Assembly: GCA_019359715.1 (NCBI GenBank)
Contig: JAHHGS010000120.1
Span: 1 to 34,827 of the forward strand
DNA from: Aphanocapsa sp. GSE-SYN-MK-11-07L
GTDB taxonomy: Bacteria; Cyanobacteriota; Cyanobacteriia; Thermosynechococcales; Thermosynechococcaceae
DNA length: 34,827 nt
Direction of reading: 5' to 3'
Shown: one piece after another, positions 1 through 34,827 of the stretch
How the letters are laid out: every line of letters begins with the position of its first letter
Position numbering within the stretch: position 1 is the first letter of the stretch
Position numbers and translations under genes: made by a program
Notes under the pieces: generated by a model
Database searches by the model: none
Told to the model about the DNA's origin: nothing
The model's input: only the letters and a program-made list of their open reading frames with translations

Positions 1-2
1 TC

Positions 3-896
3 AAACAAACCTTCATCATCCCGGAAGGAGCCAGATCCCTCCAGTTCACCCTCACCGGCATCGACCTCGATGCCAGCGACCTCGCCCCTGGAGATGCCTT
101 TGAAGCCGCCCTGCTGGATGCCCAAACTCATCAATCCCTGGTCGGCACCGCGATCGGACTGACCCAGACCGATGCCTTCTTGAATCTGCAACACACCGGC
201 AACGCCTACTTTAGCGATCGGGTTTCCCTGGCCGGTCTGTCCACCTCCGGCAACCTGGCCAACTTGACCGGCCGCACCGTCAAAGTAGACCTGACGGGCA
301 TTGCTGCCGGTACGCAAGCCACCCTCTACTTCGACCTGCTGGGGTTTGGCAGCCAAGCTGGTTCCGTCAGCATCGACAATGTGCGGATTCTCACCAGCGC
401 CGAGATCCCCCCGATCGCCGGTAACGACACCGCCACCACCGTTCAGGGCACTGCTGTCCTCATCCCCGTCCTGGCCAACGACAGCGATGCCGATGGCAGC
501 CTTAACCCAGCCAGTATCGAAATTGCCACCGCTGCCAGCCACGGCACCGTCAGCCCCACCGCCGCCGGACAACTGCACTATCTGCCCCACCCCGGCTTCG
601 TCGGTACCGACAGCTTTACCTACCAGGTGCAAGACGACAGCGGCAACCTGTCTAACCTGGCCACCGTCAGCGTCACCGTCAGCAATGCCGCCCCCGTCCT
701 GGTCAGCCTCACCTCCGACCCCAGCCTGAGTGAAGGCACCTCGGCTCGGTTTGCGGCCGTGGCCAGCGACCCCGGTCATGATCCTCTCACCTACACCTGG
801 AACTTCGGCGATGGCAGCATCGCAACTGGGGCGATATTCAACCATAACTACGCCGACAATAGCGTAGTAGTCAGTGAATCGTTACAGCAACCGTGA
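3..896 (+). CDS. Large surface protein with Ig-like and PKD domains, 3' part only
   Basis: The reading frame is open through the left window edge, so the start lies upstream; codons begin at base 3. The visible part has a beta-rich stretch, then a cadherin/VCBS-like Ig domain (DTATTVQGTAV, then VLANDSDADG, then GTDSFTYQVQDDSGN, about bases 425-690), then a PKD domain (LTYTWNFGDGS, about 790-820). Such domains are stacked in secreted or cell-surface adhesins of cyanobacteria. The PKD domain should continue after YADN with an alternating T-V-T strand; instead it reads SVVVSESLQQP and stops. A short T-V-T strand reappears in another frame at about 874-895. I infer a frameshifted or truncated 3' end, by mutation or assembly error. 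The domain calls are firm; substrate or partner is unknown. Confidence 0.8.
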   Translation, partial: KQTFIIPEGARSLQFTLTGIDLDASDLAPGDAFEAALLDAQTHQSLVGTAIGLTQTDAFLNLQHTGNAYFSDRVSLAGLSTSGNLANLTGRTVKVDLTGIAAGTQATLYFDLLGFGSQAGSVSIDNVRILTSAEIPPIAGNDTATTVQGTAVLIPVLANDSDADGSLNPASIEIATAASHGTVSPTAAGQLHYLPHPGFVGTDSFTYQVQDDSGNLSNLATVSVTVSNAAPVLVSLTSDPSLSEGTSARFAAVASDPGHDPLTYTWNFGDGSIATGAIFNHNYADNSVVVSESLQQP

Positions 897-925
897 CGAC
901 TCACGTCTCTCAGCTAGAGAAGCGT

Positions 926-1267
926 TCATCGCGGTGAAGTTGTGCGGAAATGTTTTGCTAACATTGGCATCAGCTTTTGCAAATTAGCATTGCCCGTTAC
1001 CATCATTTCTTCGCCCATCTTTTTAATCTCTGGATCGCTTGATTTCATTGCTTCTTTGCCCATTTGCACCATCTTGACGTTAGCCATAAAGATTTCACTT
1101 AAATCGTAAAAATCATCTGAGGGAACATGAGCCTGCGCGAGCATAATTGGTGCAGTTGACCGCGTAAAACGAACTGAATTTTGGCTCAGGGTTTCAGCTT
1201 TTGCTTGGGTTGCTAATGCCAACATCAGGATGCTGAATAGAGCTGAAATCTTGAAAATTGTCCGCAT
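926..1267 (-). CDS. Small secreted protein, DUF4142/DUF305-like helical domain
   Basis: A protein of 113 aa if it starts at the ATG at 1267, which has AGAGG about 9 nt upstream; an upstream in-frame start at 1369 has no such support and would bury the signal peptide. The N-terminus MRTIFKISALF plus a hydrophobic run ending in ATQAKA is a signal peptide, so the product is exported. The mature part (KMVQMGKEAMKSSDPEIKK, then GEEMM and NLQKLMPML) resembles the ferritin-like helical repeats of DUF4142 and DUF305 proteins, though it is shorter. The histidines usual in DUF305 are not evident. Function is unknown. It is convergent with the broken surface protein on its left. Confidence 0.7.
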   Translation of the reverse strand: MRTIFKISALFSILMLALATQAKAETLSQNSVRFTRSTAPIMLAQAHVPSDDFYDLSEIFMANVKMVQMGKEAMKSSDPEIKKMGEEMMVTGNANLQKLMPMLAKHFRTTSPR

Positions 1268-1537
1268 AGATTTAACCTCTGGATCGGTATAGTTTTTGGG
1301 CAGATTAGGATCAAATAGAGTGCTCTTAAATAGATGGTGAGCACTGATTACTGCCGCCTGTATGAACAAAACAATACTGAGCTAATCTGAGGATTTGCTG
1401 AGTTGAAGTTGCAGGTTGACTGAGAAAGTTAATAAGCGATCCGAATTGCGATTAGGAGATTAGTCTATTCAAATGCTCCGCCTGTGGATTTGGGCAGGAT
1501 GATAGGATGACCAGGATTAATCTTAGGAGACGAAAGA

Positions 1538-2398
1538 ATGCTGCCAGGCTTGCTAGAGTTGGCCAAATCAGTTGGCTGGGGCGCGGCTGATATTTTGCAA
1601 AGCTATTATCACAGCGATCGCGACCTGAAGATTCAAAAGCAAGACACTGAGCCTGTAACGGCGGCTGACTTGGCAGTTAACAGCTATATTTTGGAGCGCC
1701 TGCAAGCCGAACTCGACCCGCAGCAATTTGGCTATTTGACTGAAGAAACTTGGCAACCAGGGCCGCCCTTCTCCCAACCCTACGTCTGGATTGTTGACCC
1801 CTTGGATGGCACGCGTGACTTTATCCAAAAAACGGGGGAGTATGCCGTGCATATTGCTTTAGTCAAAGCAGGACGACCTGTTTTGGCCGTCGTGGCCTGG
1901 CCAGAGGCAGGCAAGCTCTACTTCGCCACCAGTGGCGCAGGAGCTTACATAGAAACCCGCGTTGGCGAAGCCTCTCAGAATGAGAATCGCCAAGTCAAAC
2001 CCCTCGCTGTCTCAAAATGCGCTCAGCCAGAAGCAATGCGGCTGGTGGTTAGCCGCAGCCACCGCGACCAGCGGTTTAACAACCTGCTAGAACGCCTCCC
2101 TCAAACCCAGCAAACCTTTGTTGGCAGCGTTGGCTGCAAAATTGCCACCATCGTGGAACAGCAGGCTGAAATTTACCTTTCTCTGACGACTAAATCAGCT
2201 CCCAAGGACTGGGATCTGGCCGCCCCGGAGTTGATTTTGACGGAAGCAGGCGGGCAGTTTAGCCATTTTGACCTGACTCCACTGGTTTATAACCAGGGCG
2301 ATGTCAGTCAATGGGGTGGATTTCTGGCCAGCAATGGGCAGGGCCATGCTCAACTCTGTGAGCAGATTCAAGCCATTTTGCAGGAGCTTGAGGCTTAA
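1538..2398 (+). CDS. Inositol monophosphatase-family phosphatase, CysQ-like
   Basis: This 286-aa protein has the Mg-dependent, Li-sensitive phosphatase signature: TAAD at 41-44, EE at 69-70, DPLDGTRDF at 87-95 (metal-binding Asp87, Asp90) and DWDLAAPE at 224-231. Length and motif spacing match 3'(2'),5'-bisphosphate nucleotidases (CysQ), which hydrolyse PAP/PAPS by-products of sulfate assimilation in the cytoplasm. Related inositol-1-phosphatases share the same motifs, so the substrate is inferred. The start is set by AGGAG a few bases upstream of the ATG. It stands alone and faces the FMN reductase across a hairpin-forming spacer. Confidence 0.88.
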   Translation: MLPGLLELAKSVGWGAADILQSYYHSDRDLKIQKQDTEPVTAADLAVNSYILERLQAELDPQQFGYLTEETWQPGPPFSQPYVWIVDPLDGTRDFIQKTGEYAVHIALVKAGRPVLAVVAWPEAGKLYFATSGAGAYIETRVGEASQNENRQVKPLAVSKCAQPEAMRLVVSRSHRDQRFNNLLERLPQTQQTFVGSVGCKIATIVEQQAEIYLSLTTKSAPKDWDLAAPELILTEAGGQFSHFDLTPLVYNQGDVSQWGGFLASNGQGHAQLCEQIQAILQELEA

Positions 2399-2430
2399 GG
2401 AGATTGCTGGCAAAAAAGTTAACCGCTGGC

Positions 2431-2480
2431 TTCGACTACGCTCAGCCAGCCGTGCCCTGAGCGCAGTCGAAGGGCACGGC
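2431..2480. repeat. Two overlapping inverted repeats between convergent genes
   Basis: Stem A pairs 2431-2445 with 2457-2471 (14 of 15 positions; arm TTCGACTACGCTCAG). Stem B pairs 2449-2457 with 2472-2480 perfectly (GCCGTGCCC with GGGCACGGC). The arms interleave, so only one can form at a time. The element sits between two convergent stop codons and may act as a bidirectional terminator, although no T-tract follows. The TTCGACTACGCTCAG motif also looks like a dispersed cyanobacterial repeat, which I cannot verify here. Confidence 0.6.
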
Positions 2481-2510
2481 TCGAAGGGTAAAATCTTTCT
2501 AAGAAATCTC

Positions 2511-3062
2511 CTAAGCTCTCAGTTTGCGGGTGTTATCAATCAAGCTGGTCGCAAATCGATCAAGCCGTTCCGATAAGTCTTTGTCAAGCAGTTTGCCATC
2601 GGGGGTAAATGCTCGCCAGGCTTGCCCGACGGCAACTTGCTCAGGAATCACCCAGGCGTGTACCCAGCGCATGACAACCCGTAATTCATTCAGGGCGTTG
2701 CTGTTGGCTGACCCACCCAAAACGCTGATCAGCCCGGTAACTTTACCGCTGAGCTGATCAAAGCTCATCAGGTCGAGGGCATTTTTGAGCACGCCGCTAG
2801 CGCCACCATGATATTCCGGTGTGGACAAGACCAAGCCGTCGGCCTGCTGAACCGTCTGCCGCAGTTTTTCAACATCGGGATAGTCTGAGTACTCTTTGTC
2901 ACCATTGCAAAAGGGTAAATTTAACTGCCGCAGATCGAGAATTTGCACAGTTGCTCCCAGCGCTTGCAGGCGATCGCCTGTTAAAGACAGCAACTGTTGG
3001 CTATAGGATTGAGGACGTAAACTGCCGCCAATCCCGACAATTTTGATCGGTGAACTGTTCAT
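2511..3062 (-). CDS. NADPH-dependent FMN reductase family protein
   Basis: This 183-aa flavodoxin-fold protein carries the family hallmarks: GIGGSLRPQSYS near the N-terminus for FMN phosphate binding, and LSTPEYHGGASGVLKNALDL in the middle. Members reduce FMN, azo compounds, quinones or chromate using NAD(P)H in the cytoplasm; the substrate cannot be told from sequence. I prefer the ATG at 3062, preceded by AGAGG about 8 nt upstream and placing GSLR at the usual depth. An in-frame ATG at 3089 also has AGAGG upstream and would add nine residues. It is convergent with the CysQ-like gene and divergent from the pseudouridine synthase. Confidence 0.88.
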   Translation of the reverse strand: MNSSPIKIVGIGGSLRPQSYSQQLLSLTGDRLQALGATVQILDLRQLNLPFCNGDKEYSDYPDVEKLRQTVQQADGLVLSTPEYHGGASGVLKNALDLMSFDQLSGKVTGLISVLGGSANSNALNELRVVMRWVHAWVIPEQVAVGQAWRAFTPDGKLLDKDLSERLDRFATSLIDNTRKLRA

Positions 3063-3168
3063 GCAAAATGCCTCTAGGTTTGTCGCCATCGCTGACCTCT
3101 AAAACAAAGTCATAACGACTATGAATAAGATAGCGTCTTTAAACTCATTTGTGTCAAATTGACCGATC

Positions 3169-4086
3169 GTGAATCAAGGCTGGACGTATCAAGAGCAGGT
3201 AAAGCAGGGTGGGCAGACCGTTCTGGCTTACTACAGCGATCGCTACCGCCATTCCAGCCCCGCCGAGTGGCGATCGCGGATTAAGGCTGGGCAGATTCTG
3301 CTGGCAGGACAACCGACAGCGGCAGACACGGTTTTACAGGCTGGGCAATTGCTCACCTACCACCGCTTGCCCTGGCTGGAGCCAGAGGTGCCTTTAGGGT
3401 TTGAAGTTCTCTACGCAGACCTGGATTTGCTGGTTGTGGCGAAGCCAGCCGGACTGCCGGTTTTGCCGGGCGGCGGCTTTTTAGAACATACGCTGCTCTG
3501 GCAACTGCAATTGCGCTATCCCCAGGATACGCCAGTCCCGATTCATCGCTTAGGGCGGGGAACTTCTGGGCTGTTGCTGTTAGCCCGATCGCCCCGCGCC
3601 AAATCGGTGCTCAGCCAGCAGATGCGCCAAAGCACATTAGATCAAAAGCGGCAAATCCGCAAAACCTATCGGGCATTGGTGGGTGGTGGTTCCCTCCCCG
3701 ATCACTTTTGTATCACCCAGGCGATCGGTAAAGTGGCTCACCCGACTTTGGGCTATCTCTACGCGGCCAATGACAGCGGAAAATTTGCCTACAGCGAATG
3801 TCGCGTCCTCAAGCGCAGCGCCACAACAACGCTGCTAGAAGTGACGATTTTGACCGGGCGACCCCACCAAATTCGGATTCACTTGGCAGCGATCGGCTAC
3901 CCACTCGTGGGTGACCCGCTGTATGGCCCCGGTGGAGGGGCAGCGGATTGGGCGATCGCCGCAGCCATCATGCCTGGTGATGGTGGCTATTACTTACATG
4001 CGGCTGATCTTGCTTTTAGCCATCCTCAAACCGGTGAGGCGATGCATATTTTCTGCCCCCCGCCGCCAGAGCTAAGGGATTCCTAG
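3169..4086 (+). CDS. RluA-family pseudouridine synthase
   Basis: A 305-aa protein with an N-terminal S4-like segment (about 35-70) and an RluA/RsuA catalytic domain: DLLVVAKPAGLPVLPGG at about 86-102, IHRLGRGTSGLLLLARS at 125-141, then GRPHQIRIHLAAIGYPLVGDPLYG. It should isomerise uridines in rRNA or tRNA. In classical RluA members the catalytic Asp is the last residue of HRLD; here that residue is Gly129. I have a vague memory of similar motifs in plant and cyanobacterial relatives but cannot confirm it. The start is GTG at 3169 without a clear Shine-Dalgarno. Its end faces the exostosin-like gene, 23 bp away. Confidence 0.85.
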   Translation: MNQGWTYQEQVKQGGQTVLAYYSDRYRHSSPAEWRSRIKAGQILLAGQPTAADTVLQAGQLLTYHRLPWLEPEVPLGFEVLYADLDLLVVAKPAGLPVLPGGGFLEHTLLWQLQLRYPQDTPVPIHRLGRGTSGLLLLARSPRAKSVLSQQMRQSTLDQKRQIRKTYRALVGGGSLPDHFCITQAIGKVAHPTLGYLYAANDSGKFAYSECRVLKRSATTTLLEVTILTGRPHQIRIHLAAIGYPLVGDPLYGPGGGAADWAIAAAIMPGDGGYYLHAADLAFSHPQTGEAMHIFCPPPPELRDS

Positions 4087-4109
4087 ACCAGTTGATTCAG
4101 CAAAAAATA

Positions 4110-4994
4110 TTAACCACCCAAGAGCTGCTTGTCGGGCGCTATGCTATTTCCCGCCAGCAATTTTTCAATTTCTGCCTCTAATAAATCTTTCGGGATTGTT
4201 AACCGCGATCGGCAAAGATGGTAGTTGTGCTCAGCATCTTCCCTTGACCAAGTCATGTTACTCAGCGGCGTGGCAATGGTCTGAAACCGGAACCCATCGT
4301 AGGCTGAGCAATCACTTTCAATCACCGGGATCGCACCACACATCACCGCTTCAAAAAACCGATAGGTCCAAACATAATCGCCATTCGGGCAGAGAACAAA
4401 TTCAGCCTTGGCCATCAGCTTAAAGTACTCGTCATCCCAGGCTTTAATTGGGTAACTTCTGCCCCGTTGCGACGACCAGAGGACAATATCGTTGCACTGG
4501 TGTTTGGCCGCTTTGGGAATATATTTAATCCCTAGCTCTTGGGCCAGTTTTAACTTAATCCGCGACCATAAATTGGGCTGAATCCAACTGTCTAAATCGA
4601 ACTGGGTGCCAGGATAATTGCGATCGAGCAGGTTTTCAAAAAATGTCCGGCGCTGACCCGTTACCAAACCGGCAAACACAAATCGGCTCTCTCTCTGTTT
4701 TGGCCAGAGTTCCCGACAGTAGTCAAAGATGGCATGGGGATAAACCAGCGATCGCTGAATTGAACCCACCGATGTTTTCAGCTCTGAGTGGGAAATTTTT
4801 AATCCTGAGAGGACTGGCATCGGATCTTGAGTAATTGTGTATTTCGCTCCAAACTTTTGCTTGAGCAGTGAAAATTTTGCTTGATCTTCTGGGGACAGAC
4901 AAACCTGATAATCTGTCTCCATGATCGCGTGGGCCAAACGCACGCTCTGAATATAGTTAAAAGGGAGGTTAAGGCGGAAAGATGTAGGCAACAT
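4110..4994 (-). CDS. Exostosin-like (GT47-type) glycosyltransferase
   Basis: A 294-aa protein whose C-terminal half carries the exostosin-like block at 199-227: FVLCPNGDYVWTYRFFEAV followed by MCGAIPVIES. This matches the nucleotide-sugar-binding region of GT47 and related transferases. There is no signal peptide, so it probably acts in the cytoplasm on surface polysaccharide or glycan building. The ATG at 4994 is supported by AAGGAG 5 nt upstream. No other polysaccharide gene lies beside it. The family is likely; donor and acceptor are unknown. Confidence 0.7.
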   Translation of the reverse strand: MLPTSFRLNLPFNYIQSVRLAHAIMETDYQVCLSPEDQAKFSLLKQKFGAKYTITQDPMPVLSGLKISHSELKTSVGSIQRSLVYPHAIFDYCRELWPKQRESRFVFAGLVTGQRRTFFENLLDRNYPGTQFDLDSWIQPNLWSRIKLKLAQELGIKYIPKAAKHQCNDIVLWSSQRGRSYPIKAWDDEYFKLMAKAEFVLCPNGDYVWTYRFFEAVMCGAIPVIESDCSAYDGFRFQTIATPLSNMTWSREDAEHNYHLCRSRLTIPKDLLEAEIEKLLAGNSIAPDKQLLGG

Positions 4995-5201
4995 TGCACT
5001 CCTTGAACGAGATTCATCTCACCCTATTCTTCTACATAGCCGCCCGATTGCTCGAAATGGCTAAAGTCGAGCTTAGACGAGACGACTTGAGCAGCAGTTG
5101 AGAGCATCGTCTTGCCGTAGTTTCTGCCGCGAACAGGATAATCTGAGCGGCAGGCGCTATAAGATCCAATCATTCAAGAATGCCAGGAGCGAACAGCCAA
5201 G

Positions 5202-5792
5202 ATGAAAGGAAGTTGGTCAGGACTGGGCTGGATGTTGACCCTAGCGATGCTGGCACCGTTGCCGATCGCGGCTCAAGTTGCGACCCCATCAGCCCGTACC
5301 TACGACTTGTTAGGGATAACCTTTAAGCCAGCCGTTAGCTTTTCGGAACCAACGGCGGTCAAAACTGGGGTGGCAGTTCTCTACCCGGCGACAGCGACTC
5401 CCGGCAATGAAGACTTTCGGGTGACATTAATTGACATGCCCCCCAACAACCTGCAAGAAAACATGGATGATACAGAACTCAGCCAGTGGGTGCGGTTTTC
5501 GCTCTTGAACTCTTCTGCGCAGCCAGACGCGATCGTTGAGCGAACAATCCTTGGCAAACGTTTAACTGGAGATGCTCAATTCCGCCGCTCTAGGCGACCC
5601 ACCTATGAAGAAATATATATTCTGCCCCTCTCAACCGGGCATCAACTCGTTGTTTCCTTTGAAGCGAGCGCCCAATTGCCGTTAGAAAAAGTAGAATCCC
5701 TGATCAGCACTGTCGCTCAATCCATGCAAGAACTGCCTCCTAAGTCTAAGGAATGGAAAAATAGCTACCAATGGCAGAAGCAAAAAAAATGA
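5202..5792 (+). CDS. Secreted protein of unknown function
   Basis: A 196-aa protein with a clear signal peptide (MKGSWSGLGWMLTLAMLAP, then LPIAAQ with a cleavage site near residue 24). The mature part has alternating hydrophobic strands (FRVTLIDMPP, GHQLVVSFEASA) and a basic C-terminus ending in KQKK. I recognise no named family; the pattern suggests a small beta-sandwich periplasmic or lumenal protein. AGGAG lies about 12 nt before the ATG, a rather long spacing. The 207 bp upstream hold no gene I can support. Confidence 0.65.
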   Translation: MKGSWSGLGWMLTLAMLAPLPIAAQVATPSARTYDLLGITFKPAVSFSEPTAVKTGVAVLYPATATPGNEDFRVTLIDMPPNNLQENMDDTELSQWVRFSLLNSSAQPDAIVERTILGKRLTGDAQFRRSRRPTYEEIYILPLSTGHQLVVSFEASAQLPLEKVESLISTVAQSMQELPPKSKEWKNSYQWQKQKK

Positions 5793-5918
5793 GCTGGGTT
5801 TGGTGATGATGGATAATAACTGGAACAGTTTCTTTGCCGTTGCAACGCAGTCCATCGATCAGCGATCGCCCGTCATATTCACCTGAATCAAGCCTGAGCA
5901 AAAAACCTTAATATCATC

Positions 5919-6272
5919 ATGCCGTTAATCAAAGTCCAAACCTCTGTGGTAGCCCCAGCCACAACTGCGATCGAATCTCTCCTCAAAGACCTCTCCAAGA
6001 GCTTGTCTAAGCACTTGGGTAAACCTGAGTCCTATGTGATGACTGCCTTTGAAGCTGGCGTGCCGATGACCTTTGCTGGGACTGCTGACCCAACCTGCTA
6101 TATCGAAATCAAGAGCGTTGGCACAATGGGAGATGCCAAAACGAAAGCGATGAGCCAAGACTTTTGTGCCCAGATTCAAGCATCGTTGGGGGTGCCTCCC
6201 AACCGAACTTACATTGAGTTTGCTGACTCACCGGGAGGGATGTGGGGTTGGAATGGTTCCACGTTTGGCTGA
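5919..6272 (+). CDS. MIF/phenylpyruvate tautomerase-family protein
   Basis: This 117-aa protein has the length and landmarks of macrophage migration inhibitory factor homologues. Pro2 becomes the N-terminal catalytic base once Met is removed (MPLIKVQTS). The GKPESYV block at 34-40 contains the conserved Lys, and MTFAGTADPTCYIEIKSVG matches the second half of the active site. The family forms trimers that tautomerise enol/keto phenylpyruvate-like substrates; the physiological substrate in cyanobacteria is not known. Its last 64 bp overlap the 3' end of the convergent fibrillin-like gene. Confidence 0.9.
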   Translation: MPLIKVQTSVVAPATTAIESLLKDLSKSLSKHLGKPESYVMTAFEAGVPMTFAGTADPTCYIEIKSVGTMGDAKTKAMSQDFCAQIQASLGVPPNRTYIEFADSPGGMWGWNGSTFG

Positions 6273-6982
6273 ACTTCAGGCGCTTTCGTCCACAGGGCTA
6301 GCCCGCCTCCTCTGCCTCTGGCCGCTACAAACTGATCCTGAACCAGGAAGTAGCTGAAAAATGCCTGCTCTTTTAATGGCTGCTGATGGAAGCTGGCTGC
6401 TTTCTTGCGCCCATTCCGAATATAGCCCTGATAGACGGATCGCCCCCATAGCAATAGAGTCATCTGGGTAAAGTCAAAAGAGATGATGTTATTTTTGTCC
6501 CAAAATCGCATCGGCCCATTCAGGCGGAACTGCAAGCTGCCGACTTGAACCTGATTCAGAATCGTTCCGATCGCCCCTGGTGGCTGCTCTGGGTTTGGGG
6601 GATCTGCGATCGGGGCGTTTGCTGTGTAGGCAAGATTAATCTTGAGCCAAGTCGGCAAGAATCTTCCTGCTCCTAGCACGATGCCAGCGCGTTGGCGACT
6701 TTTCTTGGTGCCTGTAATAAACCCTAATCGCCAACTCCCTAAGAGCTGCTGCGGTAGATGGCTGAGCTTGTCCTGCTTAGCCGCTTTTTCGGCCTGCAAA
6801 AGCGCAGTCACGATCGCCCCCGGTCTGGGTAAATCGACTTTCTCGCCTGCTAGGGCCTGAGCAGCGTGCTGAAGCACCTCTAAATAATCACTTCCCACCA
6901 AAATTCCTTGAATAATATTTAGTCTTCTGTCAATTAAGCTTTGAGCAGTTCTGAGCCAAGAGTTCACCGCCACGCAACGCAC
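6209..6982 (-). CDS. Plastid-lipid-associated protein/fibrillin (PAP) family
   Basis: A 257-aa protein with the PAP/fibrillin pattern: an N-terminal helical region, LLGSWRLGFITGTKKSRQ at the start of the lipocalin-like barrel, a central LQFRLNGPMRFWDKNNIIS, and ARGRGGGLALW near the C-terminus. Fibrillins bind lipids or carotenoids and associate with thylakoids and plastoglobule-like bodies. The start is GTG at 6982 with AGGAG 4 nt upstream. The C-terminal tail (about 20 residues) is read opposite the end of the MIF-like gene, an unusually long convergent overlap. Confidence 0.78.
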   Translation of the reverse strand: MRCVAVNSWLRTAQSLIDRRLNIIQGILVGSDYLEVLQHAAQALAGEKVDLPRPGAIVTALLQAEKAAKQDKLSHLPQQLLGSWRLGFITGTKKSRQRAGIVLGAGRFLPTWLKINLAYTANAPIADPPNPEQPPGAIGTILNQVQVGSLQFRLNGPMRFWDKNNIISFDFTQMTLLLWGRSVYQGYIRNGRKKAASFHQQPLKEQAFFSYFLVQDQFVAARGRGGGLALWTKAPEVQPNVEPFQPHIPPGESANSM

Positions 6983-7121
6983 TCATCTCCTAGAACTAAC
7001 TTAACGGAGGTTTCAACCTGATTGTAAAAATTTTCCTCGTCACCGTAATGGATCTGAACCAGGGTTAGATAGAAAATCTGTCTGAAGTCACCATCAAGGA
7101 CGCTATGGATACAATATTTTC

Positions 7122-9347
7122 ATGATTAGTCAAACCTTTGGGCGGCGGTACAACTGGATTATGAGCGCCACGTTTGCCGTGGTGGTGGTTGTTTCGGCCG
7201 GGATTGTTTATTTGGGATTTCGGGTTAAATATCAAGAGCAAATCGTAGACCTGCGGGACAAGTTTCAGGAGCGGGCAGATAATCTCGACCATTTTTTAGA
7301 AATTACCACTAGCCGGGTTGACGCCTTGCAGCTTCAGGCCAATACCGCCTTAGACTTGAGCGCTGACCGCCCGCCCCTAGTATCGGTGTTTAACCAAGTC
7401 CAAGAATTACCTGGTCAGCAGTTTTTTGTCATGGATCAAGTTCGATCGCCCTTAACCTCAGAGATGGTGGGCAACTTGACCGGACAGGGTGAGTTGAGCG
7501 ATCGCTCGGCCGACTTTCAGCGCGAACTGAACATGGCCCTCAACCTCAATTCCAGCTTTCAGGCTACAAAGCGAACCGTGCCAAATATTGCCTGGGTTTA
7601 CTACACCTCTAAACAAGGGTTTATCAATCTCTATCCTTGGCAGCCTTCGCGGATTGCTCGGTTCGCTGATCAAATGTATCAGCAAGAATACTTCCGCTTA
7701 GCCTTGCCCCGAAATAACCCCCTCCGGCAGCGGTTTTGGACGCAAGCCTACATTGATACCTCTGGCAAAGGACTAATGGTAACCGTGGCTGCACCAGTTT
7801 ATCTGAAGGATGAGTTTCGGGGCACTGTGGCCTTGGATGTCACCCTGGATGCCCTGAATCAGTTTGTCAAAAACTTTGATGACTTTCAGGGCAGCCTGTT
7901 TGTGATCAATCAGCAGCAGCAACTGCTGGCTCACCCCAGTTTGGTCAGTTCTGCTGACCTTGAAGTAAAATCGGCGGCGATCGCCTTTCCAGAAGAACTT
8001 CAAAATCGAGTTCAGTTCAATCAACCGGGCTTACAAATCGAGCAAATTGGCGATTATTTGGTGGTGTCTGAACAACTCAAGCACGCTCCTTGGCGGCTAG
8101 TTTGGTGGGTGCCGACGGGAACCATTGTCCACAATTTGCTGACTCAAACGGCTCTTGGCGCTGGGTCGCTCCTGGTTGGCTTACTGCTGATGCTGGCGAT
8201 CGCCAACTGGCTGACCCGGCGAGAGTTCATTGCCCCAGCCATGCAGCTTCTAGCCCATATTGAGCAAGAAAGCCAGGAATTGGGCGCTGATCTAGCCCTC
8301 GTCCCGCCGAAACCGAGCTACATTCCGACCAACTGGCGACCTTGGTTTGAAACCATTTCGGCAGCCTTTGCCCAAAATCGGGCCTTGCTCAGAGAGCTTC
8401 AGCAAAAAGCCGAATCCTTGTTGCTGGCTAGAAATAGCCTCGCAGAAGCCAACCGCACCCTAGAGCAAAAGGTCAGCGATCGCACAGCCCAGCTTGTGAA
8501 GGCAATGCAGGAGGCAGATCAAGCCCGATCGGCGGCCGAAGCGGCCAATCAGTCTAAGAGCACCTTTTTGGCCAACATGAGCCATGAACTGAGAACGCCA
8601 ATGAACGCGATTATTGGCTATAGCGAAATGCTGATTGAAGAAGCCGCCGAACGTGAACCGGCCGAGTTTGTGCCCGACTTAGAAAAAATCCAGATCGCTG
8701 GCAAGCACCTGCTATCTCTGATCAACGACATTTTAGATTTGTCGAAAATTGAAGCGGGGCGGATGGAGTTATATTTAGAAACCTTTGATCTAACTAACCT
8801 GATTCAGCAAGTCGTCGCTACGATTCAACCTTTGCTGACCAAGAACAACAACATATTTAAGCTCAACAGCGCTGCCGATTTGGGTCAAATCCGAGCAGAC
8901 TTAACGAAAGTCCGCCAGAGCCTGCTCAACCTCCTCAGCAACGCCTGTAAATTCACCCAAAACGGCACGATTACATTGACGGTTACTCGCGATCAAATGC
9001 CCAATTCCCTGGGGGACGGCCAAGCCGTTCGTGCAGCGTCTCCGCTGGGGAAAGGCAATGCAGACACAATTCAATTTAAGATCAGCGACACCGGCATTGG
9101 CATGACTCCAGAGCAAATGAACAAGCTGTTTCAACCCTTTACCCAGGCAGATGCTTCAACCACGCGACGCTATGGCGGCACCGGGCTAGGGCTGGCGATT
9201 ACTCAGCATTTTTGCCAATTGATGGGGGGCGAAATTACCCTAGATAGCCAGTTGGGCCAAGGCACAACCTTTACAATTGATCTGCCCGCTGAAGTTTCAA
9301 ATCCTGGCGCCACAGCTTCTGTCAGCAACTTTGACTCTAACCCCTGA
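7122..9347 (+). CDS. Membrane sensor histidine kinase with extracytoplasmic dCache-like domain
   Basis: A 741-aa kinase. Transmembrane helix 1 lies at about 14-33, then a roughly 300-residue periplasmic sensor with dCache character ([35 protein letters not shown]), transmembrane helix 2 at about 343-364, a coiled coil at about 425-475, HisKA with phospho-acceptor His488 in [11 protein letters not shown]-box [12 protein letters not shown] (601-612), G1 box ISDTGIGM (about 654) and G2 box GTGLGLAI (about 685). It should autophosphorylate on ligand binding and pass the phosphate to a response regulator. No receiver domain is fused and none is encoded nearby, so the partner is elsewhere. The ligand is unknown. 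The Shine-Dalgarno is weak. Confidence 0.92.
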
Positions 9348-9487
9348 CTGGCTGATTGATTATCTGTAGTTAGCTCTGAAACATCGGGACTCAACTTGTT
9401 GGCTGCCTGCTGCTAACCTTTGATCTGTGCTCCCTGACCTGTAGCAGAGGAATGAAGCCTTCTCGATGACAACGATCGCCGTTAACC

Positions 9488-9557
9488 ATTGAGCAGCGAC
9501 ACATCAGACTCCTAGTCATCACTGGTAATAATTGAGTAGCGACACACCAGATTCCCA
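9488..9557 (+). promoter_or_regulatory. Imperfect 27-bp direct repeat upstream of the DUF928 gene
   Basis: Two copies start at 9488 and 9531, both beginning ATTGAG(C/T)AGCGACACA, with 23 of 27 bases the same and a period of 43 bp, about four helical turns. The second copy ends 10 bp before the ATG at 9567. The pair may be a regulator-binding site or a 5'-leader feature; its role is inferred only from position. Confidence 0.45.
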
Positions 9558-9566
9558 AACAAAGTC

Positions 9567-10484
9567 ATGAAACAACTTCCCTGGATCAGTTATTGTTCGC
9601 TGTTTCTAGTAGCTAGCGGGCTAATTTCGCCTGCTTTGGCCCAAAGCGGTTTTCCGAGTCCACCCTTATTAGCTCAAACCAAACCACAGTACGACCAACT
9701 GATGCGTCAAGGTTACAGCGCAACCGCCAAAAGAGACTACCACAACGCCCTGATTTTTTTCCGGCAGGCAGAGCGCTTACGACCCAGCGATCGCTATGCG
9801 ATGGTGGCGATTCGGAATGTGAGTCTGTATGTGCGCCGCGGTCAGGTTAAAACTCCTCTCTTTATCGCCTCTGGGAGCGGGGCACCGATTAACCGGGTTC
9901 CTGGGGCAACCAGAGGGGCCAAAAGCTGTCTTGGTCAGGATGCTTGTTTAACTGCTTTGCTGCCTGAAACCGATCCAGAGCTACTGATGACTGCGGCAGA
10001 CTACCCGATTTTACTGTTTTATATTCCGCAAACCTCTGCCCAGGTGATGGAAGTCCGGTTTTTTGATCAAGGCCAGCTTTATCAAGCCAGTTTCAAACCC
10101 CCTCAGACAGCCGGGATTGTCGGCGTTTCCGTTGCGAGCCTCAAAAACGCTGCCGGAGAAAATTTGCCCCCGCTGAAAGTTGAGCAGCAATATAAATGGG
10201 ACTGCACATTGATTGTCGATTTAGATGATCCTTCCAGCAATGTAACGGTGAATGGCACAATTACTCGCGCCAGTCTAAATCCCGAATTAGCAAAGATTTT
10301 AAACCAAGCCCCGGTGGGCGATCGCCTATCTCTCTACGCCACGAATAATCTCTGGTACGATTTGATTTCTAGCTTGTATCTTGAGCGCAAAGCCGATCCG
10401 AACAATGCCGGACTGGTTGAAGAATGGACTGCCATCCTTGAAACAGTCAAACTTGGCGACTATGCTTTGTCTCCTCTGCTGTGA
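9567..10484 (+). CDS. Secreted DUF928 protein with N-terminal TPR-like segment
   Basis: A 305-aa protein: signal peptide 1-26 ending in ISPALAQ, a TPR-like helical pair (YDQLMRQGYSATAKRDYHNA, then FFRQAERLRP), then a DUF928 domain. The DUF928 marks are RGAKSCLGQDACLTALLPE, YPILLFYIPQTSAQ, a T-A-G-I-V turn, and QYKWDCTLIVDLDDPSSNV. DUF928 is found almost only in cyanobacteria and its function is unknown; export to the periplasm or outer-membrane region is likely. The TPR-like N-terminus is an addition to the usual domain. The direct repeat just upstream may regulate it. Confidence 0.75.
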   Translation: MKQLPWISYCSLFLVASGLISPALAQSGFPSPPLLAQTKPQYDQLMRQGYSATAKRDYHNALIFFRQAERLRPSDRYAMVAIRNVSLYVRRGQVKTPLFIASGSGAPINRVPGATRGAKSCLGQDACLTALLPETDPELLMTAADYPILLFYIPQTSAQVMEVRFFDQGQLYQASFKPPQTAGIVGVSVASLKNAAGENLPPLKVEQQYKWDCTLIVDLDDPSSNVTVNGTITRASLNPELAKILNQAPVGDRLSLYATNNLWYDLISSLYLERKADPNNAGLVEEWTAILETVKLGDYALSPLL

Positions 10485-10658
10485 CTGACTTCGCTCGATT
10501 CTGTACTTGCACTAGCAACTGCGAGAATGTTGACGCAGTTCCGGCTGGGGGGTGGGGCAGTTTTTAGGTAAGATCTAAGTCAGCGCGAGTCGTCATCCAC
10601 CGCAGGCAGGTTGGCAGACATTTTAGATTTGACGGCATCTGTAAATTTGGGGCACACA

Positions 10659-11060
10659 ATGGGAAAGTTAGAGAACTTGGTTTTGCTGGCGGAAGATGAA
10701 CTGACCCAGTACAGCACAGATGCTCGCAAAATTGAAAAATTGCGCCAAAAGATTGGGCTGCTTGTTCCAATGGCAGAGCAAACTCAAATTAAACAGACGC
10801 TACAAGCTGAGATGCCCACCGATCCAATCAGCAAAATAATTGAAAACCAGCGGCAAGCGGTTGCTCTGCCGTTCTGGGGCATTGCTGGACTGGGGTTACT
10901 GCTAGGAATTTCTTTCTCACAGCCGCTTGATTTTATTGCGACTGCGGCCGGGGGGGCGATCGCCTTTAAAGTTCAACAACTGGGTTGGCAACTCCAGGCC
11001 AAGCGATTAGTCTTACAAACCCTAGAAGAGATTGAAAGTAGCCTCAAAGAAAATCGATAG
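10659..11060 (+). CDS. Small membrane protein of unknown function
   Basis: About 133 aa from the ATG at 10659, which has GGGG about 6 nt upstream. A TTG at 10611 in the same frame would add 16 residues but has no well-placed ribosome-binding site. The N-terminal half is helical and charged (LENLVLLAEDELTQY, then RKIEKLRQKIGLLVPM), followed by one hydrophobic hairpin (LPFWGIAGLGLLLGISFS, then a second stretch around FIATAAGGAIAF), and a basic/acidic helical tail. It could be a membrane-anchored coiled-coil protein. I recognise no family. A strong hairpin follows about 90 bp downstream. Confidence 0.6.
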   Translation: MGKLENLVLLAEDELTQYSTDARKIEKLRQKIGLLVPMAEQTQIKQTLQAEMPTDPISKIIENQRQAVALPFWGIAGLGLLLGISFSQPLDFIATAAGGAIAFKVQQLGWQLQAKRLVLQTLEEIESSLKENR

Positions 11061-11147
11061 CGCGCCCTGATGTTATAAACAGAGTCTTTTATCCGCCATT
11101 AGCCGCCTCTACAATGGCTTTGGTTGCTTCTTCTAACCCCTATCCAT

Positions 11148-11195
11148 CAACAAATCAGCAGAAGGGAGTAATCGCCTCCTTCTACTGATTTGTTG
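11148..11195 (+). terminator. Long hairpin, probable transcription terminator
   Basis: The arms 11148-11168 and 11175-11195 pair over about 18 of 21 positions (CAACAAATCAG with CTGATTTGTTG at the base) around a 6-nt loop, followed by TTTAA. It lies between the small membrane-protein gene and the AraC regulator and would separate their transcripts. The T-tract is short, so termination efficiency is uncertain. Confidence 0.65.
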
Positions 11196-11263
11196 TTTAA
11201 TGCGAATAATTCTTAGTATAAAATCTTACTAATTTAATTTATGTAAATCAGGTCAAGCGCTAG

Positions 11264-12298
11264 ATGACAATTACTCTTTCAGTGAGTGAGTGGGGAAATG
11301 ATTGGCAGCCGAATGATGGGGCAGATGATAGTTTTGGATTAAGCGATCGCAGGGCATTGCGCCAAATCGAGCACCCAGATCCGACAGACTTGCAAGATGT
11401 GATCTACTGGTGTCAACCGCAGTATGGGCGGGGCTACCATCGACTGATTGAAATGCCTGGAATCAGCATCCGGATTTTTAATGAACTCCTCTACGAGACT
11501 CTGTTGATTCAACCGGAAGAGAGCGGGATAGGGGAAACCAGCGATGATTTAGAGTTTGGATTCAATCTCTCAGGCAGTGCTAGTTGGCGGGATGCCCCTA
11601 TGAACTTTGTGGATGGCATCTGTGGCGGTTTCGGGGAAGATAGTGAACCAGAGGCCTATCTAATTTCTGGGCAAAACCATCTACTCAAGGTAGATGTGCA
11701 TGTGAAGCCAGCCTATTTCCTCCAGCGTTTTTTAGAGAGTGGGTCGAATGCAGCTTTCGAGCCGATCTCACAATTTTTTGCGGACAGACACGAACCCTAT
11801 TTTACCCAATACGGCCCAATCACACCCCTAATGAAGCTAGTGCTTGAACAACTGATACACTGTCCGTTTCAGGGATTCACCAAGCGCATTTACTTGGAAA
11901 GTAAATGCCTAGAGTTAATTGCGCTGAAGCTAGCGCAAATGGCAAGTCCTGAGCAAAGCCCTTCCTCCTCTTGTCTTAAACCAGAGGATATAGAACGGAT
12001 CTATTATGCTCAGGCAGTTTTGCAGCAAAACTATACTGACCCGCCTTCACTACTGGATTTAGCTCGACAGGTTAGACTGAACGATCGCAAACTCAAGCAA
12101 GGCTTTCGAGAAGTCTTCGGCACCACTGTATTCGGGTATTTACATGATTATCGGATGAAGCAAGCCCAGCAGCTTTTGGCAACAAAACGAATGAATATCA
12201 ACGAGATTGGAAGAGCAGTCGGGTACGCTAGCCGGAGTGCATTCTATACGGCTTTCAAGAAAAAATTTGGCATTAACCCCAGCAACTATCTGAGTTGA
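11264..12298 (+). CDS. AraC-family transcriptional regulator, PchR-like
   Basis: A 344-aa regulator with a C-terminal AraC/XylS DNA-binding domain of two helix-turn-helices: SLLDLARQVRLNDRKLKQGF (about 262-281) and INEIGRAVGYASRSAFYTAF (about 312-331), ending in the usual FGINPSNYL. The N-terminal 230 residues match the effector domain of siderophore-responsive regulators of the PchR type in layout. It is followed in the same direction by a TonB receptor, the classic arrangement in which the regulator senses a ferric siderophore and turns on its receptor. The iron link is inference from context. It starts at ATG 11264 with a weak ribosome-binding site, in an AT-rich upstream region. Confidence 0.88.
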   Translation: MTITLSVSEWGNDWQPNDGADDSFGLSDRRALRQIEHPDPTDLQDVIYWCQPQYGRGYHRLIEMPGISIRIFNELLYETLLIQPEESGIGETSDDLEFGFNLSGSASWRDAPMNFVDGICGGFGEDSEPEAYLISGQNHLLKVDVHVKPAYFLQRFLESGSNAAFEPISQFFADRHEPYFTQYGPITPLMKLVLEQLIHCPFQGFTKRIYLESKCLELIALKLAQMASPEQSPSSSCLKPEDIERIYYAQAVLQQNYTDPPSLLDLARQVRLNDRKLKQGFREVFGTTVFGYLHDYRMKQAQQLLATKRMNINEIGRAVGYASRSAFYTAFKKKFGINPSNYLS

Positions 12299-12460
12299 TC
12301 CCTATGCTGGCAAACTTAACCTTGATGCCTGACCCTGAAGGTGCATCACATTGTCTTTCCGCCCAGATCACATAGCTGCGGGGTGATTTGACACCTTTTG
12401 CGTTTCCAAACCAGACATTAGCAATCATCTGGAATGGGTTGCATCCGCGTTAGAGCAGCT

Positions 12461-12501
12461 AAAAAGTCCGGCTGGAGAACAAAAAAGTCCGGTTGGAGAA
12501 C
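12461..12501 (+). promoter_or_regulatory. Tandem 21-bp repeat, probable AraC-type operator
   Basis: Two nearly identical 20-bp units at 12461-12480 and 12482-12501 (AAAAAGTCCGG, then C or T, then TGGAGAAC) differ at one base and are offset by 21 bp, exactly two helical turns. AraC-family proteins bind such direct repeats. The pair lies in the 341-bp gap between the AraC gene and the TonB receptor, about 140 bp before the receptor ATG. The rest of this gap holds no gene I can see; AT-rich sequence at 12536-12570 could contain the promoter and a Fur site, but I could not define either. Confidence 0.65.
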
Positions 12502-12639
12502 ATTGTGCGGTTTCAGGACTAACGCCTAACCTGTATATTTCTAAGAATATTTCTCAATTCTGAACCCAAGCAGTTACCTTTTATTGCAGAAAAAACTGAT
12601 GTTCAGGTGATGAATATGTTGATTATTGTGTGAGGAGAA

Positions 12640-15153
12640 ATGGGCAAAAAGCAATTGAGTTTAATTATCCTAGTCGGGGCGATCGCGTCAGTAAATGGGC
12701 AACCTTCCCAAGCAGAACCATCTATACCATCTACTGATAAACAAAATACAGAAATCAAGCAGGCTATCGACCTCAAAGATTTAAGTCAACCGGCGGTAAC
12801 AGTTAAGGACTGGCTAGCCCAAATAGAGACAGATACCGTGCAGGTGATAGGAGTGCAACTCAACCCCTCTGCAACTGGACTACAAATTGTCTTAGAAACT
12901 CAGAATAGCGAGTTCCTAACCGTCGATGCAACACAATTCCGCGCGGAAGGCAATCGCTTAATTGCAGACATCTCAAATGCTGTTTTGTCCTTACCCGATG
13001 CTCAATCTTTCAAGGGAGAAACTCCCACCCCAGAGATTGCCACAGTGCAGGTAACGCAACTTGATGCCAGCCGGATTCAGATCATTGTGACTGGCAAAGA
13101 TGCCCTACCCAAATCAGAGGTAACGCTGAAGGCAGGCGAGTTGATCTACACCCTTAACCCCGCCGATGAAGAAGCTGACGAAGAAATTATCGTCACAGGT
13201 CAAGGACAAGAGGGTTACTTCGTCCCCGATTCTTCAACAGCGACCAGAACTGACACTCCCATTCGGGATATTCCTGCCTCGATTCAAGTCATTCCCCGCC
13301 AAGTGCTTGAGGATCAGAATGTAGAGCGATTACAAGATGCCCTGCAAAATGTTAGCGGTGTGACTAAGCGGGGAAACTATGGTGGTGGTGCCGCAGGGGG
13401 ATTTGTGATTCGGGGCTTTACGCAGGAAGGGAATTTTAGAAATGGACTGCGCGATAATAATTTCTATGCCTTCCCTGAGATTGCCAACATCGAGCGAGTA
13501 GAAGTCCTCAAAGGCCCTGCTTCAATTCTATTTGGTCAGGTTGAACCCGGTGGCATCGTTAATATTGTAACTAAGCAACCCTTGAGTGACCCCTACTATG
13601 CGCTGGAGTTTACCGCCGGGAACTATAACTTCTATCGTCCTAGTTTTGATTTTTCTGGCCCACTGAATGCTGAAAAGACGGTGCTCTATCGACTGAACTT
13701 TGCTTACCAAAACTCTGGAAGTTTTCGCGACTTTTTTAGTACAGAACGCTTTTTCGTTGCGCCAGCGCTGACCTGGAAAATTGGTCAGAATACAACTCTT
13801 GATATTGATTTTGAATACCTCCGGGATAAAACTCCCTTTGATCGAGGGCTGGTGGTACTGGATGATAACTCCCTTGTCCTTCCGATCAATCGTTATCTTA
13901 ATTATCCATCTCTGGATGACTATAGCCAAACAGTTTATAAGGTTAGCTATAGGCTTGAACATCAATTCAGCGACAGTTGGCGCATTCGCAACAGCTTTCT
14001 CCTGTCCTCATTTGACGGAGGCGGGTTAAGTGTAAATACGGCAGGAGAGTTGATAGACAATCAATTTACACCTAGGGAGTACTACGATGATCAATTCATT
14101 ATTCAAAATTATGGAGTCCAAACTGACCTGATTGGAAAATTTAAGACTGGTTTCGTTGAGCATCAGCTACTTCTAGGATTTGATTTCAATCGCAGCACCT
14201 CTTTTTACCAGTATAGGTTTGCTGAATTACCTCCTAATGACATTTTCAATCCAGTCTATGACATTCCTCGTCCTAGCGTTCTTTCAGATACCATTGTCTT
14301 CTCAGATCGTACCGATACCTGGGGAATTTATCTGCAAGATCAAGTCACTTTGTTGAAAAATCTCAAGCTGTTGATTGGAGGGCGGTTTGATTTTTCTACT
14401 CAGAAAAGTCTCGCTGATCCTGCAAGTGAGCAATCTAATGATGCGTTTAGTCCACGGGTGGGAATTGTGTATCAACCCATAGAAGCAATCTCGCTCTATG
14501 CCAGCTATAGCACCTCCTTCCGACCCGTGATTGGTCTTTCCGCTAATAATTCTCCCTTTGACCCAGAAAGAGGCAGACAGTTTGAAGTTGGAATTAAAGG
14601 CGAGTTCTTGAATAATAAATTGTCAGCGACCTTGGCAGCCTTTGAGATTACGAAAAATAATGTCCTGACTACCGATCCGGATGATAGTCGATTCTCGATT
14701 CAAGTGGGGGAGCAACGGAGTCGAGGCATTGAGCTAGACATGATCGGCGAAGTTCTGCCAGGATGGAACATTATTGCAACCTATGCCTATATTGATGCTC
14801 GCGTCACAGAGGATAACGATATTCCAAGTGGGAATCGATTAGACAACTCAGCCCAACATACCGCTAGCCTCTGGACAACTTATGAAGTTCAAGAGGGCAA
14901 TCTGAAAGGTTTTGGCGGAGGTCTGGGATTCTTTTTTGCCGGAAACCGCCCAGGGGATTCATTGAATACCTTTGAACTACCAAGTTACTTTAGAACCGAT
15001 GCTACCGTCTTCTACAAGCGCGATCGCTGGCGACTAGCGCTCAATATCAAAAATCTTTTTAATATTGAGTATTACGAAACGGCTCAGAATAGAAATATTG
15101 TTTATCCTGGTGCACCGTTCACAGTCCAAGGCACAATTTCATGGCAGTTTTAG
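12640..15153 (+). CDS. TonB-dependent siderophore receptor with N-terminal AMIN domain
   Basis: An 837-aa outer-membrane receptor. Order: signal peptide (1-25), an AMIN domain (about 60-170; VQVIGVQLNPSATGLQIVLE), a TonB-box-like EEIIVTG (about 183), a plug domain (about 200-310; PIRDIPASIQVIPRQVL, then GFVIRGFTQEG, ERVEVLKGPASILFG and EPGGIVNIVTK), then a 22-strand-type barrel ending in the terminal Phe typical of outer-membrane proteins (GTISWQF). It should import a ferric siderophore using TonB-ExbBD energy. The AMIN fusion is typical of cyanobacterial receptors and may anchor the protein to peptidoglycan. GGAG precedes the ATG. The ligand is unknown; no siderophore synthesis or ABC-transport gene is in the window. 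Confidence 0.93.
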   Translation: MGKKQLSLIILVGAIASVNGQPSQAEPSIPSTDKQNTEIKQAIDLKDLSQPAVTVKDWLAQIETDTVQVIGVQLNPSATGLQIVLETQNSEFLTVDATQFRAEGNRLIADISNAVLSLPDAQSFKGETPTPEIATVQVTQLDASRIQIIVTGKDALPKSEVTLKAGELIYTLNPADEEADEEIIVTGQGQEGYFVPDSSTATRTDTPIRDIPASIQVIPRQVLEDQNVERLQDALQNVSGVTKRGNYGGGAAGGFVIRGFTQEGNFRNGLRDNNFYAFPEIANIERVEVLKGPASILFGQVEPGGIVNIVTKQPLSDPYYALEFTAGNYNFYRPSFDFSGPLNAEKTVLYRLNFAYQNSGSFRDFFSTERFFVAPALTWKIGQNTTLDIDFEYLRDKTPFDRGLVVLDDNSLVLPINRYLNYPSLDDYSQTVYKVSYRLEHQFSDSWRIRNSFLLSSFDGGGLSVNTAGELIDNQFTPREYYDDQFIIQNYGVQTDLIGKFKTGFVEHQLLLGFDFNRSTSFYQYRFAELPPNDIFNPVYDIPRPSVLSDTIVFSDRTDTWGIYLQDQVTLLKNLKLLIGGRFDFSTQKSLADPASEQSNDAFSPRVGIVYQPIEAISLYASYSTSFRPVIGLSANNSPFDPERGRQFEVGIKGEFLNNKLSATLAAFEITKNNVLTTDPDDSRFSIQVGEQRSRGIELDMIGEVLPGWNIIATYAYIDARVTEDNDIPSGNRLDNSAQHTASLWTTYEVQEGNLKGFGGGLGFFFAGNRPGDSLNTFELPSYFRTDATVFYKRDRWRLALNIKNLFNIEYYETAQNRNIVYPGAPFTVQGTISWQF

Positions 15154-16326
15154 GACGATCGCTCTGAGTCCTTTCACCAAGCGTTCAATCCCTTCGCTAG
15201 CTGTAGCTTGGGTCAAAGCGCCATAGGCTACCCGCAAATAGCAGCCGGTTAGTCCAAACGTATCACCCGGAATCACTGCGACTTGGTAGTCTTGAATCAG
15301 GCGCTGCACCACCGTCATGGCGGGAAGCGGAGTATACACCCGCAGCAGAAAATAGAAGGCTCCGGTGGCGGTCGGAATTGTGCAAATGTCGGTGAGTTCT
15401 TGGAGCGCTTCTAGCATTAGTTGGCGCACCTGAGCGATCGCCACCCGCTTGTCTTGACAGTAGCAAACCCCAACCTGCAAGGCCCCCAGCGCCGCATATT
15501 GAGAGACAACAGGCGGACAAATCAGAATCGTATCCTGAATTTTTTGCACCGCTAAGCTGAGGTGAGCTGGAATCACCATATAGCCAATCCGCCAACTGGC
15601 AAAGCCATAGGCCTTAGAAAGCGAAAAGAGCGAAATTGTCTGGTCAGTCCCTTCTGCGATCGCTCCCGGTGAGAAATGCTGCGCCCCGTCGTAGGTAAAG
15701 TATTCGTAGGCCTCGTCGCTAATGTGATACAGCCCGTGCTCCTGGCAAAGCTGATTGACTTGCCGCAGGCTAGATTCTGGGTAAACCACTCCAGTTGGAT
15801 TATTGGGAGAAATCGTCACGATCGCGCGGGTTTTGCTAGTAATGGCAGCGGCGATCGCCGTCAACAGTAGCTGATAATTGGCATCGGTTTCAACCACCAC
15901 AGGCTGGCAACCCGCTATTGTAATCGCCATCTCGTGATTGAAATAATAAGGAGCGAGCAGAATAATTTGATCGCCGGGCTGAGTAATCGCCAACACAGCA
16001 TTCATAAACCCCATATTGCTACCCGCCGTCACGACGATTTGATCAAGATCGGCGATCGCAATCCTGTTTTCTAGGTTTAACTTGGCTTGAATTAACTCCC
16101 GCAGGGGCAAAATTCCCTGCACAGCTTGGTAGCGATGGAACAGCGGCTCACTCATTGATTCAGTAATTTGAGCGATCGCCTGGGCTGGCGGCCCGTAGTA
16201 AACAACCCCCTGCCCCAGCGAAATCGTGCCGGGCGTTTGCCGAATCAAATCGCCGACGATCGGAATAATTGGCGATTGAACAGATTGCATCCGGGAACTT
16301 AAGGGCTGAAACATGGCGATCGCCAA
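15139..16326 (-). CDS. Class I/II PLP-dependent aminotransferase
   Basis: A 395-aa fold-type I aminotransferase of the AspC/aspartate-tyrosine group. Landmarks are the substrate loop SLGQGVVYYGPP, the SNNPTG-type motif ISPNNPTGVVYP, DEAYEYFTYDG, and the PLP Schiff-base lysine Lys238 in SLSKAYGFASWRIGYM. The C-terminal FGLTGCYLRVAYG holds the arginine that binds the substrate carboxylate. It transfers amino groups between an amino acid and a 2-oxo acid in the cytoplasm; the exact substrate is unclear. The first ATG lies inside a HIP1 site; an ATG four codons later (16314) is also possible. Its last 15 bp overlap the end of the TonB receptor. Confidence 0.9.
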   Translation of the reverse strand: MAIAMFQPLSSRMQSVQSPIIPIVGDLIRQTPGTISLGQGVVYYGPPAQAIAQITESMSEPLFHRYQAVQGILPLRELIQAKLNLENRIAIADLDQIVVTAGSNMGFMNAVLAITQPGDQIILLAPYYFNHEMAITIAGCQPVVVETDANYQLLLTAIAAAITSKTRAIVTISPNNPTGVVYPESSLRQVNQLCQEHGLYHISDEAYEYFTYDGAQHFSPGAIAEGTDQTISLFSLSKAYGFASWRIGYMVIPAHLSLAVQKIQDTILICPPVVSQYAALGALQVGVCYCQDKRVAIAQVRQLMLEALQELTDICTIPTATGAFYFLLRVYTPLPAMTVVQRLIQDYQVAVIPGDTFGLTGCYLRVAYGALTQATASEGIERLVKGLRAIVLKLP

Positions 16327-16358
16327 ACGCGTGGACTTGCGCCCTATACTTTAACCCT

Positions 16359-17072
16359 ATGACCCAGATTTACCAATATCCTCCTTTGCTGGCGGGCAGG
16401 CTGCTGAAGCGCTACAAGCGGTTCTTTGCTGATATTGAACTCAGTACGGGCGAGGTGATTACTGCTCACTGCCCCAACACCGGGCCAATGACCTGTATTT
16501 CTACCCCCGGTAGCCCGGTTCAGGTTTCCCGCAGCTCCAACCCCAACCGCAAACTGCCCTACACCTGGGAAATGATTGAGGTCTACGAAAACCGGCCGAC
16601 TTGGGTGGGAGTCAACACAGGACTGCCAAATCAGATTGTTAAATTAGCCTTGGCTGCTCGCCTGCTGCCCTTGCCAGACTACGAGCAGATTTATACCGAA
16701 GTGGCCTATGGAATTGAAAAGAGTCGCGTCGATTTTGTTTTGAAGAGCACAACCCAATCCCCGATTTACATTGAAGTTAAAAGCACCACCTGGGCCAAGG
16801 GAGAGCTAGTCCTGTTTCCCGATACCGTGACAACCCGCGGCCAAAAACATCTACGGGAATTGCAAGCGCTACTGCCCGCCGCACGGGTCTATATGCTCTA
16901 CTTCATCAATCGCGGCGACTGCACCCACTTTTCTCCTGGCGACAGCGCCGACCCGCTCTACGGTCAAATGCTACGCCAAGCCGTCGCCGCCGGACTGCAA
17001 GTCTTACCCTGCCGCTTTGCCATTACCCCAACTGGCATTAGTTACATTGGTCAGGCAGAACTGAGACTTTGA
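16359..17072 (+). CDS. sfsA: SfsA family protein
   Basis: A 237-aa protein with the complete SfsA pattern: LLKRYKRFFADI near the start, AHCPNTGPMTCISTPGSPV, LPYTWEMIEV, SRVDFVLKS, then YIEVKSTTWAKG and LFPDTVTTRGQKHL, which form a PD-(D/E)XK-like core (D, then E-x-K). SfsA binds nucleic acid in enterobacteria and the fold suggests nuclease activity; its cyanobacterial role is not established. I chose the ATG at 16359, which gives the usual N-terminus; longer in-frame starts would overlap the divergent aminotransferase. The 32-bp divergent spacer must hold both promoters, or they lie inside the genes. Confidence 0.92.
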   Translation: MTQIYQYPPLLAGRLLKRYKRFFADIELSTGEVITAHCPNTGPMTCISTPGSPVQVSRSSNPNRKLPYTWEMIEVYENRPTWVGVNTGLPNQIVKLALAARLLPLPDYEQIYTEVAYGIEKSRVDFVLKSTTQSPIYIEVKSTTWAKGELVLFPDTVTTRGQKHLRELQALLPAARVYMLYFINRGDCTHFSPGDSADPLYGQMLRQAVAAGLQVLPCRFAITPTGISYIGQAELRL

Positions 17073-17188
17073 AGAGGATTAAATGGAAAAAATCGTCAAA
17101 ATAGTAACTATCTTAACCTGCTATTGATAGATCAATATTAGTGTTTGGGAACCTTAATAGTGAATACATTCTTAATGAAGGAGGCAGT

Positions 17189-17644
17189 TTGGACAAAATT
17201 TTAATCTCTGAAGCCATACAGGGTGGAAACTGGTATGACTGTCAATATGAAAGGAATGATGAGCAAGTCCATTTCAAACTTCGCATTCTTGCGTTTCGGA
17301 AAACATCGGTTCAAGAAATTAAGCCAGATAGCGATGAGCATACAGAAGGTGTTTTATGGATCATGGAAATTGAGGTTGTTAGTCTAAATAAGCGTCCACT
17401 TGAAGCATATAAAGTTCGGCGTTCTATTGAGCTTGAGGATCATGAAGAGTTTGTGTTTGAGGTATTCACTGAAGGAAAACTCGATTCCGACGAAAAGAGT
17501 GGTCTTCATAGATTCTCAAGTTGGTCTTCAAATCCATCACTCTCTCCAAAAATTAAGGCTTGGGGGTCGATTCTCTTTAGACTCCCTGAAGAAGACGCTC
17601 AGTATTCTCTTGTAATTAAGAACGGAAGTGTGATAGCGGCTTAA
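17189..17644 (+). CDS. Orphan protein in AT-rich island
   Basis: About 151 aa from a TTG at 17189 that is preceded 4 nt upstream by a perfect AAGGAGG. A GTG at 17141 in the same frame has no ribosome-binding site. The sequence is acidic and strand-rich (VLWIMEIEVVSLNK, FVFEVFTEGK, WGSILFRLPEEDAQYS) with no signal peptide, membrane segment or motif I recognise. Base use is AT-richer than the neighbours and no HIP1 site is present, which fits transfer from elsewhere. It is the first of two such genes, followed by an attC-like structure 37 bp downstream. Confidence 0.6.
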   Translation: MDKILISEAIQGGNWYDCQYERNDEQVHFKLRILAFRKTSVQEIKPDSDEHTEGVLWIMEIEVVSLNKRPLEAYKVRRSIELEDHEEFVFEVFTEGKLDSDEKSGLHRFSSWSSNPSLSPKIKAWGSILFRLPEEDAQYSLVIKNGSVIAA

Positions 17645-17680
17645 CTTCGGATTCTGCCATAGAAGAAATAGCTATCACAT

Positions 17681-17771
17681 ACCTAGCAAGCGGCTGCACG
17701 GGAAACGGAAGTTTACCCTACTGCCTTGGTGCAGAGTGCATCTTCGTCCGGTGGGCTGCCAGCCGTTAGCT
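17681..17771 (+). other. attC-like imperfect inverted repeat
   Basis: The outer boxes are ACCTAGC at 17681-17687 and GTTAGCT at 17765-17771, each 6 of 7 to the integron consensus RYYYAAC and GTTRRRY. The inner boxes CGGCTG (17691-17696) and CAGCCG (17760-17765) pair perfectly, and further imperfect pairing extends inward. Total length (91 nt), position just after a stop codon and polarity fit an integron cassette attC site. No integrase gene is in the window. The call is by eye and not scored. Confidence 0.4.
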
Positions 17772-17801
17772 GTCTCATGTACTGGGTGTACTAGGGTGAA
17801 T

Positions 17802-18653
17802 ATGACTAACACGTATAACATTTTTAAAACAAATGGTATGGATGAAGTTTACTGCGATATTAAAAATGAAATAAACTCGAATTGTCAGGAATCCAAGATA
17901 TTTGTTGAACAGCTTTGGCGAAAGGCACATCAGTATCTTGACTCAGATATTCTGAAAGAGCTACCAGATCAATTTCACCAGCGTTTCTGGGAAATTTATT
18001 TAGCAGCATCGTTGCTTGAGGCAGGTTTAAATCTTCAACGTAGTAGTGGTCGAGATGGTTCAGACATTTGTATTAAAGCTAATGATGGATCAAAAATATG
18101 GGTAGAAGCTGTAACAGCATCACTAGGGCAAGGAAATGATGCCGTTCAAGAGACAGAAATTGGTGCTGTAAGATCTGTTCCCGACGACCAAATCAAACTT
18201 CGATTATTGAATGCATTTGCCGAGAAAAGTAGAAAATATAGATGCTACAGAGAGAAGAATTGGGTTGGTTCAGAAGAACCATATATTATTGCTATTAATG
18301 CGGCTCAAGTTCCTTCAGCAACGCGTGAGCTTGAAATTCCTAGAATTGTCAGATCTCTTTTACCCTTTGGATTTCAAGTTTTACATTTGAGTAGAGAGAC
18401 TTTGGAAGTGGCTGGAACCAGCTATGAGTATCAAGGAGAAGTTGTTAAAGCATCTGGCACAGAAATAGAAACCACTTCTTTTTTGAATCCTGAATATTCT
18501 GGAATAAGTGCTGTAATTTATTCATGTGTAGATGTTTTCAATTATCCAACTGAGATTAGTAAGGCACTCTTGTTATTTCATAATCCTCTGTCCGCGACTC
18601 CATTACCGTTAGCTTTCCTAAAAAACAGCCTTCGTGATAGAACACGTCCCTAG
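17802..18653 (+). CDS. Orphan protein with PD-(D/E)XK-like core
   Basis: A 283-aa protein starting at the ATG at 17802 (AGGGTG upstream). The region RFWEIYLAASLLEAGL (from 61) then GRDGSDICIKANDGSKIWVE (83-102) and AVTAS resembles a restriction-endonuclease-like core: Glu64 on the first helix, Asp88 on strand 2, and Glu102-Ala-Val104 where E-x-K would stand. Lys is missing, so catalytic activity is uncertain. No signal peptide or membrane helix is seen. AT-rich composition and absence of HIP1 sites mark it as imported. It lies between the attC-like site and the IS110 element. I do not know its function; a defence or DNA-processing role is speculation. Confidence 0.65.
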   Translation: MTNTYNIFKTNGMDEVYCDIKNEINSNCQESKIFVEQLWRKAHQYLDSDILKELPDQFHQRFWEIYLAASLLEAGLNLQRSSGRDGSDICIKANDGSKIWVEAVTASLGQGNDAVQETEIGAVRSVPDDQIKLRLLNAFAEKSRKYRCYREKNWVGSEEPYIIAINAAQVPSATRELEIPRIVRSLLPFGFQVLHLSRETLEVAGTSYEYQGEVVKASGTEIETTSFLNPEYSGISAVIYSCVDVFNYPTEISKALLLFHNPLSATPLPLAFLKNSLRDRTRP

Positions 18654-18659
18654 TGCTAG

Positions 18660-18671
18660 AAACAGTTGAGA
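18660..18671 (+). repeat. Left 12-bp direct repeat flanking the IS110 element
   Basis: AAACAGTTGAGA here is repeated exactly at 20298-20309 on the far side of the IS110 transposase gene. The spacing (1638 bp from copy to copy) is a plausible IS110 length. IS110 elements do not make classical target duplications but share a short core with the target, so a 12-bp match may mark the two junctions. Confidence 0.45.
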
Positions 18672-18847
18672 TTACACTTTCAATTACCGGACAGTGGCCG
18701 TCTGCCTTTTGGAGATATTACCCCGTCAAAAAACTTGGCCCAGGGAAAGCTGCGGACCCAATATTGGTGGCGTTTTAACGACCCCGTTTAGGAAAGTAAT
18801 TTTATCCGAGTTCCCGTCCGGCCTATTCACCTCATAGAAGGCTATCT
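18672..18847 (+). ncRNA. Possible bridge RNA region of the IS110 element
   Basis: Characterised IS110 elements such as IS621 encode a structured bridge RNA of about 177 nt in the left non-coding end, just before the recombinase gene, which pairs with target and donor DNA. The 176 nt here match in place and size. Visible structure includes the palindrome CCAATATTGG (18758-18767) and several G/C-rich complementary runs. I could not fold it or identify the two guide loops. Confidence 0.3.
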
Positions 18848-20197
18848 ATGTCAAATCAATCCAAACGAGCGGGATTACCTATAGTCCAAGAATATGCAGC
18901 GGGCATTGATATTGGATCTCGGTTTCATGTGGTTGCTGTGCCGCCTGAAATGAGTTCTGAATCAGTTCAAACTTTTCAGGCGTTTACGTCGGATCTGCAT
19001 CGGATGGCTGATTGGTTAATCGAGACAGGCATAAAAACGGTGGCGATGGAGTCAACAGGTGTTTACTGGGTACCCGTCTTTGAAATTCTTGAGGATCGGG
19101 GACTTAATGTGATTCTCGTTAATGCACGAGAGGCCCGCACCGTCCCTGGACGCAAAACGGATGTCAATGATGCTCAATGGTTACAGCGCTTACACGCCTG
19201 TGGGCTATTGCGTGCGAGTTTTCGTCCTGGTCGCGACATTGCTGCTCTACGGGCCTACTTGCGACTACGTGAGCGACATTTGGACTATGCCGCTGCTCAT
19301 ATTCAGCACATGCAAAAGGCGCTCACTTTCATGAATATGCAACTTCAGAATGTCGTCAGCGACATTACAGGTGCAACGGGAATGAAAATCATCCGAGCGA
19401 TTGTCGCCGGAGAACGTGACCCAGCCAAATTAGCACAGTTGCGTGATGTGCGATGTCACGCCAGTATTGAGACAATTGAAGCGTCGCTGCGGGGAAATGA
19501 CCAACCTGAGCATGTATTTGCACTAACTCAGGCTCTTGCACTCTATGACTTCTATCAAGCGCGAATTGAGGAATGCGACATAGAGATCGAGCGTGCATTG
19601 GCAGCATTGAACAAAGAAAAATCAGTACCTGAAGAGCCTTTGCCGAAGATTCGTCGTCAAACGCGGCAGCCAAATGCCGTTAATTTCCATGTTCGAGCGT
19701 CTCTTTATCAGCTCATTGGGGCAGACCTGACTCAGATTCATGGGATTGGTCCCTATCTGGCCCTACGATTAATTTCTGAATGTGGAACCGATCTGAGTCG
19801 GTGGCCTACGGTCAAGCATTTCACATCGTGGCTGAGGCTTTCTCCCGGCAGTAAAAAATCAGGCGGCAAAGTCCTTTCTGCTCATACGGGCAAGACCACT
19901 AACCGAGTGACCGCGCACTTGCGACTCGCAGCAGTGACGGTTGGACGTACCAACACTGCCTTGGGTGCTTTCTACCGACGTCTGGCCGCACGAATTGGGA
20001 AGTCAAAGGCAGTGACAGCCACAGCACGTAAGATTGCGGTGCTCTTCTATAATGCGGTTCGTTATGGCATGACCTATGTAGACCCTGGTGCAGATCGATA
20101 TGAGAAGGAATACCGCGAGCGTGTGGTCAAGAACCTGCATCGCAAAGCTGCCGAGTTCGGGTTTACCCTTCAGCCGACTGGGGATTGTGTTTCTTAG
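18848..20197 (+). CDS. IS110-family transposase (DEDD recombinase)
   Basis: A 449-aa full-length transposase. The RuvC-like N-terminal domain has Asp21 (AGIDIGS), Glu68 (AMESTGVYW) and Asp105/Asp108 (GRKTDVNDAQWL). A helical linker follows, then the C-terminal Tnp domain with helix-hairpin-helix IHGIGPYLALRLISECG and the catalytic Ser338 in PGSKKSGGKV. All expected catalytic residues are present, so it may be active. It works as a recombinase guided by a bridge RNA in studied members. GAAGG ahead of the ATG is the likely ribosome-binding site; the same GAAGGCTAT string recurs right after the stop codon (20198-20206). Confidence 0.95.
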   Translation: MSNQSKRAGLPIVQEYAAGIDIGSRFHVVAVPPEMSSESVQTFQAFTSDLHRMADWLIETGIKTVAMESTGVYWVPVFEILEDRGLNVILVNAREARTVPGRKTDVNDAQWLQRLHACGLLRASFRPGRDIAALRAYLRLRERHLDYAAAHIQHMQKALTFMNMQLQNVVSDITGATGMKIIRAIVAGERDPAKLAQLRDVRCHASIETIEASLRGNDQPEHVFALTQALALYDFYQARIEECDIEIERALAALNKEKSVPEEPLPKIRRQTRQPNAVNFHVRASLYQLIGADLTQIHGIGPYLALRLISECGTDLSRWPTVKHFTSWLRLSPGSKKSGGKVLSAHTGKTTNRVTAHLRLAAVTVGRTNTALGAFYRRLAARIGKSKAVTATARKIAVLFYNAVRYGMTYVDPGADRYEKEYRERVVKNLHRKAAEFGFTLQPTGDCVS

Positions 20198-20403
20198 GAA
20201 GGCTATGAATATTGGGTGGATGAACACCTCAAAAGCAGAAATTGGAATCAAGAAAAATAGTCGATGTGATATCCGACAGCTAACAAGTTGATGAAGTAAA
20301 CAGTTGAGAGATCTTGGTGGGGGGTCGCTAAGGTTTTCTGCCATTACTTATCTTGGTCGTCATGTGGCGACTAGACCACAGTGTCAAATTAGTGGTTGGG
20401 TGT

Positions 20404-20691
20404 TTAGAGGGTGTTTGAAAAGTGTCTTGGGCGACGTTGCCACCGTGCAGATCCCCCCAACCCCCTTTTTTAAGATAGGGCTGATTCTCTTAGAAGAGCA
20501 AAGTTGCCTTAATCTGTTCAGGAGGTTCGCGTTTGAAGCCTAAACTCTTCGATCCCCCAACCCCCTTAAAAAGGGGGCTTCAGACTTCAAAATCCCCCTT
20601 TTTAAGGGGGATTTAGGGGGATCAAGGATTTTCAGATGTGTCCAATTTGACTTTTCAAACATCCTCTTAAGTTTTCAAACATCCTCTTAAG
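20404..20691. mobile_element. MITE-like palindromic element, composite copy
   Basis: Terminal inverted repeats are AGAGGGTGTTTGAAAAGT at the left (from 20406) and the complementary ACTTTTCAAACATCCTCT at the right (from 20650). The interior has large palindromes built from GATCCCCC, CCCCCTTTTTAAGGGGG and their complements (20450-20475 and 20551-20625), with a unique spacer of about 75 bp between them, which suggests one copy inserted in another. The right terminal 20 bp is duplicated head-to-tail (20652-20671 and 20672-20691). There is no transposase gene. Two relatives lie at 30528-30671 and 33102-33183. Confidence 0.75.
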
Positions 20692-20738
20692 AGAGAACTG
20701 TATTCCGCAAACAGCGGCCGGTGGCGGCGATCCCAACT

Positions 20739-20873
20739 TTAAAAGCTTACTTCTTCAAATTCAAAGGTCAGAAAGGCATCTTCGTGCATGAGCAGCAGAA
20801 TTGTGATGATTTTGGCAACGCGATCAACGCCACCGTCCGCTGGGTAAGTATTTACCTCCCATGACCTGTACAA
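20739..20873 (-). CDS. Possible 44-aa ORF or gene remnant
   Basis: A frame with TTG at 20873 ends with TAA at 20739 and reads ADGGVDRVAKIITILLL then MHEDAFLTFEFEEVSF. The composition looks protein-like, but it overlaps the end of the cyclotransferase gene in another frame and has no ribosome-binding site. It may be the 3' end of a lost gene. I recognise no family. Confidence 0.25.
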   Translation of the reverse strand: MYRSWEVNTYPADGGVDRVAKIITILLLMHEDAFLTFEFEEVSF

Positions 20874-21246
20874 ATTGCGATCGCATCAGGTAGACCCAAG
20901 CCAAGCCTAACGAGGTGCGATCGCGGCTAAAAACTTCGAGCTGCTGGCGATAGTACAAGTTGTCAGCCTTGCCCCGGCCAGGATCGTAGTCTTCGTAGTC
21001 ATCTAATTGGACTAAAATTTGCGGATTGGCAAAGGCTAAGACATACCCCTGCACCCAGCCTGGGCCGCTGGTCATGGCCGGATAGCCCGCCGGTAAGTCA
21101 TAGAGTTGGCCAGGGGCGATCGCCCGCCGCGTCTGAATAACTTGCCCAGCGCAAAACTGCTGATAGCCGCTCTGCCCTGGCATCAGAGTGCCGTAAACAA
21201 ATACCTGGAAGTCCTGGGACTTGAAAGAACCAGGTGAATTCCCCAC
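20824..21246 (-). CDS. Gamma-glutamylcyclotransferase-like (AIG2/GGCT) protein
   Basis: A 140-aa protein with the GGCT-like fold motif FVYGTLMPGQSGYQQF near the start, GQLYDLPAGYPAM, and LDDYEDYDPG, whose Glu in the (D/E)-x-x-E-G-like position is typical of the catalytic acid. The family opens gamma-glutamyl bonds to form 5-oxoproline, or acts on related amines; many bacterial members are uncharacterised. The start is GTG at 21246 with GAGG upstream. It is divergent from the toxin-antitoxin operon, and its promoter region adjoins that operon's palindromic operator. Confidence 0.8.
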   Translation of the reverse strand: MGNSPGSFKSQDFQVFVYGTLMPGQSGYQQFCAGQVIQTRRAIAPGQLYDLPAGYPAMTSGPGWVQGYVLAFANPQILVQLDDYEDYDPGRGKADNLYYRQQLEVFSRDRTSLGLAWVYLMRSQFVQVMGGKYLPSGRWR

Positions 21247-21275
21247 AAACCAGCCTCAAGCGGAAAATTAAACCA

Positions 21276-21291
21276 GTACAATTAATTGTAC
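21276..21291. promoter_or_regulatory. Perfect 16-bp palindrome, probable YefM-YoeB operator
   Basis: GTACAATTAATTGTAC is a perfect palindrome 20 bp before the antitoxin ATG. Its ends contain the TGTAC/GTACA motif known from the E. coli yefM operator (TGTACA hexamers). By analogy the antitoxin and the toxin-antitoxin complex would bind here and repress the operon. Confidence 0.65.
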
Positions 21292-21310
21292 GACTTACGA
21301 ATATTAGGAT

Positions 21311-21574
21311 ATGGAAATCATTCCAGCCAGTCAGGCCAGAGCCAAGTTATTTGGCTTAGTGGAACAGGTGAATTGCGACCACCTACCTCGGCTGATCACC
21401 AGTCGAAACGGAGATGCCGTATTACTCTCCAAGCAGGATTGGGAGAGTTTACAGGAAACCCTCTATTTGCAATCAGTCCCTGATTTGGTTTCATCAGTTC
21501 GAGCCGCTGAAGCAGCGGATGAATGGGTAACTGAAGCGGAGTTTTTGAGGGTGCTGGATGGACTGGAAGATTGA
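21311..21574 (+). CDS. Type II antitoxin, Phd/YefM family
   Basis: An 87-aa protein with the YefM/Phd N-terminal DNA-binding and dimerisation domain (MEIIPASQARAKLFGLVEQV, then PRLITSRNGDAVLLSKQDWE) and an acidic C-terminal tail that wraps the toxin. It would neutralise the YoeB-like toxin encoded next and repress its own operon through the palindrome upstream. AGG precedes the ATG, with no strong Shine-Dalgarno. Its last 17 bp overlap the toxin gene, a usual sign of translational coupling. Confidence 0.92.
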   Translation: MEIIPASQARAKLFGLVEQVNCDHLPRLITSRNGDAVLLSKQDWESLQETLYLQSVPDLVSSVRAAEAADEWVTEAEFLRVLDGLED

Positions 21575-21815
21575 ATTCAGCAAAAATGCCTTAAAAGATG
21601 CCGCCAAGCTGAAATCTGCCAACCTGGATCAAAATGTGAAGCAATTGCTAGCCGTTCTAAAGCAAAACCCGTTTGAGCCTCCCTCCGAAAAACTGAGCGG
21701 CAATTTGCAAGGCTACTATTCGCGCCGGATCAACATCAAACATCGGCTGGTATATGCAGTTGATCAAGCCACTCAAACCATTCGGGTTGTGTCTGTTTGG
21801 TCGCATTATGAGTAG
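21558..21815 (+). CDS. Type II toxin, YoeB/Txe family mRNA interferase
   Basis: An 85-aa RelE-fold toxin close to the length of E. coli YoeB (84). Conserved features are MDWKIEFSKNALKDAAKL, PFEPPSEKLSGNLQGYYSRR, then HRLVYAV at 62-68 and the C-terminal WSHY at 81-84. His83 falls at the position of the YoeB catalytic His, and Arg63 and Glu44 are candidates for the other catalytic residues. YoeB cuts mRNA in the ribosomal A site. All key residues appear present, so the toxin is probably functional. Confidence 0.93.
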   Translation: MDWKIEFSKNALKDAAKLKSANLDQNVKQLLAVLKQNPFEPPSEKLSGNLQGYYSRRINIKHRLVYAVDQATQTIRVVSVWSHYE

Positions 21816-21920
21816 CTGATCGGCTGCAATGTTTGGCTGGGGAATCGAGCCTGATTGGGTGCGATCGCTGCCACAATGATAAAAAGGTATTTAGCTTCAA
21901 GAACAATTAACCGAGTGGGC

Positions 21921-22640
21921 ATGACGACAACAGAAGACAAAAAAATTGACGATAAGGCAATTGTTGCCAACTATTTCAACAGCATTGGCTTTGAGCGCTG
22001 GCAGCGGATCTATGGCGATGGCGAAGTCAACAAAGTTCAGCAGGACATTCGGGTTGGGCATCAAAAAACGATTGATACCGTGCTGGCTTGGCTGAAGGCA
22101 GATGGCAATTTGCCCGGTCAATCCATTTGCGATGCGGGGTGCGGGGTGGGTAGCCTCAGCATTCCGCTGGCTGCGGCAGGAGCGCAGGTGTTTGCCAGCG
22201 ACCTGTCTGAAAAAATGGTCGGCGAAGCAAGTGAGCTGGCTAAAGCGGCACTGGGACAAGCAGAAAATCCCAAATTTATCGTTCAAGACCTAGAAGGTTT
22301 GAGCGGCACCTACCAGACTGTGATTTGCTTAGACGTGTTGATTCACTACCCAGAAGAAAAAGCCGCCGAGATGATTTCCCATTTGAGCAGCTTGGCCAGC
22401 GATCGCTTGATTCTGAGTTTTGCCCCCAAAACCCCCTGCTACAGCCTGCTCAAAAAAATTGGCGATTTCTTTCCTGGCCCCAGTAAGGCAACTCGCGCCT
22501 ACTTGCATAAAGAATCAAATGTTCGCCAAATTTTAACTAGCTGCGGCTGGCAGATTGAACGGACTTCGATGAGTAAAACCCGCTTCTACTTTTCCCGGAT
22601 TCTGGAGGCAGTCAAACCTGCTAATGACGCCAACAACTAG
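21921..22640 (+). CDS. chlM: Magnesium-protoporphyrin IX O-methyltransferase
   Basis: A 239-aa SAM-dependent methyltransferase with the ChlM/BchM signature: VANYFNSIGFERWQRIYGDG near the start, SAM-binding DAGCGVGSLSIPLA (about 71-84), VICLDVLIHYP, and LILSFAPKTP. It methylates the 13-propionate of Mg-protoporphyrin IX in chlorophyll synthesis, at the cytoplasmic face of the thylakoid. I chose the ATG at 21921 because the known N-terminus begins shortly before DDKAIVANYF; an upstream in-frame start at 21855 would add 22 basic residues. It is followed after 6 bp by a glycosyltransferase gene, so the two are probably cotranscribed. Confidence 0.93.
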   Translation: MTTTEDKKIDDKAIVANYFNSIGFERWQRIYGDGEVNKVQQDIRVGHQKTIDTVLAWLKADGNLPGQSICDAGCGVGSLSIPLAAAGAQVFASDLSEKMVGEASELAKAALGQAENPKFIVQDLEGLSGTYQTVICLDVLIHYPEEKAAEMISHLSSLASDRLILSFAPKTPCYSLLKKIGDFFPGPSKATRAYLHKESNVRQILTSCGWQIERTSMSKTRFYFSRILEAVKPANDANN

Positions 22641-22646
22641 ACAACA

Positions 22647-23780
22647 ATGATTGCTCTCGAAGTTCTGCTGCTGATTTTAATTGCTGGGTCTACCGTTTTT
22701 TACGGGGCTGCCGCTTGGTTCACCCATCGGTTCTTCGCTGCCCCCTTGAGTTTGCCCCCGGTTGAAAACTATCCACCGATTTCTCTGCTGGTGCCAACCT
22801 GCGGCTTAGATGCCGGAGCCTGGGAAAATTGGCTCTCCCTGTGTCAGCAAACCTATCCAAACTACGAAGTTTTATTTGGCATCGTTGACCCCCAAGATCC
22901 GGCTGTGCCGACGGTACAAGAGCTTGTGGCTAAGTTTCCCGATCGCGTCCGCCTGTATACCGACTTGCAGCCGCGTGGCATTAACCACAAAGACAGTAGC
23001 CTCAGCTACTTGCTGGCAGAAGCTAAGCATGAGCTGATTGTGTTTGTCGATAGTGATATTCGGGTAATTCCTGAGTATCTGCAAATTGTCACTGCTCCCT
23101 TGGCTGACCCTCAAGTTGGCATGGTGACGTGTGCTTATATTGGCTATGAACCGAAATTTTTGGGAGCGGCTCTGGCTTCGCTGGGGCGCTGCTGTGACTT
23201 TATTCCTGGGCTTTTGATTGCCCGCAACCTGGACAAAGGAGTCAAGTTGGCGATCGGCGTCACCATTGCGACTCGCAAGGCAACACTAGCGGACTTTGGC
23301 GGCTTGCACTTCAGCCGGATTGGCTCTGACTATAATCTGGGTAAGCGAGCCGCTCAAGCGGGCTACCAAGTCGTGCTATCTCACTACGTCCTCAACTCTG
23401 ATACTGGCGATGAAAGCCTTCGCCAGGTTTTCCAGCGAGAGCTGCGCTGGGCCAGAAGCATTCGGTTTAACCGCGGCTTGCAGTATTACACGATGGCTTT
23501 TTGCTACGGCCCGGTTTACTATTTACCGCTACTACTGGTGTCTGGATTTGCCAATTGGGCGATCGCGCTCTGTGTCGTCAATCTGGCGATCCGGTATGCT
23601 CAGTCCCTCGTTGTGATCAGAAGTATGGGCTGTCCGGGTCTGCTGCGCTGGCTCTGGACTTTACCCCTGCGTGACCTGCTCAGCTTTGCGGTTTGGGTTG
23701 TGGGTGCATTTGGCAAACGGGTTTACTGGCGGGGCAGATATTTAAAGATTCACGCTGACGGGCTGCTGACGCAAGAATAA
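22647..23780 (+). CDS. Membrane glycosyltransferase, ceramide glucosyltransferase-like (GT21)
   Basis: A 377-aa family 2/21-type transferase. An N-terminal transmembrane helix (about 2-24) precedes the catalytic domain, with PPISLLVPTCG, the metal-binding DSD at 135-137 (ELIVFVDSDIRV), GSDYNLGKRA, and RELRW at 264-268, which fits the (Q/R)xxRW motif. Two to three hydrophobic helices follow at about 280-350. The layout fits GT21 ceramide glucosyltransferases and the related hopanoid HpnI, so a lipid acceptor is likely, though which one is unknown. It sits 6 bp after chlM. Confidence 0.82.
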   Translation: MIALEVLLLILIAGSTVFYGAAAWFTHRFFAAPLSLPPVENYPPISLLVPTCGLDAGAWENWLSLCQQTYPNYEVLFGIVDPQDPAVPTVQELVAKFPDRVRLYTDLQPRGINHKDSSLSYLLAEAKHELIVFVDSDIRVIPEYLQIVTAPLADPQVGMVTCAYIGYEPKFLGAALASLGRCCDFIPGLLIARNLDKGVKLAIGVTIATRKATLADFGGLHFSRIGSDYNLGKRAAQAGYQVVLSHYVLNSDTGDESLRQVFQRELRWARSIRFNRGLQYYTMAFCYGPVYYLPLLLVSGFANWAIALCVVNLAIRYAQSLVVIRSMGCPGLLRWLWTLPLRDLLSFAVWVVGAFGKRVYWRGRYLKIHADGLLTQE

Positions 23781-23816
23781 TCCGTCTTCACTTTTATAGC
23801 GATAGCGATCAAAGTT

Positions 23817-24056
23817 ATGACAGTGCTGGTGAGATTTTTACCCGATGATATTGCGATCGCAGCCGAAGTGGGAGACTTGATCCTGGACGTTGCCGAACGA
23901 GCAGGCGTCTATATTCCAACCGGTTGCCTAATGGGTTCTTGCGGAGCCTGTGAAGCAGAGCTAGCCGAGAGTGGAGAAATTCGCTGCTGCATTACTTCTA
24001 TCCCACCGGGGCAATCTACCCTAACAATTAGCCTATTTTCTGACCCGACTTGGTAG
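23817..24056 (+). CDS. Small [2Fe-2S] ferredoxin-like protein
   Basis: A 79-aa protein with a plant-type ferredoxin beginning (VRFLPDDIAIAAEVGDLILD, then VAERAGVYIPTGC) and three cluster cysteines Cys37-x4-Cys42-x2-Cys45. The fourth cysteine would be Cys57 or Cys58 (GEIRCCITS), only 12-13 residues on instead of about 29, so it is a shortened member. It should carry one electron in the cytoplasm, if the cluster assembles. It starts 36 bp after the glycosyltransferase in the same direction; chlM, this transferase and this gene may form one transcript. Confidence 0.82.
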   Translation: MTVLVRFLPDDIAIAAEVGDLILDVAERAGVYIPTGCLMGSCGACEAELAESGEIRCCITSIPPGQSTLTISLFSDPTW

Positions 24057-24095
24057 TTGTTTGAGTACACGGACAGCGGGGATTATATAGTGAAC

Positions 24096-24854
24096 CTAGA
24101 GTAAGCCTTCGAGTTCTAGCTCCTCGATCGCCTGTAGCCCTCTTGGGTCGCCCAACTTTAGCAGGGCTGCTTTAGCATCTTCTTGCACGCCCAAATCAGG
24201 ATCCGATAGGGCCGTAATTAAAGCCGCGATCGCGGTTGCATAAACTTCTCCCAAGGGAATTTTTTGGCAGAGTTGCCCCAGCGCCCAAGCGCAATTGCTG
24301 CGGACGGCGGCGATCGGATCATCTGCTAAGGCCTCACCCACGGGCGCAATCGCCAGACTGACTGCTTCTAAATCGACTTCAGCCATTTGTCCTAAAGAAC
24401 TTGCTGCCCATAGCCGCACGGCTGAAATGTCGGTTCTGAGCGCGTCAATCAGGGGGTGAAGCGAGCGGCGATCGTGGCAGGTGCCCAAGGCCCAAACCAC
24501 GCCCTTTCGCACATAGCCATTCCAGTCCTGTTCAAGCTGTTGAATCAACGGCTCAACTGCGGATGAACTGGGGTTGCGCCCCAGGGCATAGGCGGCACTC
24601 ACCCGCACCAGTGGACACCCTTCTGCCAGCAGTCGAATTAAATACGGGATCGCTCGTTCATCTTGCAATTCACAAAAAGCCCGCGCCGCCAACATCCGCT
24701 CTGTCACGTCAGCCGACTCCAGCAGCGGCAGCATCTCCTCTGGATCAGGCCGCTCTGCTTCGGCTTCAGCCGACTCAACAGAAGCCAACTGATCCAAAGG
24801 ACTTCCTAGACTGGCGTCTGGGTCAATTAACCGCAGGTCATCTTCATCGTACAT
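24096..24854 (-). CDS. HEAT-repeat protein
   Basis: A 252-aa protein with an acidic N-terminus followed by about five HEAT/PBS-lyase-type repeats: ERMLAARAFCELQDERAIPY, then LVRVSAAYALG, YVRKGVVWALGTCHDRRSL, VRLWAASSLGQMA, VRSNCAWALGQLC and VQEDAKAALLKLGDPRGLQ. Such proteins serve as protein-binding scaffolds; a subgroup is bilin lyases for phycobiliproteins. Nothing here proves lyase activity and no phycobiliprotein gene is nearby. It ends 39 bp from the convergent ferredoxin-like gene. Confidence 0.85.
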   Translation of the reverse strand: MYDEDDLRLIDPDASLGSPLDQLASVESAEAEAERPDPEEMLPLLESADVTERMLAARAFCELQDERAIPYLIRLLAEGCPLVRVSAAYALGRNPSSSAVEPLIQQLEQDWNGYVRKGVVWALGTCHDRRSLHPLIDALRTDISAVRLWAASSLGQMAEVDLEAVSLAIAPVGEALADDPIAAVRSNCAWALGQLCQKIPLGEVYATAIAALITALSDPDLGVQEDAKAALLKLGDPRGLQAIEELELEGLL

Positions 24855-24931
24855 ACCAGTAACTTTACCGCACCTCTTGCGGCAGACAATCAGTGTCTCT
24901 AGAACTAAAGCTCAATCATCGTAACCCTCTG

Positions 24932-24961
24932 CCCTGAAAAATCATAACTCTCTTTTCAGGG
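24932..24961 (-). terminator. Perfect 9-bp inverted repeat, possible terminator
   Basis: CCCTGAAAA (24932-24940) pairs with TTTTCAGGG (24953-24961) around a 12-nt loop. It lies downstream of the TPR gene and upstream of the HEAT gene on the minus strand. No T-run follows, so it may be a weak terminator or a leader hairpin. Confidence 0.4.
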
Positions 24962-25031
24962 TGACTTTGTTTGGGTCTTGATTAACCGCTTGGCTACAGC
25001 AAGGTGATCCACGTTTATTCCTGTTCTGCTT

Positions 25032-25589
25032 CTAAACCAGCCAGAGTAGGCCAGCCAAGATCAGCCCAACAGCGATCAGCCCAATCCAGACAAAGGCATT
25101 CTCCTTCGTATTAACCTGGCTTAAGTCGATCGCCTCTGGTGGAGGTGCTGAACGCTTGGCTGGGGACGGATGGGCACTGCCTCGGTAAACCTTGGCCTCT
25201 GCTTCAGAAACACTGCTCAAATCGGGAATTTGGGTTAGCCACTCGGCGGGACGCTGGAGCTTGGGCGCTTCTAGAATGTAAAGCAACTGGCGGCTCTGCT
25301 GACGGACATCGCTAACCGGATGTTGCTTGAGCTGCTGACAAAGGTCGATCGCCTCTTGCTTGCGATCGACGGCTTCATAAGCGGTCACTAACCAAATCTG
25401 AATCTCTCCCGCCTGGCGGGAATTTTGGGGGGCAAGGGCACTGGCTGCCGCCAAATGCTCGATCGCTTCCCGATATTGCCCACGCTCAAAGGCAGCTTGA
25501 CCCGCTTGGTAAGCTTGGTTAACTTGCTCTTGCTGCTCTGGGTTAATTGGTTCTGAATTGTGATTAGTTGACTCTGAATTTTGACTCAC
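25032..25589 (-). CDS. TPR protein with C-terminal membrane anchor
   Basis: A 185-aa protein. A Gln/Asn/Glu-rich N-terminus leads into two to three TPR units (VNQAYQAGQAAFERGQYREA, then IEHLAAASALAPQN; IQIWLVTAYEAVDRKQEAID). A linker with Pro and Ala follows, then a single C-terminal transmembrane helix (FVWIGLIAVGLILAGLLWLV, 166-185) ending the protein. The layout is that of a tail-anchored scaffold facing the cytoplasm. Its partner is unknown. It is upstream of the HEAT gene on the same strand, with a hairpin between them. Confidence 0.8.
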   Translation of the reverse strand: MSQNSESTNHNSEPINPEQQEQVNQAYQAGQAAFERGQYREAIEHLAAASALAPQNSRQAGEIQIWLVTAYEAVDRKQEAIDLCQQLKQHPVSDVRQQSRQLLYILEAPKLQRPAEWLTQIPDLSSVSEAEAKVYRGSAHPSPAKRSAPPPEAIDLSQVNTKENAFVWIGLIAVGLILAGLLWLV

Positions 25590-25641
25590 ATTTAGTCCTG
25601 TCTACCCTTCTGTTTACTAGTATTTCACGCCAGCGTAGGGA

Positions 25642-26862
25642 TTAGGGTTGAGCAATTAGCCGCCAGCATTCCTGGGCGATCGCCCAGTCTTCTTGGGTAT
25701 GGACGACCACCACTCGCACGGTTGACTCAGGGGTAGCAATATCTTGGTCAATTAGGTTAGCAGCGTTTTGAGCCGGGTCAAGCTCTAAGCCCAAAAACTT
25801 AAACGGCTCACTGGCGGCAGCTCGTACCGCAGGCGAGTTTTCGCCCACGCCGGCCGTAAACACTAAAACATCTAGCCCGCCCAAGGCTGCCAGCATTGCG
25901 CCAATTTGCCCTCGCAAACGATGGATGTAGAGGTCAAAGGCTAGCCTTGCTCGGTCTTCTCCTTGTTCAACGGCTGCTAGGATCTGACGCATATCGGCAG
26001 AAATCCCGGAGATCCCCTTCAGACCAGAGTCTTGGTTGAGGGTATGATCCAAGCTGTCCACACTGCTGCCAGGCTGTCTGAGCAAGTAAAGCAAAATCCC
26101 CGGATCAACTGAGCCAGAGCGGCTACCCATCATTAGCCCTTCCAAAGGAGTGAAGCCCATAGTGGTGTCCAGACAGCGATCGCCGGCGATCGCCGCCAAA
26201 GAACAACCATTGCCTAAATGACAGCTAATCAGACGCAAGCTTGACTGGTCTTGGCCCAGAATTTGGGCCGTCCGATGGGCGCAATACTGGTGACTAATGC
26301 CGTGGAAGCCATAGCGGCGGATGCCTTGCTCAACCCAGGCGTAGGGGCCAGGATAAATTGCCGCCGCTGCCGATAAATGGGCATGAAAGGCCGTATCAAA
26401 AACAGCTACCTGTGGCACGGTTCCTAAGATTTCTGCGATCGCCGCAATTCCTTCTAAGTTAATTGGGTTATGCAGGGGGGCAAACTCAGCCAGTTGCTGA
26501 ATGGTTTGCGTTACTTCTGGGCAAATCAGGACGCTGTTGGAATAGGCTTGCCCACCGTGGACAACCCGATGCCCGACCACATCAATCTCTGAAAACTGCT
26601 CTAGTACCTGGGTTTCTCCCTGCTGAAGCGTCTCCAGCATTTGAGCAATCACAGCTGAGCGGTTGTCGGCTGCTAGGTTTTTCTGGAGGCGATCGCCCCG
26701 CTCGGTTTTGACGCTAAGCTCGGCAATTCCCTGCTGGTGAGTCCAATCGAGGGTGGCTGACCATTCGGGAACAGGCGGTTCAATTGGCAGGCTTTGACAA
26801 GGCAAATCATACAAGCAGCATTTATGGCTACTTGAACCGGCATTAAACACCAAAATTTTCAT
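25642..26862 (-). CDS. ackA: Acetate kinase
   Basis: A 406-aa member of the ASKHA superfamily with all acetate kinase signatures: KILVFNAGSSSHK at the start, VVGHRVVHGG, VAVFDTAFHAHL with the catalytic Asp, RYGFHGISHQY, CHLGNGCSLAAI, and GFTPLEGLMMGSRSGSVDPG. It converts acetate and ATP to acetyl phosphate and ADP, reversibly, in the cytoplasm. The ATG at 26862 overlaps the stop codon of the Uma2 gene by one base (TGATG), so translation is coupled; a GTG one codon earlier is less likely. No pta gene is adjacent. Confidence 0.96.
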   Translation of the reverse strand: MKILVFNAGSSSHKCCLYDLPCQSLPIEPPVPEWSATLDWTHQQGIAELSVKTERGDRLQKNLAADNRSAVIAQMLETLQQGETQVLEQFSEIDVVGHRVVHGGQAYSNSVLICPEVTQTIQQLAEFAPLHNPINLEGIAAIAEILGTVPQVAVFDTAFHAHLSAAAAIYPGPYAWVEQGIRRYGFHGISHQYCAHRTAQILGQDQSSLRLISCHLGNGCSLAAIAGDRCLDTTMGFTPLEGLMMGSRSGSVDPGILLYLLRQPGSSVDSLDHTLNQDSGLKGISGISADMRQILAAVEQGEDRARLAFDLYIHRLRGQIGAMLAALGGLDVLVFTAGVGENSPAVRAAASEPFKFLGLELDPAQNAANLIDQDIATPESTVRVVVVHTQEDWAIAQECWRLIAQP

Positions 26863-27425
26863 CACTTTATTTGTAACGTGAACCCCGGTAACACCGCTTC
26901 TCCAGATAGAGCGATCGGCATTGCTACTATCTCTACTACTTGCCCAGCTCGATAAATCTCTACCTGCTGGTCTTGGCGATTAATCAGCCAGCCCAAGCGT
27001 AAACCACAGGCCAGATATTCCTGCATCTTTTGCTGGAGGGGCTTCAGGCGATCACTGCGAGAGCGCAACTCAACCACAAAATCGGGACAGAGTGGAGGAA
27101 AACCTTCCTGCTCATCCTGACTTAAACTTTGCCAGCGTTCCATTGTTACCCAAGCTACATCAGGCGCGCGATCTCCTCCTCCTGGCAAACTAAAGACGGT
27201 CTGAGAGCTAAATACTAGCCCTATGTTGGCTTGGCGATTCCAAATAATGACATCACCAATTAAGTTCGCTTCCTGATTGCCACCCTCTCCACCAATCGGG
27301 GTCAGGATAATTAATCCTCCATTGGGCGATCGCTCCATTGGCACATCTGGATTCGCTAAGCACAACTGATAAAATTGCGACCGGGTCAGCGTCGTAATTG
27401 GGTCTAAATTCAACACTGTCGTCAT
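26862..27425 (-). CDS. Uma2-family (DUF820) putative endonuclease
   Basis: A 187-aa protein from the ATG at 27425, which has AGGAGA about 8 nt upstream; an earlier in-frame ATG at 27458 is less well supported. Uma2 features are PNGGLIILTPIGGEGGNQEA, DRAPDVAWV and CPDFVVELRSRSDRL, corresponding to the D...E-x-x pattern of PD-(D/E)XK folds. The family is greatly expanded in cyanobacteria and its biological role is not known. It is cotranscribed with, and overlaps, ackA; this pairing is unusual and may be accidental. Confidence 0.85.
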   Translation of the reverse strand: MTTVLNLDPITTLTRSQFYQLCLANPDVPMERSPNGGLIILTPIGGEGGNQEANLIGDVIIWNRQANIGLVFSSQTVFSLPGGGDRAPDVAWVTMERWQSLSQDEQEGFPPLCPDFVVELRSRSDRLKPLQQKMQEYLACGLRLGWLINRQDQQVEIYRAGQVVEIVAMPIALSGEAVLPGFTLQIK

Positions 27426-27630
27426 CCTTTTATCTCTCCTATTGGTCGATATAACCAATTTAATTGATCCCTTGTTTTTCCTTAGTTTCCGGCAACTCTT
27501 TAATTTGCTTCTAGTCTGTCTGATTTATAGCGTGATGGGTCGAGCGTATGACTGAGTTTTCGTTCTCTGGCTTCCACCTCATCCTTGATTGGATGCTACC
27601 CATGACCTAACTACGCCTGACTACGGTTGG

Positions 27631-28224
27631 CTACTTTTGCCCGTAGGCGTTCCAGGCTAGGTCGGCTAGGGCATTCAAGACCGCCACTGCTACGATTGGA
27701 TTACCTTTGCGGCTGGAGCTGTAAATATGGGGAATCCAGGATTGTTTCAGTTCGGTTTTGGGCGTGTCTTGAGGTAGCCAGGCGGCAGGTGTGTAGATCA
27801 TCAAAGCCGGGCTAATCACTTCACTTGCAATCAGCTTCAGCAAAGTTGCCAGAGCGGCTGGGGTTTCACCAATCACAAAAATCGCCTCTGGATAGCGATT
27901 TGCCAACTCCTCCAACCGATCGCTGCCATGACTCAAACTCGGCAGACTGCCATAGACCGGATTCGCAAACGTGCGCTGTAGGGTGGGCAAAACCCCTGCC
28001 TGCACCATGGCCCCATCGACCACAATCGTCGTCCGGGCAGCCAAAGCAGCCGCCCCAGCTTGCAGAGCCTGGGCTGAAAACCGAATCAGGGTTTTGTATT
28101 CCAAATCTGCTGTCGCATCAATCACGCGGCGGACAATCTCGTACTCAGCGGGAGAAAGCTTGTGCTGACCAATTTCGCGGTCAATTAAACTCAGGCGCTC
28201 CGCATCGCTGCTTGGCGATTCCAT
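27631..28224 (-). CDS. Precorrin-8X methylmutase (CobH/CbiC) family protein, altered active site
   Basis: A 197-aa protein of the CobH/CbiC family: IVRRVIDATADLEYKTLIRF (30-49), TIVVDGAMVQAGV, NPVYGSLPSL, then GETPAALATLLKL and KGNPIVAVAVLNALADL. The enzyme moves a methyl group from C11 to C12 of the corrin ring in cobalamin synthesis. The catalytic His expected in the VIHATGD-type motif is replaced by Asp36, and the following Gly by Ala. It may be a divergent paralogue with lost or changed activity. No other cobalamin gene is in the window. It is divergent from aroA. Confidence 0.8.
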   Translation of the reverse strand: MESPSSDAERLSLIDREIGQHKLSPAEYEIVRRVIDATADLEYKTLIRFSAQALQAGAAALAARTTIVVDGAMVQAGVLPTLQRTFANPVYGSLPSLSHGSDRLEELANRYPEAIFVIGETPAALATLLKLIASEVISPALMIYTPAAWLPQDTPKTELKQSWIPHIYSSSRKGNPIVAVAVLNALADLAWNAYGQK

Positions 28225-28371
28225 AGCTTCCGGCAGGATGTCAATTTTGGTAATTTAAGCGTACCTGCTTTCGGGTCGCGATCGTGATTGCTTGCCACTT
28301 CGATCATGATTATCAAACCGTTCGTAAACTAAGGTACGATCGCTAGGCTCGGCCGCCATTCTTGCTCCTCT

Positions 28372-29703
28372 ATGCCTATTCTTTATTCCCCAGCCCCTAA
28401 TACTTGGCTGATTCAACCCGGATTAGATCGCCCGCCCCTGTTTGGCACGATTCAAGTTCCTGGCGACAAGTCAATCTCCCACCGGGCTTTAATGCTGGGG
28501 GCTTTGGCCAGTGGTGAAACCCAAATTCAAGGGCTGCTGCTAGGGGAAGACCCCCGCAGTACGGCTGAGTGTTTCCGAGCAATGGGGGCAGAAATATCGG
28601 AGCTGAATTCTGAACTAGTAACAGTCAAAGGAATTGGGCTGGGCTACCTGCGCGAGCCAGCAGACGTTTTGAATGCGGGTAACTCTGGCACCACCCTGCG
28701 GCTGATGCTGGGCATTTTGGCTTCCCATCCCGATCGGTTTTTTGCAATTACTGGTGATAGTTCGCTGCGATCGCGCCCGATGGCCAGGGTGGTCAGTCCG
28801 CTGCGCGAGATGGGAGCGATCATTGCTGGTCGGAAAGCTGGATCTCTGGCTCCTTTGGCGGTTCAGGGGCAGCAACTCAAGCCAATTCATTACCACTCTC
28901 CAATTGCCTCGGCCCAAGTCAAATCCTGCGTCCTGTTTGCCGGATTAATGACCGAGGGCAAAACCACCGTCACCGAACCGGCCCTCTCCCGCGACCACAG
29001 TGAGCGAATGCTGCGGGCGTTTGGAGCCGAGATTGAAGTTGACCCCAGCCGCCACAGCGCCACCGTGGTTGGCCCAGCCCGCCTGACCGGGCAAGCCGTG
29101 ATTGTGCCCGGAGACATTAGCTCTGCCGCTTTTTGGCTGGTGGCAGCAGCGATCGCCCCCGATGCGAATTTGCTAATTAAAAACGTTGGGGTCAACCCAA
29201 CCCGGACGGGCGTGCTAGAAGCCCTCCAACAAATGGGAGCCGAGATTACAGCCGAAAATCAACGCCTCGTGGCCGGTGAACCCGTGGCAGATTTGCGGGT
29301 GAAAGCCAGCCGCCTGAAAGCCTGCACGATTGAAGGCGATCTGATTCCCCGCTTGATTGATGAAATTCCAATTTTGGCGATCGCAGCCGTGTTTGCCAAG
29401 GGGACAACCGTGATTCGCGATGCGGCCGAACTGCGGGTAAAAGAGAGCGATCGGATCACGGCTTTGGCGACCCAACTCAATCGCCTCGGAGCGAGGGTGA
29501 CTGAGCTACCAGATGGTCTAGAAATCATTGGCGGTACACCCTTGACCGGAGCAGAAGTTAATAGCCTGGGCGACCACCGGATTGCCATGAGTTTGGCGAT
29601 CGCCGCTCTCAATGCCAAAGGCAACACCCAAATCCAACGCGCCGAAGCCGCTGCGATTTCCTATCCCGATTTCGCCGCCACTCTGCAATCTCTCTGCGGC
29701 TGA
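28372..29703 (+). CDS. aroA: 3-phosphoshikimate 1-carboxyvinyltransferase (EPSP synthase)
   Basis: A 443-aa enzyme with the full EPSP synthase signature: [20 protein letters not shown] near the start, [68 protein letters not shown] and [11 protein letters not shown]. It joins shikimate-3-phosphate and phosphoenolpyruvate, the sixth step towards chorismate. GNSGTT with RPM resembles the class II type rather than the E. coli type. It starts at ATG 28372; no close Shine-Dalgarno is seen. It stands alone, with the tRNA-like region beyond its end. Confidence 0.96.
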
Positions 29704-29932
29704 GTGATTCCAAATTTAGACTCCAATTGGTGCAAATTAGCGGGCAATAGTTGCTGGAGCAGGTTAGGAGTGTTACGAGAAAGTACAGGATACTACAAAC
29801 TCAAAACACTATGCTAGCCTGGAGCAGGAAAAGGTGCTAGGTAGCGCTGTTGCGGTCCAGATTCTACATGTCTGGCTGACACGCCAACCTTTGGTTTGGG
29901 CGTGTATCTCAGAGACTTAGTTCATTTTCTGC
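29704..29932. other. Non-coding stretch with hairpin upstream of tRNA-like cluster
   Basis: No protein gene is supported. A hairpin pairs ACACGCC (29879-29885) with GGCGTGT (29899-29905). GGTGCTAG at 29833-29840 is the inverse of CTAGCACC at 30237-30244, so a short inverted repeat brackets the tRNA-like cluster. A promoter for the cluster probably lies here but I could not define it. Confidence 0.4.
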
Positions 29933-29998
29933 CGGTGATTAGCTCAGTGGGAGAGCGCCCATCCTGGGAGGTCGTAGGTTCGATTCCTATATCACTGA
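29933..29998 (+). tRNA. tRNA-like unit with shortened anticodon arm
   Basis: Acceptor CGGTGAT pairs with ATCACTG (29991-29997) including one G-T. The D arm is GCTC/GAGC (29942-29945 and 29953-29956), and the T arm is GTAGG, TTCGATT loop, CCTAT (29974-29990). Between D and T arms there are only 17 nt instead of about 23, and no normal 5-bp anticodon stem forms; CCCA-TCC-TGGG can make a small hairpin. It is a degenerate or non-standard tRNA; the isotype cannot be assigned. Confidence 0.45.
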
Positions 29999-30005
29999 CC
30001 CAACT

Positions 30006-30080
30006 CGAAAGTTAGCTCAACGGAAGAGCGATCGATGTGTGATCGATATGCAGCAGGTTCGATTCCTGTACTTTCCACCA
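30006..30080 (+). tRNA. tRNA-like gene, anticodon uncertain (TGT or GTG)
   Basis: All four arms form: acceptor CGAAAGT with ACTTTCC (6 of 7, the first pair C:C mismatched), D arm GCTC/GAGC, anticodon stem ATCGA/TCGAT, T arm GCAGG/CCTGT with loop TTCGATT, and an encoded CCA at 30078-30080. The anticodon loop is TGTGTGA with G where the universal U33 belongs. Strict counting gives anticodon TGT (Thr); shifting one base would give GTG (His). It may be a functional array tRNA or a decaying one. Confidence 0.55.
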
Positions 30081-30086
30081 ACCCCA

Positions 30087-30187
30087 GTCCTGGGTCTGGA
30101 CACCAGTTTGAGGAACTGGCTCGGCTTTCCAAGCTGATCTTCATGGTACGGGAGCAATCCCAAGACGGTTCGAGTCCGTTTCTGTTT
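30087..30187 (+). tRNA. Composite tRNA-like segment with two anticodon arms (GAG and TCC)
   Basis: A D arm GTCC/GGAC (30087-30101) is followed at canonical spacing by anticodon arm CCAGT-TTGAGGA-ACTGG (30103-30119; anticodon GAG, Leu). Directly after is a second arm TCGGC-TTTCCAA-GCTGA (30121-30137; anticodon TCC, Gly). Only one T arm follows, GACGG-TTCGAGT-CCGTT (30164-30180). CCAG/CTGG of the first anticodon arm could instead serve as the D stem of the Gly unit. No pairing acceptor stem was found. It looks like two fused tRNA genes. Confidence 0.4.
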
Positions 30188-30191
30188 AGCC

Positions 30192-30527
30192 CCTGCAATC
30201 CAGCCTTCTGCTGGAGGTTGCTACCTAGTAGCGCCTCTAGCACCCGTGAAAGGCTTGTGCGATCGCTGTTCGGTTTGGGCTTGAGTAGGCTCTAGCAGTT
30301 GTCGTCAGCGGGATTCCAACCGGAATTCAGCGGCGGTAACTGCCCGACCTATCGGCAGCGGATGAATCTGAATCGGGCGGCCCACGGGTGACTCGGTCTA
30401 GAAAGTCTGCTGCTGCATCCAGCTCACAGCCCGGCGATCGCCCGCACCGTAACGGGGAATGCTGGATTTGTCTGGGGTTTTGCTTGTAGCACTTGTAGTA
30501 TGTGTAGTATAATTATTGTCAGCTCGC
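30192..30527. other. Non-coding GC-rich stretch, no gene seen
   Basis: No protein gene is supported. TCCAG-CCTTCTG-CTGGA (30199-30215) has the shape of another anticodon arm but lacks U33. GGATTCC/GGAATTC and CTGCC/GGCAG hairpins follow. Three 9-bp units beginning TTGTAG or GTGTAG run from 30484 to 30510, just before the second MITE-like copy. Confidence 0.35.
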
Positions 30528-30671
30528 TTAAAGGATGTTTAAAAAGTTAGCAGCTTTGCCCCTGATCCCCCTTAAAAAGGGGGACTTTGAAGTCTGAAGC
30601 CCCCTTTTTAAGGGGGTTGGGGGGATTTGTAAGATTGCAGCGTAGCTATAAACACTTTAAAGACCCTCTTA
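30528..30671. mobile_element. MITE-like palindromic element, second copy
   Basis: About 144 bp with inverted ends (AAGGATGTTTAAAAAGT at the left from 30531; ACTTTAAAGACCCTCTTA at the right, ending at 30671). The interior has CCCCCTTAAAAAGGGGG and CCCCCTTTTTAAGGGGG around a short GACTTTGAAGTCTGAAG centre. It is the reverse complement of the inner part of the copy at 20404-20691. It separates the tRNA-like cluster from the slipin gene and may affect that gene's promoter. Confidence 0.75.
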
Positions 30672-30742
30672 GGCATTTTGGGTAAAAACAATGCCCGGTT
30701 CAAGATTGCACTCTAGCGATCGTAATTAACTGATTAACCTCA

Positions 30743-32272
30743 ATGTGGAAAACGTTCTATATTAAATCGCATGAGCGCGGTATCTTGTACTACCGGGGCG
30801 ATTTTCGGCGTATTTTGCGCCCCGGTCACTATCGACGCCCCTGGTTCGGTCAATGGCAAATCGTCCCTCACGATTTAAGTCAGCCAGAAGCCAAAATCGA
30901 CAATCTAGAGCTATTGTTACAGACGCATCTCAGCGGATTGCAAGCCCACTTGCAGATTGTTCAGACCGCCTTTGGCGAGACGGCGCTCGTCTGTCTGGGG
31001 CAGCGTTGGGTGAGTGTTGCTCCCAACCAGTTGCGGGCATTTTGGCGTGGTTTTGTAGACGTTCAAATCCACCGCTTTAACTTGGAGGACAGCCTGGAAT
31101 TAGCCAGCGAGTTTGTGACTCAAATTAGAGGCATGACCATTGAGGGTCTGAAAAAGGTGCAATTATCCGAGTCAGAAATTGGCTTACTGTACGTGCAAGA
31201 TAACTTCCTGCGTCCACTGGGGCCAGGGGAGTATGCTTTTTGGACATTTAGTCGCAAAGTTGAAGTTCGGGTGTTCAGCCAAGTCAACCCAAAGCCTGAA
31301 TTTCCATCCGAAGAAGTGCTGATTGAGCAGCATCCTGAGTTTGTTGCCACTCACTGCCTGTCGGTGCAGTTGGATAGTGATACCGTTGCGATCGTCCGCT
31401 ATAAAGGCAAAGTGATCGCGATTTTGCCGCCTTGCAGCCGCAAGCTGTTTTGGCAAGGGGTTGAAATTGCAGAAATTAACGTTGTGGCCCAACCTAAACT
31501 GCCCCAGCGATTGGTAGCTGAGTTGGTGTCTGGGTTAACAGAAACCCTTTCGCTCAGTTACGAGGCTCTGCATCTGCTGGAAGTGCCTGCCCAGCATGTC
31601 GGCCTGTTATATCTGGATCAGGTCTTACAAGAAACTCTCCCGCCTGGGCTACATGCCTGGTGGATATTTGGGCGCTCATTCAAAACCGAAGCGATTGACC
31701 TCCGCTTGCAAATGCTAGAAATCTCTGGACAAGAAATTTTGTCGAGAGATAAGGTGCCGTTGCGATTAAACTTGACGGCAAGTTTTCGAGTGGTTAATCC
31801 AATCTTGGCCAAAAGTGCGCTGGCTGATATTCCCGGATTCCTCTACAAAGAATTACAGCTTGGCTTACGGTCTGCGGTTGGAACGCGATCGCTGGATACT
31901 CTGCTAGAAGATAAAGGTGCGATTGATGCTAGTGTTGCTGATTACATTCGCCCCAAGGTATCAGACTACGGGATTAAAATTGAATCCGTCGGAGTCAAAG
32001 ATATCATTCTACCCGGCGAAATCAAGGCAATCTTGAGCAAAGTTGTTGAGGCAGAGAAATCAGCCCAAGCCAATGTAGTGCGTCGTCGAGAAGAAACGGC
32101 TGCCACGCGCAGTATGCTAAACACAGCCAAGGTGATGGAAGACAATCCGGTGGCACTGCGCCTGAAGGAACTGGAAGTGCTGGAGCGAATTGCCGAGAAG
32201 ATTGACCACATCAACGTCAACGGCGGACTCGAAAGCATTTTGACCGATTTGATTCAGATCAAATCACAGTGA
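30743..32272 (+). CDS. SPFH/slipin-family protein with five N-terminal repeats
   Basis: A 509-aa protein. The C-terminal part (about 320-480) is an SPFH/prohibitin-like domain (LSRDKVPLRLNLTASFRVVN, then LLEDKGAIDASVADYI, DYGIKIESVGVKDIILPGEI) with a short helical tail. The N-terminal 310 residues hold five repeats of about 70 aa, each with a core like GLLYxxxxxxxxLxPGxYxxW; cores start near 10, 77, 141, 210 and 281. No transmembrane helix is seen, unlike classic stomatins. SPFH proteins form membrane-associated oligomers and scaffold other proteins. The function of this form is unknown. The start ATG at 30743 has no clear ribosome-binding site. Confidence 0.85.
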   Translation: MWKTFYIKSHERGILYYRGDFRRILRPGHYRRPWFGQWQIVPHDLSQPEAKIDNLELLLQTHLSGLQAHLQIVQTAFGETALVCLGQRWVSVAPNQLRAFWRGFVDVQIHRFNLEDSLELASEFVTQIRGMTIEGLKKVQLSESEIGLLYVQDNFLRPLGPGEYAFWTFSRKVEVRVFSQVNPKPEFPSEEVLIEQHPEFVATHCLSVQLDSDTVAIVRYKGKVIAILPPCSRKLFWQGVEIAEINVVAQPKLPQRLVAELVSGLTETLSLSYEALHLLEVPAQHVGLLYLDQVLQETLPPGLHAWWIFGRSFKTEAIDLRLQMLEISGQEILSRDKVPLRLNLTASFRVVNPILAKSALADIPGFLYKELQLGLRSAVGTRSLDTLLEDKGAIDASVADYIRPKVSDYGIKIESVGVKDIILPGEIKAILSKVVEAEKSAQANVVRRREETAATRSMLNTAKVMEDNPVALRLKELEVLERIAEKIDHINVNGGLESILTDLIQIKSQ

Positions 32273-32439
32273 AGCATCGACTAGCTCAGTTTGCTCAGTA
32301 CCTTCTGTTGAAATGCTCCAGGCAATTTCACAATGTAATGATGCCCTTGCGCCAAAGGGGGTGAGTCGTTCTTGAAGAGTGTTTTTGGCTTTGCACAAGT
32401 TTGTTGGTCATCTACTCAAGCATGTTGCAAGGTAAGTTC

Positions 32440-32745
32440 TTAAGCAGCACCTTCCTTCGTCGTAATCGATACCTTAAAGCCCAGCTCGTCTAATATTTCT
32501 AGTAAAGTAGCGAAGTCCAATTGATTTTGTTGTGAGAGCATTTCACAAATTGCTCTTCGGTCTGAGACTAGTTGTGAATGGTTCAGTAATGAGATTTGAG
32601 CTTCCACAACGTTTGCTAGTGCTAAACGTACTTCCTCAAAGCTGCCATCATCCAGTACAGCATCTAAATAGGCGGCAGCCTCTTGAGGATCTTTGAGAGA
32701 CTCAATTAGATAAGAACGATAGCTCCTACTCGTTGGCATTTTCAC
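32440..32745 (-). CDS. Addiction-module antidote protein, HigA-like
   Basis: A 101-aa protein: SRSYRSYLIESLKDPQEAAA then YLDAVLDDGSFEEVRLALAN at the N-terminus, followed by a helix-turn-helix-type C-terminal half ending in FATLLEILDELGFKVSI. This is the pattern of antidotes paired with RelE/HigB-type 'addiction module killer' toxins. It would bind the toxin and repress the operon. Its start overlaps the toxin gene by 20 bp, so the order is toxin first, antitoxin second. The 167 bp between it and the slipin gene hold nothing I can identify. Confidence 0.85.
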   Translation of the reverse strand: MKMPTSRSYRSYLIESLKDPQEAAAYLDAVLDDGSFEEVRLALANVVEAQISLLNHSQLVSDRRAICEMLSQQNQLDFATLLEILDELGFKVSITTKEGAA

Positions 32746-33070
32746 GTTGGTTGAAGTTAGTCCAAAATTCTTTAGCCTTTATGATGTCTTGCCTTTGAGT
32801 GCTTTTGTCTCCACCGCATAGAAGTAGCAGCACTAGCGTTTCAACTTGTGCAAAGTACATCCGGTAACCAGGGCCATAATTAATTCTAAACTCAAAAACC
32901 GCTTCTCCAACAGACCGATAGTCGCCTAAATTACCTAGGGCTACTCTATCAAGTCTTTTTTTGATTCTAGCTCTAGCCTCTCGATCTCTCAAAGAATCTA
33001 ACCATAGTGAAAATGGAGCATCGCCATCATCGGTTTCGTAAATCCTTAATTCGCTTGGTTGTGATTCCAT
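32726..33070 (-). CDS. RelE/ParE-superfamily toxin, HigB-like killer protein
   Basis: A 114-aa protein with the addiction-module killer signature: RIYETDDGDAPFSLWLDSLR, then ARARIKKRLDRVALGNLGDY, VFEFRINYGPGYRMYFAQ, and LLLLCGGDKSTQRQDI. Related toxins fold like RelE and cut mRNA on ribosomes or inhibit translation. The basic residues around RINYGPGYR and the GGDKSTQ motif are intact, so it is likely active. It is the first gene of the pair. A third MITE-like fragment lies just upstream and may supply or disturb its promoter. Confidence 0.9.
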   Translation of the reverse strand: MESQPSELRIYETDDGDAPFSLWLDSLRDREARARIKKRLDRVALGNLGDYRSVGEAVFEFRINYGPGYRMYFAQVETLVLLLLCGGDKSTQRQDIIKAKEFWTNFNQRENANE

Positions 33071-33101
33071 ATCAAGGCGATGGATATTGTGTCGCTAGTC
33101 T

Positions 33102-33183
33102 CAAAGTCCCCCTTTTTAAGGGAGATTTAGGGGGATCTGCAAGGGGGCAACGTCGCCCAAGATACCTTTAAAACACCCTTTTA
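33102..33183. mobile_element. MITE-like element, truncated third copy
   Basis: Holds half of the element: CCCCCTTTTTAAGGGAG, GGGGGATC, then GGGCAACGTCGCCCAAG and the terminal CCTTTAAAACACCCTTTTA. The stretch ending in GGGCAACG is the inverse of the left end of the copy at 20404 (CTTGGGCGACGTTGCC). The other half is missing. Its terminal TTA at 33181-33183 is also the stop codon (TAA) of the amine oxidase gene read from the other strand. Confidence 0.7.
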
Positions 33184-34515
33184 GCGCAATTGGGCTGCAA
33201 TTTGATCCGCTGCTTGCTGACCCGATCGAATTGCCCCTTCGATGTAATTTGTCCAGACGAGAGAACGTTCCGTTCCAGCCCAATACACACAGCCCACAGG
33301 TTGATTTAAGGCACTGCCAATTTTGCTGAAGACTCCAAGCGGCAGAGCAGTTATGCAGCCCCCTGTCCAGGCTTGGCGATTCCAGTCAAATTCAACGAAA
33401 TTTTGCGGACGGCGGGCGGCATCTCCGCAGATTTCAGCCAGGAAGTTTAAACAACAGGCTTTTCGTTCTGGAGCCGATAAGCTCGCATAGTCTGGGGATA
33501 GCAAGCCAACCAGAATGCCTTGACTGCCATCATCTGGCGAGACATCATAGACATCGAATCGGGTTGTTTCATCCAAAAAGTGGCTGCCTGTTGTTTGGGA
33601 TTGCCAGAATGGTTTTTCGTAAAATGCATAAAACTTGGCCCAACTCATGGTTCTCCACTCATCAATCAATTGACGATGCAGAATCGGCAGAAGCGGCTGG
33701 AATTCAATGCTTTTGACATCTTTCGGCATCATGGCCACGATCGCGGTTTTCGCTCTCACCGTTCCGCGATCGCTCATAATTTGAACTTGCGAACTGTCAT
33801 AGCCTGCAATCTGTCTGACTGGCGCATCTAACCAAATCTGATTGCCCAAGCGTTCAGCCAGTTTTAGTGAGAGCTGCTGCGATCCCCCAACAAATCGAAT
33901 TCCTTCTGCATCCACATTTAAGCCCAGAAAAACATCTCCAGTGGTATTAAAAAAATGCAGCATCCATAGCAGCGAGACTTGCCGCAGATCACCGCTAATC
34001 GTTTGGCGGGTGATTCCCGTAAACCAAGCTCTTCCTTCCATCGTCGTTGTATTCTGCTCAATCCAATCCTGCATTGTGAGTGCATCTAACCCTTCTGCAT
34101 CCTCGGCACTCCACGGTGCAGCTTGGGGCAGCGATCGTCGCAGCGTTTCAAATCGGCTCAATACCTGCTCGAAGTCTTGACGAGCCGCGTTGGAAGAAAA
34201 CGCATCCGGTGCTTCTAGGGTTGTCCAGCGATCGCCAATTTTAAATAGAAAATCTCCGGCTCGCTGTCCGGGTTTAGTTGCAATTCCGAGTTCGCTTGCT
34301 AAGGCTAAAAATTCACGATGGCTTAGGCCAGCCCAAGTGCCACCTTGCTCAACATAGGTGTCAGTCCCAATCAATTCACTGAACGTGCGGCCGCCAACCC
34401 GCGATCGAGCTTCCAACACAACAAACGATTTAATCCCCAATTTTTGCAGTTGCCAGGCGGCACTCAGACCAGAGATCCCTGCCCCAATAATTGCGGCATC
34501 AACGTTTAAATTCAT
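33181..34515 (-). CDS. Flavin-containing amine oxidase (FAD-dependent)
   Basis: A 444-aa flavoprotein of the monoamine oxidase/phytoene desaturase-like fold: dinucleotide-binding AAIIGAGISGLSAAWQL, then EARSRVGGRT, VEQGGTWAGLSH, and the C-terminal FAD-binding GTERSLVWTNYIEGAIRSGQ. Such enzymes oxidise primary or secondary amines, or amino acids, to imines with release of H2O2. No signal peptide is seen, so it is probably cytoplasmic. The substrate is unknown. The start ATG at 34515 follows GAAGGATGAATTT-type sequence with GAAGG upstream. Its stop codon lies within the terminal repeat of a MITE-like fragment. Confidence 0.9.
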   Translation of the reverse strand: MNLNVDAAIIGAGISGLSAAWQLQKLGIKSFVVLEARSRVGGRTFSELIGTDTYVEQGGTWAGLSHREFLALASELGIATKPGQRAGDFLFKIGDRWTTLEAPDAFSSNAARQDFEQVLSRFETLRRSLPQAAPWSAEDAEGLDALTMQDWIEQNTTTMEGRAWFTGITRQTISGDLRQVSLLWMLHFFNTTGDVFLGLNVDAEGIRFVGGSQQLSLKLAERLGNQIWLDAPVRQIAGYDSSQVQIMSDRGTVRAKTAIVAMMPKDVKSIEFQPLLPILHRQLIDEWRTMSWAKFYAFYEKPFWQSQTTGSHFLDETTRFDVYDVSPDDGSQGILVGLLSPDYASLSAPERKACCLNFLAEICGDAARRPQNFVEFDWNRQAWTGGCITALPLGVFSKIGSALNQPVGCVYWAGTERSLVWTNYIEGAIRSGQQAADQIAAQLR

Positions 34516-34707
34516 CCTTCAATTTCCCTGTCACTATTCTGGAAGGTTTTTGTGGTGCCAACACTCTAATACTGAAGTCGTCTCAAGGAAATGAAAGCGA
34601 TCACCCAGCAACGGATTGCTTGCTGGAGCAGTTGCCCCTAGAGCAGCTATCCCAGGTTCAGGCTGGCTATTGTAAGGATAAAAACTGTCAGGACGATCGC
34701 TCTGCTT

Positions 34708-34818
34708 AAAGACACTAACCTCGGCAGCCCAAAGACACTAACTTCGGCGGCCTAAAGACACTAACTTCGGCACCCAAATGACAGCAACCTCGGCGGGTCA
34801 TTTTTGAGAAACTTCGGC
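34708..34818 (+). repeat. Five regularly spaced 23-bp repeats, probable transposon-end binding sites
   Basis: The core AAC(C/T)TCGGC occurs at 34717, 34740, 34763, 34786 and 34810, spaced 23, 23, 23 and 24 bp. The first three units also share AAAGACACT before the core; the last two diverge (AATGACAGC; TTTTTGAGA). The array is direct, without spacers, and runs to the window edge. It resembles arrays of transposase-binding sites at the ends of IS21, Tn7 or Tn5053-like elements. The 192 bp before it (34516-34707) hold no gene I can support. Confidence 0.55.
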
Positions 34819-34827
34819 AGGTAATAT

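What the first reader, a model, noticed from the sequence alone, without database searches (positions are those of the whole stretch)
17681..20284. Possible integron-cassette remnant: attC-like site and matching far boundary
The structure at 17681-17771 has attC-type outer boxes (each one base off consensus) and perfectly pairing inner boxes. Integration theory predicts that a cassette starts with the half box TTAGCT (here 17766-17771) and ends with its complement AGCTAAC; this exact string, followed by AAGTTGATGAAG as in many attC sites, occurs at 20278-20284. The nuclease-like gene would be the cassette cargo, later hit by IS110. Some IS110/IS1111 relatives are known to target attC sites. 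Against it: no integrase in the window and no clear right half of the second site.
Basis: partly seen in the sequence, partly recalled or inferred. Interest (0 to 1): 0.7.

Follow-up and report, generated by a model that had tools for sequence, protein, structure and literature searches.

The report
Decayed integron cassette with nuclease gene
A cyanobacterium carries an old, worn integron gene cassette that held a probable anti-phage nuclease gene, later broken by an inserted jumping gene, in a genome that turns out to hold dozens of such cassette sites scattered around it.

Summary
The far boundary (20278) is not a lone half-site: a complete, decayed attC lies at 20278-20365. It scores 41.6 bits (E 1.2e-8) and 43.0 bits (E 8e-11) with two attC models built without the window. 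Its inner boxes pair 9/9 with one extra G. The near site (17681-17771) is weaker, 15.3 bits (E 0.038) with the better model, second in the window. Its right edge TTAGCT (17766) is independently confirmed as a cassette start. A 69% relative of the cargo in filamentous cyanobacterium LEGE 07170 begins with the same TTAGCTGTCTCAT after unrelated DNA, and a 78% relative in a Lake Pavin MAG ends with its own attC starting AGCTAAC. The genome has four IntI genes over the family cut-off (one broken) and about 35 attC sites. The cargo is a PD-T7-5-like, probable PD-(D/E)XK nuclease gene, broken near its 3' end by IS110 (about 18613-20201), which did not hit an attC. The far R' box (GTCATGT) lacks GTT, so excision is probably lost. 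Cyanobacterial integrons are already known; this is a new, fossil member.

The parts
17141..17644 (+). 167-aa orphan ORF, possible cargo of the preceding cassette (its own left end not found)
   Evidence: No Pfam family at E<=0.001 and only a non-significant NCBIfam hit; only the own genome matches among 145 relatives and among 388 class genomes; none in plasmids. GC about 0.40 against 0.44-0.55 for most of the window.
17681..17771 (+). near site: probable decayed attC (R'' 17681-17687, R' 17765-17771)
   Evidence: 15.3 bits, E 0.038, full length with R2; 10.0 bits, E 2.1 with R1; resembles attCs L059:1091-1179 and L054:14024-14114.
17766..20365 (+). integron cassette including the later IS110 (TTAGCT ... 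attC); about 1.0 kb without the IS
   Evidence: Start and end boxes AGCTAAC/GTTAGCT complementary 7/7; start shared with L100, attC position shared with L101.
17802..18616 (+). 5' part of the PD-T7-5-like gene (ATG 17802); right edge approximate
   Evidence: PADLOC PD-T7-5 E 6.3e-23; 77% identity to the L101 protein.
18613..20201 (+). IS110 element, ends approximate to about 10 bases
   Evidence: Left end shared with L104, right end shared with L103.
18848..20197 (+). IS110 transposase, 449 aa
   Evidence: NF033542 E 7.8e-71, 239 bits against cut-off 140; PF01548 and PF02371.
20201..20260 (+). 3' end of the interrupted gene (...GYEYWVDEHLKSRNWNQEK, stop TAG 20258-20260)
   Evidence: Aligns with the L101 C-terminus ...KKGHEYWVEQYLKNKNWNQEQSV.
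20278..20365 (+). far site: attC of the cassette (R'' 20278-20284, L'' 20290-20299, L' 20344-20352, R' 20359-20365 degenerate)
   Evidence: 41.6 bits E 1.2e-8, 43.0 bits E 8.2e-11; 75% identity over 79 bases to attC C53:2875 of the same genome.

Best explanation
17766-20365 is an integron gene cassette that was inserted by an integron integrase behind another, probably also cassette-borne, gene. Inferred mechanism: the circular cassette, with its attC folded as a single-stranded bottom-strand hairpin, was joined by IntI at the GTT of the R' box of the near site, leaving the order near attC (17681-17771), cargo gene, own attC (20278-20365). The cargo is a small stand-alone PD-T7-5-like, probable PD-(D/E)XK nuclease, likely an anti-phage gene. 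Afterwards an IS110 element inserted near the 3' end of the gene and cut off about the last 19 residues, and both attC sites decayed: the far R' box is GTCATGT and its hairpin is weak, the near R'' box is ACCTAGC. The cassette is therefore probably a fixed remnant. No integrase lies in the window; IntI enzymes encoded elsewhere in the genome could have acted in trans. Shown by sequence: attC match of the far site, both cassette edges, IS position, IntI and other attCs in the genome. Inferred: the act of recombination, present inactivity, anti-phage role.
For: Far site 41.6 and 43.0 bits with models that exclude the window. Cassette closing rule 7/7 between AGCTAAC (20278) and GTTAGCT (17765). 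L100: the homologous gene begins TTAGCTGTCTCAT after unrelated DNA, identity to the window starting at the predicted base. L101: the homologous gene is followed 8 bases after its stop by an attC with R'' AGCTAAC, 47.2 bits, and a further attC of 72.9 bits lies on the same contig. Four IntI genes over the cut-off in the genome; 35 of 41 listed R2 matches have E<0.02. Cargo layout is typical: 36 bases from TTAGCT to ATG, 17 bases from stop to R'' (sequence). PADLOC PD-T7-5 E 6.3e-23 and 1.1e-24 for the L101 protein.
Against: Far site: the folded strand is weak (-1.67 kcal/mol, z +1.37), R'' and R' pair only 4 of 7, and R' lacks the GTT. No intI or attI in the window. The start of the preceding cassette was not found. 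More distant relatives of the cargo gene (L065-L068, 36-49%) have no convincing attC, so this gene family is not confined to cassettes. In L101 the TTAGCT start is not directly before the gene.
Confidence: 0.9

Rival explanations
1. Only the far site is an attC; the stretch 17681-17765 is ordinary DNA, and the cassette was inserted at a non-attC (attG-like) G^TT site, as its relative was in LEGE 07170.
For: Near site E 2.1 (R1), 0.038 (R2), fold z -0.37. In L100 the same cassette start follows a gene end with no attC reported there.
Against: R2 score above everything else in the window except the far site and above 86 kb of control; full-length match ending at the cassette start, with R'', both L boxes and spacers in attC order; resemblance to attCs L059:1091-1179 and L054:14024-14114; an orphan low-GC ORF ends 36 bases before it.
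Confidence: 0.2
2. The structure is a transcribed RNA element or terminator between two genes, not a recombination site.
For: It lies between two co-directional genes and can fold as RNA (-36.7 kcal/mol).
Against: RNA fold z -0.77; no Rfam match at E<=1 in 17600-20500; the far site matches attC models at E 1e-8 or better.
Confidence: 0.03
3. A defence-gene insertion by another route (transposition or homologous recombination), with attC boxes by chance.
For: No integrase in the window; IS110 is present; distant homologs show no convincing attC.
Against: Both edges coincide with attC/cassette-start boxes in two other cyanobacteria.
Confidence: 0.03

Closest known systems
Sedentary chromosomal integron cassettes of Cyanobacteria
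   Same: attC sites of 84-90 bases with R and L boxes and an extra base; IntI in the genome. Cyanobacterial attCs have a published covariance model (PMC8352920, passage seen), and Cyanobacteria are listed among integron phyla (PMC8618304, PMC2426708, passages seen).
   Different: No intI or attI beside it; both attC sites decayed; the cargo is broken by an IS.
[quoted passage not shown]
   Same: attC sites with no neighbouring intI; definitions seen in PMC12690207 (passage).
   Different: Two sites about 2.5 kb apart, one of them degenerate; IntegronFinder itself was not run.
attG-type insertion of cassettes outside integrons (Loot et al. 2024)
   Same: The relative in LEGE 07170 sits behind a chromosomal gene with no attC before it. 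The source paper was not read; its claim was seen as cited in PMC12901181 (passage).
   Different: In the window the cassette follows a probable attC.
Defence-gene cassettes of Vibrio integrons (Darracq 2025, Getz 2025)
   Same: A small single-gene defence-like cargo in a cassette; seen as reviewed in PMC12409362 (passages).
   Different: A cyanobacterium; no activity shown; the gene is broken here.
IS1111-attC elements (ISKpn4, ISPst6)
   Same: Same transposase superfamily near attC sites (PMC11187229, passages).
   Different: This is an IS110-type element with a long non-coding stretch before the transposase gene, inserted in the gene, not in an attC.

Membership tests
Integron gene cassette | attC at the 3' end of the cargo, full R''-L''-L'-R' order | tested here: met
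   20278-20365, 41.6 bits E 1.2e-8, 43.0 bits E 8.2e-11.
Integron gene cassette | L boxes complementary with one unpaired extra base | tested here: met
   Far site 9/9 with extra G; near site 10 + 2 G.T of 13 with extra G.
Integron gene cassette | Cassette start TTRRRY complementary to its own R'' | tested here: met
   GTTAGCT against AGCTAAC 7/7; start shared with L100.
Integron gene cassette, mobile today | Intact cleavage triplet GTT in R' of the flanking sites | tested here: not met
   Near site GTTAGCT intact; far site GTCATGT lacks GTT. This lowers 'mobile cassette', not 'cassette by origin'.
Integron gene cassette | Integron integrase in the genome | tested here: met
   Four IntI genes over the TIGR02249 cut-off, three full length.
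Complete integron | intI and attI beside the cassettes | tested here: not met
   None of the 8 IntI matches of the genome lies on the window's contig C120.
Integron gene cassette | Excision or integration by IntI | not testable with these tools
   Needs a recombination assay.
PD-T7-5 defence protein | Match to the family profile | tested here: met
   E 6.3e-23, residues 39-268 on profile 13-238/346. PD-(D/E)XK nuclease is given as the PD-T7-5 domain in PMC10952713 (passage); the motif GPD...WVEAV was read by eye in the L101 protein (the window has GSD...WVEAV).
PD-T7-5 defence protein | Anti-phage activity | not testable with these tools
   The gene is broken in the window.
IS110 family | DEDD plus Transposase_20 transposase, long non-coding stretch before it | tested here: met
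   NF033542 239 bits; about 230 bases before the gene, conserved in L103 and L104.
IS1111-attC group | Insertion at an attC | tested here: not met
   IS lies inside the cargo gene; no attC at E<=1 in L103-L105.

The most novel reading that the evidence does not exclude
In cyanobacteria, integron cassettes live mainly as single sites or small clusters dispersed over the chromosome, inserted by a few IntI enzymes acting in trans (attG-like insertion), rather than in one array; this window is one decayed example, and nuclease or defence genes are frequent cargo.
Probability: 0.5. Interest if true: 0.65.

Novelty: new member of a known kind. Interest (0 to 1): 0.42.

Why it matters
It confirms a cassette first suspected from raw sequence and orders the events (insertion, then IS110 hit, with attC decay). 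More broadly, the attC model made here finds sites at E<=0.001 in 48 of 58 genomes (own one included), from 1 to 76 each, among them genomes such as G002 with 42 sites and no IntI match at E<=1e-60. Dispersed cassettes may thus be a large, little-described share of cyanobacterial gene gain, possibly including phage defence.

Tried and rejected
An in-house R/L-box scorer was useful to find seed attCs but too permissive: it gave scores of 11-13 to many unrelated stretches, and the near site scored only 9.3, so it was not used as proof. Single-strand folding did not separate the near site from shuffles, and the far site folds worse than most shuffles. Empty-site search: sfsA was found in 28 of 29 family genomes, but none of the 11 other loci examined keeps the window's other neighbours within the flanks held, so no empty site could be defined. 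The 167-aa gene gave no homologs. A scan of viral contigs with the cargo protein gave nothing; plasmid relatives are below 34% identity and were not followed. A 48-base stretch at 18625-18672 was first taken as a puzzle between gene and IS; L104 shows that it belongs to the IS left end. An early note gave the gene's last residues in the wrong frame; one search corrects it. A third RNA model of the near-site subfamily was considered and not built, because its members would have been chosen for likeness to the site.

Full report
Setting. The window is contig C120 of a 5.1 Mb genome in 159 contigs. Neighbouring genes include magnesium-protoporphyrin methyltransferase and sfsA, and the two named records with close relatives of the cargo are cyanobacteria, so the host is taken to be a cyanobacterium.

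The observation. 17681-17687 ACCTAGC and 17765-17771 GTTAGCT are each one base off consensus, and AGCTAAC at 20278 occurs once on the + strand of the window. The near site's inner boxes are not perfectly complementary (10 Watson-Crick and 2 G.T of 13).

Is there integron machinery? Yes. TIGR02249, the integron integrase model, is passed by four places in the genome (C60, C21, C82 and a broken one on C99). None is on C120. Of 145 genomes searched (own one included), 48 have a match at E<=1e-60 and 44 pass the cut-off.

An attC model without the window. IntI-bearing contigs of the genome and of relatives were scanned for R/L-box structures. Seventeen clear attCs were aligned (A1) and made into covariance model R1. 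In the window with filters off, R1's best match is 20278-20365, full length, 41.6 bits, E 1.2e-8; 17681-17771 is third of 8, full length but 10.0 bits, E 2.1. R1 finds 34 matches at E<=10 in the whole genome, 30 of them with E<0.02. A second model, R2, from 71 rows (64 distinct) of the genome and relatives with the window left out, gives 43.0 bits, E 8.2e-11 for the far site and 15.3 bits, E 0.038 for the near site, now first and second of 8; the third has 9.3 bits. A control of 86,265 bases from the same genome without known attCs has a best score of 11.5. R2 lists 41 matches at E<=10 in the genome, 35 of them below 0.02; most of these sites were in its training set, and the near site is not in this list.

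The far site in detail. R'' AGCTAAC, L'' GAT[G]AAGTAA, L' TTACTTATC, R' GTCATGT. L boxes pair 9/9 with one extra G; R boxes pair 4 of 7. Its closest relative among the loci held is the attC at C53:2875 of the same genome, 75% over 79 bases. The single strand folds weakly (-1.67 kcal/mol, 191 of 200 shuffles fold at least as well), whereas C53:2875 folds at -12.7 and -10.7 on its two strands. So it is an attC by descent but probably a poor substrate.

The cassette edges. A scan of genome contigs with the cargo protein found two relatives. In L100 (filamentous cyanobacterium LEGE 07170) the gene, which has an internal stop, follows the end of an S1-like gene (read by eye), and identity to the window begins exactly with TTAGCTGTCTCAT. 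A faint attC-like match (12.2 bits, E 0.26) lies just after the gene. In L101 (Lake Pavin cyanobacterial MAG) the gene stops 8 bases before an attC with R'' AGCTAAC (47.2 bits), and another attC (72.9 bits) lies upstream. In L101 the TTAGCT start is not directly before the gene. Together with the 7/7 match between the window's start and end boxes this fixes 17766 and 20278 as cassette edges. The start codon is 36 bases after the start of TTAGCT and the stop 17 bases before R''.

The near site. Beyond the R2 score it resembles attCs L059:1091-1179 and L054:14024-14114, which R1 had found independently at 22.9 and 19.0 bits. A fixed-end test that ignores R' finds 8 of 778 null stretches scoring at least as high. 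I take it as a decayed attC (about 0.75), the end of a cassette carrying the orphan 167-aa gene; that gene has a match only in the own genome among 145 and among 388 genomes and none in plasmids. The left end of that first cassette was not found.

The cargo and the IS. The gene (ATG 17802) matches PADLOC PD-T7-5 (E 6.3e-23), a family reported to hold a PD-(D/E)XK nuclease domain (PMC10952713, passage). Five of 145 genomes, the own one included, have a relative; the four others (L065-L068) show no convincing attC (the 17.3-bit match in L067 and the 12.5-bit match in L066 lie inside the matched gene region). IS110 interrupts the gene after ...FLK; the remaining 3' end, GYEYWVDEHLKSRNWNQEK and stop, follows its right end. 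Its ends are placed by L104 and L103. It is the only copy in the genome at E<=0.001. It did not hit an attC, and no attC lies near its relatives.

Other cassettes of the genome. For 28 attC sites the upstream ORFs were listed; for 19 of these 28 a same-strand ORF was taken, and in 18 of 19 its stop lies between 30 bases inside and 111 bases before the site. Of nine such ORFs scanned with PADLOC, five match something at E<=0.001 (type IIG-like, HNH/PtuB-like, a MerR-like regulator, a nucleotidyltransferase, an HTH protein). Several of these are generic domains, so this is a hint, not a count of defence systems.

Wider pattern. R2 finds attCs at E<=0.001 in 48 of 58 genomes. At most 77 candidates per genome were scored, so high counts are lower bounds. 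Listed positions fall on many contigs and, in closed genomes such as G018, far apart. This is the most novel reading and needs closed genomes to settle.

Novelty. Cyanobacterial integrons and attCs are in print (PMC8352920, PMC8618304, PMC2426708; passages). Searches for cyanobacterial integron papers listed none whose title or shown abstract is about dispersed cyanobacterial cassettes; that covers only the held open-licence library.

Noticed in passing
L001, L030, L035, L036, L041, L043 (upstream of intI); L013:9083-9340: Tandem palindromic repeats (TTAGRYGGA..TCCRYCTAA cores) about 120-330 bases upstream of intI in 6 of 32 IntI loci by a simple pattern; candidate attI or IntI-binding arrays.
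   Followed up: partly
own genome and relatives: attC sites scattered over many contigs, 48 of 58 genomes with at least one at E<=0.001.
   Followed up: partly
L017:249-2245 (C33): An attC, then a gene that reads as prolyl-tRNA synthetase (by eye), then a truncated attC and an IntI fragment: a housekeeping-type gene as possible cassette cargo.
   Followed up: no
window 21311-21815: Two small overlapping ORFs that look like a YefM/YoeB-type toxin-antitoxin pair (by eye).
   Followed up: no
L100:3960-5000: Related cassette inserted directly behind an S1-like gene with no attC before it: a natural attG-like insertion, with the cargo broken by a stop.
   Followed up: partly
L013:151-1551: CRISPR-like array of about 23 repeat copies at 61-63 base spacing, on the same contig as an intact IntI gene.
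   Followed up: no
C21 and C82 contig ends (L014, L015): Two similar IntI genes next to the same end sequence at contig ends, suggesting a duplicated intI segment or an assembly repeat.
   Followed up: no

What the first reader, a model, noticed from the sequence alone, without database searches (positions are those of the whole stretch)
29933..30187. Cluster of non-standard tRNA-like units in a 1-kb non-coding gap
At least three tandem units share D-arm GCTC/GAGC or GTCC/GGAC and TTCGA T-arms, but each deviates: a missing 6 nt in the anticodon region, G33 instead of U33 with a C:C first pair, and a fusion with two anticodon arms (GAG, TCC) sharing one T arm. Cyanobacterial tRNA arrays with odd members are known; this looks like a short or decaying one, or tRNAs with changed roles. 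An 8-bp inverted repeat (29833-29840, 30237-30244) brackets it.
Basis: partly seen in the sequence, partly recalled or inferred. Interest (0 to 1): 0.7.

Follow-up and report, generated by a model that had tools for sequence, protein, structure and literature searches.

The report
tRNA-mimic RNA of an RNA-repair locus
The odd tRNA-like units are not dying tRNA genes: they are parts of one conserved RNA, about 470 letters long, that in cyanobacteria sits almost always just upstream of a ring-forming (SPFH/slipin) protein gene and imitates tRNAs without decoding, probably as the RNA arm of a response to damaged tRNAs and blocked protein synthesis.

Summary
Observation largely right, interpretation half right. 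Units 1 (29933-29998) and 2 (30006-30077) score 49.8 and 50.3 bits as tRNA (cut-off 29). Both have homologues directly upstream of a slipin/Band_7 gene (here 30743-32272) in 72 of 80 named cyanobacterial loci; most exceptions are contigs cut short. The cloverleafs are held by compensatory changes (97.3% of cells paired; 158 double-change cells versus 37.5 in shuffles). Decoding features are not kept: 32 different anticodon triplets, irregular unit-1 loops, and a 1:72 mismatch in 65 of 77 unit-2-like copies against 1 of 30 normal tRNAs. So it is a maintained, non-decoding tRNA mimic, not a decaying array. Related slipins in proteobacteria stand beside the same kind of RNA with rtcR, rtcB and rlaP. 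Acaryochloris adds a kinase and a Thg1-like gene. The slipin promoter carries the TrcR translational-stress site in 49 of 72 loci. This is a cyanobacterial, multi-unit variant of the SPFH/Band-7 plus tRNA-like-RNA repair systems predicted in 2016. The mechanism (scaffold or decoy) is inferred. The 8-bp inverted repeat is not conserved.

The parts
29810..29815 (+). Predicted -10 box (TATGCT) of the RNA's own promoter
   Evidence: TRTGYTA is conserved at this place in relatives; prediction only
29790..29797 (-). TGTAGTAT, the reported TrcR operator core, upstream of the RNA
   Evidence: 3 copies in 34.8 kb, all flanking the RNA; 0 of 100 shuffles reach 3. Only 3 RNA promoters among relatives have one
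29854..29877 (+). 5' domain hairpin 1
   Evidence: Compensatory changes; with hairpin 2, 97.5% of cells paired against 91.6% shuffled, 34 double-change cells against 8.1
29878..29908 (+). 5' domain hairpin 2
29933..29998 (+). tRNA-like unit 1 (cloverleaf with a shortened anticodon arm)
   Evidence: Rfam tRNA 49.8 bits; covariation
30006..30077 (+). tRNA-like unit 2 (TGT in anticodon position, G33, C1:C72 mismatch; genomic CCA follows at 30078-30080)
   Evidence: Rfam tRNA 50.3 bits; covariation; mismatch and CCA shared by most relatives
30082..30182 (+). Unit 3: hairpin 30103-30119, lineage-specific insert hairpin about 30122-30137, GGGA-GCAA-TCCC hairpin 30150-30161, T-arm 30165-30179; no acceptor stem
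   Evidence: Alignments and RNAalifold; weak tRNA-Sec match
30183..30287 (+). Conserved 3' part of the RNA; end not defined, no intrinsic terminator found
   Evidence: Conservation profile; terminator scan
30494..30510 (+). Two TGTAGTAT copies, the second overlapping a TATAAT -10, in the slipin promoter
   Evidence: the same place holds the motif in 49 of 72 loci
30743..32272 (+). Slipin / SPFH (Band_7) protein, 509 aa: five beta repeats, SPFH domain, long C-terminal helix
   Evidence: Pfam Band_7 96.6 bits; AlphaFold2 model pLDDT 84.8; Foldseek to stomatin and major vault protein

Best explanation
The cluster is one structured non-coding RNA of about 470 nt: a 5' two-hairpin domain, two tRNA-like cloverleafs, an acceptor-less third tRNA-like domain and a conserved 3' part. 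It belongs with the slipin gene downstream and is the cognate tRNA-like RNA of a cyanobacterial SPFH/Band-7 RNA-repair or translational-stress system. Shown here: conservation, covariation, linkage to slipin, loss of decoding features, a TrcR-type site before slipin, and homologous loci with rtcB/rlaP or kinase/Thg1-like genes. Inferred: the RNA is transcribed from its own promoter. When translation is blocked TrcR lets go and slipin is made, as reported for Anabaena alr0740. Slipin assembles into a ring or cage that holds the RNA, and the tRNA-like modules present a tRNA surface that either tethers tRNA-handling repair enzymes (RtcB in trans here; kinase and Thg1-like protein in Acaryochloris) or soaks up tRNA-attacking nucleases.
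For: Two tRNA hits above cut-off. Homologous RNA upstream of slipin in 72 of 80 named loci and in 20 of 21 near-full-length slipin genes of a class-wide sample (my count; the exception lies on another contig). Cloverleaf covariation: 27 pairs with double changes against 15.1, score 0.43 against 0.18, 0 of 500 shuffles; 5' domain likewise. Non-decoding: 32 triplets, U33 lost in 27 of 129 units, unit-1 lengths irregular, 1:72 unpaired in 65 of 77 unit-2-like copies against 1 of 30 normal tRNAs of this genome. TrcR motif: 55 of 69 copies in 742 kb lie in the RNA-slipin gap. Anabaena alr0739-alr0740 (slipin) and rtcB are strongly derepressed without TrcR (PMC10272220). Slipin is followed by a kinase and a Thg1-like gene in Acaryochloris. 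Burkholderia: rtcR, tRNA-like RNA, slipin, rtcB, rlaP; two tandem tRNA-like units in Photobacterium; the cyanobacterial RNA profile finds these RNAs (E 4e-24 to 2e-7).
Against: No transcript, processing or binding data were available. No RNA-repair gene lies next to slipin in this window; Thg1 and RlaP are absent from the genome; rtcB is on another contig. CTCATAA (Met-type) loops are still the commonest state and about four fifths of units keep U33, so decoding in some relatives is not excluded. Three loci with upstream sequence lack the RNA (L070, L117, L132).
Confidence: 0.72

Rival explanations
1. Extra functional tRNAs that take part in decoding under stress, like the inducible Anabaena trn operon.
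For: Good cloverleafs, encoded CCA in most copies, CAU-type loops commonest in relatives; a TrcR site at the slipin promoter and one upstream of the RNA here; a real inducible-type tRNA array with rtcB exists in this genome.
Against: Anticodon triplets differ between orthologues (32 kinds), unit 1 often lacks a 7-nt loop, unit 2 keeps an unpaired 1:72, unit 3 has no acceptor; strict linkage to slipin.
Confidence: 0.1
2. A decaying tRNA array left by horizontal transfer.
For: Irregular anticodon arms in the window; one relative (L042) has lost the unit-3 T-arm and the slipin gene.
Against: Compensatory evolution in every stem and conserved order across families; neutral decay would not keep this.
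Confidence: 0.04
3. A decoy for anticodon nucleases: the units imitate tRNAs so that toxins bind or cut them, the variable loops reflecting an arms race, and slipin concentrates the decoys.
For: Stems kept while loops vary between orthologues; patchy distribution (24 of 390 genomes); translational-stress-type promoter motif.
Against: No toxin tested; loop diversity may be drift after loss of decoding; in Nostoc many loops are the same CTCATAA. For the comparable YrlA no cleavage by the damage-induced nuclease was detected (PMC7790460).
Confidence: 0.2
4. The RNA is the non-coding RNA of a retron-like element, the reverse transcriptase having been lost in most lineages.
For: In eight loci a retron-type RT (PADLOC RT_XIII) lies between two copies of the RNA or directly beside one, and remnants occur in others.
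Against: 22 type-XIII RT loci elsewhere in the class have no such RNA nearby; this genome has no match to that RT family; most slipin-RNA loci have no RT.
Confidence: 0.03

Closest known systems
SPFH/Band-7 RNA-repair systems with a cognate tRNA-like RNA (Burroughs and Aravind 2016, NAR 44:8525; full text not held. Its abstract is known to me from memory; [quoted passage not shown]
   Same: Band_7 protein with tRNA-like RNA just upstream; homologous proteobacterial loci carry rtcR, rtcB and rlaP
   Different: In cyanobacteria the unit is usually RNA plus slipin alone, rtcB is elsewhere, a TrcR-type motif replaces RtcR, and the RNA has two cloverleafs plus an acceptor-less third domain
Bacterial Y RNA YrlA (Rfam RF02553) with Ro60/Rsr
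   Same: Non-coding RNA with a tRNA-like domain in RNA-repair operons
   Different: Only 17 bits here (cut-off 69); protein partner is an SPFH protein; several complete cloverleafs
Anabaena trn operon / cyanobacterial long tRNA arrays (PMC10272220)
   Same: Tandem tRNA-like genes, TrcR-type operator nearby
   Different: Those encode many functional tRNAs; here two to three non-decoding units tied to slipin. A true array with rtcB is on contig C22 of the same genome
Eukaryotic vault (major vault protein and vault RNA)
   Same: SPFH protein with beta repeats and a long cap helix plus a small RNA; Foldseek E 8.9e-14 over 582 columns
   Different: N-terminal repeats alone match MVP only weakly; vault RNAs are not cloverleafs; cage assembly not tested
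Thg1-polynucleotide kinase RNA-repair pairs (PMC2904730)
   Same: Kinase plus Thg1-like genes follow slipin in Acaryochloris
   Different: Absent from the window and most relatives

Membership tests
SPFH/Band-7 plus tRNA-like RNA repair system | SPFH/Band-7 protein of this subfamily | tested here: met
   Pfam Band_7 96.6 bits; 38-45% identity to proteobacterial slipins, some next to rtc genes
SPFH/Band-7 plus tRNA-like RNA repair system | tRNA-like non-coding RNA adjacent to the slipin gene | tested here: met
   homologous to RNAs upstream of proteobacterial slipins
SPFH/Band-7 plus tRNA-like RNA repair system | RNA-repair enzymes linked to the slipin in at least some members | tested here: met
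   Kinase and Thg1-like in Acaryochloris; RtcB and RlaP in Burkholderia, RlaP in Citrobacter
SPFH/Band-7 plus tRNA-like RNA repair system | RtcB in the same operon in this genome (variable in the family: Citrobacter has RlaP but no rtcB in the stretch read) | tested here: not met
   rtcB is on contig C22, downstream of a tRNA array
SPFH/Band-7 plus tRNA-like RNA repair system | RNA binds the SPFH protein and serves RNA repair | not testable with these tools
   Needs biochemistry
Decoding tRNA genes | 7-nt anticodon loop with U33 | tested here: not met
   Unit 1 loop shortened, unit 2 G33
Decoding tRNA genes | Cloverleaf with acceptor, D, anticodon and T stems | tested here: met
   Units 1 and 2; unit 3 lacks an acceptor
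Cyanobacterial long tRNA array | Many tandem tRNA genes of different specificity | tested here: not met
   Two tRNA-like units above cut-off
YrlA Y RNA | Matches the Rfam YrlA model | tested here: not met
   17.0 bits, cut-off 69
YrlA Y RNA | Encoded beside Ro60 (TROVE) | not tested
   The Band_7 gene, not Ro60, lies next to it; Ro60 was not searched for genome-wide
Retron type XIII | Linked type XIII reverse transcriptase | tested here: not met
   No PDLC02956 match in this genome
Vault protein (MVP) | MVP-type repeats plus SPFH shoulder plus cap helix | tested here: inconclusive
   Whole model matches MVP; repeats alone only weakly

The most novel reading that the evidence does not exclude
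A stress-induced SPFH cage loaded with a multi-unit tRNA-mimic RNA whose stems are conserved but whose anticodon loops diversify acts as a decoy and repair station against tRNA-cutting toxins: a prokaryotic counterpart of a vault RNP devoted to tRNA damage.
Probability: 0.17. Interest if true: 0.8.

Novelty: new variant of a known kind. Interest (0 to 1): 0.55.

Why it matters
The RNA has no family of its own that Rfam 15 recognises here and is read by annotation programs as stray tRNAs, although it is conserved across several cyanobacterial families and homologous to RNAs in proteobacterial RNA-repair operons. It links three things that can be tested together in one laboratory strain (Anabaena PCC 7120): the TrcR translational-stress regulon, which already includes a slipin and rtcB; an SPFH protein of unknown role; and a tRNA mimic. 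If the RNA works with slipin, it gives a handle on what the Band-7/MVP-type proteins of RNA-repair systems do.

Tried and rejected
8-bp inverted repeat as a closing helix: no better in cognate than in shuffled partners. Unit 3 as a fusion of two tRNAs: the second hairpin is a local insert. Retron type XIII as the owner of the RNA: 22 RT loci carry no such RNA. Y RNA: far below cut-off. Initiator-tRNA origin of unit 2: 1:72 mismatch, CCA and CAU loop suggested it, but overall similarity to the genome's tRNA-fMet is low; only the complete third unit of some Nostoc-type loci is clearly fMet-like. Slipin in phages: no match. A motif scan of viral contigs gave 17 hits, none of which carries the RNA or slipin. 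A 17-nt motif scan of 292 genomes found only this one, so the exact motif is too strict to map the family. The 2016 paper and the 2021 trn-operon paper were not held. N-terminal repeats of slipin as MVP repeats: only weak matches.

Full report
What is in the sequence. Rfam's tRNA model finds two units above its cut-off, 29933-29998 (49.8 bits) and 30006-30077 (50.3 bits); ARAGORN sees only the second. Unit 1 has complete acceptor, D and T stems, but the stretch between D and T stems is 17 nt instead of the usual 23. Unit 2 has C:C at 1:72, G33 and a genomic CCA at 30078-30080. The third region has a T-arm but no acceptor stem, and its best match is a sub-threshold tRNA-Sec.

Relatives. A BLAST search of 58 related genomes found the same order of units in six genomes of the same family and two of other families. 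The gene that follows in most of them is the homologue of the window's 30743-32272, a slipin/SPFH protein (Pfam Band_7). A scan of named genomes with the slipin alignment gave 80 loci, all cyanobacterial. A profile of the RNA built from nine sequences hits 72 of these loci, nearly always just upstream of slipin. Five of the eight misses are contigs that break off; L070, L117 and L132 truly lack it within reach. In an even sample of 390 genomes of the class, 24 have the slipin. Of those with a near-full-length slipin gene, 20 of 21 have the RNA next to it (my count), and the exception (G007) has its RNA at the end of another contig. One genome, G006, has a damaged RNA without the unit-3 T-arm and no slipin, which fits loss of both together.

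Structure. RNAalifold on 44 sequences gives two 5' hairpins, two cloverleafs, and several hairpins in unit 3. On 28 sequences the cloverleaf pair of units 1 and 2 has 97.3% of cells paired (84.5% in shuffles), 27 pairs with double changes (15.1) and 158 double-change cells (37.5), with 0 of 500 shuffles reaching any of these; slid versions pair in 33-42%. The two 5' hairpins also pass (97.5% against 91.6%, 34 double-change cells against 8.1). The structure was derived from the same sequences, so part of the excess over the slid versions is expected; the double changes are the stronger evidence. Conservation spans about 29810 to 30287, so the RNA is about 470 nt; its ends are not known and no intrinsic terminator was found.

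Not decoding. Among 129 units with a near-canonical arm length, 32 different triplets stand in the anticodon position (CAT 58) and U33 is kept in 102. Unit 1 often has loops of irregular length. In unit-2-like copies the 1:72 pair is unpaired in 65 of 77 and CCA is encoded in 59 of 77; in 30 ordinary tRNAs of this genome the numbers are 1 of 30 and 1 of 30, the one being the initiator tRNA. These counts are over loci and are not corrected for relatedness. Overall similarity of unit 2 to the initiator is low; the complete third unit of L054, L075 and L120 is clearly fMet-like.

Regulation. TGTAGTAT, a site protected by the translational-stress repressor TrcR in the Anabaena trn promoter (PMC10272220), occurs three times in the 34.8-kb window, all flanking this RNA. 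In the 72 loci it lies between RNA and slipin in 49; 55 of 69 copies in 742 kb fall in that 34 kb. In Anabaena the slipin gene alr0740 and its neighbour alr0739 rise 42- and 72-fold without TrcR, and rtcB 77-fold. In the present genome rtcB lies on contig C22 behind an array of at least nine tRNA genes whose promoter carries the same motif over its -10 box. Nearby is a small ribbon-helix-helix-like gene, with the motif in its own promoter and divergent from an HNH gene, as trcR is in Anabaena. That it is TrcR is an inference from fold, size and arrangement.

Partners. In Acaryochloris the slipin is followed by a polynucleotide-kinase-like gene and a Thg1-like gene, a pair that has been proposed to repair RNA (PMC2904730). 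Slipins 38-45% identical occur in proteobacteria. In Burkholderia stagnalis the order is rtcR, tRNA-like RNA, slipin, rtcB, rlaP; Citrobacter has rtcR, slipin, rlaP; Photobacterium has two tandem tRNA-like units. The cyanobacterial RNA profile finds the Photobacterium and Burkholderia RNAs (E 4e-24, 2e-8, 2e-7). [quoted passage not shown] the abstract of that paper, as I remember it, speaks of SPFH/Band-7 modules with a novel tRNA-like molecule. The paper itself could not be read here.

The protein. AlphaFold2 gives five beta repeats, an SPFH domain and a long C-terminal helix (pLDDT 84.8). Foldseek finds stomatins (E 2e-14) and major vault protein (8.9e-14 over 582 columns), with low TM-scores over the whole chain as expected for a long repeat protein. 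The repeats alone match MVP only weakly, so kinship with vaults is open.

How it probably works. Shown: a maintained tRNA-mimic RNA linked to slipin and to a translational-stress-type promoter motif. Inferred: slipin made under stress assembles and holds the RNA, whose modules either recruit tRNA-handling enzymes or act as decoys for tRNA-cutting enzymes. I give the identity (conserved non-decoding RNA of a slipin RNA-repair or stress system) about 0.8 and the scaffold or tether role about 0.5; the decoy role is the main rival.

Membership and novelty. It meets the features I could test for the SPFH/Band-7 plus tRNA-like-RNA systems, except that rtcB is not in the operon here, which varies within the family. 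It fails the tests for decoding tRNA, long tRNA array, YrlA and retron. I therefore call it a new variant of a known kind, with the caveat that the 2016 paper may already show the cyanobacterial form.

Noticed in passing
L054 3089-4144, L079 3318-4445, L082 2827-4065, L084 3197-4249, L087 2978-4072, L094 1491-2891, L096 3048-4121, L101 3011-4096: A retron-type reverse transcriptase (best PADLOC model RT_XIII; NAxxH and VTG motifs) sits between two copies of the tRNA-like RNA, or directly beside one, in Nostoc-type loci; the copy next to it often lacks unit 1. Remnants of the RT lie at L072, L083, L090 and L103.
   Followed up: partly
L052 3077-7882 (G000:C22 about 20076-24881): Same genome: probable TrcR gene, HNH gene, array of at least nine tRNA genes (some further degenerate) and rtcB in a row, with TGTAGTAT in the trcR-like and array promoters.
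   Followed up: partly
L075 4366-4436, L120 4368-4438, L054 2614-2686: The third unit is a complete tRNA-like unit clearly related to initiator tRNA-fMet (1:72 mismatch, GAGC/GCTC D stem) instead of the acceptor-less form.
   Followed up: partly
L056 3239-4495: A TnpB (IS605-type) gene lies between the two RNA matches, upstream of slipin.
   Followed up: no
L051 9755-10837: In G006, which lacks slipin, a damaged copy of the RNA lies next to a tyrosine-recombinase (integron-integrase-like) gene.
   Followed up: no
window 30557-30625: Strong inverted repeat CCCCCTTAAAAAGGGGG...CCCCCTTTTTAAGGGGG between the TrcR-type sites and slipin; looks like a repeat element, weak chance-level miRNA model matches.
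   Followed up: no
L098 4398-4979: A YdeI/OmdA-family gene lies between the TrcR site and slipin in Nostoc parmelioides; it may correspond to Anabaena alr0739.
   Followed up: no
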